NCBI GenBank assembly: GCA_948144175.1
Contig: CANXME010002283.1
Coordinates: 247,669-311,668, forward strand
DNA: 64,000 bases
From: Closterium sp. NIES-65
Lineage: Eukaryota > Streptophyta > Zygnematophyceae > Desmidiales > Closteriaceae
Direction of reading: 5' to 3'
The notes beneath the pieces were generated by a model, which worked only from the letters and a program-made list of their open reading frames with translations, did not search any database and had not been told where the DNA came from. Shown here piece by piece: positions 1 to 64,000 of the stretch (positions are counted from its first letter, which is position 1; every line of letters starts with the position of its first letter). Made by a program: the position numbers and the translations under genes.

Positions 1-1790
1 AGCGTAGCTCCTGTGCAGCCATGGCCCCCGCGTAGATCTCGGCCTCACAGCTGGAGCCGAGATCAGAAGACGAGCGAGTAGACCGCCACAAAACAGAGCC
101 GGAACCAAGGCTGAAGGTGTAACCCTGTGACGACCGCTGCGTAGCCTGGTCGTCAGCCCAAGAAGCGTCTACGTGCCCAGTGAGGACCACTCGACGTCGC
201 CCTCCAAGCACTAGCCCCATGCCCGACGTACTGCACAAGTAGCGCAACACCCTCTTCGCTGCAGCCATGTGCTCTAGTCGGTGTCTCCCAGGAGCAACAT
301 AGCGTGCCAAGATGCTAAGAGGGTATGCAAGGTCAGGTCGTGTGCAGGTCATCAGGTACATGAGGCATCCAACAAGCTCTGGGTACGGGCCACTCGGCTC
401 TACGGACTCATCCGAAGGCAGAGCTGAGAGCGAGTGGCGAGTAGACAGAGGAGTGGCCTGAGGCGAGGAGTACGTGAAGTAGAAGCGCTGAAGGACCTGC
501 TGCACCATGTGTGACTGAGTCAGGGTAATGGTGTGGCGTGCTCTGTCCTGGGTGATCTGCAAGCCAAGGTAGCTGCGCAGTTCACCCAGGTCTGTGCACG
601 TGTGTCTCTTCTGCAGCTCGGACTTCACGTGGGCGAGTCCAGCAGTGTCAGCAGTGGCAAAGACCAAGTCGTCGAAGTACACGAGGATGTAGAACGGCGG
701 CAAAGAGGTGTCGGTGCGCAGAAACAGCGACGCGTCGGCTGAAGAAGAAGCAAACCCAAGAGCCGCAAGTGTAGTCCTCAGTGTGTCGTGCCACTCACGG
801 GGCGCCTAGCGGAGACCGTAGACTGGGCGCCGGAGGCTCCACTGGGTACCACGAGGAAACGACCCAGTGAAGCCAGGTGGGCGGCGCAGTCAGATCTCCT
901 CGTGAAGGCTGCCCTGTAGGTAAGCTGTGCTGAAGTCAAGAGAGTGAAGCTCGTAGTCATGCTGAGCGGCGATGTGCAGCAGCACCCGAAGAGTGGTCAT
1001 CTTCGGGGTGGGAGAGAACTTCTGAAAGTAGTCAACTCCCTGCCGCTGACTGAAGCCTCGAGCCATGTAACGCGCCTTGAAGACAGGCGGAGAACCCGAC
1101 GGCCGCTTCACCCTGAAAATCCACATGCCACTGACGATGTTCGCCCCAGGTGGGGGAACCTCGTCCACGTAGGTGCCTGTGGACTTCCAGGAAGCCATCT
1201 CTACGTCCATGGCTAACTGCAACTGAGAGGAGTAGGGACCCTCGATCGCCTCAGCGTACGATCAAGGAGTCGGGATGTCTGGTGCATCCGGGTCTCCTTC
1301 AGGGGCAATCAGCGTGGACGCGAGATGAGGTAAAGCAGCAGCAAAGCACTCGAACTCCTCTTGCTTGTCCTCAAGGACGTCCGTGCTAAGAGCACACTCA
1401 CCCCCGACGGACGGAGGACAGACAGACTCTGACTCAGCAACAAGGCTAGCGGCGTAGTCTAGACGACAGCGAGCAGCGAAGTCGACAAGCTCAGCAACCA
1501 AGGCAGACGCAGCAGTGGACTCAAAGGAAGGGTCAGAGACAATAGTGTCTAGGAGACGCGTGACAGCAGGACTAGCAGCACGAAGAGAGTCAGACTCAGG
1601 GTCAGCAAGGACAGGAAGAGAGGACTCGGGAGGAGACGGCAACGGGACACGCAGAAGAGCAGTGGAAGGACGCAGTGCCATCTGGTGTGTGCATGGGACC
1701 GCAGGAGGACGCGGACGCGGAATAGCAGTACGAGCAGGCGACGCAGGACGACATGCAGGCTCATGACGCTCAGCAAGACCTCCAGTAGGA
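1..1790 (-). pseudogene. pol: E1 reverse transcriptase and RNase H region
   Basis: The minus strand encodes the family A reverse transcriptase. It opens with the conserved block that starts MASWKSTGTYVDEVPPPGAN (about 1200-1140), continues through the VDYFQ and PTPKMTTLRV motifs (about 1050-985) and LHSLDFSTAYLQGSLHEEI (about 945-890), and has the catalytic-loop region near 680-650. The leftmost few hundred bases match the RNase H domain of the other copies and run off the window. RT copies element RNA into DNA inside virus-like particles, and RNase H removes the RNA strand. The region is broken in several places. Confidence 0.85.
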
Positions 1791-2640
1791 CCAGTGTAGG
1801 GAGAAGGAGCAGGTAGGGGGGAGGCGGGCTGTAACTGTGACTGCGACTGGACAGGCTGTGGACACTCTAAGGGAGGAGCAGGACCAGTAGAGGGCGGGAG
1901 ACCAAGAAGCTGCTGAAGGAGCGGAACGAAATACGGCCTCGGCCGCGCAGCGCCTCCAGAACCAGGAAGGACAGCACTAATACCCTCAGCGGCAGCACCA
2001 GCGCCAGCAGCACCTCCAGCTCCAACAGCGCCAACTCCAGCACCCTCAGACGCACTTGCGCCAGCAGAAACACCTACGCCAATACCCCCAGCAGCTCCAG
2101 CTCCAGCAGCTCCAGCAGCTCCAACTCCAGCAGGACCGGCATCTCCAGCACCGCCAGTAGCTCGAGCAGGACCAACTCCAGCAGCTCCAGTAGCACCCCC
2201 AGCCCCAGCAACTCCAGTACCGCCAGTACGAGCACCTCCGGGACCAGCAGTAACAGTAGTACCTCCAGCTCCAGCGTCGGGCAAACCACTCGCGCAGCTC
2301 CTGTGGAGAGAGTGGCTCCCGCCTCAAGGAAGCACCGCCGGCGACCACACGAGCAGACCCAGCACCCCCAGGCTCCGCACCCCCAGGCTCCGCACCCCCA
2401 GGCTCAGCACCCCCAGACTCAGCAACCCCAGGCCTAGCACCCCCAGACTCAGCACCTCCAGGCTCAGCACCCCCAGACTCAGCACCCCCAGGCTCAGCAC
2501 ACCCAGACTCAGCACCTCCAGACCCGGCACCCGCAGGCTCAGCAGCTCTAACAGCACCAGACTCAACAGCCACCTCGACAGGCTCGACTGTGTCTACCTG
2601 GGACACACCTGACGGGGCAAGACCCTGAGGGGGGAGGGGG
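1790..2640 (-). repeat. E1 integrase-RT linker with in-frame minisatellites
   Basis: This low-complexity Ala/Gly/Val-rich and Gly/Ala/Glu/Pro-rich stretch joins integrase to RT in the polyprotein. Two repeat tracts are visible: irregular 15-18 bp units around 1960-2240, and regular 15-bp units whose sense strand encodes Glu-Pro/Ser-Gly-Gly-Ala around 2366-2545. The antisense strand is also open through such repeats (runs like LSLGV), which explains several spurious minus/plus reading frames here. The equivalent tract differs in copy number in every family A member in this window. Confidence 0.8.
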
Positions 2641-4283
2641 TCTACCGGGGGAGGACCTGGTGCAAGGAAGAGCGGCGGCGAAGGGAGGGGCGCAGTGCGA
2701 TAGGGGAAGAAACGGTAGTAAGGTACTGACTCGTCAAAGGTGACGTCCTGGGAGGACAGAACACGGCACGAGGTGGGGTGGTAAAACTGCCAACCAGGCG
2801 CGTCAGGGGGGAAGCCAAGGAAGACGCAGGGAACAGCATGGGGGGACAGCTTGTCCGCAGACGCCCGAGATCCCCAGACCCGAAACGCAGACGCATCGCC
2901 AACCTTCCCCGTCCACCGCAAGGTGGGGGAGGTCTCTGGCAAGGAGACCCGGGGCTGAAGGTTTAGCTGATGTGCTGCGTACTGAACCGCAAACGGCCAC
3001 AGAAAATGGGGGGCAGCCGCATGCAACATGGACATACGAGCGACGTCCATGACCATGCCAATGCGGCGCTCAACAATCCCATTTTGCTGTGGAGAGGCCG
3101 GAAGCGTGAAGGTCTGGCGGATGCCCTGTGCACGACAGAAGGCTCCCAGACGGGCAGAGGAAAACTCCCCGCCTCTGTCAGAGTGCAGACGCAGAACAGG
3201 AAAGTCCAGGCCGAAACTCTCCCTGAGCTGGAGACGAGCTGCGCGGATCCAGTCGATCAACACCTCAGTGACGTCACCCTTGCTGCGCAAGGGGAAGATT
3301 GTGGTGTAACGCGAGTAGTCGTCAACTACCAACAGGAAGTAACGCTCGTGCCCCTGTCCTCGGACGCGGGCGGGGCCCCACACGTCCATGTGGAGAGTCT
3401 GCAGCGGAGCCTCTGTCGGAGGAAACTCGGAGGAGTGAGGGGTGGCGCACTTTCGCCCCTCGACGCAGGGGACGCAGGTAGGGCAAGGCCCCGGAGGTAG
3501 GGGAGGGAGAGACTGGGGGAGACCAGAGACAAGAACACGGGAGGCCATGCCTCGGAGACGAGGCAAGGAGGGGTGACCAAAGCGGTGGTGCCAAAGGAGA
3601 GTCTGGTGGGACAGGAGACGACACGAGCATGGAGCAGACTCAGACTCGTGTCGTCCTGACCTGGACGCAGCAGCAAATATCTGACTCGACGCAGCCACCT
3701 GGCCAGACTCAGCAGCCGGAGGAGACTCAGTAGTAAGGGTGTACAGGCTCGACCCTGGCCGACGGGTGAACGTGGCCAAGTGTCGGCCTGTCCGAGCACA
3801 CGTGCAGTGGGTCACCCGGTGACTCGCAGGAGTGAACTGGTCAACCCCCCTATCCTGGAGGTCCGCTCCACTCACCAAGTTCGTAGAGAACGAGGGGAGG
3901 TAGAGACCTGACAGGGTGCCAGAGGGGGCTGCCGGGCACGGTAAGACAGTGGAGAAGCTAGCAAGGACAGGACCCCCAGAGAGGTCCGCCAGGGAGACTG
4001 CAACCGGCCGACTGAGCGGCGTAAGCGTGGTGCGGTCTCGAAAGAAGGAGCGGGACGCACCCGAGTCAAGGGTGAAGGTGTGTAAGGCCTGAGCCGACGT
4101 AGTACCTGAGAGAGCAGACTCGCCAGCACCTGGGGCAGCAGACGCACTAGCACCTCGGGCAGCAGACGCACTAGCACCTAGAGCAGCAGCCTCACCAGCA
4201 CCTAGAGCAGTAGCCTCAATGCCCGGGTCAGGCGGTACACACAGGTAACAGTCACCCTCAACACTAGTAGTCACAGCATACAT
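2046..4283 (-). CDS. pol: E1 protease-integrase open region (745 codons)
   Basis: This is the longest open frame of E1. Near its N-terminus the motif LDSGASRSFF is the aspartic protease active site (D-S-G). Downstream come the histidines and CxxC pair of the integrase zinc-binding domain (HHRFGHPSL, then CPTCVPCVEGRK), followed by the DDE catalytic core: LHMDVWGPARV for the first Asp, LHSDRGGEF for the second, and PQQNGIVERRIG for the Glu. The product processes the polyprotein and inserts the element cDNA into host DNA. The last ~200 residues run into the repeat-rich linker and are unreliable as protein. The first in-frame Met is used; the true polyprotein starts in Gag. Confidence 0.85.
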   Translation of the reverse strand: MYAVTTSVEGDCYLCVPPDPGIEATALGAGEAAALGASASAARGASASAAPGAGESALSGTTSAQALHTFTLDSGASRSFFRDRTTLTPLSRPVAVSLADLSGGPVLASFSTVLPCPAAPSGTLSGLYLPSFSTNLVSGADLQDRGVDQFTPASHRVTHCTCARTGRHLATFTRRPGSSLYTLTTESPPAAESGQVAASSQIFAAASRSGRHESESAPCSCRLLSHQTLLWHHRFGHPSLPRLRGMASRVLVSGLPQSLPPLPPGPCPTCVPCVEGRKCATPHSSEFPPTEAPLQTLHMDVWGPARVRGQGHERYFLLVVDDYSRYTTIFPLRSKGDVTEVLIDWIRAARLQLRESFGLDFPVLRLHSDRGGEFSSARLGAFCRAQGIRQTFTLPASPQQNGIVERRIGMVMDVARMSMLHAAAPHFLWPFAVQYAAHQLNLQPRVSLPETSPTLRWTGKVGDASAFRVWGSRASADKLSPHAVPCVFLGFPPDAPGWQFYHPTSCRVLSSQDVTFDESVPYYRFFPYRTAPLPSPPLFLAPGPPPVDPLPPQGLAPSGVSQVDTVEPVEVAVESGAVRAAEPAGAGSGGAESGCAEPGGAESGGAEPGGAESGGARPGVAESGGAEPGGAEPGGAEPGGAGSARVVAGGASLRREPLSPQELREWFARRWSWRYYCYCWSRRCSYWRYWSCWGWGCYWSCWSWSCSSYWRCWRCRSCWSWSCWSCWSWSCWGYWRRCFCWRKCV

Positions 4284-4532
4284 GGCAGCAAGGATAGCAT
4301 CAAAGTCAAGATCAAAGATGGCAAGCCCCGCCCTAAACAGATCTCCCCAGCGAGGGATCTCTGACGCCTCAGGGAGATGGTGACGCCACGCGTCCGTCAG
4401 GCGGCCGAAGCAGCGCTGGGTGGAGTGCGGGCCCCCGCACTGCTCACCAGCGCGGTCGCCGGTACGGAGGACGTAAGTGCAGGGACCAGTAACCCCAACG
4501 CGCTGACGCGCAGCGTACCACTCACGAAGCTG

Positions 4533-5626
4533 TTAAGGGGTCAGGGTCTCACGACCGCGCTGCTGCTGCTGGCGCTGACCACCACCGGACCCACTCCTCT
4601 GCGCAGAGTCGCGACCAGCTCCACCGCCACCGCCACCACTGCCCCCGCCGCCTCCGCCACCTCCGCCGCCACCGCCACCTTCGCCGTTTCCGCTCCCTCC
4701 GCCGCCACCACCGCCTCCTCCGCCTCCAGTGCTGCCACCGCGGCCGCCACCCCCGCCACCACTCCCACCACCACCCCCACCCCCTCCACTGCCTCCACCA
4801 CCACCTACACCGCCCCTGCTAGCCCCTCCAGCGCCCTTGCCCCCCTTGCCCTTGCCGGTGCGGCGTCTCCCGCTAGGGGCAGACGCAGCGCCGACCCCGG
4901 AGAAACCAACGAGGTCGGCAGCAGCAACAGATGCAACAGAGGGCAAGAGGGGGGAGGGGGAACACCCCTCAAAGACGGGGGTGCGAGGGTCACCACGAGA
5001 GGCTCCTACAGCGACTATGCTCTTCTCTGCTGCTAGGAGGCCCTTCTCGAGGAGGTCAACGGTGAGAGTGGTGGGGCAAACTGAGAGGAAGTGGTCCCTG
5101 ACTACGCGGAGAGAGTCAGGGAGACGGGTGAATATGTAGTAGAGGGTGATGTACATGGGGGGGGGTTCTTGGCAGAGAACTCAGCAGGAAGCGCAGCGCG
5201 GTAGCGAGTGTCACTAGTGCGGAGGTGCGTAATGAGGTCAGCGACTGTGGGAAAGGCACCAATGTCAGGGAAGAGGTACGGTAGCATGAGGCGGCTTAGT
5301 GCAGCAGTGGCAGGGGAAGAGTAGCGTGCAACTATAGTGTCGTACAAGGTCTGAGCACTCTTGTACTGGCTAAAGTGTGCACGCTCAGTGATCGGTAAGT
5401 GGCGACGCACAGCAAGACGGGCAGCAGCATCGCGGGTCGCCCACTGTGAGCGAACAGTGCTGTCAGCAGTAGCAGGCGGGGCAGGGGAGGCACCAAAGGT
5501 GAGGTCGAACAGAGAGAGGCCGTCTGCCCTATCGCACTGGAGGAACAGCTGGAGGTCATCGACCCAGACCTCAAAGTCAACAGCACGGCCCTCAGTGTCA
5601 AAGGTAAGAACACTGGGGGTAGCCAT
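4533..5626 (-). pseudogene. gag: E1 Gag region
   Basis: ATG at 5626 opens the family A Gag, beginning MATPSVLTFDTEGRAVDFEV, the same start as E7, E8 and E10. The N-terminal ~200 residues are the copia capsid-like helical domain (WVDDLQLFLQCD, LPDSLRVVRDHFL). The C-terminal part is a very Gly-rich, basic nucleic-acid-binding tail (GKGKGGKG then long GGG runs), encoded by GGT/GGC repeats at 4610-4830. Gag coats the element RNA and builds the particle. The copy is broken. Confidence 0.8.
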
Positions 5627-5689
5627 GACTGTAGAGGTCTAGCAAGGAGGGAGCTCACCAGTACGAGTAAGTAGGGCCGCGGCGCGCCG

Positions 5690-6480
5690 GTAGGACTTGT
5701 AGCGGCTCAGTGGCTCGACTGCTGGGCGGCTCGGCGGTTGGCTGCTGGGCGGCTCGGTGGCTCGGCTGCTGGGCGGCTCGGCTGTTGGGCGGCTCGGCGG
5801 CTAGGCGGCTCGGCTGCTGGGCGGCTCGGCGGCTCGGCTGCTGGGCGGCTCGGCTGTCGGGCAGCTCAGCGGCTAGGCGGCTTTGCTGCTGGGCGGCTCG
5901 GCGGCTATGCTGCTGGGCGGCTCGGTGGCTCCGCTGCTGGGCGGCTCGGTAGAGGCGGCGTTGAGGCCGCGTAGGAGGCGGCGTCGGGGCCGCGGAGGGG
6001 CGGCGACGCGGCCGCAAGAGGGTGGCGACTGGGGCCGCTAGAGGGCGGCGATGCGGCCGCGAGAGGGCGGCGACGCGGCCGCGAGAGAGCGGCGACGAGG
6101 CCGCGAGGGGCGGCTGCAGGGCCGCTACGGGCGGCGACGGGGCCGCGAACGGCGGTGACGGGGCCGCGAGAGGGAGGCGACGGGGCCGCGATAGGGCGGC
6201 GACGGGGTCTTGAGAGGGCGGCAACGGGGCCGCGATAGGGCGGCAACGGGGCCGCGATAGGGCGGCGACAGGGCCGCGATAGGGCGGCAACGGGGCCGCG
6301 AGAGGGCGACGACGGGGCCGTGATAGGGCGGCGACGGGGCTGTGAAGGAGGGGCCGTTGAGGGCGGCGCAACGGGCCGCTAGGAGGGAGGCGACGGGGTC
6401 GCAAGGGGCCGTGAGAGAGGGGGAGGGCCGCTAAGGCCGGCGCGACGGGTCGCTAAGGGGAGGGCGGCACACAGGGCGCG
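5690..6480 (-). repeat. E1 5' leader: GC-rich minisatellites
   Basis: Between the primer-binding site and Gag lies about 0.9 kb of GC-rich tandem repeats. From 5710 to 5960 short units based on GGGCGGCTCGGCGGCT predominate; from 5990 to 6420 units based on GGCCGCGAGAGGGCGGCGAC. Long Arg/Ala/Pro open frames on both strands (for example 5655-6404) are by-products of the repeats. Each family A copy has its own repeat set in this position. Confidence 0.8.
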
Positions 6481-6550
6481 CCTCGGTCAGGAGCGACTCG
6501 ATCTTAGGAACCTGCTCAGTGGTGGGCCCTATGAAGTTCCCACTAGGGAA

Positions 6551-6564
6551 CCTGCTCTATACCA
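6551..6564 (-). other. E1 primer-binding site
   Basis: Directly inside the 5' LTR the minus strand reads TGGTATAGAGCAGG, close to the complement of the 3' end of plant initiator tRNA-Met (TGGTATCAGAGC). It is where minus-strand DNA synthesis is primed. Confidence 0.8.
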
Positions 6565-6688
6565 TGTGAGAATTGAGGAATGAGATGAACTAGCACAAAT
6601 TTGGGTACAAGTAGGAAACCCTAGTGAACTGTACCCCATAGTGTCTACCCACTATAGCCTACACAAGCTATATAATATGAGTTTGACA
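6565..6688 (-). repeat. E1 5' LTR (124 bp)
   Basis: On the minus strand the LTR runs from TGTCAAACTC to ...TCACA and abuts the primer-binding site. It shares most positions with the other family A LTRs, including the conserved block around GGTACA...CCTAGTG. The very short LTR (124-133 bp across the family) must hold promoter and polyadenylation signals. Confidence 0.85.
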
Positions 6689-6953
6689 AGGGTTTGCTAT
6701 CTGTATCCCAACTGCTGCTAGTGAAACCCCTCCTTTCTTCATTTCTCTCTTGCCTAGCTTGCTAACCCTAGCTATGGCTCCTCACTATGCTTATGATTAT
6801 GACACTACCAATCTCTAAGGCATCCTATCATATCCATGATCCAGGACAACATAGACTCTGCCGAGCACTTCGTGTCAGTTGGGTTCGGCCTATAGTTTCA
6901 GCCTGAACCGCTTCAGAGCCGCCCCACACCAATTGCAACAGTTCCAACCCACG
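6611..6953. repeat. 343-bp duplication, copy A
   Basis: This segment is nearly identical to 8162-8505. It includes the distal part of the E1 5' LTR (to 6688) and 265 bp of flank beginning AGGGTTTGCTAT. The first ~50 bp of the flank resembles the second half of the solo LTR at 52802-52931, so it may derive from a related LTR. Confidence 0.85.
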
Positions 6954-7078
6954 TGAAAAACTGAACGAGAATGAAATGACTAAGGGAAAGTTTTGTACAA
7001 GTACAAACCCTAGAAAGCTGTACCCCATATGTGCTACCCCACTATAGCCTACAGTAGCTATGTCATATAAATCTGACA
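6954..7078 (-). repeat. E2 3' LTR (125 bp)
   Basis: On the minus strand it begins TGTCAGATTTATATGAC and ends ...TTTTTCA. The polypurine tract and its inverted repeat lie just inside (7079-7101). Confidence 0.85.
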
Positions 7079-7291
7079 CACCCCCATAGGCAAAGTGGGG
7101 GAGAACAAGGGGTCACAAGACCAGTCAAGCAAAGCAAAGCAAGCTCGGGGTGGATCACAAAGTCACCACACATTCCGAGCACATGTTCAAGGCCACAAGG
7201 CCAGTTCACATGCGGGATTACATATATATATAAGGCTAGACAAGCAAGAGCAGGTGTATATGTAAATATATATGCAACAGTACAAACAAGG

Positions 7292-7807
7292 TCAAGGGGT
7301 GAGCAAGTGAGGCAAGGTAGGCACAAGACCTAGCTGAGTACAAAAGCGCTGATGATCACAAGGCGCAAGTGCCTTGGTGAAGATATCAGCAGTGTTGGCC
7401 TCAGAGGCCACGTACGCAAGGTGCAGCTGACCACGCTGCTGCAGCTCACGAGCAAGGAAGTAGCAGAGAGCAATGTGATTCGTTCTGTGCTCCAGTGTCT
7501 GCTCTCGACACAAGGCCAGCATGGCCTTGTTGTCTACGTACAGCACTGGAGGAGAACGAGGCGGCTCTCCGAGGTCAGTCAGCAGGTAGGTGAGCCAGCG
7601 AAGCTCCTGTGCAGCCATGGCCCTGGCGTAGATCTCAGCCTCACAACTGGAGCCGAGAACAGAAGACGAGCGGGTAGCTTGCCACGAAACAGAGCCGGAA
7701 CCAAGGCTGATGGTGTAACCCTGTGACGACCGCTGCGTAGCCTGGTCGTCAGCCCAAGAAGCGTCTACGTGCCCAGTGAGGACCACTGAACTCTGCCCTC
7801 CAAGCAC
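7292..7807 (-). pseudogene. pol: E2 RNase H fragment
   Basis: The reading frame encodes the end of the family A polyprotein. It has the copia RNase H signatures VDASWADDQATQRSSQGYT, SCEAEIYARAMAAQELRWL, LYVDNKAMLALC, EHRTNHIAL and ADIFTKALAPCDHQRF, and ends LPHLLTP. RNase H degrades the RNA of the RNA/DNA hybrid during reverse transcription. Only this 3' portion of the element is present. Confidence 0.85.
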
Positions 7808-7812
7808 AAGCC

Positions 7813-8161
7813 CTGCGCCGCCTGTCCGTCCTGCTCGCGCTAGTGGTCGTGGTTCGCGTCAGCGTCCTCCTCCTGTCCCTGGCACGCACCGGATGTCTCT
7901 ACGTCTGTCCACTGCTCCTCTGCGTGCCCCTTTGCCTTCTCCTCCTGAGTCCTCACTTCCTGCTCTTGCCGACCCGGAGTCGGACTCTCTTCGTGCTGTT
8001 AGTCCTAGTGTCACGTGTCTCCTTGCTACTGTCCTCACTGACCCTTCCTTTGAGTCCACTGCTGCGTCTGCCCTAGTTGCTAAGCTTGTCGACTTCGCTG
8101 CTCGCTGTCGTCTAGACTACGCTGCTAGTCTTGTCGCTAGGTCTGAGTCTGTCTGTAGGAA
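7813..8161 (+). mobile_element. Family A linker/pre-RT fragment in opposite orientation
   Basis: Plus-strand sequence encoding RPARASGRGSRQRPPPVPGT, then SPPESSLPALADPESDSLRA and ALVAKLVDFAARCRLDYAAS, matches the region just upstream of RT in E4, E7 and E10. It joins the minus-strand E2 fragment on its left and a truncated LTR (8162 onwards) on its right, so it has no element ends of its own. Confidence 0.85.
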
Positions 8162-8505
8162 GTAGGAAACCCTAGTGATTTGAACCCCATAGTGTCTACC
8201 CCACTATAGCCTACACAAGCTATATAATATGAGTTTGACAAGGGTTTGCTATATGTATCCCAACTGCTGCTAGTGAAACCCCTGCTTTCTTCATTTCTCT
8301 CTTGCCTAGCTAGCTAACCCTAGCTATGGCTCCTCACTATGCTTATGATTATGACACTACCAATCTCTAAGGCATCCTATCATATCCATGATCCAGGCCA
8401 ACATAGACTCTGCCGAGCACTTCGTGTCAGTTGGGTTCGGCCTATAGTTTGAGCCTGAACCGCTTCAGAGCCGCCCCACACCAATTGCAACAATTCCAAC
8501 CCACG
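8162..8505. repeat. 343-bp duplication, copy B
   Basis: This matches 6611-6953: a truncated family A LTR end up to GTTTGACA near 8240, then the same 265-bp flank ending CCCACG. After 8505 native DNA follows (CACGTCCCGAGG), whereas copy A is followed by the E2 LTR. Confidence 0.85.
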
Positions 8506-8633
8506 CACGTCCCGAGGTCCTCGCCTAGCATGGTTTCATCCTATATTTGTATATTTGCTTGCTTTCTTTATTGTATCTTCATTCTAGGGGAAATATGTCA
8601 ATGGTAACTTACATGGGGCAGTATAACGCGTAC

Positions 8634-8738
8634 GGTAACGATTTCAACCCGTTTGGTAACTCGCTGAACGCGTTTGGTAACTCGCTTAACACTTTTGGTA
8701 ACTCGATTAACGCGTATGGTAACTATACACTAGCAGCC
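8634..8738 (+). repeat. 21-bp minisatellite (about 5 units)
   Basis: GGTAAC recurs at 8634, 8655, 8676, 8697 and 8718, exactly 21 bp apart. The unit resembles GGTAACTCGCTGAACGCGTT. In the plus frame starting near 8595 it would encode a Gly-Asn-Ser-Leu-Asn-Ala-Phe heptad, but the frame is short (about 55 codons from the nearest ATG) and no gene context is visible. Confidence 0.85.
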
Positions 8739-8833
8739 CATCACGCCAATGGTAACTAGAAGAACCCCTCGCCCAAAATGACCCTGATTCTGGTTTATCC
8801 CGCTCGCGTCAGAATAAATTGAAGCAAAAACCT

Positions 8834-8914
8834 CTGACACACTCTCCGAGATTCTGACATAGTTATCCGAAATTCTGACACACTTCCCGAAAGCCTGACA
8901 CACTTTCCGATTTT
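8834..8914. repeat. 20-21 bp minisatellite (4 units)
   Basis: CTGACA starts at 8834, 8854, 8875 and 8895. Units follow the pattern CTGACACACTTTCCGA plus 4-5 variable bases. Confidence 0.8.
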
Positions 8915-9467
8915 CAAGCTAATTGCAAAAACGAAAGTGTTGTAAAAACAAAATTTTATATACAACTAATATTCTGGCGCTCTTTCTGCAAACTGTTTGT
9001 ACTTCATTCTATCGTGCAGCCAGGGCAAACAAATCTATACCCCTTTCAGATGGCAAATGAATTTGGGAGCATCAACCCCAAACTCCTTGCAACAAGGCAT
9101 ATATGGTTCTGTTAAAATAAATGAACGATGTAATTATAAAGAGCTGTATCTTTCCCACATGAAAACAAAAGGACAGCGTTGTAGTAATTACAAAACTTCA
9201 AACCCCAAGGCCCTTTCGCGTAAAGGTTTTTTTACTCATTTTGCAAGTTTGCAATCATGCTATCTAACATATGATCTCGACCGTTTTTGTACGAGCCATA
9301 AACATGTATATAAACTTTGAAACTTCTTGGTCCGTGGAATTAGACTAAACAGGGTCCTTCAAAGCCGCGGCGGGACTTGTTCAAGAAAGATAAAACTGTG
9401 CGTAAAGGCTTTCAAACTCGATAAATTCCTCAATTTCATGATCATTTCGGCGGGAGTTTTATGTAGT

Positions 9468-9593
9468 TGTGAAGAAATGAGGAATGAATGAACTAGCAAT
9501 CAGGTGGGTACAAGTAGGAAAACCTAAAAGTGTTGTACCCCATATTGTCTAACCCACAACAGCCTACACATACTATAGCATATGAGTTTGACA
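9468..9593 (-). repeat. E3 3' LTR (126 bp)
   Basis: The minus strand begins TGTCAAACTCATATGC and ends ...CTTCACA. The C-run/G-run stem around the polypurine tract lies at 9596-9616. Confidence 0.85.
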
Positions 9594-9772
9594 CACCCCC
9601 ATAGGCAAAGTGGGGGAGAAAAGAGTTCACAAGACCAGTCAAGCAAAGCAAAGCAAGCTCAGGGTGGATCACAACGTCACCACACATTCCGAGCACAAGG
9701 TCAAGGCCACAAGGCCAGTTCACATGCAAGATCATATATAAAGGTAAACAAGCAAGTGCAGGTATAGAAAGA

Positions 9773-10302
9773 TCACAGTACAAGCAAGGTCAAGAAGTGA
9801 GCAAGTGAGGCCAAGTAGGCACAAGACGGAAGCATCGTACAGAAGCGCTGATGATCACAAGGCGGAAGTGCCTTGGTAAAGATATCAGCAGTGTTGGCCT
9901 CAGAGGCCACGTAAGCAAGGCGCAGCTGACCACGCTGGTGCAGCTCACGAGCAAGGAAGTAGCAAAGAGCAATGTACTTCGTTCTGTGCTCCAGTCTGTG
10001 CTCCCGACACAAGGCCAGCATGGCCTTGTTGTCTACGTACAGAACTGGAGGAGAACGAGGCGGCTCTCCTAGGTCAATCAGCAGGTAGGTGAGCCAGCAT
10101 AGCTCCCGTGCAGCCATGGCCCCCGCGTAGATCTCAGCCTCACAGCTGGAGCCGAGAACAAAAGACGAGCGGGTAGACCGCCACGAAACAGAGCCGGAAC
10201 CAAGGCTGAAGGTGTAACCCTATGAGGACCGCTGCGTAGCCTGGTCGTTAGCCCAAGAAGCGTCTGCGTGACCTGTGAGGACCACTGAACGTCGCCCTCC
10301 AA
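9773..10302 (-). pseudogene. pol: E3 RNase H region
   Basis: Motifs LYVDNKAMLALCREHRLEHR, YIALCYFLARELHQRGQLRL and ASEANTADIFTKALPPCDHQ identify the copia RNase H and tail, as in E2 and E4. The region immediately follows RT in the same polyprotein and is broken. Confidence 0.82.
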
Positions 10303-11780
10303 GTACTAGCCCCATGCCCGACGTACTGCACAAGTAGCGCAACACCCTCTTCGCTGCAGCCATGTGCTCTGGTCGGTGTCTCCCAGGAGCAACATAGCGT
10401 GCCAAGATGCTAAGAGGGTATGCAAGGTCAGGTCGTGTGCAGGTCATCAGGTACATGAGGCATCCAACAAGCTCTGGGTACGGGCCACTCGGCTCTACGG
10501 ACTCATCCGAAGGCAGAGCTGAGAGCGAGTGGCGAGTAGACAGAGGAGTGGCCTGAGGCGAGGAGTACGTGAAGTCGAAGCGCTGAAGGACCTGCTGCAC
10601 CATGTGTGACTGAGTTAGGGTAATGGTGCGCTGTGCTCTGTCCCGGGTGATCTGCAAGCCAAGGTAGCTGCGCAGTTCACCCAGGTCTGTGCACGTGTGT
10701 CTCTTCTGCAGCTCGGACTTCACGTGGGCGAGTCCAGCAGTGTCAGCAGTGGCAAAGACCAAGTGTTCGACGTACACGAGGATGTAGAACGGCGGCAAAG
10801 AGGTGTCGGTGCGCAGAACAGCGACGGGTCGGCAGTAGAAGGAGCAAACCCAAGAGCCGCAAGAGGTAGTCCTCAGTGTGTCGTGCCACTCACGGGGCGC
10901 CTAGCGGAGACTGTAGACTGGCCGCCGGAGGCTCCACTGGGTACCAGGAGGAAACGACCCACTGAAGCCAGGTGGGCGGCGCAGCCAGATCTCCTCGTGC
11001 AGGCTGCCCTTCAAGAAAGCTCTGCTGAAGTCAAGAGAGTGAAGCTTGTAGTCGCGCTGAGCGGCTATGTGCAGTAGCACCCGAAGAGTGGTCATCTTCG
11101 GGGTGGGAGAGAAGGTCTGAAAGTAGTCAACTCCCTGCCGGTGACTGAAGCCTCGAGCCACGTAACGCGCCTTGAAGACAGGCGGAGAACCCGGCGGCCG
11201 CTTCACCCTGAAAATCCACATGCCACTGACGATGTTCGCCCCAGGTGGGGGAACCTCGTCCACGTAGGTGCGTGTGGACTTCCAGGAAGCCATCTCTGCG
11301 TCCATGGCTGACTGCCACTGTGAGGAGTAGGGACCCTCGATCGCCTCAGCGTACGATTGAGGAGTCGGGATGTCTGGTGCATCCGGGTCTCCCTCAGGGG
11401 CAATCAGTGTGGACACGAGATGAAGCAAAGCAGCAGCAAAATACTGGAACTCCTCCTGCCTGTCCTCAAGGACGTCCGTGCTAAGAGCACACTCACCCCC
11501 GACGGACGGAGGGCAGACAGACTCAGACTCAGCAACAAGACTAGCAGCGTAGTCTAGACGACAGCGAGCAGCAAAGTCGACAAGCTCAGCAACCAAGGCA
11601 GACGCAGCAGTGGACTCAAAGGAAGGGTCAATGACAACAGTAGCCAGGAGATGCGTGACAGTAGGACTGGCAGCACGAAGAGAGTCAGACTCCGGGTCAG
11701 CAAGGACAGGAAGAGAGGACTCTGGAGGAGACGGCAACGGGACATGAAGAGGAGCAGTGGAAGGACGCAGTGCCATCTGG
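10220..11780 (-). pseudogene. pol: E3 reverse transcriptase region
   Basis: Two long open stretches cover RT. The first (11776-10901) contains SPPESSLPVLADPESDSLRA, MASWKSTRTYVDEVPPPGAN, ARGFSHRQGVDYFQTFSPTP and LHSLDFSRAFLKGSLHEEIW. The second (10798-10220) contains the polymerase loop and LRSYLGLQITRDRAQRTIT, then VGCLMYLMTCTRPDLAYPLS. The role is reverse transcription of the element RNA. Confidence 0.85.
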
Positions 11781-11912
11781 TGGTCAGAACATTATAGCTT
11801 ATGCTTTTGTGTAGGCTGTAGTGGGGTATCCCATAGGGGGTACAACCCAATTAGGGTTAGTACTTGTACCCACTTCACTCATAGTTCATTCATTCTCGTT
11901 CTCATTTTCTCA
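11781..11912 (+). repeat. E4 5' LTR (132 bp)
   Basis: It begins TGGTCAGAACATTATAGC, a variant of the family start TGTCAGAACAT, and ends ATTTTCTCA, abutting the primer-binding site. Its 3' third is closer to the E7 LTR than to E4's own 3' LTR. Confidence 0.85.
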
Positions 11913-11926
11913 TGGTATCGAGCAGG
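11913..11926 (+). other. E4 primer-binding site
   Basis: TGGTATCGAGCAGG follows the LTR directly, as in E7. It resembles the complement of the plant initiator tRNA-Met 3' end. Confidence 0.8.
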
Positions 11927-12129
11927 TTCCCTCGTGGGAACTGTTCCTAGGGCCCACCGATCCTCCCTTTTTTTTTCCTGCCCGGGGCGCGTCCTGCCCC
12001 TGCCCGAAGCGCGCCTAGGGTCGCGCCCTTCTTAGCGGCCCGTCGCGTCGCCCTTAGCGGCCTGTCGCATCGCCCTTAGCGGCCCGTCGCGCCGCCCTTA
12101 CGGCCACGTCGCGCAGCCCTAACGGCCGC

Positions 12130-12850
12130 GTCGCGCCGCCCTTTAACAAGCGGCGCGTCGCCGCCCTTCTCCTGCGGCCCACCGCCCTCAACTGCGGCCC
12201 CGCCGCCCTCATCTGCGATGCCGCCGCCCTCAACTGCTGCGGCCCTGCCGCCTTCAACTGCTGCGGCCCCGCCGCCCTCAACTGCGGCCCCGCCGCCCTT
12301 CTCTGCGGCCCCGCCGCCCTCTGCTGCGGCCCCGCCGCTCTCACCTGCGGCCCCGCCGCTTTCACCTGCGGCCCCGCCGCCCTCAACTACTGCGGCCCCG
12401 CCGCCCTCAACTGCTGCGGCCCCGCCGCCCTCAACTGCGGCCCCGCCGCCCTCAACTGCAGCGGCCCCGCCGCCCTCAACTGCGGCCCCGCCGCCATCAA
12501 CTGCTGCGGCCCCGCCGCCCTTCTTTGCGGCCCCGCCGCCCTCTGCTGCAGCCCCGCCGCCCTCACTTGCGGCCGAGCCGCTTTCACCTGCGGCCCCGCC
12601 CCTCTCGTTGGCGGCCCCGCCGCCCTCACCTGCGGCCCCGTCACCTGCTGCAGCGCCGCCCGCCGCCCGGGTTTCCCGACCCGTCCCACCCAGCCGAGCA
12701 GCCGACCGCCGCGCCGCCCTGCAGCAGCACCGCCGAGCCGCTCAGCAGCCGAGCACCCGAGCCGCCCTGCAGCCGAGCCACCCAGCAACCGAGCCGCCCT
12801 GCAGCTGAGCCGCCCAGCCGCCGAGCCGCACTGCAGCCAAGCCGCCCAGC
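12130..12850 (+). repeat. E4 leader minisatellites
   Basis: Tandem units built on CTGCGGCCCCGCCGCCCTCAA fill 12170-12660, followed by shorter GCCGAGCCGCCC units to about 12850. Long Pro/Ala/Ser and Arg/Ala/Gly frames on both strands here are repeat by-products. Confidence 0.82.
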
Positions 12851-12860
12851 CGCCCAGTAC

Positions 12861-14054
12861 ATAGTCACTCGCCTTCCTGACTCCCTTCGCGTAGTCAGGG
12901 ACCACTTCCTCTCAGTCTGTCCCACCACTCTCACTATTGACCTCCTCGAGAAGTCCCTTCTAGCGAGCGAGAAGAGCATAGTCGCTGTAGGGGCCTCTCG
13001 TGGTGACCCGCGCACCCCCATCTTTGAGGGGTGCTCCCCCTCCCCCCTTCTGCCCTCTGTTGCCTCTGGTGCTACGGCCGACCTCCTTGGTCTTGAGTCG
13101 GTCGGTGGGGCGTCCGCCCCTAGTGGGAGACGCCGCTCTGGCAAGGGCAAAGGGGGCAAGGGCGTTGGAGGAGCGAGCGGGAGCGGTGGAGGTGGAGGCG
13201 GCGGGGGGAGTGGGGGTGGCGGTGGGAGTGGAGGTGGGGGAGGAGGTGTCGGTGGCGGCAGTGGACGCGGAGGCGGCAGCGGCGGTGGTGGTGGGAGCGG
13301 AGGTGGCGGAGGTGGTGGCGGTGGAGGCGGCGGCGGAGGCGGCAGTGGTAGCGGAGGCGGCGGAGGCGGCAGAGGCGGCGGGGGTGGCGATGGAGCTGGT
13401 CGCGGGTCTACGCAGAGGAGTGGTTCCGGTGGTGGCCAGCGCCAGCAGCAGCAGCGCGGTCGTTAGACCGTGTCCCCTCAGCAGCTCCGTGAGTGGTACA
13501 CTGCACGCCAGCGGGGTGGGGGTTTTGGTCCGGGCACCTACGTCCTGCGCACCGGCGACCGTGCGGGTGAGCAGTGTGGGGGTGCGCAACCCACCCAGCG
13601 CTGCTTTGGCCGCCTAACGGACGCGTGGCGTCGCCAGTTCCCGGAGGCCACAGAGATCCCTCGCTGGGGCGAGCTGTCTAGGGCGGGAGTTGCTATCTAT
13701 GATTTTGATTTTGATTCTGCCATGTATGCTGTGTCTATTAGTGATGAGGGTGACTGTTACCGGTGTTTCCCGCCCGATCCGGGCATTGGGACTGCTGCTC
13801 TAGGTACTGGTGAGGCTGCTGCCCTAGGTGCCTGTGACGCTGCTGCTCTAGGTGCTCGTGCGTCTGAGTCCTCAGGTACTGGTGAGTCTACGCTCTCAGA
13901 AACTGCGCCGGCTTCGGCCTCCCTCACCTTCACCCTTGACTCTGGAGCTTCTCGCTCCTTCTTTCGGGACCGCACCACACTCACGCCGCTTCATCGGCCG
14001 GTTGCGGTGTCTTTGGCTGACCCCTCTGGGGGCCCTCTTGCGCAGCAAGGGTGA
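12861..14054 (+). pseudogene. gag: E4 Gag and protease region
   Basis: The sequence joins the leader to mid-Gag (TRLPDSLRVVRDHFLSV), then the Gly-rich basic tail (GKGKGGKG and GGG runs to 13440), then the Cys/His knuckle region TYVLRTGDRAGEQ and the protease motif LDSGASRSFF near 13940-13970. Gag packages the RNA and the D-S-G protease matures the polyprotein. This stretch is broken and incomplete relative to E7. Confidence 0.8.
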
Positions 14055-14900
14055 CGTCACTGAGGTGTTGATCGACTGGATCCGCGCAGCTCGTCTCCAG
14101 CTCAGAGAGAGTTTCGGCTCGGACTTTCCTGTTTTGCGTCTGCAGTAGGACAGAGGAGGGGAGTTTTCCTCTGCCCGTCTGGGAGCCTTCTGTCGGGCAC
14201 AGGGCATCCGCCAGACCTTCACGCTTCCGGCCTCTCCACAGCGAAATGGGATTGCTGAGCGCCGCATTGGCATGGTCATGGATGTCGCGCGTACGTCCAT
14301 GATTCATGCGGCTGCCCCCCATTTTCTGTGGCCATTTGTGGTTCAGTACGCCGCGCATCAGCTCAACCTTCAGCCCCGTGTCTCCTTGCCAGAGACCTCC
14401 CCCGCCTTGCGGTGGACAGGGAAGGTTGGCGATGCGTCTGCATTTCGGGTCTGGGGATCTCGGGCGTTTGTCCGCGACTTGTCTGCGGACAAGCTGTCCC
14501 CCCGTGCTGTTCCTTGCGTCTTCCTTGGCTTCCCCCCTGACGCGCCTGGCTGGCAGTTTTACCACCCCACCACGCGCCGTGTTCTGTCCTCCCAGGACGT
14601 CACCTTTGACGAGTCGTACTTACTACCGTCTCTTCCCCTACCGCACTGCGCCCCTCCCCCCGCCGCCGCTCTTCCTTGCACCAGGTGCTACTCAGGTTCG
14701 TGTCTGGGGATCTCGGGCGTTTGTTCGCGACTTGTCTGCGAACAAGCTGTCCCCTCGTGCTGCTCCTTGCGTCTTCCTTCGCTTTCCCCCTGACGCGCCA
14801 GGGTGGCAGTTCTACCACCCCACCTCTCGCCGTGTCTGTCCTCCCAGGACGTCACGTTTGACGAGTCGGTCCCCTACTACCGCCTCTTCCCCTACCGCAC
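14055..14900 (+). pseudogene. pol: E4 integrase region
   Basis: Visible integrase pieces are LRSKGDVTEVLIDWIRAARL, the Glu motif QQNGIAERRIGMVMDVART-like block near 14240-14300, and the C-terminal GKVGDASAFRVWGSRAF block, which carries the copia GKGY-like end. The part is broken. Confidence 0.8.
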
Positions 14901-15920
14901 TCCGTCCCTCCCCCCGCCACCGCTCTTCCTTGTGCCAGGTCCCCCCCCGGTAGACCCCCTCCCTCCTCAGGGTCCTGCCCCTTCAGGTGTGTCCCAGGTA
15001 GACGCATTCGAGCCTGTCGAGGTAGCTGTAGACTCTGGTGCTGCTAGAGGTGCTGAGCCTGCGGGTGCCGGATCTGCGGGTGCCGGGTCTGGGGGTGCTG
15101 AGTCTGGGGGTGTTGAGACTGGAGGTGCTGAGCCTGGGGGTGCTGAGTCTAGGGGTGCGGAGCCTGGGGGTGCTGGGTCTGCTCGTGTGGCCGCCGGTGG
15201 TACTTCGTCGAGGCGGGAGCCGCTCTCTCCACAGGAGCTGCGCGTGTGGTTCGCCCGCCGCTGGAGACGTGCTGCTGAGTCTGGGGGTGTTGGCGCTGGT
15301 GTTTCTATTGGTGCTGGTGCGTCTGGGGGTGCTGCTGAGGCAGCTAGTGCTGACGGTCCTACTTGAGTTGGTGCTGCTGGAGCTGGAGCTACTGGGGGTG
15401 TTGGGGATGGTGTTTCTACAGGTGCTGGTGCGTCTGGGGGTGCTGCTGAGGCAGCTGGTGCTGACGGTCCTACTGGAGTTGGTGCTGCTGGAGCTGGAGC
15501 TGCTGGGGGTGTTGGCGCTGGCGGTGCTGCTGGCGCTCGTGCTTCTGAGGGTACTGGAGTTGGCGCTGTTGGAGCTGGAGGTTCTGCTGGCGCTGGTGCT
15601 GCCGCTGGGGGTACTGGTGCCGTACTTGCTGGTTCTAGAGGCGCTGCGTGGCCGAGGCCGTACTTCGTTCCGCTCCTGGAGCAGGTTCTTGGTCTCCCGC
15701 CCTCTACTGCTCCTCCCCTAGAGTGTCCATCGCCTGCCCAATCGCAGTCACAGTTACCGCCCGCCTCCTCTCTACCTGCTCCTTCTCCCTACACTGGTCC
15801 TACTGGAGGTCTTGCAAAGCGTCGTGAGCCTGCGTCTCGTCCCGCGTCACCTGTTCGTCCTGCTCGCACTAGTGGTCGTACTACGCGTCCGCGTCCTCTT
15901 GCGGTCCCCGGCACACACCA
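14900..15920 (+). repeat. E4 integrase-RT linker minisatellites
   Basis: 15-bp units encoding Glu-Pro/Ser-Gly-Gly-Ala run over about 15050-15180. Longer Gly/Ala/Val-rich repeats run over 15260-15620. This is the polyprotein linker and has no recognised domain. Confidence 0.75.
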
Positions 15921-15921
15921 G

Positions 15922-17907
15922 ATGGCACTGCGTCCTTCCACTGCTCCTCTGCGTGTCCCGTTGCCGTCTCCTCCAGAGTCCTCTCTTCCTTCTCTTGCTG
16001 ACCCGGAGTCTGACTCCCTTCGTGCTGCTAGTCCTTCGGTCACGCGCCTTCTTGCTACTGTCGTCACTGACCCTTCCTTTAAGTCTGCTGCTGCATCTGC
16101 TCTTGTTGCTGAGCTTGTCGACTTCGCTGCTCGCTGTCGTCTAGACTATGCTGCCAATCTTGTTGCTGAGTCAGAGTCTGTCTGTCCTCCGTCCGTCGGG
16201 GGTGAGTGTGCTCTTAGCACGGACGTCCTTGAGGACAGGCAGGAGGGGTTCCAGTGCTTTGCGGCTGCTTTGCCCCATCTCGTGTCCACGCTGATTGCCC
16301 CTGAGGGAGACCCGGATGCACCAGACATCCCGACTCCTCGATCGTACGCTGAGACAATCGAGGGTCCCTACTCCTCTCAGTGGCAGTCGGCCATGGATGC
16401 AAAGATGGCTTCTTGGAAGTCCACAGGCACCTATGTCGACGAGGTTCCCCCACCTGAAGCGAACATCGTCAGTGGGATGTAGATCTTCAGGGTGAAGCGG
16501 CCTCCGGGTTCTCCGCCTATCTTCAAGGCGCGTTACGTGGCTCGAGGCTTCAGTCAGCGGCAGGGAGTTGACTACTTCCAGACCTTCTCTCCCACCCCGA
16601 AGATGACCACTCTTCGGGTGTTGCTGCACATAGCCGCTCAGCGCGACTGCGAGCTTCACTCTCTTGACTTCAGCACTGCTTTCCTGCAAGGTAGCCTGCA
16701 CGAGGAGATATGGCTGCGCCGCCCTCCTGGCTTCACTGGGTCGTTTCCTCCTGGCACCCAGTGGAGCCTCCAACGGCCAGTCTACGGTCTCCGCCAGGCG
16801 CCCCGTGAGTGGCACGAAGCACTGAGGACTACACTTGCGGCTCTTGGGTTTGCTCCTTCTACAGCCGACCCGTCGCTGTTTCTACGCATCGACACCTCTT
16901 TGCCGCCGTTCTACATCCTCGTGTACGTCGACGACCTGGTCTTTGCCACTGCTGACACTGCTGGACTCGCCCACGTGAAGTCCGAGCTGCAGAAGAGACA
17001 AACGTGCACAGACCTGGGTGAACTGCGCAGCTACCTTGGCTTGCAGATCACCCGGGACACTGCACAGCGCACCATTACCCTGACTCAGTCACACATGGTG
17101 CAGCAGGTCCTTCAGCGCTTCGGCTTCACGTACTCCTCGCCTCAGGCCACTCCTCTGTCTACTCGCCACTCGCTCTCAGCTCTACCTTCGAATGAGTCCG
17201 TAGAGTCGAGTGGCCCGTACCTAGAGCTTGTTGGCTGCCTCATGTACCTGATGACGTGGACACGACCTGACCTTGCATACCCTCTTAGCATCTTGGCACG
17301 CTATGTTGCTCCTGGGAGACACCGACCAGAGCACATGGCTGCAGCGAAGAGGGTGTTGCGCTACTTGTGCAGTACGTCGGGCATGGGGCTAGTGCTTGGA
17401 GGGCGACGTCGAGTAGTCCTCACAGGTCACGCTGACGCTTCTTGGGCAAACGACCAGGCTACGCAGCAGTCGTCACAGGGTTACACCTTCAGCCTTGGCT
17501 CCGGCTCTATTTCATGGCGGTCTACCCGCTCGTCCTCTGTTCTCGGCTCCAGCCGTGAGGCTGAGATCTACGCATGGGCCATGGCTGTACAGGAGCTACG
17601 CTGGCTCACCTACCTGCTGACTGACCTAGGAGAGCCGCCTCATTCTCCTCTAGTTCTGTACGTAGACAACAAGGCCATGTTGGCCTTGTGTCGGGAGCAC
17701 AGACTGGAGCACAGAACGAAGCACATTGGTCTCCGCTACTTCCTGTCTCGTGAGCTGCAGCAGCGTGGTCAGCTGCGCCTTTCTTACGTGGCCTCTGTGG
17801 CCAACAATGCTGATATCTTCACCAAGGCCCTTCCGCCTTGTGATCATCAGCGCTTCTGTACTGTGTTAGGTCTTGTGCCTACCTGGCCTCACTTGCTCAC
17901 TTCTTGA
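15922..17907 (+). pseudogene. pol: E4 RT and RNase H region
   Basis: Long open frames (15922-16482 and 16492-17907) cover the pre-RT block SPPESSLPSLADPESDSLRA, RT motifs ARGFSQRQGVDYFQTFSPTP, LHSLDFSTAFLQGSLHEEIW and ILVYVDDLVFATADTAG (the DD polymerase pair near 16930), then VGCLMYLMTWTRPDLAYPLS. RNase H follows with ADASWANDQATQ and REAEIYAWAMAVQELRWL, and the tail is LVPTWPHLLTS at the stop, 17905-17907. It is the longest continuous RT-RNase H frame of family A in this window. Confidence 0.88.
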
Positions 17908-18117
17908 TCTTGTTTGTACTGTCTTCTTTCTATACCTGCCCTTGCTTGTTTTACCTTTATATATATGACCTTGCATGTGAACTGGCCTTGTGGCCTTACT
18001 CTTGTGCTTGGACTGTGTGGTGACTTTGTGATCCACCCTGAGCTTGCTTTGCTTCGCTTTGCTTTGCTTGACTGGTCTTGTGACCACTTGTTCTCCCCCA
18101 CTTTGCCTATGGGGGTG

Positions 18118-18250
18118 TGTCAGAACATTATAGCTTATACATTTGTGTAGGCTGTAGTGGGGTAGCCCATAAGGGGTACAACCCAATAAGGGTTAGTACT
18201 TGTACCCAACTGTTTCATAGTTTATTCATTTCCATTCTCACTTCTCGTCA
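18118..18250 (+). repeat. E4 3' LTR (about 133 bp)
   Basis: It begins TGTCAGAACATTATAGC after the polypurine tract (TGGGGG at 18110-18115) and ends near CTTCTCGTCA. The exact end is uncertain because the two LTRs differ most there. Confidence 0.8.
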
Positions 18251-18866
18251 CGTACAGCAACAGCCGTTGTTCGCCTGTTAGTGCTAACGGGGCTTCGCCA
18301 ACTTCGCGCGCACTGTTTTGCCAAACCTCGCACTGCTGGCCTGGCCGTATCGGCCTACGGTTCTGGACTAACCCGAGCCTCACTGCCAGCATAACACTAG
18401 CTAGCTCGCACACACCGCGTTACCGTTTGCATGTTTCGCGCATAAATGTTCGCTCATGCCTTCGCTCACATTTTGTACTCGTTTGACACCTTAGTGCAAT
18501 CCTCGCTACCTCGATCCATTGCACCCGTAACACTCGCACAAGACAAACCTCTCGCCACTGAACTGCATGCTTCAAGTTTCAAGCTATAATACCCTGAAGT
18601 TGAAGCTGATAGTTGGGCCACGGTTTTAAGGACATTGTCGCGTCTGTGCGAATATTGACACTTCGTTGGCAGGGGTAATGACTCCGAGCCTTCGCGTCGA
18701 CTGACATGCGACCCGTAACAGATACCATGCAGACATCTCGCATGTTGCTCATACAAATTCTTGGTGTCTCTCGCGTCTCTCGCGCGCGGGCAGGCTGAAC
18801 CGAATGTCTCTCGCGTAACTCACGCAGCCTCCCTACGTTGTCTGCATTTCCAATTTGTCGCATATT
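18251..18866. other. Native spacer between E4 and E5
   Basis: No domain, RNA gene or repeat family is recognised. Short CTCTCGCG repeats occur at 18765-18815. A 133-codon minus frame (18980-18579) overlaps the E5 LTR and lacks any recognisable motif. Confidence 0.5.
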
Positions 18867-19369
18867 TGTTGGAGAATCGGGTTTCTGCCGCCCCAGCCCT
18901 TTGCACACAAGCAGCAGCAAGGGGGAATGTCGGCGATGAATCAGAGGCTTTGGGAAGTACTTCGAAAGTTCCACCACCAATCAGATTTCAGCCGAAGACT
19001 CGATACAGTTCAAAGCTGCCTTCAAACCGAAGTGTTGGCAGTTTCTACAGGTTTCTACACATCAGAATCAGCTATAACAGAAATATCCAGAGTTTTCTCA
19101 TTCATGCACCTCATGTGGCACTCAAAGTCACTCAAGGTCCATCCAATCTAGATTGTGCCCAAGTTACCAGGGAAGTTACATTGTCTATCAGCCTAGTTTG
19201 AGCTTTCAATCTGTCTTGTTTGTGATGCCTATAGAGTTGTGCTTTAGTGGGCTTGTTAATCTTGAACATAGTGAAGTTTTACCTCATCCAGTCAATTCCA
19301 GCAGCCCTGCTAAGACTTTCCAGCCAAGTTCCAGCCCTCCAGTAGTCACAGCTACTCTGTTTTACAATT
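18867..19369 (+). repeat. E5 5' LTR
   Basis: It begins TGTTGGAGAATCGGG. The canonical CA end is at 19366 (TTTTACA); three more bases (ATT) precede the primer-binding site. Matching the flanking ATATT duplication suggests that the LTR includes these three bases. Confidence 0.88.
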
Positions 19370-19384
19370 TGGTATTAGAGCTCG
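19370..19384 (+). other. E5 primer-binding site
   Basis: TGGTATTAGAGCTCG is complementary to the plant initiator tRNA-Met 3' end with one mismatch in the first 12 bases. Confidence 0.85.
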
Positions 19385-19435
19385 TCGTTTCGATCAACCT
19401 AGCCCACCACCTTCCTATCCTAGCACCATACGAAC

Positions 19436-20755
19436 ATGGAGGGAGACAATCCATCTGGTCCTGCACTCCAGCCAGCCGCAGGAGCTTCAGAGTCAACATC
19501 AGCAGCTACTGGATTAGTGGAAGCAGTTGCACCAGGCAGTCCTTCAACAACATACTCACCACTCACCTCCTTCATGCCTAAGCTTCACCTCCCCAAGTTC
19601 AACGGCAAAGATTTTCCAACATGGGCAACTCAGTTTGAGCTCACTGCATCCCTTCTTAATCTGTGGCCTTACTACACTGGAGAAGCAGCCAAACCAGCAG
19701 CAGATGCTTCAGAAGCTGAAAAACGACTTTACGAACGACGCAACAAGGAGGCCTTCCTCTACCTACTCAATAGCATTCACGAGCAGCAGTTGAAGTCGCT
19801 CCTGCCCTGTTCTACCAAGGCAAACAGTGCAGAGGAAGCATGGAGCCCACTGAAGACTATGCACCAGTCAAAATCCGAGAGCAGCCAAGCCGAGATGTGG
19901 AGCCGCTTCATGAATCTGAAGATGGAAGAAGATGAATCAGCACAAGCCTACCTAAAACGAGCTGAAACAATGTTGGAGGAATCAGCAGCGATCGGCTTGG
20001 AGAATCCAGAGTCTTATTTCAAGACCGTCATCCTCACCGGCCTTACACCGGAGTGGGACACTTTCCGTGCAACACTACAAGCGCTCCCGCAGTCAATGAA
20101 GAGTCGTGCGTTCATCTTTGAGGCCCTTGTCAACGAGCAGCAGAGTCGAGACCTTGCACGGAACAAGCGGAGTGACGAGGGTGCGTGGAGTGCTGCAGCA
20201 GCTACAAGATATGGCAACCAATCCCAGAGGCAAGGAAATTTCAGCCCAAACCGCCCTCAACCATACTATGGTACGAATTTTCAGTCACCTTCCAACCCAT
20301 ACAAACCCTCTCGTTTTGCTCAGTCAAGTCCTCCCTATAAGTCAAGTCCCTATTTCCAGCCAAGGCCTTCTATTCCCAATCAATATCAGCCTAGGAATGC
20401 AAGAGTTAATCCGCCAAGAATCAATAATTTCAGCCAAGCCTCGCATGCTAAAAAGTTCAATTTTGAGTGTTTTTGTTGTCATGAGTGGGGTCATCCGTGG
20501 TATGCTTGTCCTAAGAAGCCTCCTAATTGGGTTCCCCCTCCTCAGCTACTATCTGAAAAGGGTAAGGCAGCCATAGCAAATATAGCAAGTCATTCTACAA
20601 GTCAAAATGAGTCCAAAGATTCTGATGGTCCTGTCCTTTTCAATGCTGCTACTTGCATGCACGTTTTTTCTACTAGTAGTGAGGAGTTTATTCTTGATAG
20701 TGGTTGTTCTGAAACCCTATCAGTCCATTCTCAAATATTTTCAGCCCTCGTATGA
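19436..20755 (+). CDS. gag: E5 Gag-protease
   Basis: ATG at 19436 opens a 439-codon frame. Residues ~45-230 are the copia Gag domain (FMPKLHLPKFNGKDFPTWAT at the start; later AYLKRAETMLEESAAIGLEN). After a Pro/Ser/Tyr/Gln-rich stretch comes a canonical C-x2-C-x4-H-x4-C zinc knuckle (CFCCHEWGHPWYAC, about 20467-20508). The D-S-G protease motif FILDSGCSETL is near 20690-20720. Gag binds the RNA and builds the particle, and the protease matures the polyprotein. The first ATG after the primer-binding site is the natural start. Confidence 0.88.
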   Translation: MEGDNPSGPALQPAAGASESTSAATGLVEAVAPGSPSTTYSPLTSFMPKLHLPKFNGKDFPTWATQFELTASLLNLWPYYTGEAAKPAADASEAEKRLYERRNKEAFLYLLNSIHEQQLKSLLPCSTKANSAEEAWSPLKTMHQSKSESSQAEMWSRFMNLKMEEDESAQAYLKRAETMLEESAAIGLENPESYFKTVILTGLTPEWDTFRATLQALPQSMKSRAFIFEALVNEQQSRDLARNKRSDEGAWSAAAATRYGNQSQRQGNFSPNRPQPYYGTNFQSPSNPYKPSRFAQSSPPYKSSPYFQPRPSIPNQYQPRNARVNPPRINNFSQASHAKKFNFECFCCHEWGHPWYACPKKPPNWVPPPQLLSEKGKAAIANIASHSTSQNESKDSDGPVLFNAATCMHVFSTSSEEFILDSGCSETLSVHSQIFSALV

Positions 20756-22000
20756 CTCAAAAGCTGTGACACTTGCTGATCTTGGCAAAGTACCTATCAA
20801 AGGAGTCGGCAAGCTTGAGTTTGAAAAGGATGGTAAGTCTTTTTGTGTCAATAAAGCTTTATTTGTTCCTGATTTGGGAGCAAACTTGCTCTCAGCTGGA
20901 CAACTTGAAGAGAAAGGTGCCTCTGTTCTTTTGCAAGGGGGGAAAGCCAAAGTGTGGGATAGTGCAGGAAATTTGGTGGTTGAAGGCGAGCGTACCAGGC
21001 GTCTCTACAAGATGAAGTTGGAGATTAAGCGCGGTTCTAGCAACGCGAAGAACGACGTTGTCTCGCTTCCCGCTGTTTCAACCGATCAAGTCAACAACAA
21101 AGGGAGTATCTCCCAAGCTGAGGTATTGCATACACGCTTGGGGCACGTGGGAGTGCAAGCATTGAAAGAGTTGGTAAATCACAAGAGCGTGGAAGGATTG
21201 AGTTTGAGTGAAAGTGCAGTCAAGTCCCTTTCTTCCGTTCCATGTCCATCTTGTGTGGAAGGTAAGCTAGCTAGAAAGCCATTCTTCCCTTCTAAGTCTC
21301 AGTCAAGGGACCTCCTAGATTTGGTCCACACCGATGTCTTCGGCCCCATGCGAGACCCTACTCGAAACGGTAAGAGATTTTTGGTGTCTTTCATTGATGA
21401 CAAGAATCGTTTCTCGTGGTCCTTTTTCATCAACACCAAGGATGAAGTTCACAAGTGTTTCAAGCAATGGCTAGCACTTGTTGAGAGAGAGTCAGGGAAG
21501 AAGTTACTCACCTTGAGGTCGGATCGAGGAGGTGAGTACATGGGGAAAGCGTTTCAGGGGGAGTTGTTGGCATTGGGCATCAAACAACAGTTCACTTGTC
21601 CCTATAGTCCTCAGCAAAATGGAGTGGCAGAGAGGTTTCATCGCACTATCCAGGCTATAGCTACCACTTTCCTTTAGTTCAAAGGCCTTGACAAGCTCTG
21701 GTGGGGTGAGGCAATCACTATGGCAATTTATGTTCGCAACAGGAGACCCACAAGGCCCTTACCGGATGGTGAAACGCCATATGAGGCTTGGTTTGAAGTT
21801 AAACCAGATCTGTCTATGCTTCGTGTTTTTGGTTCCATGGCCCAATACCGTGTTCCAGATGCAAAGAGACTCAATCTGGACAGCAAAGCTCATTGGGGCC
21901 TCTTCATCGGCATGAGCAATGAGAGCAAGGGATGGGTCCTTTGGGATCCTGTCACCAAGCGAGAAGTGGTTTCAAGGGATGTTGTCTTCTATGAAGACAT
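20607..22000 (+). pseudogene. pol: E5 protease end and integrase
   Basis: The integrase zinc-binding domain is seen as HTRLGHVGVQALKEL and CPSCVEGKLARKPF. The catalytic core shows VHTDVFGPMRDP (first Asp), LRSDRGGEYMGKAF (second Asp) and QQNGVAERFHRT (Glu). The C-terminal part has RVFGSMAQYRVPDAKR and WGLFIGMSNESKGWVLWDP, typical of copia integrases. It runs up to the TRIM insertion at 22001 and is broken. Confidence 0.87.
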
Positions 22001-22139
22001 TGTCAGAGGTCCACTGGTGATCCCCGATCGATCCTAGGGAAGGGTTACAGGCACATTTGCCTGGGGGGTTATGGGCGCACTGACCCGCTACTGAAACAAG
22101 CCCTTTTATCCCAATGGTCTAGTGGTTGGGATTCTGAGA
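22001..22139 (+). repeat. TRIM left LTR
   Basis: 139 bp, TGTCAGAGG to TCTGAGA. It contains a pol III A-box-like stretch, TGGTCTAGTGG, at 22115-22125. Confidence 0.92.
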
Positions 22140-22172
22140 TGGTATCAGAGCGAAGGTCTCGGGTTCGAATCC
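22115..22172 (+). promoter_or_regulatory. Possible pol III A and B boxes across the TRIM LTR/internal boundary
   Basis: TGGTCTAGTGG (22115-22125) fits the tRNA A box, and GGTTCGAATCC (22162-22172) fits the B box, with tRNA-like spacing. The A box lies in the LTR and the B box in the internal region, so only the full element carries both. Whether they are transcribed is unknown. Confidence 0.5.
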
Positions 22173-22208
22173 CGGTGTATGCACTTCGGGCATCCCAGTG
22201 CGGGGGGG

Positions 22209-22347
22209 TGTCAGAGGTCCACTGGTGATCCCCGATCGATCCTAGGGAAGGGTTACAGGCACATTTGCCTGGGGGGTTATAGGCGCACTGACCCGCTACT
22301 GAAACAAGCCCTTTTATCCCAATGGTCTAGTGGTTGGGATTCTGAGA
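22209..22347 (+). repeat. TRIM right LTR
   Basis: 139 bp, one base different from the left copy (the ATGGGCGC/ATAGGCGC site), followed directly by the target duplication GACAT (22348-22352). Confidence 0.92.
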
Positions 22348-22690
22348 GACATGTCCCTTGCAGGTTGGCATAAGTTTTCCTCTTCCTCCTCTCTACCCTC
22401 TATCCAACAGGAACCAGCAAGCGCACATGAGGAAACAACACAAGAGGAGGAAGAAGATGACACCGATTCTGACCATAGCGGACCGATCATCGATCTCCCT
22501 CAAGCCGTCGTCAACGAGTCCAGCCGTGCCACGCCATTGCCACCAGCAGCTCCTCAACCAAGTGGAGATGAAGTTCAGCCATCAAATGAAGACAATCCAC
22601 CGCAGCAAGTCACCGTTCCATCACCACCAAAGGAGCAGCAGCCAACAGTCACAAACCAGCCAGCTATATCAACACCAACCTCACAATTTC
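22348..22690 (+). pseudogene. pol: E5 integrase-RT linker, left part
   Basis: Between the TRIM and E6 lies low-complexity polyprotein linker rich in Glu, Pro, Gln and Ser (EETTQEEEEDDTDSDHSG and PPKEQQPTV motifs). It continues on the far side of E6 at 29461. Confidence 0.75.
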
Positions 22691-23662
22691 TGTTAACAGG
22701 AATGGAGTGTTGGCCCCGCCCTCGCTTGGGCAACGCCGACGACTTGGTCGGATGTACGGGAGTAGCAACCGACCGTTCACAGTGGGAGAGCTGCTTGACA
22801 CGCTTCGTCGAGCTGCAGGGGACCGCTGTGGTGTTGCTGTCGACTAGGGAGCTCGACAGCTGCAACTGACTGGTCTAGGCGACGGGTGGGACGTCGACCA
22901 GGACCTGCAGTTCGACCGGGAGGTCGACGGAGCAGTCCGTCGACCTGACAAGTGAGCAGCGGTCGACGAGGGGAGCTCGGCGACAACCGCTGATGGCTCT
23001 GGTCGACGGAAGGGGTCCGTCGACCAGGGGGTAGCTCGACGGGAGTTGTGGTCGACCAGAGGGACCTGGTGGTCGACCGGAAGCACCTGGTGGTCGACCG
23101 GGTCGACTAGGTAACCTGCTCGACGAGTTCTGCGGAGGCACGCGAACGTCGTCGAGGTTGCGATGGCGCAGGCGACTGCGGGCTGGTATCCCGGAGTCGA
23201 TATGGCTCGTCAGGCGCAGACAACAGCCGACGAATGCCCAACGAGGCAAGTCGGGCCAATCGTCTGCGCACACCTGCGAGCGTGCACACTGCTGTGTTCT
23301 ACGGGGCAACGCTGGACAGCTGCTCTGCTGCAGCGTTGGCACGCCGTCGACCTGCTCCGTTGGCAGGTCGCCTTTCTGCAGTGCTGGCGCGGCTCCTCTA
23401 CGCAACGCTGGCAGGCGGTCGACCGAGCTGTGCTGGCGGCCGACCAGGCTAGCAGCAGGGTTGCTAGGTGCCTGATGTAATCATTGTTGTGATCTCTTGT
23501 TGTACTGATTCTGGAATTCCAACTTTGCTAGTGGAAACTCTTGCCAATTTCTCCCGTGAATGTGCAAACACTAAGGAACCAAGCAAAGCTACGATCACCT
23601 CTAGTAGTTTGTGCCAACCCCCTGTAGTCTAGCTCATTACCGTTGTAGAGTGTATCTCCGCA
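22691..23662 (+). repeat. E6 5' LTR (972 bp)
   Basis: TGTTAACAGGAATGG to TATCTCCGCA. I count 13 GTCGAC hexamers in it by eye. Confidence 0.93.
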
Positions 23663-23701
23663 TGGTGCGGTGAGCGTGGATCGAACACGCGACCTTCAGA
23701 T
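23663..23701 (+). other. E6 primer-binding site: 39-nt complement of tRNA-Phe
   Basis: From the first base after the LTR, 39 consecutive bases are complementary to the 3' half of plant cytosolic tRNA-Phe(GAA) as I recall its sequence. They cover positions 76 (the terminal A of CCA) back to 38, including the T arm. The match ends at 23702, opposite tRNA base 37, which is the hypermodified wybutosine site. Ordinary primer-binding sites are 10-18 nt. Confidence 0.85.
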
Positions 23702-23936
23702 TGGAGCCGACTTTTGCACCTACTAAGTCGTTCGTAGGCCGGCAGCAGCGATAGTCGCCATGGTCGACCCCGTAGTTGATGCGGGTGTAGCGGACACCTT
23801 GGAGGCACGTTTGGCTGACGCGAGGAGACGCCACGCGGATGGTGAGTACGGGACGATCCCCTTGGTGATCGCCGAGTTGGGCATCCGGTCGTAGTGGGCG
23901 ACGGAACACACTTCCCGTCCTACTTCTCCTCGACCG

Positions 23937-26501
23937 GTGCGCAACGAAGGTGGCGTCGACGACGAGGTCGACGGTGGTGCACGAGTCAGCGGCAGCGAAG
24001 GCACGAGGCAGAGAGGAGTGATCAAGGTCGACGGTGGTGTCGACGGAATCCAGGCGCGAGTGCAGCGGTCGACGGCTGCTGCAGGGAGCTCGCGTGCCGA
24101 CGTCGATGTTCGACGCCGTTCTCCTCCACGAAGGGGTGGAGGGCTCTCGGTGACGACACACGTGACGGCACGCGGGATTGCACCGGCGTATGGCTACTTC
24201 AAGTTCTCGCCGGACCGGATCGCCGTCGCACCGCTGCAAGGTCGACAGGACCTCATCGCCTGGAGGGAGTCGATTGAACCTCAGCTAGAGGTCGTCGGGC
24301 TGAAGGGCTTCGCCGATGGCACCGTGCCCTTTCCGCCCGAGGAGGATGTCGAGCTACGCGGGGAGTTTCGTTCTGCTCACCTGCTCACCTTCATGGTCAT
24401 CTCGAGGTGCTGCTCGCCAGTGGTGCAGCTAGCGCTCAGGAGCTGTCGAGAGCGACTGGATGCTGGTCACCAGGCATGGCATTTCATCATGTCGACGTAC
24501 CAGGCCAGGGACGACCTGTACATCGGACAGCTAGAGGAGAAGATGACTCACATTCGAATGGGCGAGCAGGAGTCGGCGACGGACTACTGCAACCAAGCTC
24601 GACGGATCCTAGCTGAGATAAGGATGGCGGGCGCCGAATACTCGACGGCGTCCTACATCACCCACGTCCTCAAGGGCCTGCCGCGCAGCTACAACCTCAT
24701 GAAGAGGTTTACGATGGTGCCCGGCACACGTGAGTCCCTCGACGAGGACTCCCTTACCAGCTACATCCTCCAGGATGAGGCGATGCAGGAAGCAGAGCAG
24801 CCCACGGAGTTCCTTCCGCAGGCGAGTTTCGCTGCCCCGACGAAGCCAAATAGTCAGCAGGAGCAGCACGGGAAGCCAGGCGGAGGTGGTAGCGGAGGTG
24901 GGCGGTCGACGAAGGACGTCGACGAGAAGAGGTCGACGCGGGACAAGGGTCGACGAGGTGGTGGTCGACGGCGGGAGTGTTGGATCTGCGGCGACCCCGA
25001 CCATCTCTCCTTCGAGTGCCCCGACCGCGATGACAGCGACGAGGACGACAACAAGGAAGGCCGCGGTCGATCGGCCAGTCGTCGCCCCCGTCGAGTTGAG
25101 AAGCCGCGCAAGGAGAAGCAAGCGTCGAAGAAGACGTCCTTGACAAAGGGCGTCGACAGCTCCAGCGGCAAGAGCCGAGGCGACGGGGAGGTGTCGTGCT
25201 CGATGGTCGGCGTGGTGGAGCCGACGGTCTCGCTAGCACCGGAGGCTGGCGAGGACTTCCAAGCGGTGGCAGCAGCTGTGCAGGCCAACCCGGTCTCGCT
25301 AGCACCAGAGGCGCTGGCTGTCGTGCACATTGACTTGTGCGGGCCATTTCGAGTAGCTGCCAAGGATGGCAGCCTGTACTTCCTGCTGCTGAAGGATCGC
25401 CATACTCGATTTGTATGGACAATGCCGGTCGCTCGGAAGAGCGACGTGCTGCGGGAGTTCCAGCGGTGGCTGGTGCTGGTGGAACGGCAGACGAAGAAGT
25501 CGGTGCTGTCGCTTCGCTCTGATCGAGGAGGGGAGTTCCTCGGGAAGGCGTTCACCGACTTCGTCGACGGGAAGGGCATCGTCCACGACCTGACGTGCCC
25601 CTACACTCCGCAGCAGAATGGCATGGCTGAGCGGGAGATGCGCACGGCCGTCCAGTCCGTGCGGACGATGTTGCTGCACATGGGCGTGCAGCACCACTGG
25701 TGGCACCTTGCACTACGACAAGCTGTCTGGGTGCGCAACTGCTTGGAGCGGTCGACGACGCCGCCGAGGACGACTCCGTACCAGCTGCTGACCGGGCAGA
25801 AGCCCGACCTTACGCTGGCGCGGGTGTGGGGCTGCATGGTGCAGTTCATGGTTCCCGAGCAGCAACGTGGTGGGAAGCTGGCGCCGAAGGCTCGCTGGGG
25901 ACTTCACCTTGGTGTGTCGCCAGAGAGCAAGGGTTGGGAAGTGCTCGACCTGACCGACAACAAGGTGGTCACGTCGGTTGAGGTGATCTTCTACGAGACG
26001 CTGTCGCTGGAGGTGTGGAAGGCGAATTATGGGCCGGCGTCGAAGCAGACGCAGGCGCACCCGCCAATGGATACATCGACAGCGACGGTTCCGTTGCTCG
26101 CCGAAGTCGACGAACCCGGTGATAAGGATGTTGTGGAGGTTCTTTCCCCTCCCCCTGTCTTTGCTCCTCCGTTCCCCGTCGCAGATCGGCCTGGGTCGGC
26201 ACCTGTGTCGCCCACCGACGATGAGGGGAGCCTTGAGGCGTCGCCTGTGGCGCCGGCCCATGGCATCGTCGGCGGTCGACAGGGTGCAAAGCTTGTCGAC
26301 CAAGATGGCAAGCCGACGACGACAAGGGAGCACCAGACACGGGAGCCGGTCGAACAGGAGGCAACGGCAGGGGTACACTCGACAGGGGAGCAGCAGCCGG
26401 AGCGGTCGACAGGAGAGTTGTCGAAGGCAGCAGCATACGAACAGCCGGTCGAAGGGTCGAAGCAGCTGGTCGATGACGTTCTCGTCGACGAGAAAGGTTA
26501 G
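23937..26501 (+). pseudogene. gag: E6 Gag and integrase region
   Basis: One long open stretch holds the Gag domain (LIAWRESIEPQLEVVGLKGF, LDAGHQAWHFIMSTYQARDD, EEKMTHIRMGEQESATDYCN), a Gly/Arg/Asp-rich segment, and a canonical zinc knuckle CWICGDPDHLSFEC (about 24979-25020). The integrase core follows: VHIDLCGPFRVAAKDGS, LRSDRGGEFLGKAF and PQQNGMAEREMRTAV. The C-terminal motif RVWGCMVQFMVPEQQRG and a Pro/Val/Glu-rich linker come last. The true start is not fixed; an upstream ATG at 23759 begins a short frame in the same region. The copy is a fossil. Confidence 0.83.
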
Positions 26502-26537
26502 CAGTCGGCGGGTGAGGAGTCCACCGACAGCGATGTA

Positions 26538-28354
26538 ATGGAAGTGCCGATCACGAAGCCCGAGCTGCAACGCACAGGTCGAGCTCGACGGCCGCCGGAG
26601 CGGTTGAGCTTCCACGCCTGCCTACTGCCAGCTGCCTTCACCACGGTGTACGACGAGGTCGACGACGACCTGCTGTACGACGATGCCGAGGAGGATGAAG
26701 ACCAGCCGGAGCTCGACCCTGACGTGCATGCCGACCCCGAACACCGCTGGGACATCGCCACGATGACGGTGAAGGAGGCGCTGTCGAGCTGGAAGGGCGA
26801 GGCGGTGAAGGCCGCCATGGAAGAAGAAATCCGTAGCCTCATCGCTATGGGGACTTGGGAGCTGGTCGAACGCCCACGCGGGGTGAACATCATGAAGAAC
26901 CGATGGGTGCTGACGACCAAGTACCGCATCGACGACACCGTCGAGCGCGAGAAGGCGAGGCTAGTCGTGAAGGGCTTCACGCAGGTGTACGGCGCCGACT
27001 ACGACGAGACGTACTCACCGGTGAGCAGCTACGTCACGCTGAGGATCTTCCTCAGCATCATCGCCGTCCTTGATCTCAACCTGATGCAGCTCGACATGAA
27101 GAACGCTTTCCTGTAGAGCAAGCTCGACAGGGTGCTCTACATGTACAAGCCGGACTACTTCAATGACGGGACCGGCCGGGTGTGTAAGCTGCTGAAGAGC
27201 CTCTACGGGCTGAAGTAGTCGCCGCTGCTGTGGTACAGGGCTCTCGACGGTGTGCTGCTGGGCGCTGGCTGGAAGAAGAGCCAGGTCGACGAGGCGCTCT
27301 ACTTCAAGGCCAGCGATGACGGAGTGACCTGCTGGGTGCTGGTCTACGTCGACGACCTGCTTGCCGCTGGCAGCAGCACCGCGATGCTGAAGGAGCTGAA
27401 GGAGCTGCTCGAGAGCGCCTTCGAGCTACGTGAGATCTCGCCGGTGGTGAAGTACCTTGGGCTGGAGATCGTGCGCGACAGGCCGGCCAGGAAGTTGTGG
27501 CTGCACCAGCAGGGCTACGCCGACAAGCTACACAGGCGCTTCATCGACGAAGAGCAGGGCGGTTGAGTCCCGAAGACACCGGTCTCGGTCGACGCCTACG
27601 CTCAGCTGACGTTTGATGACGAGGAGGCTCAGGAGCGCGAAGAGGAGGAGTACTGGTAGAAGGTCGGCTCGCTGCAGTTCGCGGCGACGACGACAAGGCC
27701 GGACATCGCGTTTGCCTACAGCAAGCTGGGAAGTGGCCTCACGGTGAGGAGCAACCAGCATTGGCGCGAGGTCGACCGCTGCCTTGCCTACCTCGCCGAC
27801 ACCCGCGATACCGCCTTGGAGTTCGGCGGTGGACCAGAATCATTGGAGCTGATCGGCTACGTCGATGCCAATGACGCGGGCGACAAGCAAAACCGGACGA
27901 GCACGGGAGGCTACGTGTTGGTCTACGGTGGGGCCGCAGTCTCCTAGTCGAGTTCACGCATCAAGTGCGCGACATTGTCATCGACCGAGTCCGAGTACGT
28001 GGCGGCCACGGATGCTGGCAAGGAGGGGCGTCGACTCCGCTTCCTCCTTGCGGAATTCAAGCTCCTCGACACTGGGAAGCCGACCATCCTCCGCGTCGAC
28101 AACAAGTCGGCAATCACGGTCGCTGAGGGCTTGGGGCTGACGGCAACCTCAAGCACATGGAGCGACGCTACGCCTGGCTGCAACACATGGTGAGGCGCGG
28201 GAAATTTGTGCTGAAATACATCCCGACCACCGAGCAGCCGGCGGACTTCCTGACGAAGGCGCTGCATTTTCCGGCTTTCAACCGGTGCTCGGTCGCCATC
28301 GGCCAAGTTCGTCTGGCCGGCGTCGGCGACGGCGACGATGAGGTGCAGCAGTAG
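26538..28354 (+). pseudogene. pol: E6 RT and RNase H region
   Basis: RT begins with SSWKGEAVKAAMEEEIRSLI and GTWELVERPRGVNIMKNRWV. It shows KARLVVKGFTQVYGADYDET, LMQLDMKNAFL, and the polymerase loop CWVLVYVDDLLAAGSS (about 27330-27370), then VKYLGLEIVRDRPARKLWLH. RNase H signatures are GYVDANDAGDKQNRTSTGGY, SSTESEYVAATDAGKEGRRL and ILRVDNKSAITVAEG. The tail FVLKYIPTTEQPADFLTKAL ends near 28354. It is broken in a handful of places. Confidence 0.85.
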
Positions 28355-28469
28355 GTGCCGTGCCCTTTTGCACGGCTGGTGCGGTGACGGTGTGCTGTGT
28401 GTGGGGTGCACGCCGAGGATGAGTTTTCTCCGTGGAGTACTGCCGTGTGGGCTGGAGGCCCAAGCGTGA

Positions 28470-28483
28470 GCGCGGCAGGGGAG
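28470..28483 (+). other. E6 polypurine tract
   Basis: GCGCGGCAGGGGAG immediately precedes the 3' LTR, the usual place for plus-strand priming. Confidence 0.75.
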
Positions 28484-29455
28484 TGTTAACAGGAATGGAG
28501 TGTTGGCCCAGCCCTCGCTTGGGCAACGCCGACGACTTGGTCGGATGTACGGGAGTAGCAACCGACTGTTCACAGTGGGAGAGCTGCTCGACAGGCTTCG
28601 TCGAGCTGCAGGGGACCGCTGTGGTGTTGCTGTCGACTAGGGAGCTCGACAGCTGCAACTGACTGGTCTGGGCGACGGGTGGGACGTCGACCAAGACCTG
28701 TAGTTCGACCGGGAGGTCGACGGAGCAGTCCGTCGACCTGACAAGTGAGCAGCGGTCGACGAGGGGAGCTCGGCGACAACCGCTGATGGCTCTGGTCGAC
28801 GGAAGGGGTCCGTCGACCAGGGGGTAGCTCGACGGGAGTTATGGTCGACCAGAGGGACCTGGTGGTCGACCGGAAGCACCTGGTGGTCGACCGGGTCGAC
28901 TAGGTAACCTGCTCGACGAGTTCTGCGGAGGCACGCGAACGTCGTCGAGGTTGCGATGGCGCAGGCGACTGCGGGCTGGTATCCCGGAGTCGATATGGCT
29001 CGTCAGGCGCAGACAACAGCCGACGAATGCCCAACGAGGCAAGTCGGGCCAATTGTCTGCGCACACCTGCGAGCGTGCACACTGCTGTGTTCTACGGGGC
29101 AACGCTGGACAGCCGCTCTGCTGCAGCGTTGGCACGCCGTCGACCTGCTCCATTGGCAGGTCGCCTTTCTGCAGTGCTGGCGCGGCTCCTCTACGCAACG
29201 CTGGCAGGCGGTCGACCGAGCTGTGCTGGCGGCCGACCAGGCTAGCAGCAGGGTTGCTAGGTGCCTGATGTAATCATTGTTGTGATCTCTTGTTGTACCG
29301 ATTCTGGAATTCCAACTTTGCTAGTGGAAACTCTTGCCAATTTCTCCCGTGAATGTGCAAACACTAAGGAACCAAGCAAAGCTACGATCACCTCTAGTAG
29401 TTTGTGCCAACCCCCTGTAGTCTAGCTCACTACCGTTGTAGAGTGTATCTCCGCA
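28484..29455 (+). repeat. E6 3' LTR (972 bp)
   Basis: Same length as the 5' LTR and about 1.3% different. It is followed by the ATTTC target duplication. Confidence 0.93.
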
Positions 29456-29460
29456 ATTTC

Positions 29461-30311
29461 AACGCCAACCGGATCAGCCCACCACTACGCCATCAAACCC
29501 ATCACCAGCCATCACTCCAAAGGCAACTACAGAAGCTCATCATCATCCCATGCAGCAGCAATCAATAGCTACAAGACCCCAAGTACCTACATCAACACCA
29601 TCTACGACTCTTCCTAGCAACAAGTCAACCGTCACCGCAACACCTCGTTCTCATACCACACGTTCATCACTTGTTCCAACGTCAAGCCAGCTCATAGCAC
29701 GAGGATCACTTCAGCGAGTCACCACCAACACCAGCTCCAACAGTCCACTTCTTCACCCCAGACCTTTCTCAACTTCACCCCCACGTCCCGGATTCGGTCG
29801 TCATCAGTTACCACCATCTTCAACACCGAGCAACAACACCAACCAGCCCCAACCATCACCACCTCTTGACAAGGCAGCGTCATCATCAATTCCCAAGCTT
29901 CTAGTCTCAAGATCCCCACCAAGAGCATCTTCACAACCAACTATGCCGATAAACGTTTCAGCTTCACCGCCACGAGTCACCATACCTAATCCTCAAGTCA
30001 ACACCGATAATCAAGATATTTCCACGCCAGGAGAAGAACAAGCAGCCGTGCCGCCGTCGCAGCCGATGTCGCAGCCGTTGTCTCAGCCGCAAATGACCGC
30101 ATCAACGCAATCAAACACTGTGAGACCGAACCCTACCACTAATGTGTCTCAGCCAAGTGAGGAGTTTGGTAAAGGTAAACGAGTCCGCAAGGTAAAAAAG
30201 CCCTTCACTTTCTTGGTTGACATATCATCAAGGTGCACATGTGAGGAGAGTGAGAATTGCATTCACAAGAAGGTAGAGGCAATATGCATGGCAGCATCAC
30301 ACCTTCCGTGA
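29461..30311 (+). pseudogene. pol: E5 integrase-RT linker, right part
   Basis: A Ser/Thr/Pro/Gln/Asn-rich open stretch (29550-30311) with no conserved domain until its end, where GKGKRVRKVKKPFTFL and a Cys-rich CTCEESENCIHKK segment precede RT. This is polyprotein linker, the continuation of 22348-22690. Confidence 0.72.
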
Positions 30312-30317
30312 GAGCCC

Positions 30318-32036
30318 TTGAGTCGTCGTGAGGCAATGGCAAGTCTCGAGAGAGAGCATTGGTTGAAAGCCGAGGAAGAAGAGATTGAGAGTCTCATGAA
30401 GCGAGGTACATGGCGTCTTGTTGAGCCACCTCCAGGGAAGAAGGTAATTGGTGTCAAATGGGTGTACAAGATCAAGGTAAAAAGTGATGGTAGCCTCGAT
30501 AGATACAAGGCAAGGTTAGTGGCAAAAGGTTATTCCCAAATTCCAGGTCTTGACTTCACCGAAACCTTTGCCGCGGTAGCAAAGTACACCACGGTACGAG
30601 TCCTCCTCGCCATAGCCGCATATCTTGGTCTCCATATCCATCAAATGGATGTCAAGAACGCATTTCTCTACGGTGTTTTGGAAGAAGAGGTATACATGGC
30701 ACAACCCGAAGGTTATGATGACGGTACGGGTCGAGTGTGTCGCTTGGTAAAGTCCCTTTATGGTCTCAAACAGTCCCCACGGGTTTGGTATCATGCTCTT
30801 GAGCAGGTACTTTTCAAGCATGGTTTCATAAGGTCCATGAGAGACAACGCTCTGTACTTCATGCACGCGAGTGAGGGGGAGTACATTTGGCTCTTGGTAT
30901 ATGTCGATGACCTCCTCCTAGTCTCAGGTTCTCTTGATCTTCTCAACAAGGTGAAAGGTATTCTCACAAGTGCATTCACGATGACCGATCTTGGTGAGGC
31001 GAGTCATTATCTTGGTATGAACATTGTGAGAGATCGTAAGTCACGGTCCATCTTCCTATTCCAGCAAAGGTACATCCAAAAGGTCCTTGAGAGGTTTGGT
31101 CTTGATGATAGCAAGCCATCACCTACCCCACTTCCTTCCAACTTTGTCCCTTTGTCTTCACATCAGCCCTATGAAGAGAGAGAGTCAAGCCTTGATATCA
31201 TAGGTATTAAGGAGTTGTGTCTTGAGGAGAGTGAGCATCATGGTGAGAATTCACTTAAGGTATCCCCACAAGACCTAGCTCTCTACCAAAGTCAGGTTGG
31301 GTGTCTCATGTATGCAGCCCTATGCACAAGGCCCGACTTAGCATTCACGGTATCTAAGCTAGCTCAACACATGAGTGCCCCTTCACCTATTCATATGCAT
31401 GCAGCCAAGCGAGCTCTTCGGTATCTCAAAGGTACTTCTAATCATGGTCTTCTCTTCCAAGCCAGCCCATATGCAAGCTCCCTCCAAGGCTTTACCGATG
31501 CAGATTGGGCGGGAGAATTGAGCACACGCAAGTCTACCGGCGGCTACATCTTCCTCATGTGTGGTGCCGTTGTTTCTTGGCAATCGCGCAAGCAAAGTTG
31601 TGTGGCACTTTCAACAACCGAAGCTGAGTACATGGCAATGACCGAAGGAGCAAGGGAGGCAATCTGGTTACGTGGACTCTTGGAGGACTTGAGGCAGCCG
31701 CAAACTCAACCAACTCCGCTCTACGTGGACAACACTTCAGCCATAGCTCTTTCCAAGAACCCGGTTCATCATGGGCGTACAAAACACATCGAGGTGCAGT
31801 ACCACTTCATTCGTGAGCAACTAGAGAAGGGAGTTCTCGCCGTCAACTTTTGCCGTTCATTCGATCAAGCAGCAGATTTCATGACCAAGGTTCTTCCATA
31901 TGATGCATTCAACATGTGCAAGGCAAGAGCAGGCCTCATGACACTTCATGAAGCAGTGGAGCAGTTTGAGGAGAATGAGGAGTGTGAGGGGAAGAGACGT
32001 GGGCAGCAGCATGAAGTGTATGCTAAGGAGATGTGA
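30318..32036 (+). CDS. pol: E5 reverse transcriptase and RNase H (572 codons open)
   Basis: RT begins HWLKAEEEEIESLMKRGTWR and PPGKKVIGVKWVYKIKVKSD. Motifs in order are KARLVAKGYSQIPGLDFTET, HQMDVKNAFLYGVLEEEVYM, LYGLKQSPRVWYHALEQVLF, LLVYVDDLLLVSGSLDLLN (DD pair near 30905) and ASHYLGMNIVRDRKSRSIF. An acidic insert precedes VGCLMYAALCTRPDLAFTVS. RNase H shows TDADWAGELSTRKSTGGYIF, STTEAEYMAMTEGAREAIWL and LYVDNTSAIALSKNPVHHGR. The product copies RNA to DNA. RT and RNase H are contained in one open frame. Confidence 0.9.
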   Translation: MSRREAMASLEREHWLKAEEEEIESLMKRGTWRLVEPPPGKKVIGVKWVYKIKVKSDGSLDRYKARLVAKGYSQIPGLDFTETFAAVAKYTTVRVLLAIAAYLGLHIHQMDVKNAFLYGVLEEEVYMAQPEGYDDGTGRVCRLVKSLYGLKQSPRVWYHALEQVLFKHGFIRSMRDNALYFMHASEGEYIWLLVYVDDLLLVSGSLDLLNKVKGILTSAFTMTDLGEASHYLGMNIVRDRKSRSIFLFQQRYIQKVLERFGLDDSKPSPTPLPSNFVPLSSHQPYEERESSLDIIGIKELCLEESEHHGENSLKVSPQDLALYQSQVGCLMYAALCTRPDLAFTVSKLAQHMSAPSPIHMHAAKRALRYLKGTSNHGLLFQASPYASSLQGFTDADWAGELSTRKSTGGYIFLMCGAVVSWQSRKQSCVALSTTEAEYMAMTEGAREAIWLRGLLEDLRQPQTQPTPLYVDNTSAIALSKNPVHHGRTKHIEVQYHFIREQLEKGVLAVNFCRSFDQAADFMTKVLPYDAFNMCKARAGLMTLHEAVEQFEENEECEGKRRGQQHEVYAKEM

Positions 32037-32074
32037 AAGGAGCATCAGCATGGGTGTATGTGTGCTTCGGGTCT

Positions 32075-32088
32075 GGTGTGAGGGGGAG
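32075..32088 (+). other. E5 polypurine tract
   Basis: GGTGTGAGGGGGAG lies directly before the 3' LTR. Confidence 0.75.
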
Positions 32089-32592
32089 TGTTGGAGAATC
32101 GAGTTTCTGCCGCCCCAGCCCTTTGCACACAAGCAGCAGCAAGGGGGAATGTCGGCGATGAATCAGAGGCTTCGGGAAGTACTTCGAAAGTTCCACCACC
32201 AATCAGATTTCAGCCGAAGACTCGATATAGTTCAAAGCTGCCTTCAAACCGAAATGTTGGCAGTTTCTACAGGTTTCTACACATCAGAATCAGCTATAAC
32301 AGAAATATCCAGAGTTTTCTTATTCATGCACCTCATGTGGCACTCAAAGTCACTCAAGGTCCATCCAATCTAGATTGTGCCCAAGTTACCAGGGAAGTTA
32401 CATTGTCTATCAGCCTAGTTTGAGCTTTCAATCTGTCTTGTTTGTGATGCCTATAGAGTTGTGCTTTAGTGGGCTTGTTAATCTTGAACATAGTGAAGTT
32501 TTACCTCATCCAGTCAATTCCAGCAGCCCTGCTAAGACTTTCCAGCCAAGTTTCCAGCCCTCTAGTAGTCACAGGTACTGTGTTTTACAAGT
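32089..32592 (+). repeat. E5 3' LTR
   Basis: TGTTGGAGAATCGAG to TTTTACAAGT, about 2% different from the 5' copy. ATATT at 32593-32597 repeats the 5 bp before the 5' LTR. Confidence 0.88.
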
Positions 32593-33147
32593 ATATTGAG
32601 CCCCCTTGTTCTTTTTCTCTCACACTCAAATATGGAGCGCGGTTCTGATTCTGTCGCTCTGTTGCACAAAAAGATTGTGTCGAACTGAAATTCTCAGGGC
32701 GTGTGTCCTTCGGCCCAAAATTGTCAAAGTTCGAACTCTAACCACTTTGAAACGTGGGAAACCCTTTTTGTAAAGTAATATACCGTGTAAAGCCTCTTTT
32801 AAAAGTTGAACCATCGCCGAAGTTCGACCCGAAGGACACACGACCTCAGCTCGTGAATGTCGGCGGCGCGCGAAATGAAGCGAGATGGCAAATCGTGTCG
32901 AGTGGCTCCCCAAATGCCACAGGGTTTAGGGCCACCTAAAAAAACTCTGAAACTGTTACAACTATCCATGGTTATGGCACCTTTTTGGTAACAAGTTCGA
33001 GGTGTTCCATTTTTCGTTCAGTGGCTCGCGCCCTGAAACTTTGCGTGCGAGCCAGGCAACACTTCTGACAGCAGCACACGAAGCATCAAACTTAGGACGT
33101 GGCATCTAACGTACAGTCTCCAGCGGCTTTTGCTCTCTAGTCTCCAC
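32593..33147. other. Native spacer right of E5
   Basis: No gene recognised. It holds a 14-bp perfect inverted repeat (32700-32713 and 32829-32842) and the 8-bp target duplication of the adjacent MITE at 33140-33147. Confidence 0.6.
32700..32842. repeat. 143-bp inverted-repeat unit, possible small MITE
   Basis: CGTGTGTCCTTCGG (32700-32713) is perfectly inverted at 32829-32842, 115 bp apart. GAACT/AGTTCGA-like subrepeats follow inside both ends. No convincing target duplication was found, so the class is unknown. Confidence 0.5.
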
Positions 33148-33602
33148 CAGGCCTGTCGCTTACTCTAAACCCAACCCTTAAGAAGTTGAGCTGGCCCAAA
33201 ACCAGCCCGGAAGGATCCGGGTAGGGGCTGATTTTGGCCCGTAAGAATCAGGGCTGGCCAGTAAGAATCAGGGCTGACTTCAGACCTAGTGTATTTGCAG
33301 CCAGCAACACACCCGCTTACAAGAACTACGAAGTTTCAACTAAATGTGTTTGAGGCGGATTCGCGGATAGGGGTCAAGAAACTCCAAGGGGAAGCTGGTT
33401 CGGGAAAGGAGGGGGGGGGGGACATACACGGAAATCCGGGCAAGGCCCAAAACCAGTCCGTTAGGGTCCGGCCAAGGGCAAAACCAGTCCGTTTTCCTTA
33501 CGGGCTTCCTCGCGAACTAGCCCTTAAAATCTCTGAGGTGCGCCAAACCCAGCCCTGAATTCTCAGGGCAAACGGGCAAATGCCCGTGAATCGACAGGCC
33601 TG
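33148..33602. mobile_element. hAT-type MITE (455 bp)
   Basis: Perfect 11-bp terminal inverted repeats CAGGCCTGTCG (33148-33158) and CGACAGGCCTG (33592-33602) are flanked by a perfect 8-bp direct duplication GTCTCCAC (33140-33147 and 33603-33610). The 8-bp duplication points to the hAT superfamily. The interior has no coding potential. It contains repeated motifs CCCAAAACCAG (three copies) and GTAAGAATCAGGGCTG (two copies). The element ends about 180 bp before the start codon of the FAS1-like gene, so it may lie in or replace part of its promoter. Confidence 0.88.
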
Positions 33603-33689
33603 GTCTCCACCACTCCACCACCTTCCACGGTCCCAGGCAGAGAGGCAACAAGGATATCTGTTTCCTTCAACAACGCAGTTCACCATCTT

Positions 33690-33784
33690 GAACCACAGTT
33701 TCTTCAACCACAGTTTCAACCACAGTTTCAACCACAGTTTCTTCAACCACAGTTTCTTCAACCAGTTTCTTCAACCTCAGTTTC
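33690..33784 (+). repeat. 12/15-bp repeats in the 5' flank of the FAS1-like gene
   Basis: Units CAACCACAGTTT and CTTCAACCACAGTTT alternate, about seven in all, ending 9 bp before the start codon. They probably lie in the 5' UTR. Confidence 0.8.
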
Positions 33785-33792
33785 CTTGCACC

Positions 33793-34522
33793 ATGGTTTT
33801 GCCCAGACAGCTTTATTTTTTGGGGATTACGCTCGCATTGCTGCTGGCGCCTGCTGCGGCGGCGCGGCCCAGCAAGGAGGATCTGATCGCGGAGGTGAAG
33901 AATGTTCGAGTCGCGCTTGACGACCCCGAACTGAGCAGCCAATATCGCGCCAGCGCCATGTTTCTTGACACTCTCATCCCTCAACTAGGTACCAAGATGC
34001 CCTAACTTTCCTAATATACTGAATTGATTGGATAGACGCCTTTTTTTTTATCATTTTTCTCCCTCTCCGCTAGTATGTTTTTCGTCTTGCATTTGCTGCC
34101 TTGGTTACGTTCTTTATTCTTCGTGTGCTTCAGAGACCAATTGGAATCCAACAGACGACTTCCTCGCCTCAACCGAAGGCAAAACCGTTCTGCTACCTGA
34201 CGACAACGCAATCGCTTCCGCGGCCCCTGGTGCCCTCGCCGACTTGATGAATCCTTCTCTGCCTCGCCAGAAGGTTCGCTCGTATGCGTCGATGATTCGG
34301 GCTAACCTGCTTAACGGAGTCTACGACGAGGATGGTATTAAAAAGGCCAAGGTGTTAACCGACGGAAACGGTCGCAAGGTGTTTAAGGCTTTTCAATTGG
34401 ACCGCCTTACTAAGAAGTGGAAGCCTTTTATTGGGAAGAAGAAGGCGAAAATCAAGCGTTCCAAGCTTTTCAGGGGGAAGCTTTTCGTTATCCATGGCGT
34501 GGATAAAATGCAGAAGCCTTAG
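33793..34522 (+). CDS. Secreted FAS1-like (fasciclin) domain protein, two exons
   Basis: Exon 1 is 33793-33988, the intron (GT...AG, 145 bp) 33989-34133, and exon 2 34134-34522. The spliced product is 194 residues. ATG at 33793 has a good context (CACCATGG). Residues 1-24 form a signal peptide (hydrophobic LYFLGITLALLLAPAAAA), so the protein should enter the secretory route. Two motifs look like the FAS1 boxes: KTVLLPDDNAIA (H1-like, where FAS1 proteins have TVFAPTD) and LFVIHGVDKMQKP at the end (H2-like), with RSYASMIRANLLNGVY where the YH motif falls. FAS1 domains mediate adhesion and wall interactions at the cell surface. The domain is short and Lys-rich near the end (KKWKPFIGKKKAKIKR). 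This is the only convincing host gene here. Splice phase (1) and frame fit exactly. Confidence 0.68.
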
Positions 34523-35383
34523 TTATTCTGCTTACAATAGTTGGGATAACTGTGGGAGTTCGGATAGTAGGCGCTCTTTAACGCTGTAACTGTTTATGAG
34601 CCCGTCATAGAGCAACTAATTGATAGAGATGTATAGGAAGATATAACACATGCTCCTACAGGATCACAAAACGAGCGAACAAACACACTTATGACAACTA
34701 ACGAGGATGTCTGGTACAGACAGCTTCCAGCACGAAGTTGAAATCTACAGCATTCTTCCATCGTTTTTCTCGAGGGTCTAGACGTCCTAATTTCTAATGA
34801 TCGTGCGATTCGTTGATCTGTCATGTCATCTCCACCCGTGCTGCCATGCAAGTCCGCGCATTGCGGTGCAGTGCGGTTCACATGCCAGCGGCTTGCATGC
34901 CTGCACATGTCGCTTGCCTGGAGCCAGAGTAGAAGTCAGAATCCTAGTTGACGTACTCACTTTAGAATCACGCTCGAAGCTATCAAACGCTGACAGGTGT
35001 CCCTTCGCGACTCGTCAACGACGGGTGACACCCGCTCGTCTCGACCTCGTCGGGGTCGTCCCCATTGCCGCCGTTGTCGAGCATCGCATAAACGATGTTG
35101 TACGGCGACGAGCAATTCACAGAACCGCCATTCTCGCCGCGACTGATGCACATGTTGCCGCTGCTACCCGTGTCGCCTCCATATCGCCGCGTGTGCGTGT
35201 CGCCGCCAGACATGCGCCGCTTTGGCACGCATGTTCTGCATCTCCCTCTCTCGCCCGTCACATCCCGTCCGACGGAGTCCGTCGTTCTTCTGCGCCTCTC
35301 CTCCGTGCCACTAGATCTGCCACTATCACCGCCGTTGCGCCGGCAACGCATGCGCAACGGCTGCTTCCCCCCCCCTTCCCCCT
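34523..35383. other. Native DNA between the FAS1-like gene and E7
   Basis: Probably the 3' flank of the gene, then GC-richer DNA. Frames at 34797-35399 (plus) and 35357-34983 (minus) are open but rich in Arg/Ala/Ser without domains. The segment ends in a C/T-rich tract where E7 inserted. Confidence 0.5.
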
Positions 35384-35514
35384 TGTCAGAACATCATAGC
35401 TTATGCTTTTGTGTAGGCTGTAGTGGGGTAGCCCATATGGGGTATAACCCAATTAGGGTTAGTACTTGTACCCAACTGTTTCATAGTTCATCCATTCTCG
35501 TTCACATTTTCTCA
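35384..35514 (+). repeat. E7 5' LTR (131 bp)
   Basis: TGTCAGAACATCATAGC to CACATTTTCTCA; no difference seen from the 3' LTR. Confidence 0.93.
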
Positions 35515-35528
35515 TGGTATCGAGCAGG
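35515..35528 (+). other. E7 primer-binding site
   Basis: TGGTATCGAGCAGG directly follows the LTR. It is a near match to the complement of the initiator tRNA-Met 3' end; the following GTTCCC also echoes that complement. Confidence 0.82.
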
Positions 35529-35629
35529 TTCCCCCGTGGGAACTGTGCCTAGGGCCCACCACATCGACATTTTTTTTTTTTCCTGCCCGAAGCGCACTCC
35601 GCCCGAGTCGCACTTCGTCGAGCCGCCCT

Positions 35630-36410
35630 AGCGGCCCTTTCCCCTAGCGGCCCCGCCGCACGTCGCCTCGGCCCCGCCGCCCGTCGCTTCGGTCCCGCCG
35701 CCCGTCGTCGCGGCCCCGCCGCCCTACCTCGCGGCCCCGCTGCCCTACCTCGCGGCCCCGCCGCCCTACCTCGCGGCCCCGCCGCCCTACCTCGCGGCCC
35801 CGCCGCCCTACTTCGCGGCCCCGCCGCCCTACCTCGCGGCCCCGCCGCCCTACCTCGCGGCCCCGTCACCCTACCTCGCGGCCCCGCCGCCCTACCTCGC
35901 GGCCCCGCCGCCCTGCTCAGCGGCCTCGCCGCCCTTCTGCACCGGCCCCGCCGCCCTACTCCTGCGGACCCGCCGCCCTACTCCTGCGGCCCCGCCACCC
36001 TACTCCCGCGGCCCCACCGCCCTACTCATGCGGCCCCGCCGCCCTACTCCTGCGGCCCCGCCGCCCTACTCCTGCGGCCCCGCCACCCTACTCCTGCGGC
36101 CCCGCCGCCCTACTCCTGCGGCCCCGCCGCCCTACTCCTGCGGCCCCGCCGCCCTACTCCTGCGGCCCCGCCGCCCTACTCCTACGGGCCCGCCACCCTA
36201 CTCCTGCGGCCCCGCCGCCCTACTCAGCGGCCCCGCCACCGTTCACCAGCGGCCCTGCCGCCCTACACCGCCCGCGCCGCCCGAGCTGCCACAACAGCCC
36301 GAGCCGCCCGAGCCGCCCGAGCCGCCTGAGACACCCGAGCCGCCCGAGTCGCCCGAGCCGCCCGAGCCGCCCGAACCGTCCGAGCCGCCCGAGCCGCCTG
36401 ATTAGCCGAG
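35630..36410 (+). repeat. E7 leader minisatellites (21- and 22-bp units)
   Basis: Around 35725-35930 a 21-bp unit (CCGCCCTACCTCGCGGCCC core) repeats about nine times. Around 35950-36230 a 22-bp unit (CCGCCCTACTCCTGCGGCCC core) takes over. 36297-36400 has 9-bp CCCGAGCCG units. The period changes from a multiple of three to a non-multiple, which argues against coding. Confidence 0.85.
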
Positions 36411-36574
36411 TCGCCGGTGCCGCGGAGCCGCAGTCGCTACTGAGCCGTCCGAGCAGCCGTGTTGCCGTGATACTGCACTACTGAGCTGCCCGACTTGCCC
36501 TGTCTGGTGAGACTAGCGCTTCTGTCACTGCACTGCCCCTGTCCTACAGTTGGTCTCGCTAGTCTACTGCTGTT

Positions 36575-37608
36575 ATGGCTTCCCCTAGTGTTCTCGCTTT
36601 TGACGCTGAGGGTCGAGCCATTGACTTTGAAGTTAGGGTAGATAACCTGCAGCTCTTCTTACAGTGCGATAGGGCAGACGGTCTCTCCCTCTTTGACCTC
36701 ACCTCTGGCGCCTCTCCTTCCTCTGCTGCTGATGCTGACCCCACTGTTCGCTCCCAGTGGGCCACGCGCGATGCTGCTGCACGTCTTGCTGTGCGTGGCC
36801 ACCTGCCTACCTCTGAGCGCGCGCACTTTAGTCAGTACAAGAGTGCTCACACCTTCTACGACGCTGTAGTTGCGCGCTACTCTTCCCCTGCCACTGCTGC
36901 ACTGAGCCGCCTCATGCTACCGTACCTCTTTCCTGACCTTGCTGCCTTTCCCACAGTCGCTGACCTCGTTACGCACCTCCGCACTAGTGACACTCGCTAC
37001 CGCGCCGCACTTCCTGCTGACTTCTGCGCCAAGAATCCCCCCCCCATGTACATCACTCTCTATTATATAGTCACTCGCCTCCCTGACTCCCTTCGCGTAG
37101 TCAGGGACCACTTCCTCTCAGTCTGTCCCACCACTCTCACTGTTGACCTCCTAGAGAAGGCCCTCCTAGCAGCGGAGAAGAGCATAGTCGCTGTAGGAGC
37201 CTCTCGTGGGGACCCTCGCACCCCCATCTTTGAGGGGTGTTCCCCTTCCCCCCTGTTGCCCTCTGTCGCCTCTGCTGCTGCGGCCGACCTCGTTGGTCTT
37301 GAGTCGGTCGGTGCGGCGTCTGCCCCTAGTGGGAGACGCCGCTCTGGCAAGGGCAAGGGGGCCAAGGGCGCGGGTGGGGCTAGCGGGGGTGGTGGAGGTG
37401 GCGGTGGGGGCGGAGGGGGGAGTGGGGGTGGCATGGGAGTGGTGGCGGGGGTGGAGGTGGCGGTGGCAGCGGCGGAGGCGGAGGCGGCGGTGGCGGTAGC
37501 GGTGGGAGCGAAGGCGGCGATGGCGGCGGAGGTGGAGGCGGCGGTGGTGGAGGAGGTGGAGCTGGTCGGGGTGGTACTTCTCAGCGGAGCGGCTCCGGGA
37601 GTGGTCAG

Positions 37609-37658
<50 letters not shown>

Positions 37659-37819
37659 TTCTCGGGACATCCCCCCTCCTCAGCAGCTTCGTGAGTGGTA
37701 CACGCAGAGTCAGCGTGGTGGGGGTTTTGGCCCGTGCACCTACGTCCTCCGCTCCGGCGACCGCGCGGGTGAGAAGTGTGGGGGTGCTCACCCCACCCAG
37801 CGCTGCTTTGGCCGCCTGA
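36575..37819 (+). CDS. gag: E7 Gag
   Basis: ATG at 36575 starts MASPSVLAFDAEGRAIDFEV. The first ~215 residues are the copia capsid domain, with LQLFLQCDRADGLSLFDLTS, FDLTSGASPSSAADADPTVR, LPYLFPDLAAFPTVADLVTH and LPDSLRVVRDHFLSVCPTTL. A basic Gly-rich tail follows (RRSGKGKGAKGAGGASGG and long Gly runs), then a poly-Gln/Ser tract from a CAG microsatellite (37612-37657). Downstream, in the polyprotein, comes a Cys/His knuckle of unusual spacing (37735-37806). Gag packages element RNA in cytoplasmic particles. Confidence 0.85.
37612..37657 (+). repeat. (CAG)n microsatellite in E7 Gag
   Basis: About 15 CAG triplets in a row; other family A copies have only three to five at this site. Confidence 0.9.
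37735..37806 (+). other. Non-canonical Cys/His knuckle in E7 Gag
   Basis: The encoded pattern is C-x13-C-x3-H-x4-C, against the usual retroviral C-x2-C-x4-H-x4-C. The same pattern is seen in E9 (about 63840-63760). It probably binds zinc and nucleic acid in place of the standard knuckle, which I do not see elsewhere in family A Gag. Confidence 0.5.
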
Positions 37820-37932
37820 CGGACGCTTGGCGTCAGTAGTTCCCGGAGGCTAGTGAGATCCCCCGCTGGGGAGAGCTGTCTAGGGCAGGCGTAGCTATCT
37901 TTGATCTTGACTTTGATGCTATCCTTGCTGCC

Positions 37933-39480
37933 ATGTATGCTGTGACTATTAGTGATGAGGGTGACTGTTACCGGTGTTTCCCGCCTGACCCGGGCATTGG
38001 TACTGCTGCTCTAGGTACTGGTGAGGCTGCTGCTCTAGGTGCCAGTGCGTCCGCGCCCTCAGGTGCTGGTGAGTCTGCGCTCTCAGGTACCACGTCGGCT
38101 TTGGCCTCCCTCACCTTCACACTTGACTCAGGGGCTTCTCGCTCCTTCTTTCGAGACCGCACCACACTCACGCCGCTTGGGCGGCCAGTTGCAGTCTCTC
38201 TGGCAGACCCCTCTGGGGGTCCTGTCCTCTCTCACTTCTCCACTGTCCTCCCGTGTCCGGCTGCCCCCTCTGGCACCTTGTCTAGTCTTTACCTCCCCTC
38301 GTTCTCTACAAACTTGTTGAGTGGTGCTGACTTGCAGGATACGGGGGTTCACCAGTTCACTCCTGCGAGTCAGCGGGTGACCCACTGCACGGACGCTCGG
38401 ACAGGCCGACACCTGGCCACGTTTACACGTCGGCCGGGGTCGAGCCTGTACACACTGACCACTGAGTCTCCTCCAATCACTGCGTCTGGTCAGGTAGCTG
38501 CGTCGGGTCAGGTGTTTGCTGCAGCGTCCAGGTCTGGTCCTGAGTCTGCCCCCTGCTCGTGTCGCCTCCTGTCTCACGAGACTCTCCTCTAGCACCACCG
38601 TCTTGGTCACCCCTCCCTGCCTCGTCTCCGAGGTATGGCTTCCCGTGTCCTTGTCTCTGGTCTTCCCCGGTCCCTCCCTCCCCTTCCTCCGGGGCCTGGT
38701 CCTTCCTGTGTCCCCTGTGTCGAGGGGCGGCTCCGAGCTGCCCCTCACTCCTCTCAGTTTCCCCCGACAGAGGCCCCGCTGCAGACGCTTCACATGGACG
38801 TGTGGGGCCCGGCCCGCGTCCGTGGACAAGGTCACGAGCGCTACTTCCTGCTGGTGGTTGACGACTACTCGCATTACACCACAGTCTTCCCCTTGCGCAG
38901 CAAGGGTGATGTCGCTGAGGTATTGATCGACTGGATCCGCGCAGCTCGTCTCCAGCTCAGGAGGAGCTTCGGCTCGGACTTTCCTGTTCTGCGTCTGCAC
39001 TCTGACCGAGGCGGAGAGTTCTCCTCTGGCCTTCTGCGAGCCTACTGTCGTGCGCGAGGCATATGCTTCCGGACTCTCCACAGCAAAATGGGATTGCTGA
39101 GCGCCGCATTGGCATGGTCATGGACGTCGCTCGTACGTCCATGATGCATGCGGCTGCCCCCCATTTTCTGTGGCCGTTTGCGGTTCGGTACGCGGCGCAT
39201 CAGATCAACCTTCTTCCCAGGGTCTCCAGACCGGAGACCTCCGCAGCCTTGCTGTGGACGGGGAAGGTCGGCGATGCGTCTGCGTTCCGTGTCTGGGGAT
39301 CTCGGGCGTTTGTCCGCGACTTGTCTGCGGACAAGCTGTCCCCTCGGGCTGCTCCCTGTGTCTTCCTTGGCTTCCCCCCTGCCGCCTCTGGGTGGCAGTT
39401 CTACCACCCCACCTCTCGTCGTGTTCTGTCCTCCCAGGACGTCACGTTCGACGAGTCAGTACCCTACTACCGTCTCTTCC
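37933..39480 (+). CDS. pol: E7 protease and integrase
   Basis: MYAVTISDEGDCYRCFPPDP opens the region. The protease motif LDSGASRSFF is at about 38118-38147. The integrase zinc-binding His pair and CVPCVEGRL lie at 38590-38735. The catalytic core has LHMDVWGPARVRGQGHERYF (first Asp), LHSDRGGEFSSGLL (second Asp) and QQNGIAERRIGMVMDVARTS (Glu). The C-terminal block RVWGSRAFVRDLSADKLSP and VFLGFPP ends the domain. It processes the polyprotein and integrates cDNA. Confidence 0.85.
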
Positions 39481-40430
39481 CCTACCGCACTCCTTCCCTC
39501 CCCCCGCCACCGACTTCCTTGTGCCAGGTCCCCCCCCGGTAGACCCCCTCCCCCCTCAGGGTCCTGCCCTTCAGGTGTGTCCCAGGTAGATGCAGTTGAG
39601 CCGGTCGAGGTTGCTGGTGACTCTGGTACTGCTGCGGGTGCTGAGCCTGGGGGTGCTGACTCTGGGGGTGCTGCGCACGTGGGTGCTGAGCCTGGGGGTG
39701 CTGCGTCTGGGGATGCTGCGACTGGGGGTGCTAAGCCTGGGGGTGCTGAGCCTTGGGGTGCTACAACTTGGGGTGCTGAGCCTGGGGGTGCTACGACTGG
39801 GGGTGCTGAGCCTGGGGGTCCTTCGCCTGGGGGTGCTGCGTCTGGAGCTTCTGAGCCTGGGGGTGGTGAGTCTGGAGCTACTAAGCCTGGGGGTGCGGAG
39901 CCCGCGGCCGCTGGACCTCCTCGTGTGGCGTCTGGCGGTGCTGGGCCTGCTGGTTCTCCGGGTGATTCGTCTCGGCGGGAGCCACTCTCTCCACAGGAGC
40001 TGCGCGAGTGGTTTGCCCGGCGCTGGAGGCGTACTACTGGAGCTGGTGCTTCTTCGGCTGCTGAGGGTGCTGGTGCCGCCGGTCTCGGAGGTGCTAGTCC
40101 TGCGAGTGCTACTGGAGTCGGAGCTGCTGAGGCTGTTGGCGCTGAGGCTACTGCTGTCAGTTCTGGCGGCGGTCCTGCTGCGGGTGCTATTGGTGCTACT
40201 GGAGGTACTGGAGCTGGAGGTGCTGTTGACACTGGTGCTGCTGCTGGGGGTACTGGTGCTGTCCCTGCCGTTTTTGGAGTCGCCGCGCGGCCTCGGCCGA
40301 ACTTTGTTCCGCTCCTTCAGCAGGTTCTTGGTCTTCCTCCTCCCTTAGAGTGTCCACCGCCTGTCCAGTCGCAGTCGCAGTTACCAGCGGTCTCCCCACT
40401 GCCTTCTTCTTCTCCGTACACTGGTCCTAC
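39480..40430 (+). repeat. E7 integrase-RT linker minisatellites
   Basis: Regular 15-bp units (GAGCCTGGGGGTGCT and variants, Glu-Pro-Gly-Gly-Ala in the polyprotein frame) run over 39640-39905, about 17 units. Gly/Ala/Thr-rich repeats run over 40020-40260. This is the longest such array among the copies here. Confidence 0.82.
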
Positions 40431-42534
40431 TGGAGGTCTTGCTGAGCGTCGTGAGCCTGCGTCTCGTCCTGCGTCGCCTGTTCGTGCTGCTCGCACTAGT
40501 GGTCGCAGTTCGCGTCAGGGTCCTCCTCCTGTCCCTGGCACGCACCGGATGTCTCTGCGTCCGTCCATTGCTCCTCTGCGTGCCCCTTTGCCCTCTCCTC
40601 CTGACTCCTCTCTTCCTGTGCTTGCCGACCCTGAGTCGGACTCTCTTCGTGCTGCCAGTCCTATTGTCTCGCGTCTCCTTCTTACTGTCGTCACTGACCC
40701 CTTCTTTGAGTCCACTGCTGCGTCTGCTCTTGTTGCTGAGCTCGTCGACTTTGCTGCTCGCTGTCGCCTAGACTACGCTGCTAGTCATATTGCTGAGTCT
40801 GCGTCTGTCTGTCCTCCGTCCGTCGGGGGTGAGTGTGCTCTTGGCACGGACGTCCTTGAGGACAGGCAGGAGGAGTTCCAGTGTCTGGCTGCTGCTTCAC
40901 CTCATCTCGCGTCCGTACTGCTTACCCCCGAGGGAGACCCGGATGCACTAGACATCCCGAATCCGCGCTCTTACGCGGAGGCCGTAGAGGGTCCCTACTC
41001 CTCTCAGTGGCAGGCAGCTATGGATGCAGAGATGGCTTCCTGGAAGTCCACAGGCACCTACGTTGACGCGGTTCCCCCTCCTGGGGCGAACATCGTCAGT
41101 GGCATGTGGATCTTCAGGGTGAAGCGGCCGCCGGGCTCTCCACCTGTCTTCAAGGCGCGGTACGTGGCTCGTGGCTTCAGTCAGCGGCAGGGAGTTGACT
41201 ACTTTCAGACCTTCTCTCCCACCCCGAAGATGACCACTCTTCGGGTGCTGCTACACGTAGCAGCTCAGCGTGACTACGAGCTTCACTCCCTTGACTTCAG
41301 CACTGCTTTCCTGCAGGGTAGCCTACACGAGGAGATCTGGTTGCGCCGTCCACCTGGCTTCACTGGGACTTTCCCTCCTGGCACCCAGTGGAGCCTCCGA
41401 CGGCCAGTCTACGGTCTCCGCCAGGCACTGCGCGAGTGGCACGACACACTGAGGACTACACTTGCGGCTCTTGGGTTTGCTCCCTCTACTGCTGACCCGT
41501 CGCTGTTTCTACGCACCGACACCTCTCTGCCGCCGTTCTACATCCTCGTGTACGTCGACGACTTGGTCTTTGCCACAGCTGACACTGCTGGACTCGCCCA
41601 CGTGAAGTCCGAGCTGCAGAAGAGACACACGTGCATAGACCTGGGTGAACTGCGCAGCTACCTTGGCTTGCAGATCACCCGGGACAGAGCACGCCACACC
41701 ATTACCCTGACTCAGTCACACATGGTGCAGCAGGTCCTTCAGCGCTTCGGCTTCACGTACTCCTCGCCTCAGGCCACTCCTCTGTCTACTCGCCACTCGC
41801 TCTCAGCTCTGCCTTCGGATGAGTCCGTAGAGTCGAGTGGCCCATACCCAGAGCTTGTTGGCTGCCTCATGTACCTGATGACCTGCACACGACCTGACCT
41901 TGCATACCCTCTTAGCATTCTTGCACGCTATGTTGCTCCTGGGAGACACAGACCAGAGCATATGGCTGCAGCGAAGAGGGTGTTGCGCTACTTGTGCAGT
42001 ACGTCGGGCATGGGGCTAGTGCTTGGAGGGCGGAGTCCAGTGGTCCTCACTGGGCACGCAGACGCTTCTTGGGCTGACGACCAGGCTACGTAGCGGTCGT
42101 CACAGGGTTACACCTTCAGCCTTGGTTCCGGCTCTGTTTCGTGGCGGGCTACTCGCTCGTCTTCTGTTCTCGGCGCCAGTTGTGAGGCTGAGATCTACGC
42201 CGGGGCCATGGCTGCACAGGAGCTTCGCTGGCTTACCTACCTGCTGACTGACCTCGGAGAGCCGCCTCATTCTCCTCCGGTGCTGTACGTAGACAACAAG
42301 GCCATGCTAGCCTTGTGTCGGGAGCAGCGCCTGGAGCACAGAACGAAGCACATTGCTCTCCGCTACTTTCTTGCTCGTGAGTTGCAGCAGCGTGGTCAGT
42401 TGCGACTTGCGTATGTGGCCTCTGAGGCCAACACTGCTGATGTTTTCACCAAGGCACTTGCGCCTTGTGATCATCAGCGCTTCTGTACTCAGCTTGGTCT
42501 TGTGCCTGTCTTGCCTCACTTGCTCACCTCTTGA
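40430..42534 (+). CDS. pol: E7 RT and RNase H
   Basis: The pre-RT block SPPDSSLPVLADPESDSLRA leads into MASWKSTGTYVDAVPPPGAN. RT motifs are ARGFSQRQGVDYFQTFSPTP, LHSLDFSTAFLQGSLHEEIW, ILVYVDDLVFATADTAG (DD pair near 41550), LRSYLGLQITRDRARHTIT and VGCLMYLMTCTRPDLAYPLS. RNase H has TGHADASWADDQAT, MAAQELRWLTYLL, LYVDNKAMLALC and ANTADVFTKALAPCDHQRF, ending LTS at the stop (42532-42534). The domain set is complete for reverse transcription. Confidence 0.88.
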
Positions 42535-42711
42535 CCTTATTTGTATTGTTACATATATATACACCTGCTCTTGCTTGTCTAGCTTTCTATATATATGTAC
42601 TCATGCATGTGAACTGGCCTTGTGGTCTTGAACTTGTGCTCGGAATGTGTGGTGACTTTGTGATCCACCCTGAGCTTGCTTTGCTTTACTGGTCTTGTGA
42701 CCGCTTGTTCT

Positions 42712-42734
42712 CCCCCACTTTGCCTATGGGGGTG
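42712..42734 (+). other. E7 polypurine tract inside a stem-loop
   Basis: CCCCCA (42712-42717) pairs with TGGGGG (42727-42732) across a 9-nt loop, two bases before the 3' LTR. The G-run is the likely plus-strand primer site. Confidence 0.75.
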
Positions 42735-42865
42735 TGTCAGAACATCATAGCTTATGCTTTTGTGTAGGCTGTAGTGGGGTAGCCCATATGGGGTATAACC
42801 CAATTAGGGTTAGTACTTGTACCCAACTGTTTCATAGTTCATCCATTCTCGTTCACATTTTCTCA
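42735..42865 (+). repeat. E7 3' LTR (131 bp)
   Basis: Identical by eye to the 5' LTR and followed by the CCCCT duplication. Confidence 0.93.
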
Positions 42866-42870
42866 CCCCT

Positions 42871-43289
42871 CACTCTCCCCACCTGCCCTCCCCCCCTCCT
42901 CCCCCTCCCCCGCTTCTTCCCCCTCATCCTCCCGCCGTACCTTCCAACATCTTCCGCCGCCCAAGTAGGCCCCTAGATTCGTTTTGAGGTAGTCTGAGGC
43001 CTCAGTGTACACCCCTCCTGGAACTCTGTCTGTCAGAGGTGCCTCGAAAGTTTAGTCTGAAAATTAAGACAAGCACAATTTTTTTTGTCTGAACTGTCAG
43101 AGTTACTTCAAATTTTAAGATGTTCATGCAGTTTCGTAAAAGCAGTTATAATAGCATTGAGGCTGATTACAGCCTACCATACTACCGCATCAGGCAACGT
43201 GCTCATGCTCGTGCATCGCCTCTGCTCATGTCGGCGGCGTTCCAGTGTTTTTTTCACGTGCAGCACATGGTTGTTTCTGCTCTGCTGAT
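42871..43289. other. Native DNA between E7 and E8
   Basis: A C/T-rich tract, then from 42971 DNA with GTCTGA motifs (42992, 43055, 43087) that has counterparts right of E8. No gene is recognised. Confidence 0.5.
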
Positions 43290-43417
43290 TGTCAGAAACA
43301 AGAAGTGATTGGACTACACAAGATTTGAGTACAAGTATGAAACCCTAGAGTTGTGTACCCCCTAAAGGCTAACCCACTATAGCCTACACATCAATAACAC
43401 ATATATAGTGTTTGGCA
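43290..43417 (-). repeat. E8 3' LTR (128 bp)
   Basis: Minus strand TGCCAAACACTATATATG to ...TTCTGACA. Confidence 0.9.
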
Positions 43418-43639
43418 CACCCCCATAAGCAAAGTGGGGGAGAGCAAGGGGTCACAAGACCAGTCAAGAAAGGCAAACAAGCTCAGGGTGGATCACAACG
43501 TCACCAAACACTCTGAGCACAAGTAAAGGGCCTCAGGGCCAGTTCACATGCACAGGCATATAGGCAACAAAAAACAGCAAGGTGATCTCAGCCTAGCAAA
43601 ACAAATAGGCAGGTATATAAATATAGAGATCACAGTACA

Positions 43640-44099
43640 GGCAAAGCCTACAGCAAGTGAGGAAAAGTGGGCACAAGCCCCAGCAAAGTGCAGAAACGCT
43701 GATGATCACCAGACTGAAGTGCCTTGGTGAATATATCAGCGGTGTTGGCCTGAGTGGCCACGTAACGCAGACAAAGCTGACCGCGCTGCTGTAGCTCTCG
43801 GGCCAGGAAGTAACGGAGAGCGATGTGCTTCGTTCTGTGCTCCAGTCTGTGCTCCTCACACAAGGCAATGGCAGCCTTGTTGTCGACGTACAGCACTGGA
43901 GGAGAACTAGGCAGCTCTCCCAAGTCGGTCAGCAGGTAGGTGAGCCAGCGTAGCTCCTGTGCAGCCATGGCCCCCGCGTAGATCTCAGCCTCACAACTGG
44001 AGCTGAGAACAGAAGACGAGCGAGTAGAACGCCAAGAAACTGAACCAGAGCCAAGGCTGAAGGTGTAACCCTGTGACGACCGCTGAGTAGCCTGGTCGT
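43640..44099 (-). pseudogene. pol: E8 RNase H region
   Basis: Motifs MAAQELRWLTYLLTDLGELP, LYVDNKAAIALCEEHRLEHR, HIALRYFLARELQQRGQLCL and ANTADIFTKALQSGDHQRF mark the copia RNase H end of the polyprotein, ending LVPTFPHLL. The third motif (NKAAIALCEEH) differs from the other copies (NKAMLALCRE), in keeping with a separate subfamily. Confidence 0.84.
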
Positions 44100-45727
44100 C
44101 AACCCAAGAAGCGTCTAAGTGTGCCCAGTGAGAACAACTGAGCTCCCTCCTCCAAGCACGAACCCCATGCCCGATGTACTACACAAGTAGCACAATACAC
44201 TCTTTGCAGCATCCCAGTGCACCTTTCGGTGCTTGCCAGAGCCACGTAGCGGGCCAGAAGGCCAAGAGGGTATGCTAGGTCAGGACGAGTGCAAGTCATC
44301 AGGTACATGAGGCAACCAACTAGCTCTGGGTAAGGACCACTCGGCTCTACGGACTCATCCGAAGGCAGAGCTGAGAGCGAGTGACCTATAGCCAGAGGAG
44401 TGGCCTGTGCTGAGGACCAGGTGAAGCCGAAGCGCCGAAGTACCTGCTGCACCATGTGTGACTGAGTCAGTGTGATGGTGCGGCGTGCTCTGTCCCGGGT
44501 GATCTGCAAGCCAAGGTAGCTGCGCAGTTCACCCAAGTCTGTGCACGTGTGTCTCTTCTGCAGATCCAACTTCACGTGGGCGAGAGCATCAGTGTCTGCA
44601 GTGGCAAAGACCAAGTCGTCGACGTACACGAGGATGTAGAACGGCGGCAGCGAAGTGTCAGTGCGTAGAAACAGCGACGGGTCAGCAGTAGAGGGCGCAA
44701 ACCCAAGTGCCGCAAGACTAGTCCTCAGTGTGTCGTGCCACTCACGTGGCTCCTGGCGGAGACCGTAGACTGGCCGCCGGAGGCTCCACTGGGTACCAGA
44801 AGGAAACGACCCAGTGAAGCCAGGAGGGCGGCGCAGCCAGATCTCCTCGTGCAGGCTACCCTGCAGGAAAGCTGTGCTGAAGTCAAGAGAGTGAAGCTCG
44901 TAGTCACGCTGAGCAGCAACGTGCATTAGTACCCGAAGAGTGGTCATCTTCGGGGTGGGAAGGAAGGTCTGAAAGAAGTCTACTCCCTCTCGCTGACTGA
45001 AGCCTCGAGAAACGTAACGAGCCTTGAAGACAGGCGGAGAACCCGGCGGCCGCTTCACCCTGAAAATCCACATGCCACTGACGATGTTCGCCCCAGGAGG
45101 GGGAACCTCGTTAACGTAAGTGCCAGTGGACTTCCAGGATGCCATCTCTGCATCCATGGCTGACTGCCACTGAGAGGAGCACTCACCCGCGATCGCCTCA
45201 GCGTAAGAGCGCGGGGTCGGGATGTCCGGAGCATCCGCGTCTCCCTCAGGGGCAATCAGCATGGACACTAGATGAGGCGCAGCGGCTGCAAGACACCCAG
45301 AGTCCTCTTGTCTGTCCTCAAGGACGTCCGTGCCCAGAGCACACTCACCCCCGACGGGCGGAGGACAGACAGACTCAGACTCAGCAACAAGACTGGCTGT
45401 GTAGTCTAGACGACAGTGAGCAGCAAAGTCGACAAGCTCAGCAACTAGGGCAGACGTTGCAGCAGACTCAAAGGAAGGGCCAGTGACAGCAGTGGCCAGG
45501 AGACGCGTGACAGTAGGACGGGCAGCACGAAGAGAGTCAGACTCCAGGTCAGCAAGGACAGGAAGAGAGGACACAGGAGGGGACGGAAGAGGGACACACT
45601 GTGGAGCAGTGGAAGGACGCAGAGTCATATAGTGTGTGCCAGGCACAGGTGGAGGACGCTCACGCTGACCACGGCGACCTGTGCGAGCAGCACGAACAGG
45701 TGACACAAGACGCGACACAGGCGACAC
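44099..45727 (-). CDS. pol: E8 reverse transcriptase (542 codons open)
   Basis: The frame opens in the pre-RT block (SPPVSSLPVLADLESDSLRA; ALVAELVDFAAHCRLDYTAS), then MASWKSTGTYVNEVPPPGAN, ARGFSQREGVDFFQTFLPTP-like block, LHSLDFSTAFLQGSLHEEIW, ILVYVDDLVFATADTDALAH (DD pair near 44620), LRSYLGLQITRDRARRTIT and VGCLMYLMTCTRPDLAYPLG. It is the family A RT without interruption through the palm motifs. Confidence 0.88.
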   Translation of the reverse strand: MSPVSRLVSPVRAARTGRRGQRERPPPVPGTHYMTLRPSTAPQCVPLPSPPVSSLPVLADLESDSLRAARPTVTRLLATAVTGPSFESAATSALVAELVDFAAHCRLDYTASLVAESESVCPPPVGGECALGTDVLEDRQEDSGCLAAAAPHLVSMLIAPEGDADAPDIPTPRSYAEAIAGECSSQWQSAMDAEMASWKSTGTYVNEVPPPGANIVSGMWIFRVKRPPGSPPVFKARYVSRGFSQREGVDFFQTFLPTPKMTTLRVLMHVAAQRDYELHSLDFSTAFLQGSLHEEIWLRRPPGFTGSFPSGTQWSLRRPVYGLRQEPREWHDTLRTSLAALGFAPSTADPSLFLRTDTSLPPFYILVYVDDLVFATADTDALAHVKLDLQKRHTCTDLGELRSYLGLQITRDRARRTITLTQSHMVQQVLRRFGFTWSSAQATPLAIGHSLSALPSDESVEPSGPYPELVGCLMYLMTCTRPDLAYPLGLLARYVALASTERCTGMLQRVYCATCVVHRAWGSCLEEGAQLFSLGTLRRFLG

Positions 45728-45849
45728 AGGACGAGACTCAGGCTCACGACGCTCTGTAAGACCGCAAGTCGGACCAGTGTAGGGAGAAGGACCAGGAAGT
45801 GGCGAGGCAGGTGGGAGTTGGGACTGCGACTGGACAGGCGGAGGACACT

Positions 45850-46700
45850 CTAGGGAGGGAGGAGGACGAGGAGAAGGCGGCTGACCAAGAACCTGCTGAA
45901 GGAGCAGAACGAAGTACGGCCGCGGCCGTGAAGCGCCCCCAGAAGTAGCAGAGACAGCACTAGAATCTCCAGTCGAACCAGCACCAGCAGTACCTCCAAC
46001 AGCTCCAGAGCCTCCACCAGCACCGGCAGCACCTCCAGCAGCTTCAGAACCTCTTGCAGCACCAGCAGCACCTCTTGCCGCTCCAGGACCTCCAGCAGTA
46101 CCAGCAGTACCTCCAGGACCTCCAGTAGCACGAGCAGAACCACCAGCAGCACCAGTGTCAGCAGTACCTCCAGTACCAGGGCCTCCAGCTGGCAGTACCT
46201 CAACGCTAGGAGCTCCACTACTGAGGCTGCAGCGCCGAGCGTACCACTCACGTAGCCGCTAAGGGGAGGGAGGCTCTGGCTGCGGCACTGCACCTGCGAG
46301 GCCACCAGCTCCGACTCCAGCAGACCCCCCAGCCTCAGTAGCCCCACGACGGAGGCTATAGCGCTGAGAGTACCACTCATGCAGCTGCTGTGAAGTGGGA
46401 GCGCCACCAGGCTCAGCACCCCCAGTCGCAGCACCCCCAGTCTCAGCATCCCCAGTCTCCGCACCCCCAGGCTCAACACCCCCAGTCGCAGCACCTCCAG
46501 GCTCAGCACCCAAAGTCTCCGCACCCCCAGGCTCAGCACCCCCAGACCCAGCACCACCAGGCTCAGCACACTCAGTACCTCGGGCAGGACCAGAGTCAAT
46601 AGCTACCTCGACAGGCTCGACCGGGTCTACCTGGGAAACACCTGAAGGAGCAGCACCCTGGGGAGGGAGGGGGTCTACCGATGGGACACCTGGGGAGAGG
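45850..46700 (-). repeat. E8 integrase-RT linker minisatellites
   Basis: 15-bp units encoding Glu/Thr-Pro-Gly-Gly-Ala over about 46425-46580, and Gly/Ala/Val-rich repeats over 45960-46200. Confidence 0.78.
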
Positions 46701-48343
46701 AAGAGCGGCGGGGGGGGGAGCGGGGCAGTGCGGTAGGGGAAGAGACGGTAAAAGGGTACGGACTCGTCAAAGGTGACGTCCTGAGAGGCGAAGACACGAC
46801 GCGAGGTGGGGTGGTAAAACTGCCAGCCACGCGCGTCAGGGACAAAGCCAAGGAAGACATAGGGAACGACACGGGAGGAGAGCTTGTCTGCGGACGTATC
46901 GCGGACAAAAGCTCGACATCCCCAGACTCGGAACACCGACGCATCACCAACCTCCCCCGTCCAACGCAGGGTAGGCGAGGTCTCCGGAACGGAGACACGG
47001 GGCCAAAGGTTCAGTTGATGCGCGGCGTACTGCACTGCAAACGGCCACAGGAAACGGGGGGCAGCCGCATGGATCATGGAGGTACGAGTGACCTCCATGA
47101 CAAGACCAATGCGGCGCTCAGCAACCTCATTCTGCTGCGGAGAGGCCGGGAGAGTGAACGTCTGGCGGATGCCGTGCTCCGCACAGTAGGCTGCCAGGAG
47201 GTCCGAGGAAAACTCGCCACCTCTGTCAGAGTGCAGACTTAGGAAAGGAAAGTCCGACTGGAACCGCTAGCGGAGCTGGAGACGAGCAGCGCGGATCCAG
47301 GGGATCAAGACATCAGGGACCTCACCCTTGGTACGCAAGGGGAAGACCGTGGTGTAGCGCGTGTAGTCGTCAACGACCAGTAGAAAGTACCGCTCGTGGC
47401 CCTATCCCCGGACGCGGGCGGGGCCCCACACGTCCAGGTGGAGAGTCTGCAGGGGAGCCTCTGTGGGAGGGAACGAGGAGGAGTGAGGAGCGGCGCGCTG
47501 CCGCCCCTCAACACAGGGAAGACAGGGAGGAGCAGGCGAGGGTGGTAGGGGAGGGAGAACTCTGGGAAGACCAGACATAAGGTACCTGGGATGCATGCCG
47601 CGAAGGCGCTGCACTGACGGGTGCGATAGAGAGCGACACGAGCAGGGGGCCGACAGCTGACCTGACACAGACGCAGACGCAGCTACCTGAGGGGACTCAG
47701 TGGTCAGTGTGTAAAAGTCTGACCCCGGCTGCCGAGTGAAGGTAGCCAGGTGACGACCCGTCCGGGCACACGTGCTGTGCGTCACACGCTCGTAGGCCGG
47801 GGTGAACAGGTGAACACCCGCGTCCTGGAGCGCGGAACCCGCCACCAAGTTCGTAGAGAACGAGGGGAGGTAGAGGCCCGACAGCGTGCCTGACGGGAAA
47901 GCCGGACAGAGGAGGGCAGTGGTGGAGGTCGCAAGGACCGGACCCCCTGAGGGGTCAGCCAGTAAGACAGCAACCGGTCGAGGGAGCTGCTCTAGGGCAG
48001 TGCGGTCGCGAAAGAAACAGCGGGAAGCACCTGATTCCAGTGTGAAGGTGTGAAGTGCCTCAGTAGGTGCGGTACCAGCAGACGCAGACGCACTAGCACC
48101 TAGGGCAGCAGCCTCACCAGGACCTGGAGCAGCAGACGCACTAGCACCTAGAGCTGCAGCCTCACCGGTCCCAATACCTGGGTCGGGCGGTACACTCAGG
48201 TAACAGTCACCCTCAACACTAATAGTCAATGCATACATAGCAGCAAGGATAGCATCATAATCAAGAGCAAAGATATCAATTCCCTTCTTAAGCAGATCAG
48301 CCCAGCGGGGCAGCTCAGAGGCGTCGGGAAACTGCTCGCGCAA
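46259..48343 (-). pseudogene. pol: E8 protease and integrase region
   Basis: Sense order: FALDYDAILAAMYALTISVE, the protease motif LESGASRCFFRDRTAL (E8 has Glu-Ser-Gly where the others have Asp-Ser-Gly), then the CVEGRQRAAPHSS zinc-finger end, LHLDVWGPARVRG, and the integrase end MEVTRTSMIHAAAPRFLWPF, GEVGDASVFRVWGCRAFVRD. The region spans protease through the integrase C-terminus and is broken. Confidence 0.82.
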
Positions 48344-48349
48344 GGCGTC

Positions 48350-49559
48350 CTAAAGGCGAAAGAAACAGCGCTGTGCCGTGTGAAACCTCCCATAGGTCTG
48401 GCCAGTGCGGTCACCTGTGCGGATGACGTACGGGCAGGTACCCCCACCCCTAGACCCCCCACGCTGAGAGTACCACTCACGGAGCTGCTGGGGCGAGGGA
48501 GACTCACCGGGACGCTGCTGCTGCTGCCTCTGGCCACCGCCAAACCCCCCACGCTGTACCGCTCCACCGCGCCCGCCACCCGCTCCACCGCCGCAACTAC
48601 TCCCACCACCACCCCCACCACCTCCACCATCGCCGCCGCCACCACCCCCTGTGCCGCCACCGACCCCCCCACCACCCGCGCCACTCCCACCTCCGCCACC
48701 ACCCCCACCCACCCCACCCCCTCCACCGCCGCCGCCCCCACCTCCACCTCCACCACCCTTGCCCCCCTTGCCCCTGCCGCCCTTGCGCCTCCCACTAGGA
48801 GCAGACGCGGCCCCGACCCCCTCAGCGCCGAGGTAGTCGACATCAGCAGCAGATGCAATGGAGGGGAGGAGGGGGGAGGGGGAGCACCCCTCAAAGAAGG
48901 GGGTGCAGGGGTCACCACGAGAGGCACCTACAGCTACAATGCTCTTCTCACCTGCTAGGAGTTCCTTCTCGAGGAGGTCGACAGTGAGGTCAGTGGGGGA
49001 AAGGGCGAGAAAGTGGTCCCTGACAGTGCGAAGGGAGTCAGGGAGGCGGGTGACAAGGTGGTACAGTGTGAGGTACATCGGGGGGGGGGGGGGGGGGGTT
49101 CTTGGCGAGGAAATCGGGGGGGAGCGCGGCACGGTAGCGGAGGTCACTGGTACGGAGGTGGGTGATGAGGTCAGCTACAGTGGCAAAGGCGGACAGGTCG
49201 GGGAAGAGGTAGGGAAGTGAGAGACGGCCTATAGCAGCAGTGGCAGGGGAGGAGTAGCGCGCGACTACTGCGTCGTACAGCTCCTTAGCGGTCTTATGCT
49301 AGCCGAAGTGCTCGCGCTCATCTAACAGAAGGTGGCTGCGAACGGCTAGGCGGGCATGAGCATCACGGGTCTGCCACTGGGAGCGAGCAGTACTGTCAGC
49401 AGTAGCGGGATGTGCGGGAGCAGCGCCTGACGTGTGATCATACAGGGAGACATCGTCCTTGGCAGTGATCTGGAGGAACAGGTGGAGGTCATCTAACCAA
49501 ACTTCAAACTTAATCGGGCGGCCCTCAACGTCAAAGCTGAGAATAGAGGGAGTGGCCAT
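48350..49559 (-). pseudogene. gag: E8 Gag region
   Basis: ATG at 49559 starts MATPSILSFDVEGRPIKFEV, aligned with the Gag starts of E1, E7 and E10. Capsid-like motifs LPDSLRTVRDHFLALSPTDL and EKSIVAVGASRGDPCTPFFE follow. Then come a basic Gly tail (GGRGKGGKGGGG) and the knuckle region PYVIRTGDRTGQTYGRFHTA. The copy is broken. Confidence 0.82.
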
Positions 49560-49579
49560 AGTGGCAGCGGTAGCAGTAG

Positions 49580-50170
49580 GAACAGTAGCAGTAGTAGCAG
49601 TAGCAGTTGAAGCAGTAGTACGACAGGAACAGGTACAGGAGTTGCTGCAGGTGGGGCACAGTAGGGCGGCGCGGCTCAGTTCGGGCGGCGCGGCTCGGTT
49701 CGGGAGGCGCGGCTCGGTTCGGGCGGCGCGGCTTGGCTCGGGCTGGGCTACGCGGCGGTGCATGACGAGGGGCGTGCGCATGGGCGGCTTTAGCGGGCGG
49801 GCCGCGGCTGTGCGTGGGCCTGACTAGCGTGCGGGCGAGCGGCCTAGGGGAGCGACGCGGCGGCCTACTGGCGGGGCCGCGACGCTCTGGTCGCGCTGGC
49901 TGCGACCTGAGGGCGGGCGGCTGAGGGTCGCGCGTCGGCCTAGGGGCGAGCGCGGCCTACGGGCGACGGCCTGCTGGGGCTCGCGAGAAAAAAAATCGGG
50001 CCGCCCTAGGCGGCGATTTTCCTACGCGCGCTAAAACGACGGGGCCGCGCTCGGGCTGCACGAGAGGAGAGCGCACGAGGGCGCACTAGGGGAGAAGCGC
50101 ACGAGGGCGCTAAAAAAGGGCGCACGAGGGCACCTCTAGCAGTACGGTGGGCCCTTAGGTATAGAACCTA
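49580..50170 (-). repeat. E8 leader, GC-rich
   Basis: Contains GCGGCGCGGCTCGGTTCGG repeats (49670-49740) and GCGCACGAGGGCGC repeats (50070-50130). It is shorter and less regular than the other family A leaders. Confidence 0.7.
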
Positions 50171-50183
50171 AGCTCTGATACCA
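50171..50183 (-). other. E8 primer-binding site
   Basis: TGGTATCAGAGCT, a perfect 12-nt complement of the plant initiator tRNA-Met 3' end, directly inside the 5' LTR. Confidence 0.88.
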
Positions 50184-50311
50184 TGTCAGAAACAAGAAGT
50201 GATTGGACTACACAAGATTGGAGTACAAGTTTGAAACCCTAGAGTTGTGTACCCCCTAAAGGCTAACCCACTATAGCCTACACAGCAATAACACATATAT
50301 AGTGTTTGACA
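50184..50311 (-). repeat. E8 5' LTR (128 bp)
   Basis: Minus strand TGTCAAACACTATATATG to TTCTGACA; the target duplication CTGAT follows at 50312-50316. Confidence 0.9.
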
Positions 50312-50640
50312 CTGATCTCATTTCGTTTTGTCGTGTGTGTGATTACCGTTCTGTACCCATTTTCTCGCATGTGTGTCGATTTTGTCAGTTTTAGATTTGC
50401 TTTTCAAGCGATTCGATCGTTCACCCGATCTGTATCAGGTGGGCCAAGTGCCACGCAGCTGAGCTGGCAGCAGGCAGAAACTATTGCTTGGCGTGGCATG
50501 TGAGGATCAGACAGTGCCACACGAAACTTTCAGTACGAATCAGGAACTTCGCAATTCACACAGGTGTGTGCTGCAGATGTTTTTACAGCGAATCAGCATC
50601 AAAGTCGCCTATTCTTTACAATACATTAGCGATAACTTAC

Positions 50641-50864
50641 ATGTGACGAGATTTTGTCTTCAGAAATCTCGTAATCACGCAACCATTTCCTCAGCGTAAC
50701 TGGAAGATTCTCGACGAACGAGTGCATTTGGATGTCCCAGCTGTCGAAGTGAGCATTGCTCACGTCCTGGCACTCCACTGCCATCTCGGAAGTGGGCATA
50801 TCGGAAGGAAACTTCCAGGAAACTTTTCTCCGATAAGCGCGCAGAGTGTATCCCCGATACAAGT
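50641..50864 (-). CDS. Possible host exon, unknown protein
   Basis: The minus strand is open with codon use unlike the retroelements. It encodes about 73 residues including SWKFPSDMPTSEMAVECQDV and FDSWDIQMHSFVENLPVTLR, ending ISSH. It stops exactly at a consensus splice donor (CAT|GTAAGT at 50640-50635), and an AG preceded by a C/T-poor tract (CCTCAG) lies at its left edge in sense direction, 50865. I recognise no family. E8 would lie in the next intron. It could equally be an old pseudo-exon or part of the inverted-repeat element that seems to surround E8. Confidence 0.3.
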
Positions 50865-50935
50865 CTGAGGCTCAGCCTACCCTAGAAAAATTAGGCTGAA
50901 ATTTCAGACAACTCATAAGAAAAAACTCTGGAAAA

Positions 50936-51133
50936 TCAGACAAGGTACATAAATAAATTCTTTGAGTTCAGACTAGGTACAAAAACATGTCTGAACGGAC
51001 TCTGATTCAGACTCCAAAGTCTGATATCTAGGGCACTGCGCCCAAGCTTCCCCGCCTTCCTAAGGCAAGCGGTCGCATTACGCCGCGCTAAAGCTGCTGC
51101 TGACAACAAACGGCGAGACATGTATTTCTGCAT
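50936..51133 (-). CDS. Possible first exon with organelle-targeting-like N-terminus
   Basis: ATG at 51133 (second in-frame ATG at 51121) begins a stretch rich in Arg, Ala, Leu and Ser without acidic residues (MSRRLLSAAALARRNATACL, then RKAGKLGRSALDI), the composition of a mitochondrial or plastid presequence. It lies upstream of the possible exon 50641-50864 in the same direction. No clear splice donor was found, and the 3' part overlaps GTCTGA repeats, so the end is not defined. Confidence 0.25.
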   Translation of the reverse strand: MQKYMSRRLLSAAALARRNATACLRKAGKLGRSALDIRLWSLNQSPFRHVFVPSLNSKNLFMYLV

Positions 51134-51273
51134 TCTTCATGTTAATGCTCCTTCTATTTCGGCGTCTCTGTTTTGTCTACCCTATCTATCTCCTTTCACA
51201 TGCCCATTAGTCCCCCATCCTCTCCCCCATTCTCCCTCCCTGATAGTCCACATGGACCCAGTTTGCACCCCTT

Positions 51274-51403
51274 TGAGAAAAGAGAACGAGAATGAATGCA
51301 CTATGAAAGAGTTGGGTACAAGTACTAACCCTAATTGGGTTGTACCCCATATGGGCTACCCCACTACAGCCTACACAAAAGCATAAGCTATAATGTTCTG
51401 ACA
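51274..51403 (-). repeat. E9 3' LTR (130 bp)
   Basis: Minus strand TGTCAGAACATTATAGC to CTTTTCTCA. Its inner half is nearly identical to the E7 and E4 LTRs. Confidence 0.9.
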
Positions 51404-51629
51404 CACCCCCTTAAGCAAAGTGGGGGAGTACAAGGGGTCACAAGACCAGTCAAGCAAAGCAAAGCAAAGCAAGCTCAGGGTGGATCACAAAGTCACCACA
51501 CAATCCGAGCACAAGGTCAAGGCCACAAGGCCAGTTCACATGCAGGACTACATATATATATAAAAGGCTAGACAAGCAAGAGTAGGTGTATATATATATG
51601 TAACAGTACAAGCAAGGTCAAGAGGTGAG

Positions 51630-52504
51630 CTAGTGAGGCAAGGCAGGCACAAGACCCAGCTGAGTACAGAAGCGCTGATGATCACAAGGCGCAAGTGCCT
51701 TGGTGAAGATATCAGCAGTGTTGGCCTCAGAGGCCACGTACGCAAGACGCAGCTGACCACGCTGCTGCAGCTCACGAGCAAGGAAGTAGCGGAGAGCAAT
51801 GTGCTTCGTTCTGTGCTCCAGTCTCTGCTCTCGACACAAGGCCAGCATGGCCTTGTTGTCTATGTACAGCACTGGAGGAGAACGAGGCGGCTCTCCGAGG
51901 TCAGTCAGCAGGTAGGTGAGCCAGCGAAGCTACTGTGCAGCCATGGCCCCGGCGTAGATCTCAGCCTCACAACTGGAGCCGAGAACAGAAGACGAGCGGG
52001 TAGCTCGCCACGAAACAGAGCCGGAACCAAGGCTGAAGGTGTAACCCTGTGACGACCGCTGCGTAGCCGGGTCGTCAGCCCATGAAGCGTCCGCGTGCCC
52101 AGTGAGAACCACTGGACTCTGCCCTCCAAGCACAAGCCCCATGCCCGACGTACTGCACAAGTAGCGCAACACCCTCTTCGCTGCAGCCATATGCTCTGGT
52201 CTGTGTCTCCCAGGAGCAATATAGCGTGCGAGAATGCTAAGAGGGTATGCAAGGTCAGGTCGAGTGCAGGTCATCAGGTACATGAGGCAGCCAACAAGCT
52301 CTGGGTACGGGCCACTCGACTCTACGGACTCATCCGAAGGTAGAGCTGAGAGCGAGTGGCGAGTAGGCAGAGGAGTGGCCTGAGGCGAGGAGTACGTGAA
52401 GCCAAAGCGCTGAAGGACCTGCTGCACCATGTGTGACTGAGTCAGGGTAATGGTGCGGCGTGCTCTGTCCCGGGTGATTTGCAAGCCAAGGTAGCTGCGC
52501 AGTT
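51630..52504 (-). pseudogene. pol: E9 RNase H and RT end
   Basis: Contains LQITRDRARRTITLTQSHMV, VGCLMYLMTCTRPDLAYPLS, TGHADASWADDPATQRSSQG, EAEIYAGAMAAQ, NKAMLALCREQRLEHRTKHI and ANTADIFTKALAPCDHQRF, the standard family A end, up to the E10 junction. Confidence 0.85.
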
Positions 52505-52631
52505 TGTCAGAACATATAGCTTGTGCTTATTGTGTAGGATATAGTGGGGTAGCCCATAAGGGGTACAACCCAATTAGGGTTAGTACTTGTACTCAGTTCA
52601 TTCATAGTTCAGTCATTCTTGTTTCTTCTCA
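52505..52631 (+). repeat. E10 5' LTR (127 bp)
   Basis: TGTCAGAACATATAGC to TTTCTTCTCA. Confidence 0.92.
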
Positions 52632-52646
52632 TGGTTTCAGAGCAGG
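52632..52646 (+). other. E10 primer-binding site
   Basis: TGGTTTCAGAGCAGG, complementary to the initiator tRNA-Met 3' end with one mismatch in the first 12 bases. Confidence 0.82.
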
Positions 52647-52801
52647 TTCCCAAGTGGGAACGCTACCTAGGGCCCACCATGATTTTTTTTTCTGCCCGGA
52701 GTGCGCCTTAGACTAGACCGAGTCGCGCGCGCCCCGTGTGCCCTCCCTACCGTCGCGCCGCCCTTTGTGGCCCCTTGCGCTGCTCGTCGACCCCACGTGC
52801 C

Positions 52802-52931
52802 TGTCAGAATATTATTCTTATGTTCTAGCCTGTAGTGGGGTGCTCTATAGCGAGTACAACCCTTCTAGGGTTTGCTATTTGTATCCCCATTTCTGCTAGT
52901 TCATTCCTCTTTCTTCCTTCAAACTTTAACA
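52802..52931 (+). repeat. Solo LTR in the E10 leader (130 bp)
   Basis: TGTCAGAATATTATTC to ACTTTAACA is flanked by a perfect GTGCC duplication (52797-52801 and 52932-52936). It shares the family A start and the block TAGTGGGG...GTACAACCC but then diverges, so it belongs to a related subfamily. The internal part has been lost by LTR-LTR recombination. Confidence 0.9.
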
Positions 52932-52936
52932 GTGCC

Positions 52937-53510
52937 GCCCTAGCGGCCCCTCCTTGCGCCACCCGTCGACCCCCGCGCGCCGCATTAGCGGCTCCCTGCG
53001 CCGCGCGTCGACCCCGCGCGCTGCCCTAGTGGCGCCTTACGCCACCCGTTGACCCCGCGCGCCGCCCTTGCGGCCTCGCCGCCCTTACCTGCGGCCTCAC
53101 CGCCCTCACTTGCGGTCCCCGCCACCCTCAACTGCGGCCTCGCCGCCCTCACCTGCGGTCCCCGCCGCCCTCAACTGCGGCCTCGCCCCCTCTTACCTAC
53201 GGCCCAGCCGCCTTCCCTGCGGCCCCGTCACCTGTTGCAGCGCCGCCCGCCACCTGAGCCGCCCGGGCCGCCTCACCTCACCGAGCAGCCAACCGCCGCG
53301 CCGCCCTGCAGCAGCACGGCCGAGCCGCCCAGCAGCTGAGCAGCCGAGCAGCCGAGCCGCCCAGCAACCAAGCAGGCGAGCCGCCCAGCAGCCGAGCCGC
53401 CCAGCAGCCGAGCCGCCCAGCAGCCGAGCCGCCTTGCAGCCGAGCCGCCGTGCAGCCGAGCCGCCGAGCCGCCCTACCTCCGAGCCGCCCGAGCAGCCCC
53501 GTCCGGTGAG
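52937..53510 (+). repeat. E10 leader minisatellites
   Basis: GGCCTCGCCGCCCTCACCTGC-like units fill 53070-53230, then GCCGAGCCGCCCAGCA units fill 53330-53470. Arg/Ala/Pro frames on both strands are by-products. Confidence 0.8.
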
Positions 53511-53572
53511 CACAGTGCCTCTTTTCCTGCACTACCCACACCCTACTGTTGCACTGCTAGTCTACTGTGGTC

Positions 53573-54650
53573 ATGGCTACCCCTAGTGTCCTCGCTTTTG
53601 ACGCTGAGGGTCGAGCCATTGACTTTGACGTCTGGGTAGATGACCTGCAGCTGTTTTTACAGTGTGATAGGGCAGACGGTCTCTCACTCTTTGACCTCAC
53701 CTCTGGCGCCTCTCCTGCCCCTACTGCTGATGCCGACGCCACTGTTCGCTCCCAGTGGGCCACGCGCGACGCTGCTGCACGTCTTGCTGTGCGTCGCCAC
53801 CTCCCTACCTCTGAGCGTGCGCACTTTAGTCAGTACAAGAGTGCTCAGACCCTGTACGACGCTGTAGTTGCACGCTACTCCTCCCCTGCCACTGCTGCAC
53901 TGAGCTGTCTCATGCTACCGTACCTCTTCCCTGACCTTGCTGCCTTTCCCACAGTCGCTGACCTCATTACGCACCTCCGCACTAGTGACACTCGCTACCG
54001 CGCTGCGCTTCCTGCTGACTTCTGCGCCAAGAACCCCCCCCCCATGTACATCACTCTCTACTACATGGTCACTCGCCTCCCTGACTCCCTTCGCGTAGTC
54101 AGGGACCACTTCCTCTCAGTCTGTCCCACCACTCTCACTGTTGACCTCCTCGAGAAGTCCCTCCTAGCGGCTGAGAAGGGCATAGCCGCTGTAGGGGCCT
54201 CTCGTGGTGACCCGCGCACCCCCATCTTTGAGGGGTGTTCCCCCTCCCCCCTTCTGCCTGCTGTTGCCTCTGCTGCTGCGGCCGACCTCCTTGGTCTTGA
54301 GTCGGTCGGTGCGGCGTTTGCCCCTAGCGGGAGACGCCGCTCTGGCAAGGGCAAGGGGGGCAGGGGCACTGGAGGGGCGAGCGGGGGCGGTGGAGGTGGA
54401 GGTGGAGCAGCGGGGGGAGTGGGGGTGGCGGTGGGAGTGGAGGTGGGGGTGGAGGTGTCGGTGGCGGCAGTGGAGGCGGAGGCGGCGGCGGCGGTGGCGG
54501 TGGGAGCGGAGGTGGCGGAGGTGGCGGCGGTGGAGAGGGCGGCGGAGGCGACGGAGGCGGCGGGGGGTGGCGGTGGAGGTGGTCGCGGGTCTACGCAGAG
54601 GAGTGGCTCCGGTGGTGGTCCGCGCCAGCAAGCAGCAGCGCGGTCGTGAG
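53573..54650 (+). pseudogene. gag: E10 Gag region
   Basis: ATG at 53573 starts MATPSVLAFDAEGRAIDFDV. Residues to about 215 form the capsid domain (LQLFLQCDRADGLSLFDLTS, LPYLFPDLAAFPTVADLITH, LPDSLRVVRDHFLSVCPTTL), followed by a basic Gly-rich tail. The start and first 200 residues align with E7 almost throughout. The copy is broken. Confidence 0.84.
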
Positions 54651-56560
54651 AACCCTGTCCCCTCACCAGCTCCGTGAGTGGTACACTGCACGCCAGCGGG
54701 GTGGGGGTTTTGGTCCGTGCACCTACGTCCTGCGCACCGGTGACCGTGCGGGGAGCGCAGTCTGGGGGTGCGCACCCCACCCAGCGCTGCTTTGGCCGCC
54801 TGACGGACGTCGTGGCGTCACCAGTTCCCGGAGGCCGCAAGAGATCCCTCGTTGGGGCGAGCTGTCTAGGGCGGGAGTTGCTATCTATGATCTTGATTTT
54901 GATGCCATTCTTTCTGCCATGTATGCTGTGTCTATTAGTGATGAGGGTGACTGTTACCGGTGTTTCCCGCCCGATCCGGGCATTGAGACTGCTGCTCTAG
55001 GTACTGGTGAGGCGGCTGCCTCAGGTGCTTGCGACGCTGCTGCTCTAGGTGCTAGTGCGTCTGCGTCCTCAGGTACTGGTGAGTCTGCGCTCTCAGGTAC
55101 TACGTCTGCTTCGGCCTCCCTCACCTTCACCCTTGACTCTGGGGCTTCTCGCTCCTTCTTTCGGGACCGCACCACACTCACGCCGCTTAGTCGGCCGGTT
55201 GCGGTGTCTCTCGCTGACCCCTCTGGGGGTCCTGTCCTGTCTCACTTCTCCACAGTCCTCCCGTGTCCGGCGGCTCCCCTCTGGCACCCTGTCTGGTCTC
55301 TACCTCCCCTCGTTCTCTACGAACCTGGTGAGTGGTGCTGAACTACAGGATGGGGGAGTACACCAGTTCACTCTTGCGCGTCAGCGGGTGACGCATTGCA
55401 CAGAGGCTAGCACAGGCAGACACCTGGCTACGTTTACCCCGTCAGCCGGGGTCGAGCCTGTACACACTGACCACTGCGTCTCCTCCAGTTGTTGAGTCTG
55501 GTAGGATCACTGCCTCGGGTCAGGTGTTTGCTGCAGCGTCCAGGTCCTGGTCCTGAGTCTGCCCCCTGTTCGTGTCGTCTCCTGTCTCACGAGACTCTCC
55601 TCTGGCACCACCGCCTTGGTCACCCCTCTCTACTTCGGCTAAGAGGCATGGCCTCCCGTCTTCTTGTGTCTGGTCCTCCCCGGTCCCTCCCTCCCCTTCC
55701 TCACGGCCCCTGGCCCTACCTGTGTCCCCTGTGTCGAGGGGCGCCAGCGGGCTGCCCCTCACTCCTCCCAGTTTCCTCCAACAGAGGCCCCGTTGCAGAC
55801 GCTTTACATGGACCTGTGGGGCCCAAGCCCGTGTCCGTGGACAGGGTCACGAGCGCTACTTCCTGCTGTTGTTGACGGACTACTCGCGTTTACACCGCAG
55901 TCTTCCCCTTGCGCAGCAAGGTGATGTCACTGAGGTGCTGATCGACTGGATCCGCAGCAGCTCGTCTCCAGCTCAGGCAGAGCTTCGGCTCGGAACTTTC
56001 CTGTTCTGCGTCTGCACTCGGACAGAGGCTGAGCGTTTTCTTCTGGCCTTCTGATGGGACCTACTGTCGCGCACAAGGAATCCGTTAGACCTTCACGCTT
56101 CCGGACTCCCCGCAGCAAAATGGGATTGCTGAGCGCCGCGTTGGCATGGTCATGGATGTCGCGTCGTACATCTATGATGCATGCAGCTGCTCCCATTTTC
56201 TGTGGCCGTTTGCGGTGAGGTACGCGGCGCATCAGATCAACCTACACCCCAGGGTCTCCAGGCGAGAGACCTCCCCAGCCTTGTTGTGGACGGGGAAGAG
56301 TTGGCGATGCGTCGGCGTTTCCGGGTATGGGGATCTCGGACGTTTGTCTGCGACTTGTCTGCGAACACCTGTCCCCTCATGCTGCTCCTTGCGTCTTCCT
56401 GGGGTTCCCCTCAGACGCGCCTGGGTGGCAGTTCTACCACCCCACCTCTCGCCGGTGTTCTGTCCTCCCAGGACGTCACGTTTGACGAGTCGGTCCCCTA
56501 CTACCGCCTCTTCCCCTACCGCACTCCGTCCCTCCCCCCGCCGCTGGTCTTCCTTGTACC
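54650..56560 (+). pseudogene. pol: E10 protease and integrase region
   Basis: The protease motif LDSGASRSFFRDRTTLTPLS lies at about 55130-55190. Integrase pieces are HETLLWHHRLGHPSLLRLRG, the LWGP block near 55810, QQNGIAERR near 56120-56140, and the integrase end near 56300-56470. Several breaks make no single frame reliable. Confidence 0.8.
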
Positions 56561-57420
56561 AGGTCCCCCTCCGGTAGGACCCCCTCCCCCCTCAGGGTCC
56601 GTCCCCTTCAGGTGTGTCCCAGGTAGACGCATTGAGCCTGTCGAGGTCATTGGTGACTCTGGTGCTCCTGAGGGTGCTGAGCTGGGGGTGCTGACTCGGG
56701 GCGGTGCTGAGCCTGGGGGTGCTGAGCCTGGGGGTGCTGAGACTGGGGGTGCTGAGCCTGGGGTGTGCTGACACTGGGGGTGCTGAGCCTGGGGGTGCTG
56801 AGCCTGGGGGTGCTGAGACTGGGGGTGCTGATCCTGGGCGTGCTGAGCCTGGGGGTGCTGCGCCTGAGGGTGCTGAGCCTGGGTGTGCTGAGCCTGGGGG
56901 TTCTGAGCCTGGGTGTGCTGAGCCTGGGGTTGCTGAGCTTGGAGGTGCTCCGCCTGGAGGTTGTCCGGGTGCTATTCGTCTCTGCGGGAGCCACTCTCTC
57001 CACGGGAGCTGCGCGAGTGGTTTGCCCGGCGCTGGAGGAGTGGTGCTAGTGCTGGAGGTTCTTCGGCTACTGAAGGTGCTGCTGTCGTGGGTCCCGGAGG
57101 GTGCCGTTACTGGGAGTACTGGAGCTGCTGGGCCTGCGGTTTCGACTGGAGCTGGTGCTGCTGAGGGTGTTGGAGCTGAGACTACTAGCTGGCGGTCCTG
57201 CTGCGGGTACTCCTGGTACTGCTGGAGGTTCTGGCGCTGCCTGTAGGTGCAGCTAGAGCGGGTGCTCCTGCTGGGGTACTGGTGCTGTAACTGCTGTGTC
57301 TGGCATCGCCGGCGCGGCCTCGACCGTACTTCGTTCCACTCCTGCAGCAGGTTCTTGGTCTTCCGCCTTCTACTGTCCTCCTCTTTCTTTTAGAGTGTCC
57401 ACAGCGAGTCCTGTCACAGT
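56560..57420 (+). repeat. E10 integrase-RT linker minisatellites
   Basis: 15-bp GAGCCTGGGGGTGCT-type units run over 56700-56950, about 16 units, then irregular Gly/Ala/Val-rich repeats follow. Confidence 0.8.
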
Positions 57421-57426
57421 TACAAA

Positions 57427-59583
57427 TTGCAGCCTACCTCCCCTTTACCTGCTCCTTCTCCCTACACTGGTCCTACTGGAGGTCTTACTGAGCGTCATGA
57501 GCCTGCGTCTCGCCTTGCGTTTGCCTTGTCCAATGCTGCTCGCGCTAGTGGTCATGGTTCGCGTCAGCGTCCTCCTCCTGTCCCTGCATGCACAGGGTGT
57601 CTCTGCGTCCGTCCACTGCTCCTCTGCGTGCCCCTTTGCATTCTCCTCCTGATTCCTCTCTTCCCTGCTTTTGCCGACCCGGAGTCGGACTCTCTTCGTG
57701 CTGCCAGTTCCTACTCTCACCGCGTCCTCCTGGCTACTGTCGTCACTGACCCTTCTTTCGCGTCCACTGCAGCGTCTGCCCTAGTTGCTGAGCTCGTCGA
57801 CTTTGCTGCTCGCTGTCGCCTAGACTTACGCTGCTAGTCTTGTCGCTGAGTCTGATTCTGTCTGTCCTCCATCCGTCGGGGGGAGTGTGCCCTTGGCATG
57901 GATGTCCTTGAGGACAGGCAGGAGGAGCTCCAGTGCTTGGCAGCTGCTTCACCTCATCTCGTGTCCGTACTGCTTACCCCTGAGGGAGACCAGGATGCAC
58001 TTGACATCCCGACTCTGCGCTCTTACGCGGAAGCGATAGAGGGTCCCTACTCCTCTCAGTGGCAGGCAGCTATGGATGCAGAGACGGCTTCCTGGAAGTC
58101 CACAGGCACCTACGTTGACCCTGTCCCCCCTCCTGGGGCGAACGTTGTCAGTGGCATGTGGATTTTCAGGGTGAAGCGGCCGCCGGGTTCTCCGCCTGTC
58201 TTCAAGGCACGTTACGTGGCTCGTGGCTTCAGTCAGCGGCAGGGAGTTGACTACTTTCAGACCTTCTCTCACACCCCGAAGATGACCACTCTTCGGGTAC
58301 TGCTGCACGTTGCTGCTCACCGTGACTACGAGCTGCACTCTCTTGACTTCAGCACAACTTTCTTGGAGGGCAGCCTGCACGAGGAGATCTGGCTGCGCCG
58401 CCCACTTGGCTCCACTGGGTCTTTCACCTCCTGGTACCCAGTTGAGTCTCCGGCGCCAGTCTACGGTCTCTGCCAGGCGCCACGTGAGTGGCACGACACA
58501 CTGAGGACTACGCTTGCTGCTCTTGGGTTTGCTCCTTCTACTGCGGACCCGTCGCTGTTTCTGCGCATAGACACCTCTCTGCTGCCGTTCTACATCCTCG
58601 TGTACGTCGACGACTTGGTCTTTGCCACACCTGACACTGCTGGACACGCCTACGTGAAGTCCGAGCTGCAGAAGAGACACACGTGCACAGACCTGGGTGA
58701 ACTGCGCAGCTACCTTGGCTTGCAGATCACCCAGGACAGAGCACGCCGCACCATTACCCTGACTCAGTCACACATGGTGCAGCAGGTCCTCAGCGCTTCG
58801 GCTTCACGTACTCCTCGCCTCAGGCCACTCCTCTGCCTACCCGCCACTCGCTCTCAGCTCTGCCTTCGGATGAGTCGTAGAGTCGAGTGGCCCGTATCCA
58901 GAGCTTGTTGGCTGCCTCATGTACCTGATGACCTGCACACGACCTGACCTTGCATACCCTCTTAGCATTCTCGCACGCTATGTTGCTCCTGGGAGACACC
59001 GACCAGAGCACATGGCTGCAGCGAAGAGGGTGTTGCGCTAAGTGTGCAGTACGACGGGCATGGGGCTAGGCTTGGAGGGCGACGTTCAGTGGTCCTCACA
59101 GGTCACGCAGACGCTTCTTGGGCTGACGACCAGGCTAAGCAGCGGGTCGTCACAGGGTTACACCTTCAGCCTTGGTTATGGCTTTGTTTCGTGGCGGGCT
59201 ACTCGCTCGTCTTCTGTTCTCGGCTCCAGTTGTGAGGCTGAGATCTACGCCGGGGCCATGGCTGCTCAGGAGCTTCGCTGGCTCACTACCTGCTGACCGA
59301 CCTGGGAGAGTCGCCTCGTTCTCCTCTAGTCCTGTGCGTAGACAACAAGGCCATGCTGGCCTTGTGTCGAGAGCAGAGACTGGAGCACAGAACAAAGCAC
59401 ATTGCTCTTCGCTACTTCCTTGCTCGTGAGCTACAGCAGCGTGGTCAGATGCGGCTTGCGTACGTGGCCTCTGAGGCCAACACTGCTGATGTCTTCACCA
59501 AGGCACTTGCGCCTTGTGATCATCAGCGCTTCTACACGCAGCTGGGTCTTCTGCCTGTCTTGCCTCACTTGTTCACCTCTTGA
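57427..59583 (+). pseudogene. pol: E10 RT and RNase H region
   Basis: An open stretch at 57898-58947 covers MDVLEDRQEELQCLAAASPH, SWKSTGTYVDPVPPPGANV, ARGFSQRQGVDYFQTFSHTP, ILVYVDDLVFATPDTAG (near 58600) and LRSYLGLQITQDRARRTIT. RNase H pieces follow at 59044-59583 (TGHADASWADDQA, EAEIYAGAMAAQELRWL, NKAMLALCREQRLEHRTKHI, ANTADVFTKALAPCDHQRF). Confidence 0.84.
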
Positions 59584-59782
59584 CCTTGCTTGTACTGTTA
59601 CATATATATATATGCTCTTGCTTGTCAAGCCTATTTTATATATATGTACTCCTGCATGTGAACTGGCCTTCTGGCCTTGAACATGTGCTCGGAATGTGTG
59701 GTGTCTTCGTGATCCACCCTGAGCTTGCTTTGCCTGACTGGTCTTGTGACCCCTTGTTCTCCCCACTTTGCCTATGGGGGTG

Positions 59783-59909
59783 TGTCAGAACATATAGCTT
59801 GTGCTTATTGTGTGGGCTATAGTGGGGTAGCCCATAAGGGGTACAAACCAATTAGGGTTAGTACTTGTACTCAGTTTATTCATAGTTCAGTCATTCTCAT
59901 TTCTTCTCA
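59783..59909 (+). repeat. E10 3' LTR (127 bp)
   Basis: TGTCAGAACATATAGC to CATTTCTTCTCA, with E9 RT sequence resuming after the CAGTT duplication. Confidence 0.92.
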
Positions 59910-61000
59910 CAGTTCACCCAGGTCTGTGCACGTGTGTCTCTTCTGCAGCTCAGACTTCACGTGGGCGAGTCCAGCAGTGTCAGCTGTGGCAAAGACCCAA
60001 GTCGTCGACGTACACGAGGATGTAGAACGGCGGCAAAGAAGTGTCGGTGCGCAAAAAACAGCGACGGGTCGCAGTAGAGGGAGAAAACCCAAGAGCCGCA
60101 AGTGTAGTCCTCAGTGTGTCGTGCCACTCACGCGGTGCCTGGCGGAGACCGTATACTGGCCGCCGGAGGCTCCACTGGGTGCCAGGAGGAAAAGAACCCA
60201 GTGAAGCCAGGTGGGCGGCGCAGCCAGATCTCCTCGTGCAGGCTGCCCTGCAAGAAAGCTGTGCTGAAGTCAAGAGAGTGAAGCTCGTAGTCACGTGAGC
60301 AGCTATGTGCAGCAGTACCGAAGAGTGGTCATCTTCGGGGTGGGAGAGAAGCCTGAAAGTAGTCAACTCCCTGCCGCTGACTGAAGCCACGAGCCACGTA
60401 ACGCGCCTTGAAGACAGGCGGAGAACCCGGCGGCCGCTTCACCCTGAAAATCCACATGCACTGACGATGTTCGCCCAGGCGGGGAACCTCGTCAACGTAG
60501 GTGCCTGTGGACTTCCAGGAAGCCATCTCTGCGTCCATAGCTGCCTGCCACTGAGAGGAGTAGGGACCCTCTATCGCCTCCGCGTAAGAGCGCGGAGTCG
60601 GGATGTCAAGTGCATCCGGGTCTCCCTCAGGGGTAAGCAGTAGGACACGAGATGAGGTGAGCAGCAGCAGTTAGACACTAGAACTCCTCCGCCTGTCCTC
60701 AAGGACGTCCGTGCAAAGGGCACACTCACCCCCGACGGACGGAGGACAGACATACTCAGACTCAGCGACAAGACTAGTAGTGTAGTCTAGACGACAGCGA
60801 GCAGCAAAGTCGACGAGCTCAGCAATTAGGGCAAACGCAGCAGTGGACTCAAAGGAAGGGTCAGTGACGACAGTAGCAAGGAGAAGCGTGACAGTAGGAC
60901 TGGAAGCATGAAGAGAGTCCGACTCCGGGTCGACAAAAGCAGGAAGAGAGGATTCAGGAGAAGAAGGCAAGGGGCACGCAGAGGAGCAGTGGACGGACGC
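59910..61000 (-). pseudogene. pol: E9 RT region
   Basis: Minus-strand motifs include SPESSLPAFVDPESDSLHAS, MASWKSTGTYVDEVPRLGEH, ARYVARGFSQRQGVDYFQAS-type block, LTSAQLSCRAACTRRSGCAA in a neighbouring frame, and LPPFYILVYVDDLG. It is clearly family A RT, with many breaks. Confidence 0.8.
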
Positions 61001-61980
61001 AGAGACATATGGTGTGTGCCAAGGACAGGAGGAGGGACGCTGACGCGAACCCACGGCCACCAGTGTGAGCAGCACGGACAGGCAAGCCAGGGCGAGACGC
61101 AGGCTCACGACGCTCAGCAGACCTCCAGTAGGACCAAGTGTAGGGAGAAGGAGCAGGCAGTGGGGAGGACGGCATAACTGTAACTGTGACGGGACAGGCT
61201 GTGGACACTCTAAGGAGGAGGAGGACCAGTAGAAGGCGGGAGACCAAGACCTGCTGTAGGAGCGGAACGAAGTACGGCCGAGGCCGCGCGGCGACTCCAG
61301 ACACAGTAGGGACAGCACCAGCACCCCCAGCGGCCAGCACCAGCGCCAGGAGCACCTCCAGCTCCAGTACCTCCAGCAGCACCAGTACCCAGCAGTACCC
61401 CCAGCAGCATACTCGGCCCAGGACTGACAGCAGTAGCCTCAGCGCCAACACCTTAGCAGCTCCAGCTCCAGTCGCACCCGCAGGCCCAGCAGCTCCAGTA
61501 CTCCCAGCACGAGCACCTCCGGGACCCGCGGCACCAGCACCCCTCAGCAGCCGGAGAAACCTCCAGCTCCAGCAGCACTCCTCCAGCGCCGGGCAAACCA
61601 GTCACGCAGCTCTTGTGGAGAGAGGGGTCCTGTCGAGACGAAGCACCCGGAGAACCTCCAGGCCCAGCACCGCCAGACGCCACACGAGTAGGCCCAACTC
61701 CCTCAGGCTCCACACCTCCAGGCTCAGCATCTCCAGGCGTAGCCACCCCCAGGCTCATTACCCCGAGGCTCAGCACCCCCAGGCGCTGCACCCCAGGCTC
61801 AGCACCCCAGTCGCAGCACCCCCAGGCTCAACACCCCAGGCGTAGCACCCACATGCTCAGCACCCCTGAGTCAGCACCCCCTGGCTCAGCACCCTCAACA
61901 GCACCATTGTCACCAGTAACCTTGACAGGCTCGACTGCGTCTACCTGGGACACACCTAAAGGGGCAGGACCCTGAGGGGG
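61000..61980 (-). repeat. E9 integrase-RT linker
   Basis: 15-bp units (antisense AGGCTCAGCACCCCC) at about 61720-61870, and Gly/Ala/Val-rich repeats at 61300-61560. Confidence 0.75.
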
Positions 61981-63560
61981 AGGGGGTCTACCGAGAGGGG
62001 ACCTGGTACTAGGAAGAGCGGTGGGGGGGGAGGGACGGAGTGCGGTAGGGGAAGAGGCGGTAGTAGGGGACCAACTCGTCAAACGTGACGTCCTGGGAGG
62101 ACAGAACACGGCGAGAGGTGGGGTGGTAGAACTGCCACCCTGCTTGCGCGTCAGGGGGGAAGCCAAGGAAGACGCAAGGAGTAGCACGAGGGGACAGCTT
62201 GTCCGTAGACAAGTCGCGAAAAAACGCCCGAGATCCCAGACACGGAACGCAGACGCATCGCCAACCTTCCCCGTCCAAAGCAAAGCTGGGGGAGGTCTCC
62301 TTCATGGAGACCCGTGGGGTGAAGGTTGATCTATGCGCCGCGTACCGAACCGCAAACGGCCACAGAGAATGGGGGGCAGCCGCATGCATCATGGACGTAC
62401 GAGCGACATCCATGACCATGCCAATGCGGCGCTCAGCAATCCCAATTTGCTGTGGAGATTCCGGAAGCGTGAAAGGTCTGGCGGAGCCTCGTGCACGATA
62501 GTAGGCTCGCAGAAGGCCAGAGGAGAACTCTCCGCCTCTGTCAGAGTGCAGACGCAGAACAGGAAAGTCCGAGCCGAAGCTCTGCCTCAGCTGGAGACGA
62601 GCTGCGCGGATCCAGTCGATCAAAAACGCAGTGACATCACCCTTGCTGCGCAAGAGGGAAGACTGTGTGTTAACGCGAGTAGTCGTCAATCACCAGTAGG
62701 AAGTAGCGCTCGTGACCCTGTCCCGGACGCGGCCGGGCCCCACACGTCCATGTGAAGCGTCTGCAGCGGGGCCTCTGTTGAAGGAAACAGGGAGGAGTGA
62801 GGGGCAGCCTGTTGGCGCCCCTCGACACAGGGATGCAGGTAGGGCCAGGCCCCCGGAGGTAGGGAGGGTAGAGACCGGGGGGAGACCAGAGACAAGGACA
62901 CGGGAGGCCATGCCTCGGAGACGAAGCAGGGAGGGGTGACCAAGGCGGTGGTGCCAGAGGAGAGTCTCGTGAGACAGGAGGCGACACGAGCAGGGGGCAG
63001 ACTCAAGACCAGACCTGGACGCTGCAGCAAACACCTGACCCGACGCAGCTACCTGACCAGACGCAGTGACTGGAGGAGACGCAGGGTGGTCAGTGTGTAC
63101 AGGCTCGACCCCGGCCGACGTGTAAACGTCTGGCCAGGTGTCGGCCTGTTCCGAGCGTCCGTGCAGTGGGTCACCGCTGACCGCAGGAGTGAACGTGTGA
63201 CCCCCGCATCTTGTAGGTCAGCACCACTCACCAAGTTCGTAGAGAACGAGAGAGAGGTAAAGACCAGACAGGGTGCAAGAGGGGGCCGCCGGACACGAGA
63301 GGAAAGTGGAGTAGTGAGCAAAGAAAGGACCCCAGAGGGGTCTGTCAGAGAGAGCCTGCAACTGGCGGCCAAGCGGCGTGAGTGTGGTGCGGTCTCGAAA
63401 GAAGGAGCGAGAAGCCCCTGAGTCAAGGGTGAAGGTGTGGGAGCCGAAGCCGACGTAGTACCTGAGAGAGCAGACTCACCAGCACCTGAGGAGCAGACGC
63501 ACGAGCACTAGAGCAGCAGCCTCGCTAGCACCTAGAGCTAGCGCCTAACCAGTACCTAGA
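61980..63560 (-). pseudogene. pol: E9 integrase and protease region
   Basis: Minus-strand pieces: integrase end KLSPRATPCVFLGFPPDAQ, MVMDVARTSMMHAAAPHSLW, LHSDRGGEFSSGLLRAYYRA, LHMDVWGP block near 62740, GHPSLLRLRGMASRVLVSGL near 62900, and the protease strand LAPSFETAPHSRR next to the D-S-G site near 63420. It is broken throughout. Confidence 0.78.
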
Positions 63561-63630
63561 GCAGCAGTCGCAATGCCCGGGTCGGGGCGGAAAACACCGG
63601 TAACAGTCACCCTCATCACTAATAGTCACA

Positions 63631-63873
63631 TCATTTGGCAGCAAGAATAGCATCAAAGTCAAGGTCAAAGACAGCTACTCCCGCCCTAGAAAGCTCGCCC
63701 CAACGGGGGATCTCCGTGGCCTCCGCGAACTGGTGACGCCAAGCGTCCGTCAGGCGGCCAAAGCAGCGCTCGGTGGAGTGCGCACCCCCGCACTGCTCAC
63801 CTGCGCGGTCGCCGGTGCGTAGGACGTAGGTGCACGGACCAGTACCCCCACCCCGCTGGCGTGCAGCGTACAC
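63631..63873 (-). pseudogene. gag: E9 Gag knuckle region
   Basis: The minus strand reads ARQRGGGTGPCTYVLRTGDR, then the C-x13-C-x3-H-x4-C pattern ending in RCFGRLTDAWRHQF, then IPRWGELSRAGVAVFDLDFD, the conserved junction between Gag and protease. The Gly-rich Gag tail follows to the window edge (63890-64000). Confidence 0.8.
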
Positions 63874-64000
63874 TCACGGAGCTGCGGGGGATGTCACAAA
63901 GTGGCGCTGCTGCTGCTGCGTGCTGCTCTGCTGGCGCTGACCACCACCGGAGCCGACCCTCTGCGCAGCGCCACCCCCGACCAGCTCCACCTCCACCGCC

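Follow-up and report, generated by a model that had tools for sequence, protein, structure and literature searches.

A Ty1/copia retrotransposon of Closterium sp. NIES-65 with a 39-nt primer-binding site apparently complementary to the 3' half of tRNA-Phe

Structure and classification of E6

The stretch of DNA analyzed here, in the following called the window, comprises 64 kb from Closterium sp. NIES-65 and is a nest of copia-type elements. One of these, termed E6, is a Ty1/copia LTR retrotransposon at 22691-29455 and is nested inside an older copia element, the LTRs of which are located at 18867-19367 and 32089-32590 and are 98.2% identical. The 5' LTR (22691-23662) and the 3' LTR (28484-29455) of E6, both on the forward strand, are 972 bp long each, start with TG and end with CA, and self-comparison together with LTR comparison revealed 98.66% identity with 13 differences, 11 of which are transitions. 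By sequence inspection, ATTTC was found on both flanks (22686-22690 and 29456-29460), representing a 5-bp target site duplication.

The coding order on the forward strand, as obtained with Pfam, is a gag-like region, an integrase core followed by an SH3-like domain, and the first part of a reverse transcriptase of the copia type. The gag-like region (Retrotran_gag_2, 24462-24788, E 6.6e-06) scores 26.1 bits, slightly below the curated cut-off of 27. The integrase core (rve) lies at 25311-25610 (E 2.2e-11), the retroviral SH3-like domain at 25791-26003 (E 1.7e-18) and the reverse transcriptase start (RVT_2) at 26853-27113 (E 1.5e-18), with its frame broken at 27114. Directly 5' of the 3' LTR, a purine-rich stretch at 28474-28483 (9/10 purines, forward strand) is presumed to be the polypurine tract. 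Membership of Ty1/copia follows from the paired LTRs with the 5-bp target site duplication and from the integrase lying 5' of the copia-type RVT_2. A complete open gag-pol with protease was not found in E6, which bears on its autonomy and not on the superfamily: five in-frame stops, located from 27114 to 27947, interrupt the reverse transcriptase (stretch examined 27051-28000), and in the two open pieces scanned with Pfam, 23895-26501 and 26502-27116, no protease was matched at E 0.001.

The primer-binding site and its border

The 5' LTR of E6 ends with CTCCGCA at 23662 and the primer-binding site (PBS) begins at the next base without a spacer. Its 39 bases (23663-23701, forward strand) match the complement of nucleotides (nt) 76-38 of plant tRNA-Phe(GAA) at 39 of 39 positions without a gap, the reference being a generic plant sequence. 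A preliminary description of this DNA had placed such a complement directly after the 5' LTR, and its coordinates proved exact. We take the 39 bases to correspond to the 3' half of plant tRNA-Phe(GAA) on the basis of this reference; irrespective of it, they display CCA as well as a T stem of 5 bp that encloses TTCGATC and pairs perfectly, and so represent a tRNA 3' half. The anticodon is absent from the site because the match stops before it. As a partial check on the presumed identity, the 5' half of the reference was joined to the complement of the 39 bases, and ARAGORN recognized the joined molecule as a single tRNA-Phe(gaa), the acceptor stem of which contains one G.A. A literature search for the sequence letters of tRNA-Phe found no paper.

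Numbered according to the plant tRNA-Phe reference, positions 23663-23680 (forward strand) correspond to nt 76-59 and constitute the usual 18-nt PBS reaching up to m1A58, and positions 23681-23701 (forward strand) correspond to nt 58-38, i.e., complementarity runs 21 nt beyond the 18-nt PBS as in a primer over-extension sequence. The site is about twice as long as usual, in line with the preliminary description. It differs from half-tRNA sites of the hemivirus type in that it starts with the complement of CCA, and it is not bipartite as the sites of the Ty1/Ty3 type: in the E6 RNA after the PBS, the longest exact complement to nt 1-37 of tRNA-Phe is 7 nt, with an average of 8.2 nt in 300 shuffles. 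The site has an alignment score of 78, which was reached by 0/2000 random 90-nt stretches of the window in its own draw (maximum 25). Five other draws of 2000 against tRNA-Phe gave maxima of 78, 25, 78, 62, and 78, and the high values presumably stem from stretches overlapping the E6 site itself. A simple calculation for 60 tRNAs puts the probability that a 39-mer of this kind occurs by chance somewhere in the window at about 2.5e-17.

It had further been stated that the match ends just before nt 37, and this was borne out: nt 38 fits and nt 37 to 23 all miss, 15 in a row. Past the border 8/37 positions fit the tRNA-Phe complement, which is about chance level, and when the 50 bases that follow were aligned with gaps to the remaining part of tRNA-Phe, p values from 0.28 to 0.996 were obtained (eight settings, two nulls). 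As the next positions misfit and a gapped continuation stays at chance level, the border is sharp. A diverged tRNA continuation past nt 38 seemed conceivable on visual inspection and was rejected as not above chance. ARAGORN detected no tRNA genes in the 64-kb window and Rfam gave no match in the window at the gathering threshold. The sole weak Rfam match around the site (E up to 10), Plastid-ycf2, was discarded with 17 bits against a cut-off of 65.7.

Search for sister elements

Within the window, a search with the initial 26 nt of the E6 primer site that allowed 7 mismatches found no other site, and E6, compared in four pieces with the window, gave one match outside E6, a 35-bp integrase match. 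The contig collections searched for sisters of E6 contain viruses and prokaryotes and say nothing on the host genome. The 18-nt site of E6 occurs at 10 loci in viral contigs (longest run 19) and at 16 loci in genome contigs (longest run 20), and 0/10 and 0/16 of these, respectively, continue as primer site. Protein queries against viral contigs, with the gag-integrase region and the reverse transcriptase start of E6 as well as with the reverse transcriptases of two other elements of the window, revealed no relative, and a 32-nt piece of a tRNA-Phe gene gave 0 matches in viral contigs. A PDB sequence search with the reverse transcriptase start of E6 gave 0 matches at E 0.1. In the literature, none of the titles and abstract starts among the matches listed describes a tRNA-Phe site of such length in a copia element of plants, subscription papers lying mostly outside the search.

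Age and decay of E6

With an LTR divergence of 13/972 (0.67% per LTR since insertion), 0.26 changes would be predicted for the 39 nt, so that the site is expected to have stayed unchanged after insertion. For the reverse transcriptase frame of about 1 kb, this divergence corresponds to 0.2-0.3 predicted new stops, against five seen; a divergence of 12-18% would be needed for five stops, a crude figure derived from one short frame. Since the stops exceed the LTR-based prediction, the decay of E6 probably mostly predates its last insertion, and since the reverse transcriptase frame holds more stops than such young LTRs predict, E6 was probably mobilized in trans with the proteins of another element. 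A perfect 39/39 site in a lineage that probably had decayed would be accounted for by rewriting from the tRNA in each cycle or by selection; a recent acquisition of the site would equally explain the perfect match.

iMet-primed copia elements in the same window

Five short-LTR copia copies in the window have an iMet-like PBS, with the exact TGGTATCAGAGC in one of the five, one A fewer in two and slight differences in the other two. When their leaders are aligned, the longest stretch without variation is AGGGCCCACC, present in all five, and all five contain GGGCCCACC 29-38 nt after the PBS start, behind a variable hairpin. On both strands of the 64 kb these are the only occurrences of GGGCCCACC, nine bases that we take to be complementary to nt 34-26 of plant initiator tRNA (iMet). 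On the forward strand, the PBS starts at 11913, 35515, and 52632 are accompanied by the GGGCCCACC box at 11950-11958, 35552-35560, and 52670-52678, respectively, and on the reverse strand the PBS starts at 50183 and 6564 by the box at 50146-50154 and 6521-6529. When 13 LTR match ends were checked, the five with a PBS were the same five with the block, and a short match at 8184-8218 adjoins neither; the five copies are related and hence not independent.

The leader at 35515 aligns with the iMet complement over about 53 nt, and 1/2000 random stretches scores as high. Past the first 12 nt, the scores of the three leaders aligned out of five were reached by 1/2000 (35515), 46/2000 (11913), and 34/2000 (50183) stretches, which makes the case for iMet complementarity strong for 35515 and modest for 11913 and 50183; part of the alignment is a hairpin able to mimic the T arm. 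For comparison, the leader of the older element around E6 gave 5/2000 and that of a miniature element 895/2000. Any 9-mer of the iMet complement is present in about 0.8% of 45-nt stretches of the window (144/18272, the five sites included). Together, GGGCCCACC and the iMet-like PBS may form a primer site in two parts that extends to the anticodon arm. In viral contigs, 0 matches were obtained with a pattern that combines the iMet PBS with GGGCCCACC, and no paper containing both GGGCCCACC and TGGTATCAGAGC was among the matches listed in the literature search.

In the older copia element around E6 (19370-19410), a near-iMet PBS lies two bases after the LTR and is followed by TTTCGATC and then, 32 nt after the PBS start, by GCCCACCAC; both are additional parts of the iMet complement and follow its order. 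The short-LTR copia leaders at about 12260-12630 and 35730-36290 contain similar repeats spaced by about 21-22 bp, visible as offset BLAST matches.

The miniature LTR element at 22001-22347 has LTRs of 139 bp that are 99.3% identical, the target site duplication GACAT and an iMet PBS at 22140. It shows a tRNA-type A box at the LTR end (22115-22125), repeated in the other LTR (22323-22333), and a single B box just 3' of the PBS (22162-22172), which we assigned by motif. The A box precedes and the B box follows the PBS, which is thus enclosed by a presumed pol III promoter. Helenus TRIMs resemble this element, but as described for them the tRNA-like sequence sits in the LTR, and the sole plant Helenus family reported there is from Selaginella (PMC10886601).

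Comparison with known primer systems

A survey of plant elements gives tRNA-Met for all Ty1/copia lineages using complete tRNAs and 1/2tRNA-Met or 1/2tRNA-Ile for those using half-tRNAs (PMC6317226). As far as the survey's lineage assignments go, the earlier view of tRNA-Phe as an atypical copia primer is in line with this; tRNA-Phe is outside its five most frequent primers, which cover about two thirds of the elements, and the search described there, which required a match of 12 bp or more counted from the 3' end of the tRNA, would not have singled out longer ones (PMC6317226). Mouse IAP and IAPE use a tRNA-Phe primer like E6, but these are endogenous retroviruses with an 18-nt PBS (PMC7472051). 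Copia elements with half-tRNA primers (Drosophila copia, Ty5, Osser, Bryco, and Bianca) belong to the Ty1/copia superfamily like E6 and likewise involve the tRNA anticodon region; in their case, however, the PBS matches an end created by cleavage inside the tRNA, whereas that of E6 begins at the CCA terminus.

During retroviral plus-strand synthesis, the attached tRNA is copied from its 3' end up to a halt ahead of m1A58. On native tRNA-Lys3, HIV-1 strong-stop DNA was reported to end mainly at m1A58, with minor products ending at Psi55, m5U54, and ms2t6A37, and strong-stop synthesis was reported to continue upon loss of the m1A58 enzyme (PMC13191261). In lentiviruses and spumaviruses, primer-complementary sequence adjoining the PBS is named primer over-extension sequence, and as in E6 the complement continues past the 18-nt PBS; in contrast to E6, a plant-type copia element with tRNA-Phe and 21 extra nt up to nt 38, the cases described concern T-loop stops at nt 55 and 54 (PMC13191261). 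The minor HIV-1 product P5, ending at ms2t6A37, reflects a halt at the hypermodified base 3' of the anticodon as proposed for E6, but it is an in vitro product that reportedly does not serve, whereas the sequence of E6 matches such a product over its full length (PMC13191261). By analogy, E6 would be an extreme version of over-extension.

Origin of the 39-nt site

Position 37 of tRNA-Phe carries wybutosine or m1G, as may be the case in this host, and m1G37 would likewise block reverse transcriptase. From the site, its place, its border and the surrounding element as observed, we infer read-through of nt 58, a block at nt 37 and use of the resulting product. At a probability of roughly 45%, E6 would be a tRNA-Phe-primed copia element whose PBS became a 39-nt primer over-extension site via strong-stop synthesis ending opposite nt 38. 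In at least one ancestral cycle, plus-strand strong-stop DNA would have been copied from the attached tRNA-Phe past nt 58, and copying would have come to a halt opposite nt 38, with reverse transcriptase blocked by nt 37, be it wybutosine, the m1G precursor or a break at this position. The over-extended copy would have been incorporated into a progeny element, and later E6 RNAs, matching the over-extended product over its full length, could use it in second-strand transfer.

Consistent with strong-stop synthesis, the border lies one base short of nt 37, where a reverse transcriptase halted by base 37 leaves its last base, and by analogy HIV-1 shows the same pair of stops, m1A58 and a hypermodified nt 37 (PMC13191261). 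The coincidence of the border with nt 37 is weak on its own, at about 1 in 58 for the exact place, and several tRNA positions would look meaningful. Against strong-stop synthesis it has to be considered that m1A58 should normally halt it earlier, that a single copy of E6 is known and that the HIV-1 product ending at nt 37 is minor and, as reported, unable to serve in transfer (PMC13191261). The claim of the preliminary description that the polymerase stopped at the bulky base 37 is supported insofar as such a stop is reported, as a minor plus-strand strong-stop product of HIV-1 (PMC13191261); a modification footprint at nt 37 of tRNA-Phe as the source of the border in E6 is plausible and not proven. 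In the account given of yeast Ty1 and Ty3, an altered primer tRNA is not inherited in progeny and plus-strand copying ends after 12 nt of tRNA (PMC5371799). If the plant copia element behaved like Ty1/Ty3, the mechanism first put forward would leave no trace.

A footprint of 39 nt would look alike whether it came from a strong-stop block, from a 3' tRNA-half primer or from a long annealing site under selection. A 3' half of tRNA-Phe cut between nt 37 and 38 could have annealed over 39 nt with the plus strand running off its 5' end; the border falls at precisely this bond and half-tRNA primers are known in Ty1/copia elements (PMC6317226, PMC5371799), but the halves described there prime from the internal cut end, the site of E6 starts at CCA so that an intact tRNA primes equally well, and run-off would still require read-through of m1A58, leaving this origin unlikely. 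Similarly improbable is a selected annealing or recruitment site that pairs with the whole tRNA 3' half without any strong-stop event, nt 38 being the start of the 3' strand of the anticodon arm. Such a site would fit with the second complement to the primer anticodon arm that other copia copies in the window keep and with the bipartite sites used by Ty1 and Ty3 (PMC5371799), but an unbroken match of 39 nt that takes in the T arm and the variable loop seems, in our judgement, beyond the needs of annealing, and the longest complement to nt 1-37 in E6 is below the shuffled mean and leaves it without a second site.

More improbable still is a one-off accident, in which strand transfer would have linked an over-extended plus strand at an arbitrary position, e.g., by microhomology end-joining, and the border would be meaningless. 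The single known copy is compatible with this, and host end joining at PBS microhomology was reported to mediate second-strand transfer (PMC12786077); the absence of any mismatch in a lineage that seems to have decayed before its last jump speaks against it, although acquisition at the last jump escapes this argument. Compared with the half-primer and the annealing site, we tentatively prefer strong-stop synthesis ending at nt 37, at somewhat less than even odds.

Implications for copia elements

Strong-stop synthesis ending at nt 37 may be part of a wider pattern, which we consider doubtful at present: copia elements of this plant-type genome would inherit primer sequence from the tRNA, unlike Ty1/Ty3, and read into the anticodon arm, with E6 preserving, as a genomic fossil, the halt of strong-stop synthesis at the hypermodified nt 37 of tRNA-Phe and the iMet family having kept a second complement, of nine bases, to nt 34-26 of iMet. 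If true, the borders of primer sites across genomes could record tRNA modification. Should the border of E6 be a modification footprint, it would suggest that a copia element can inherit primer sequence, unlike in the Ty1 and Ty3 experiments described; integrated elements would then store in DNA where tRNA modification stopped reverse transcriptase, and such a footprint would be readable in any genome with many copies.
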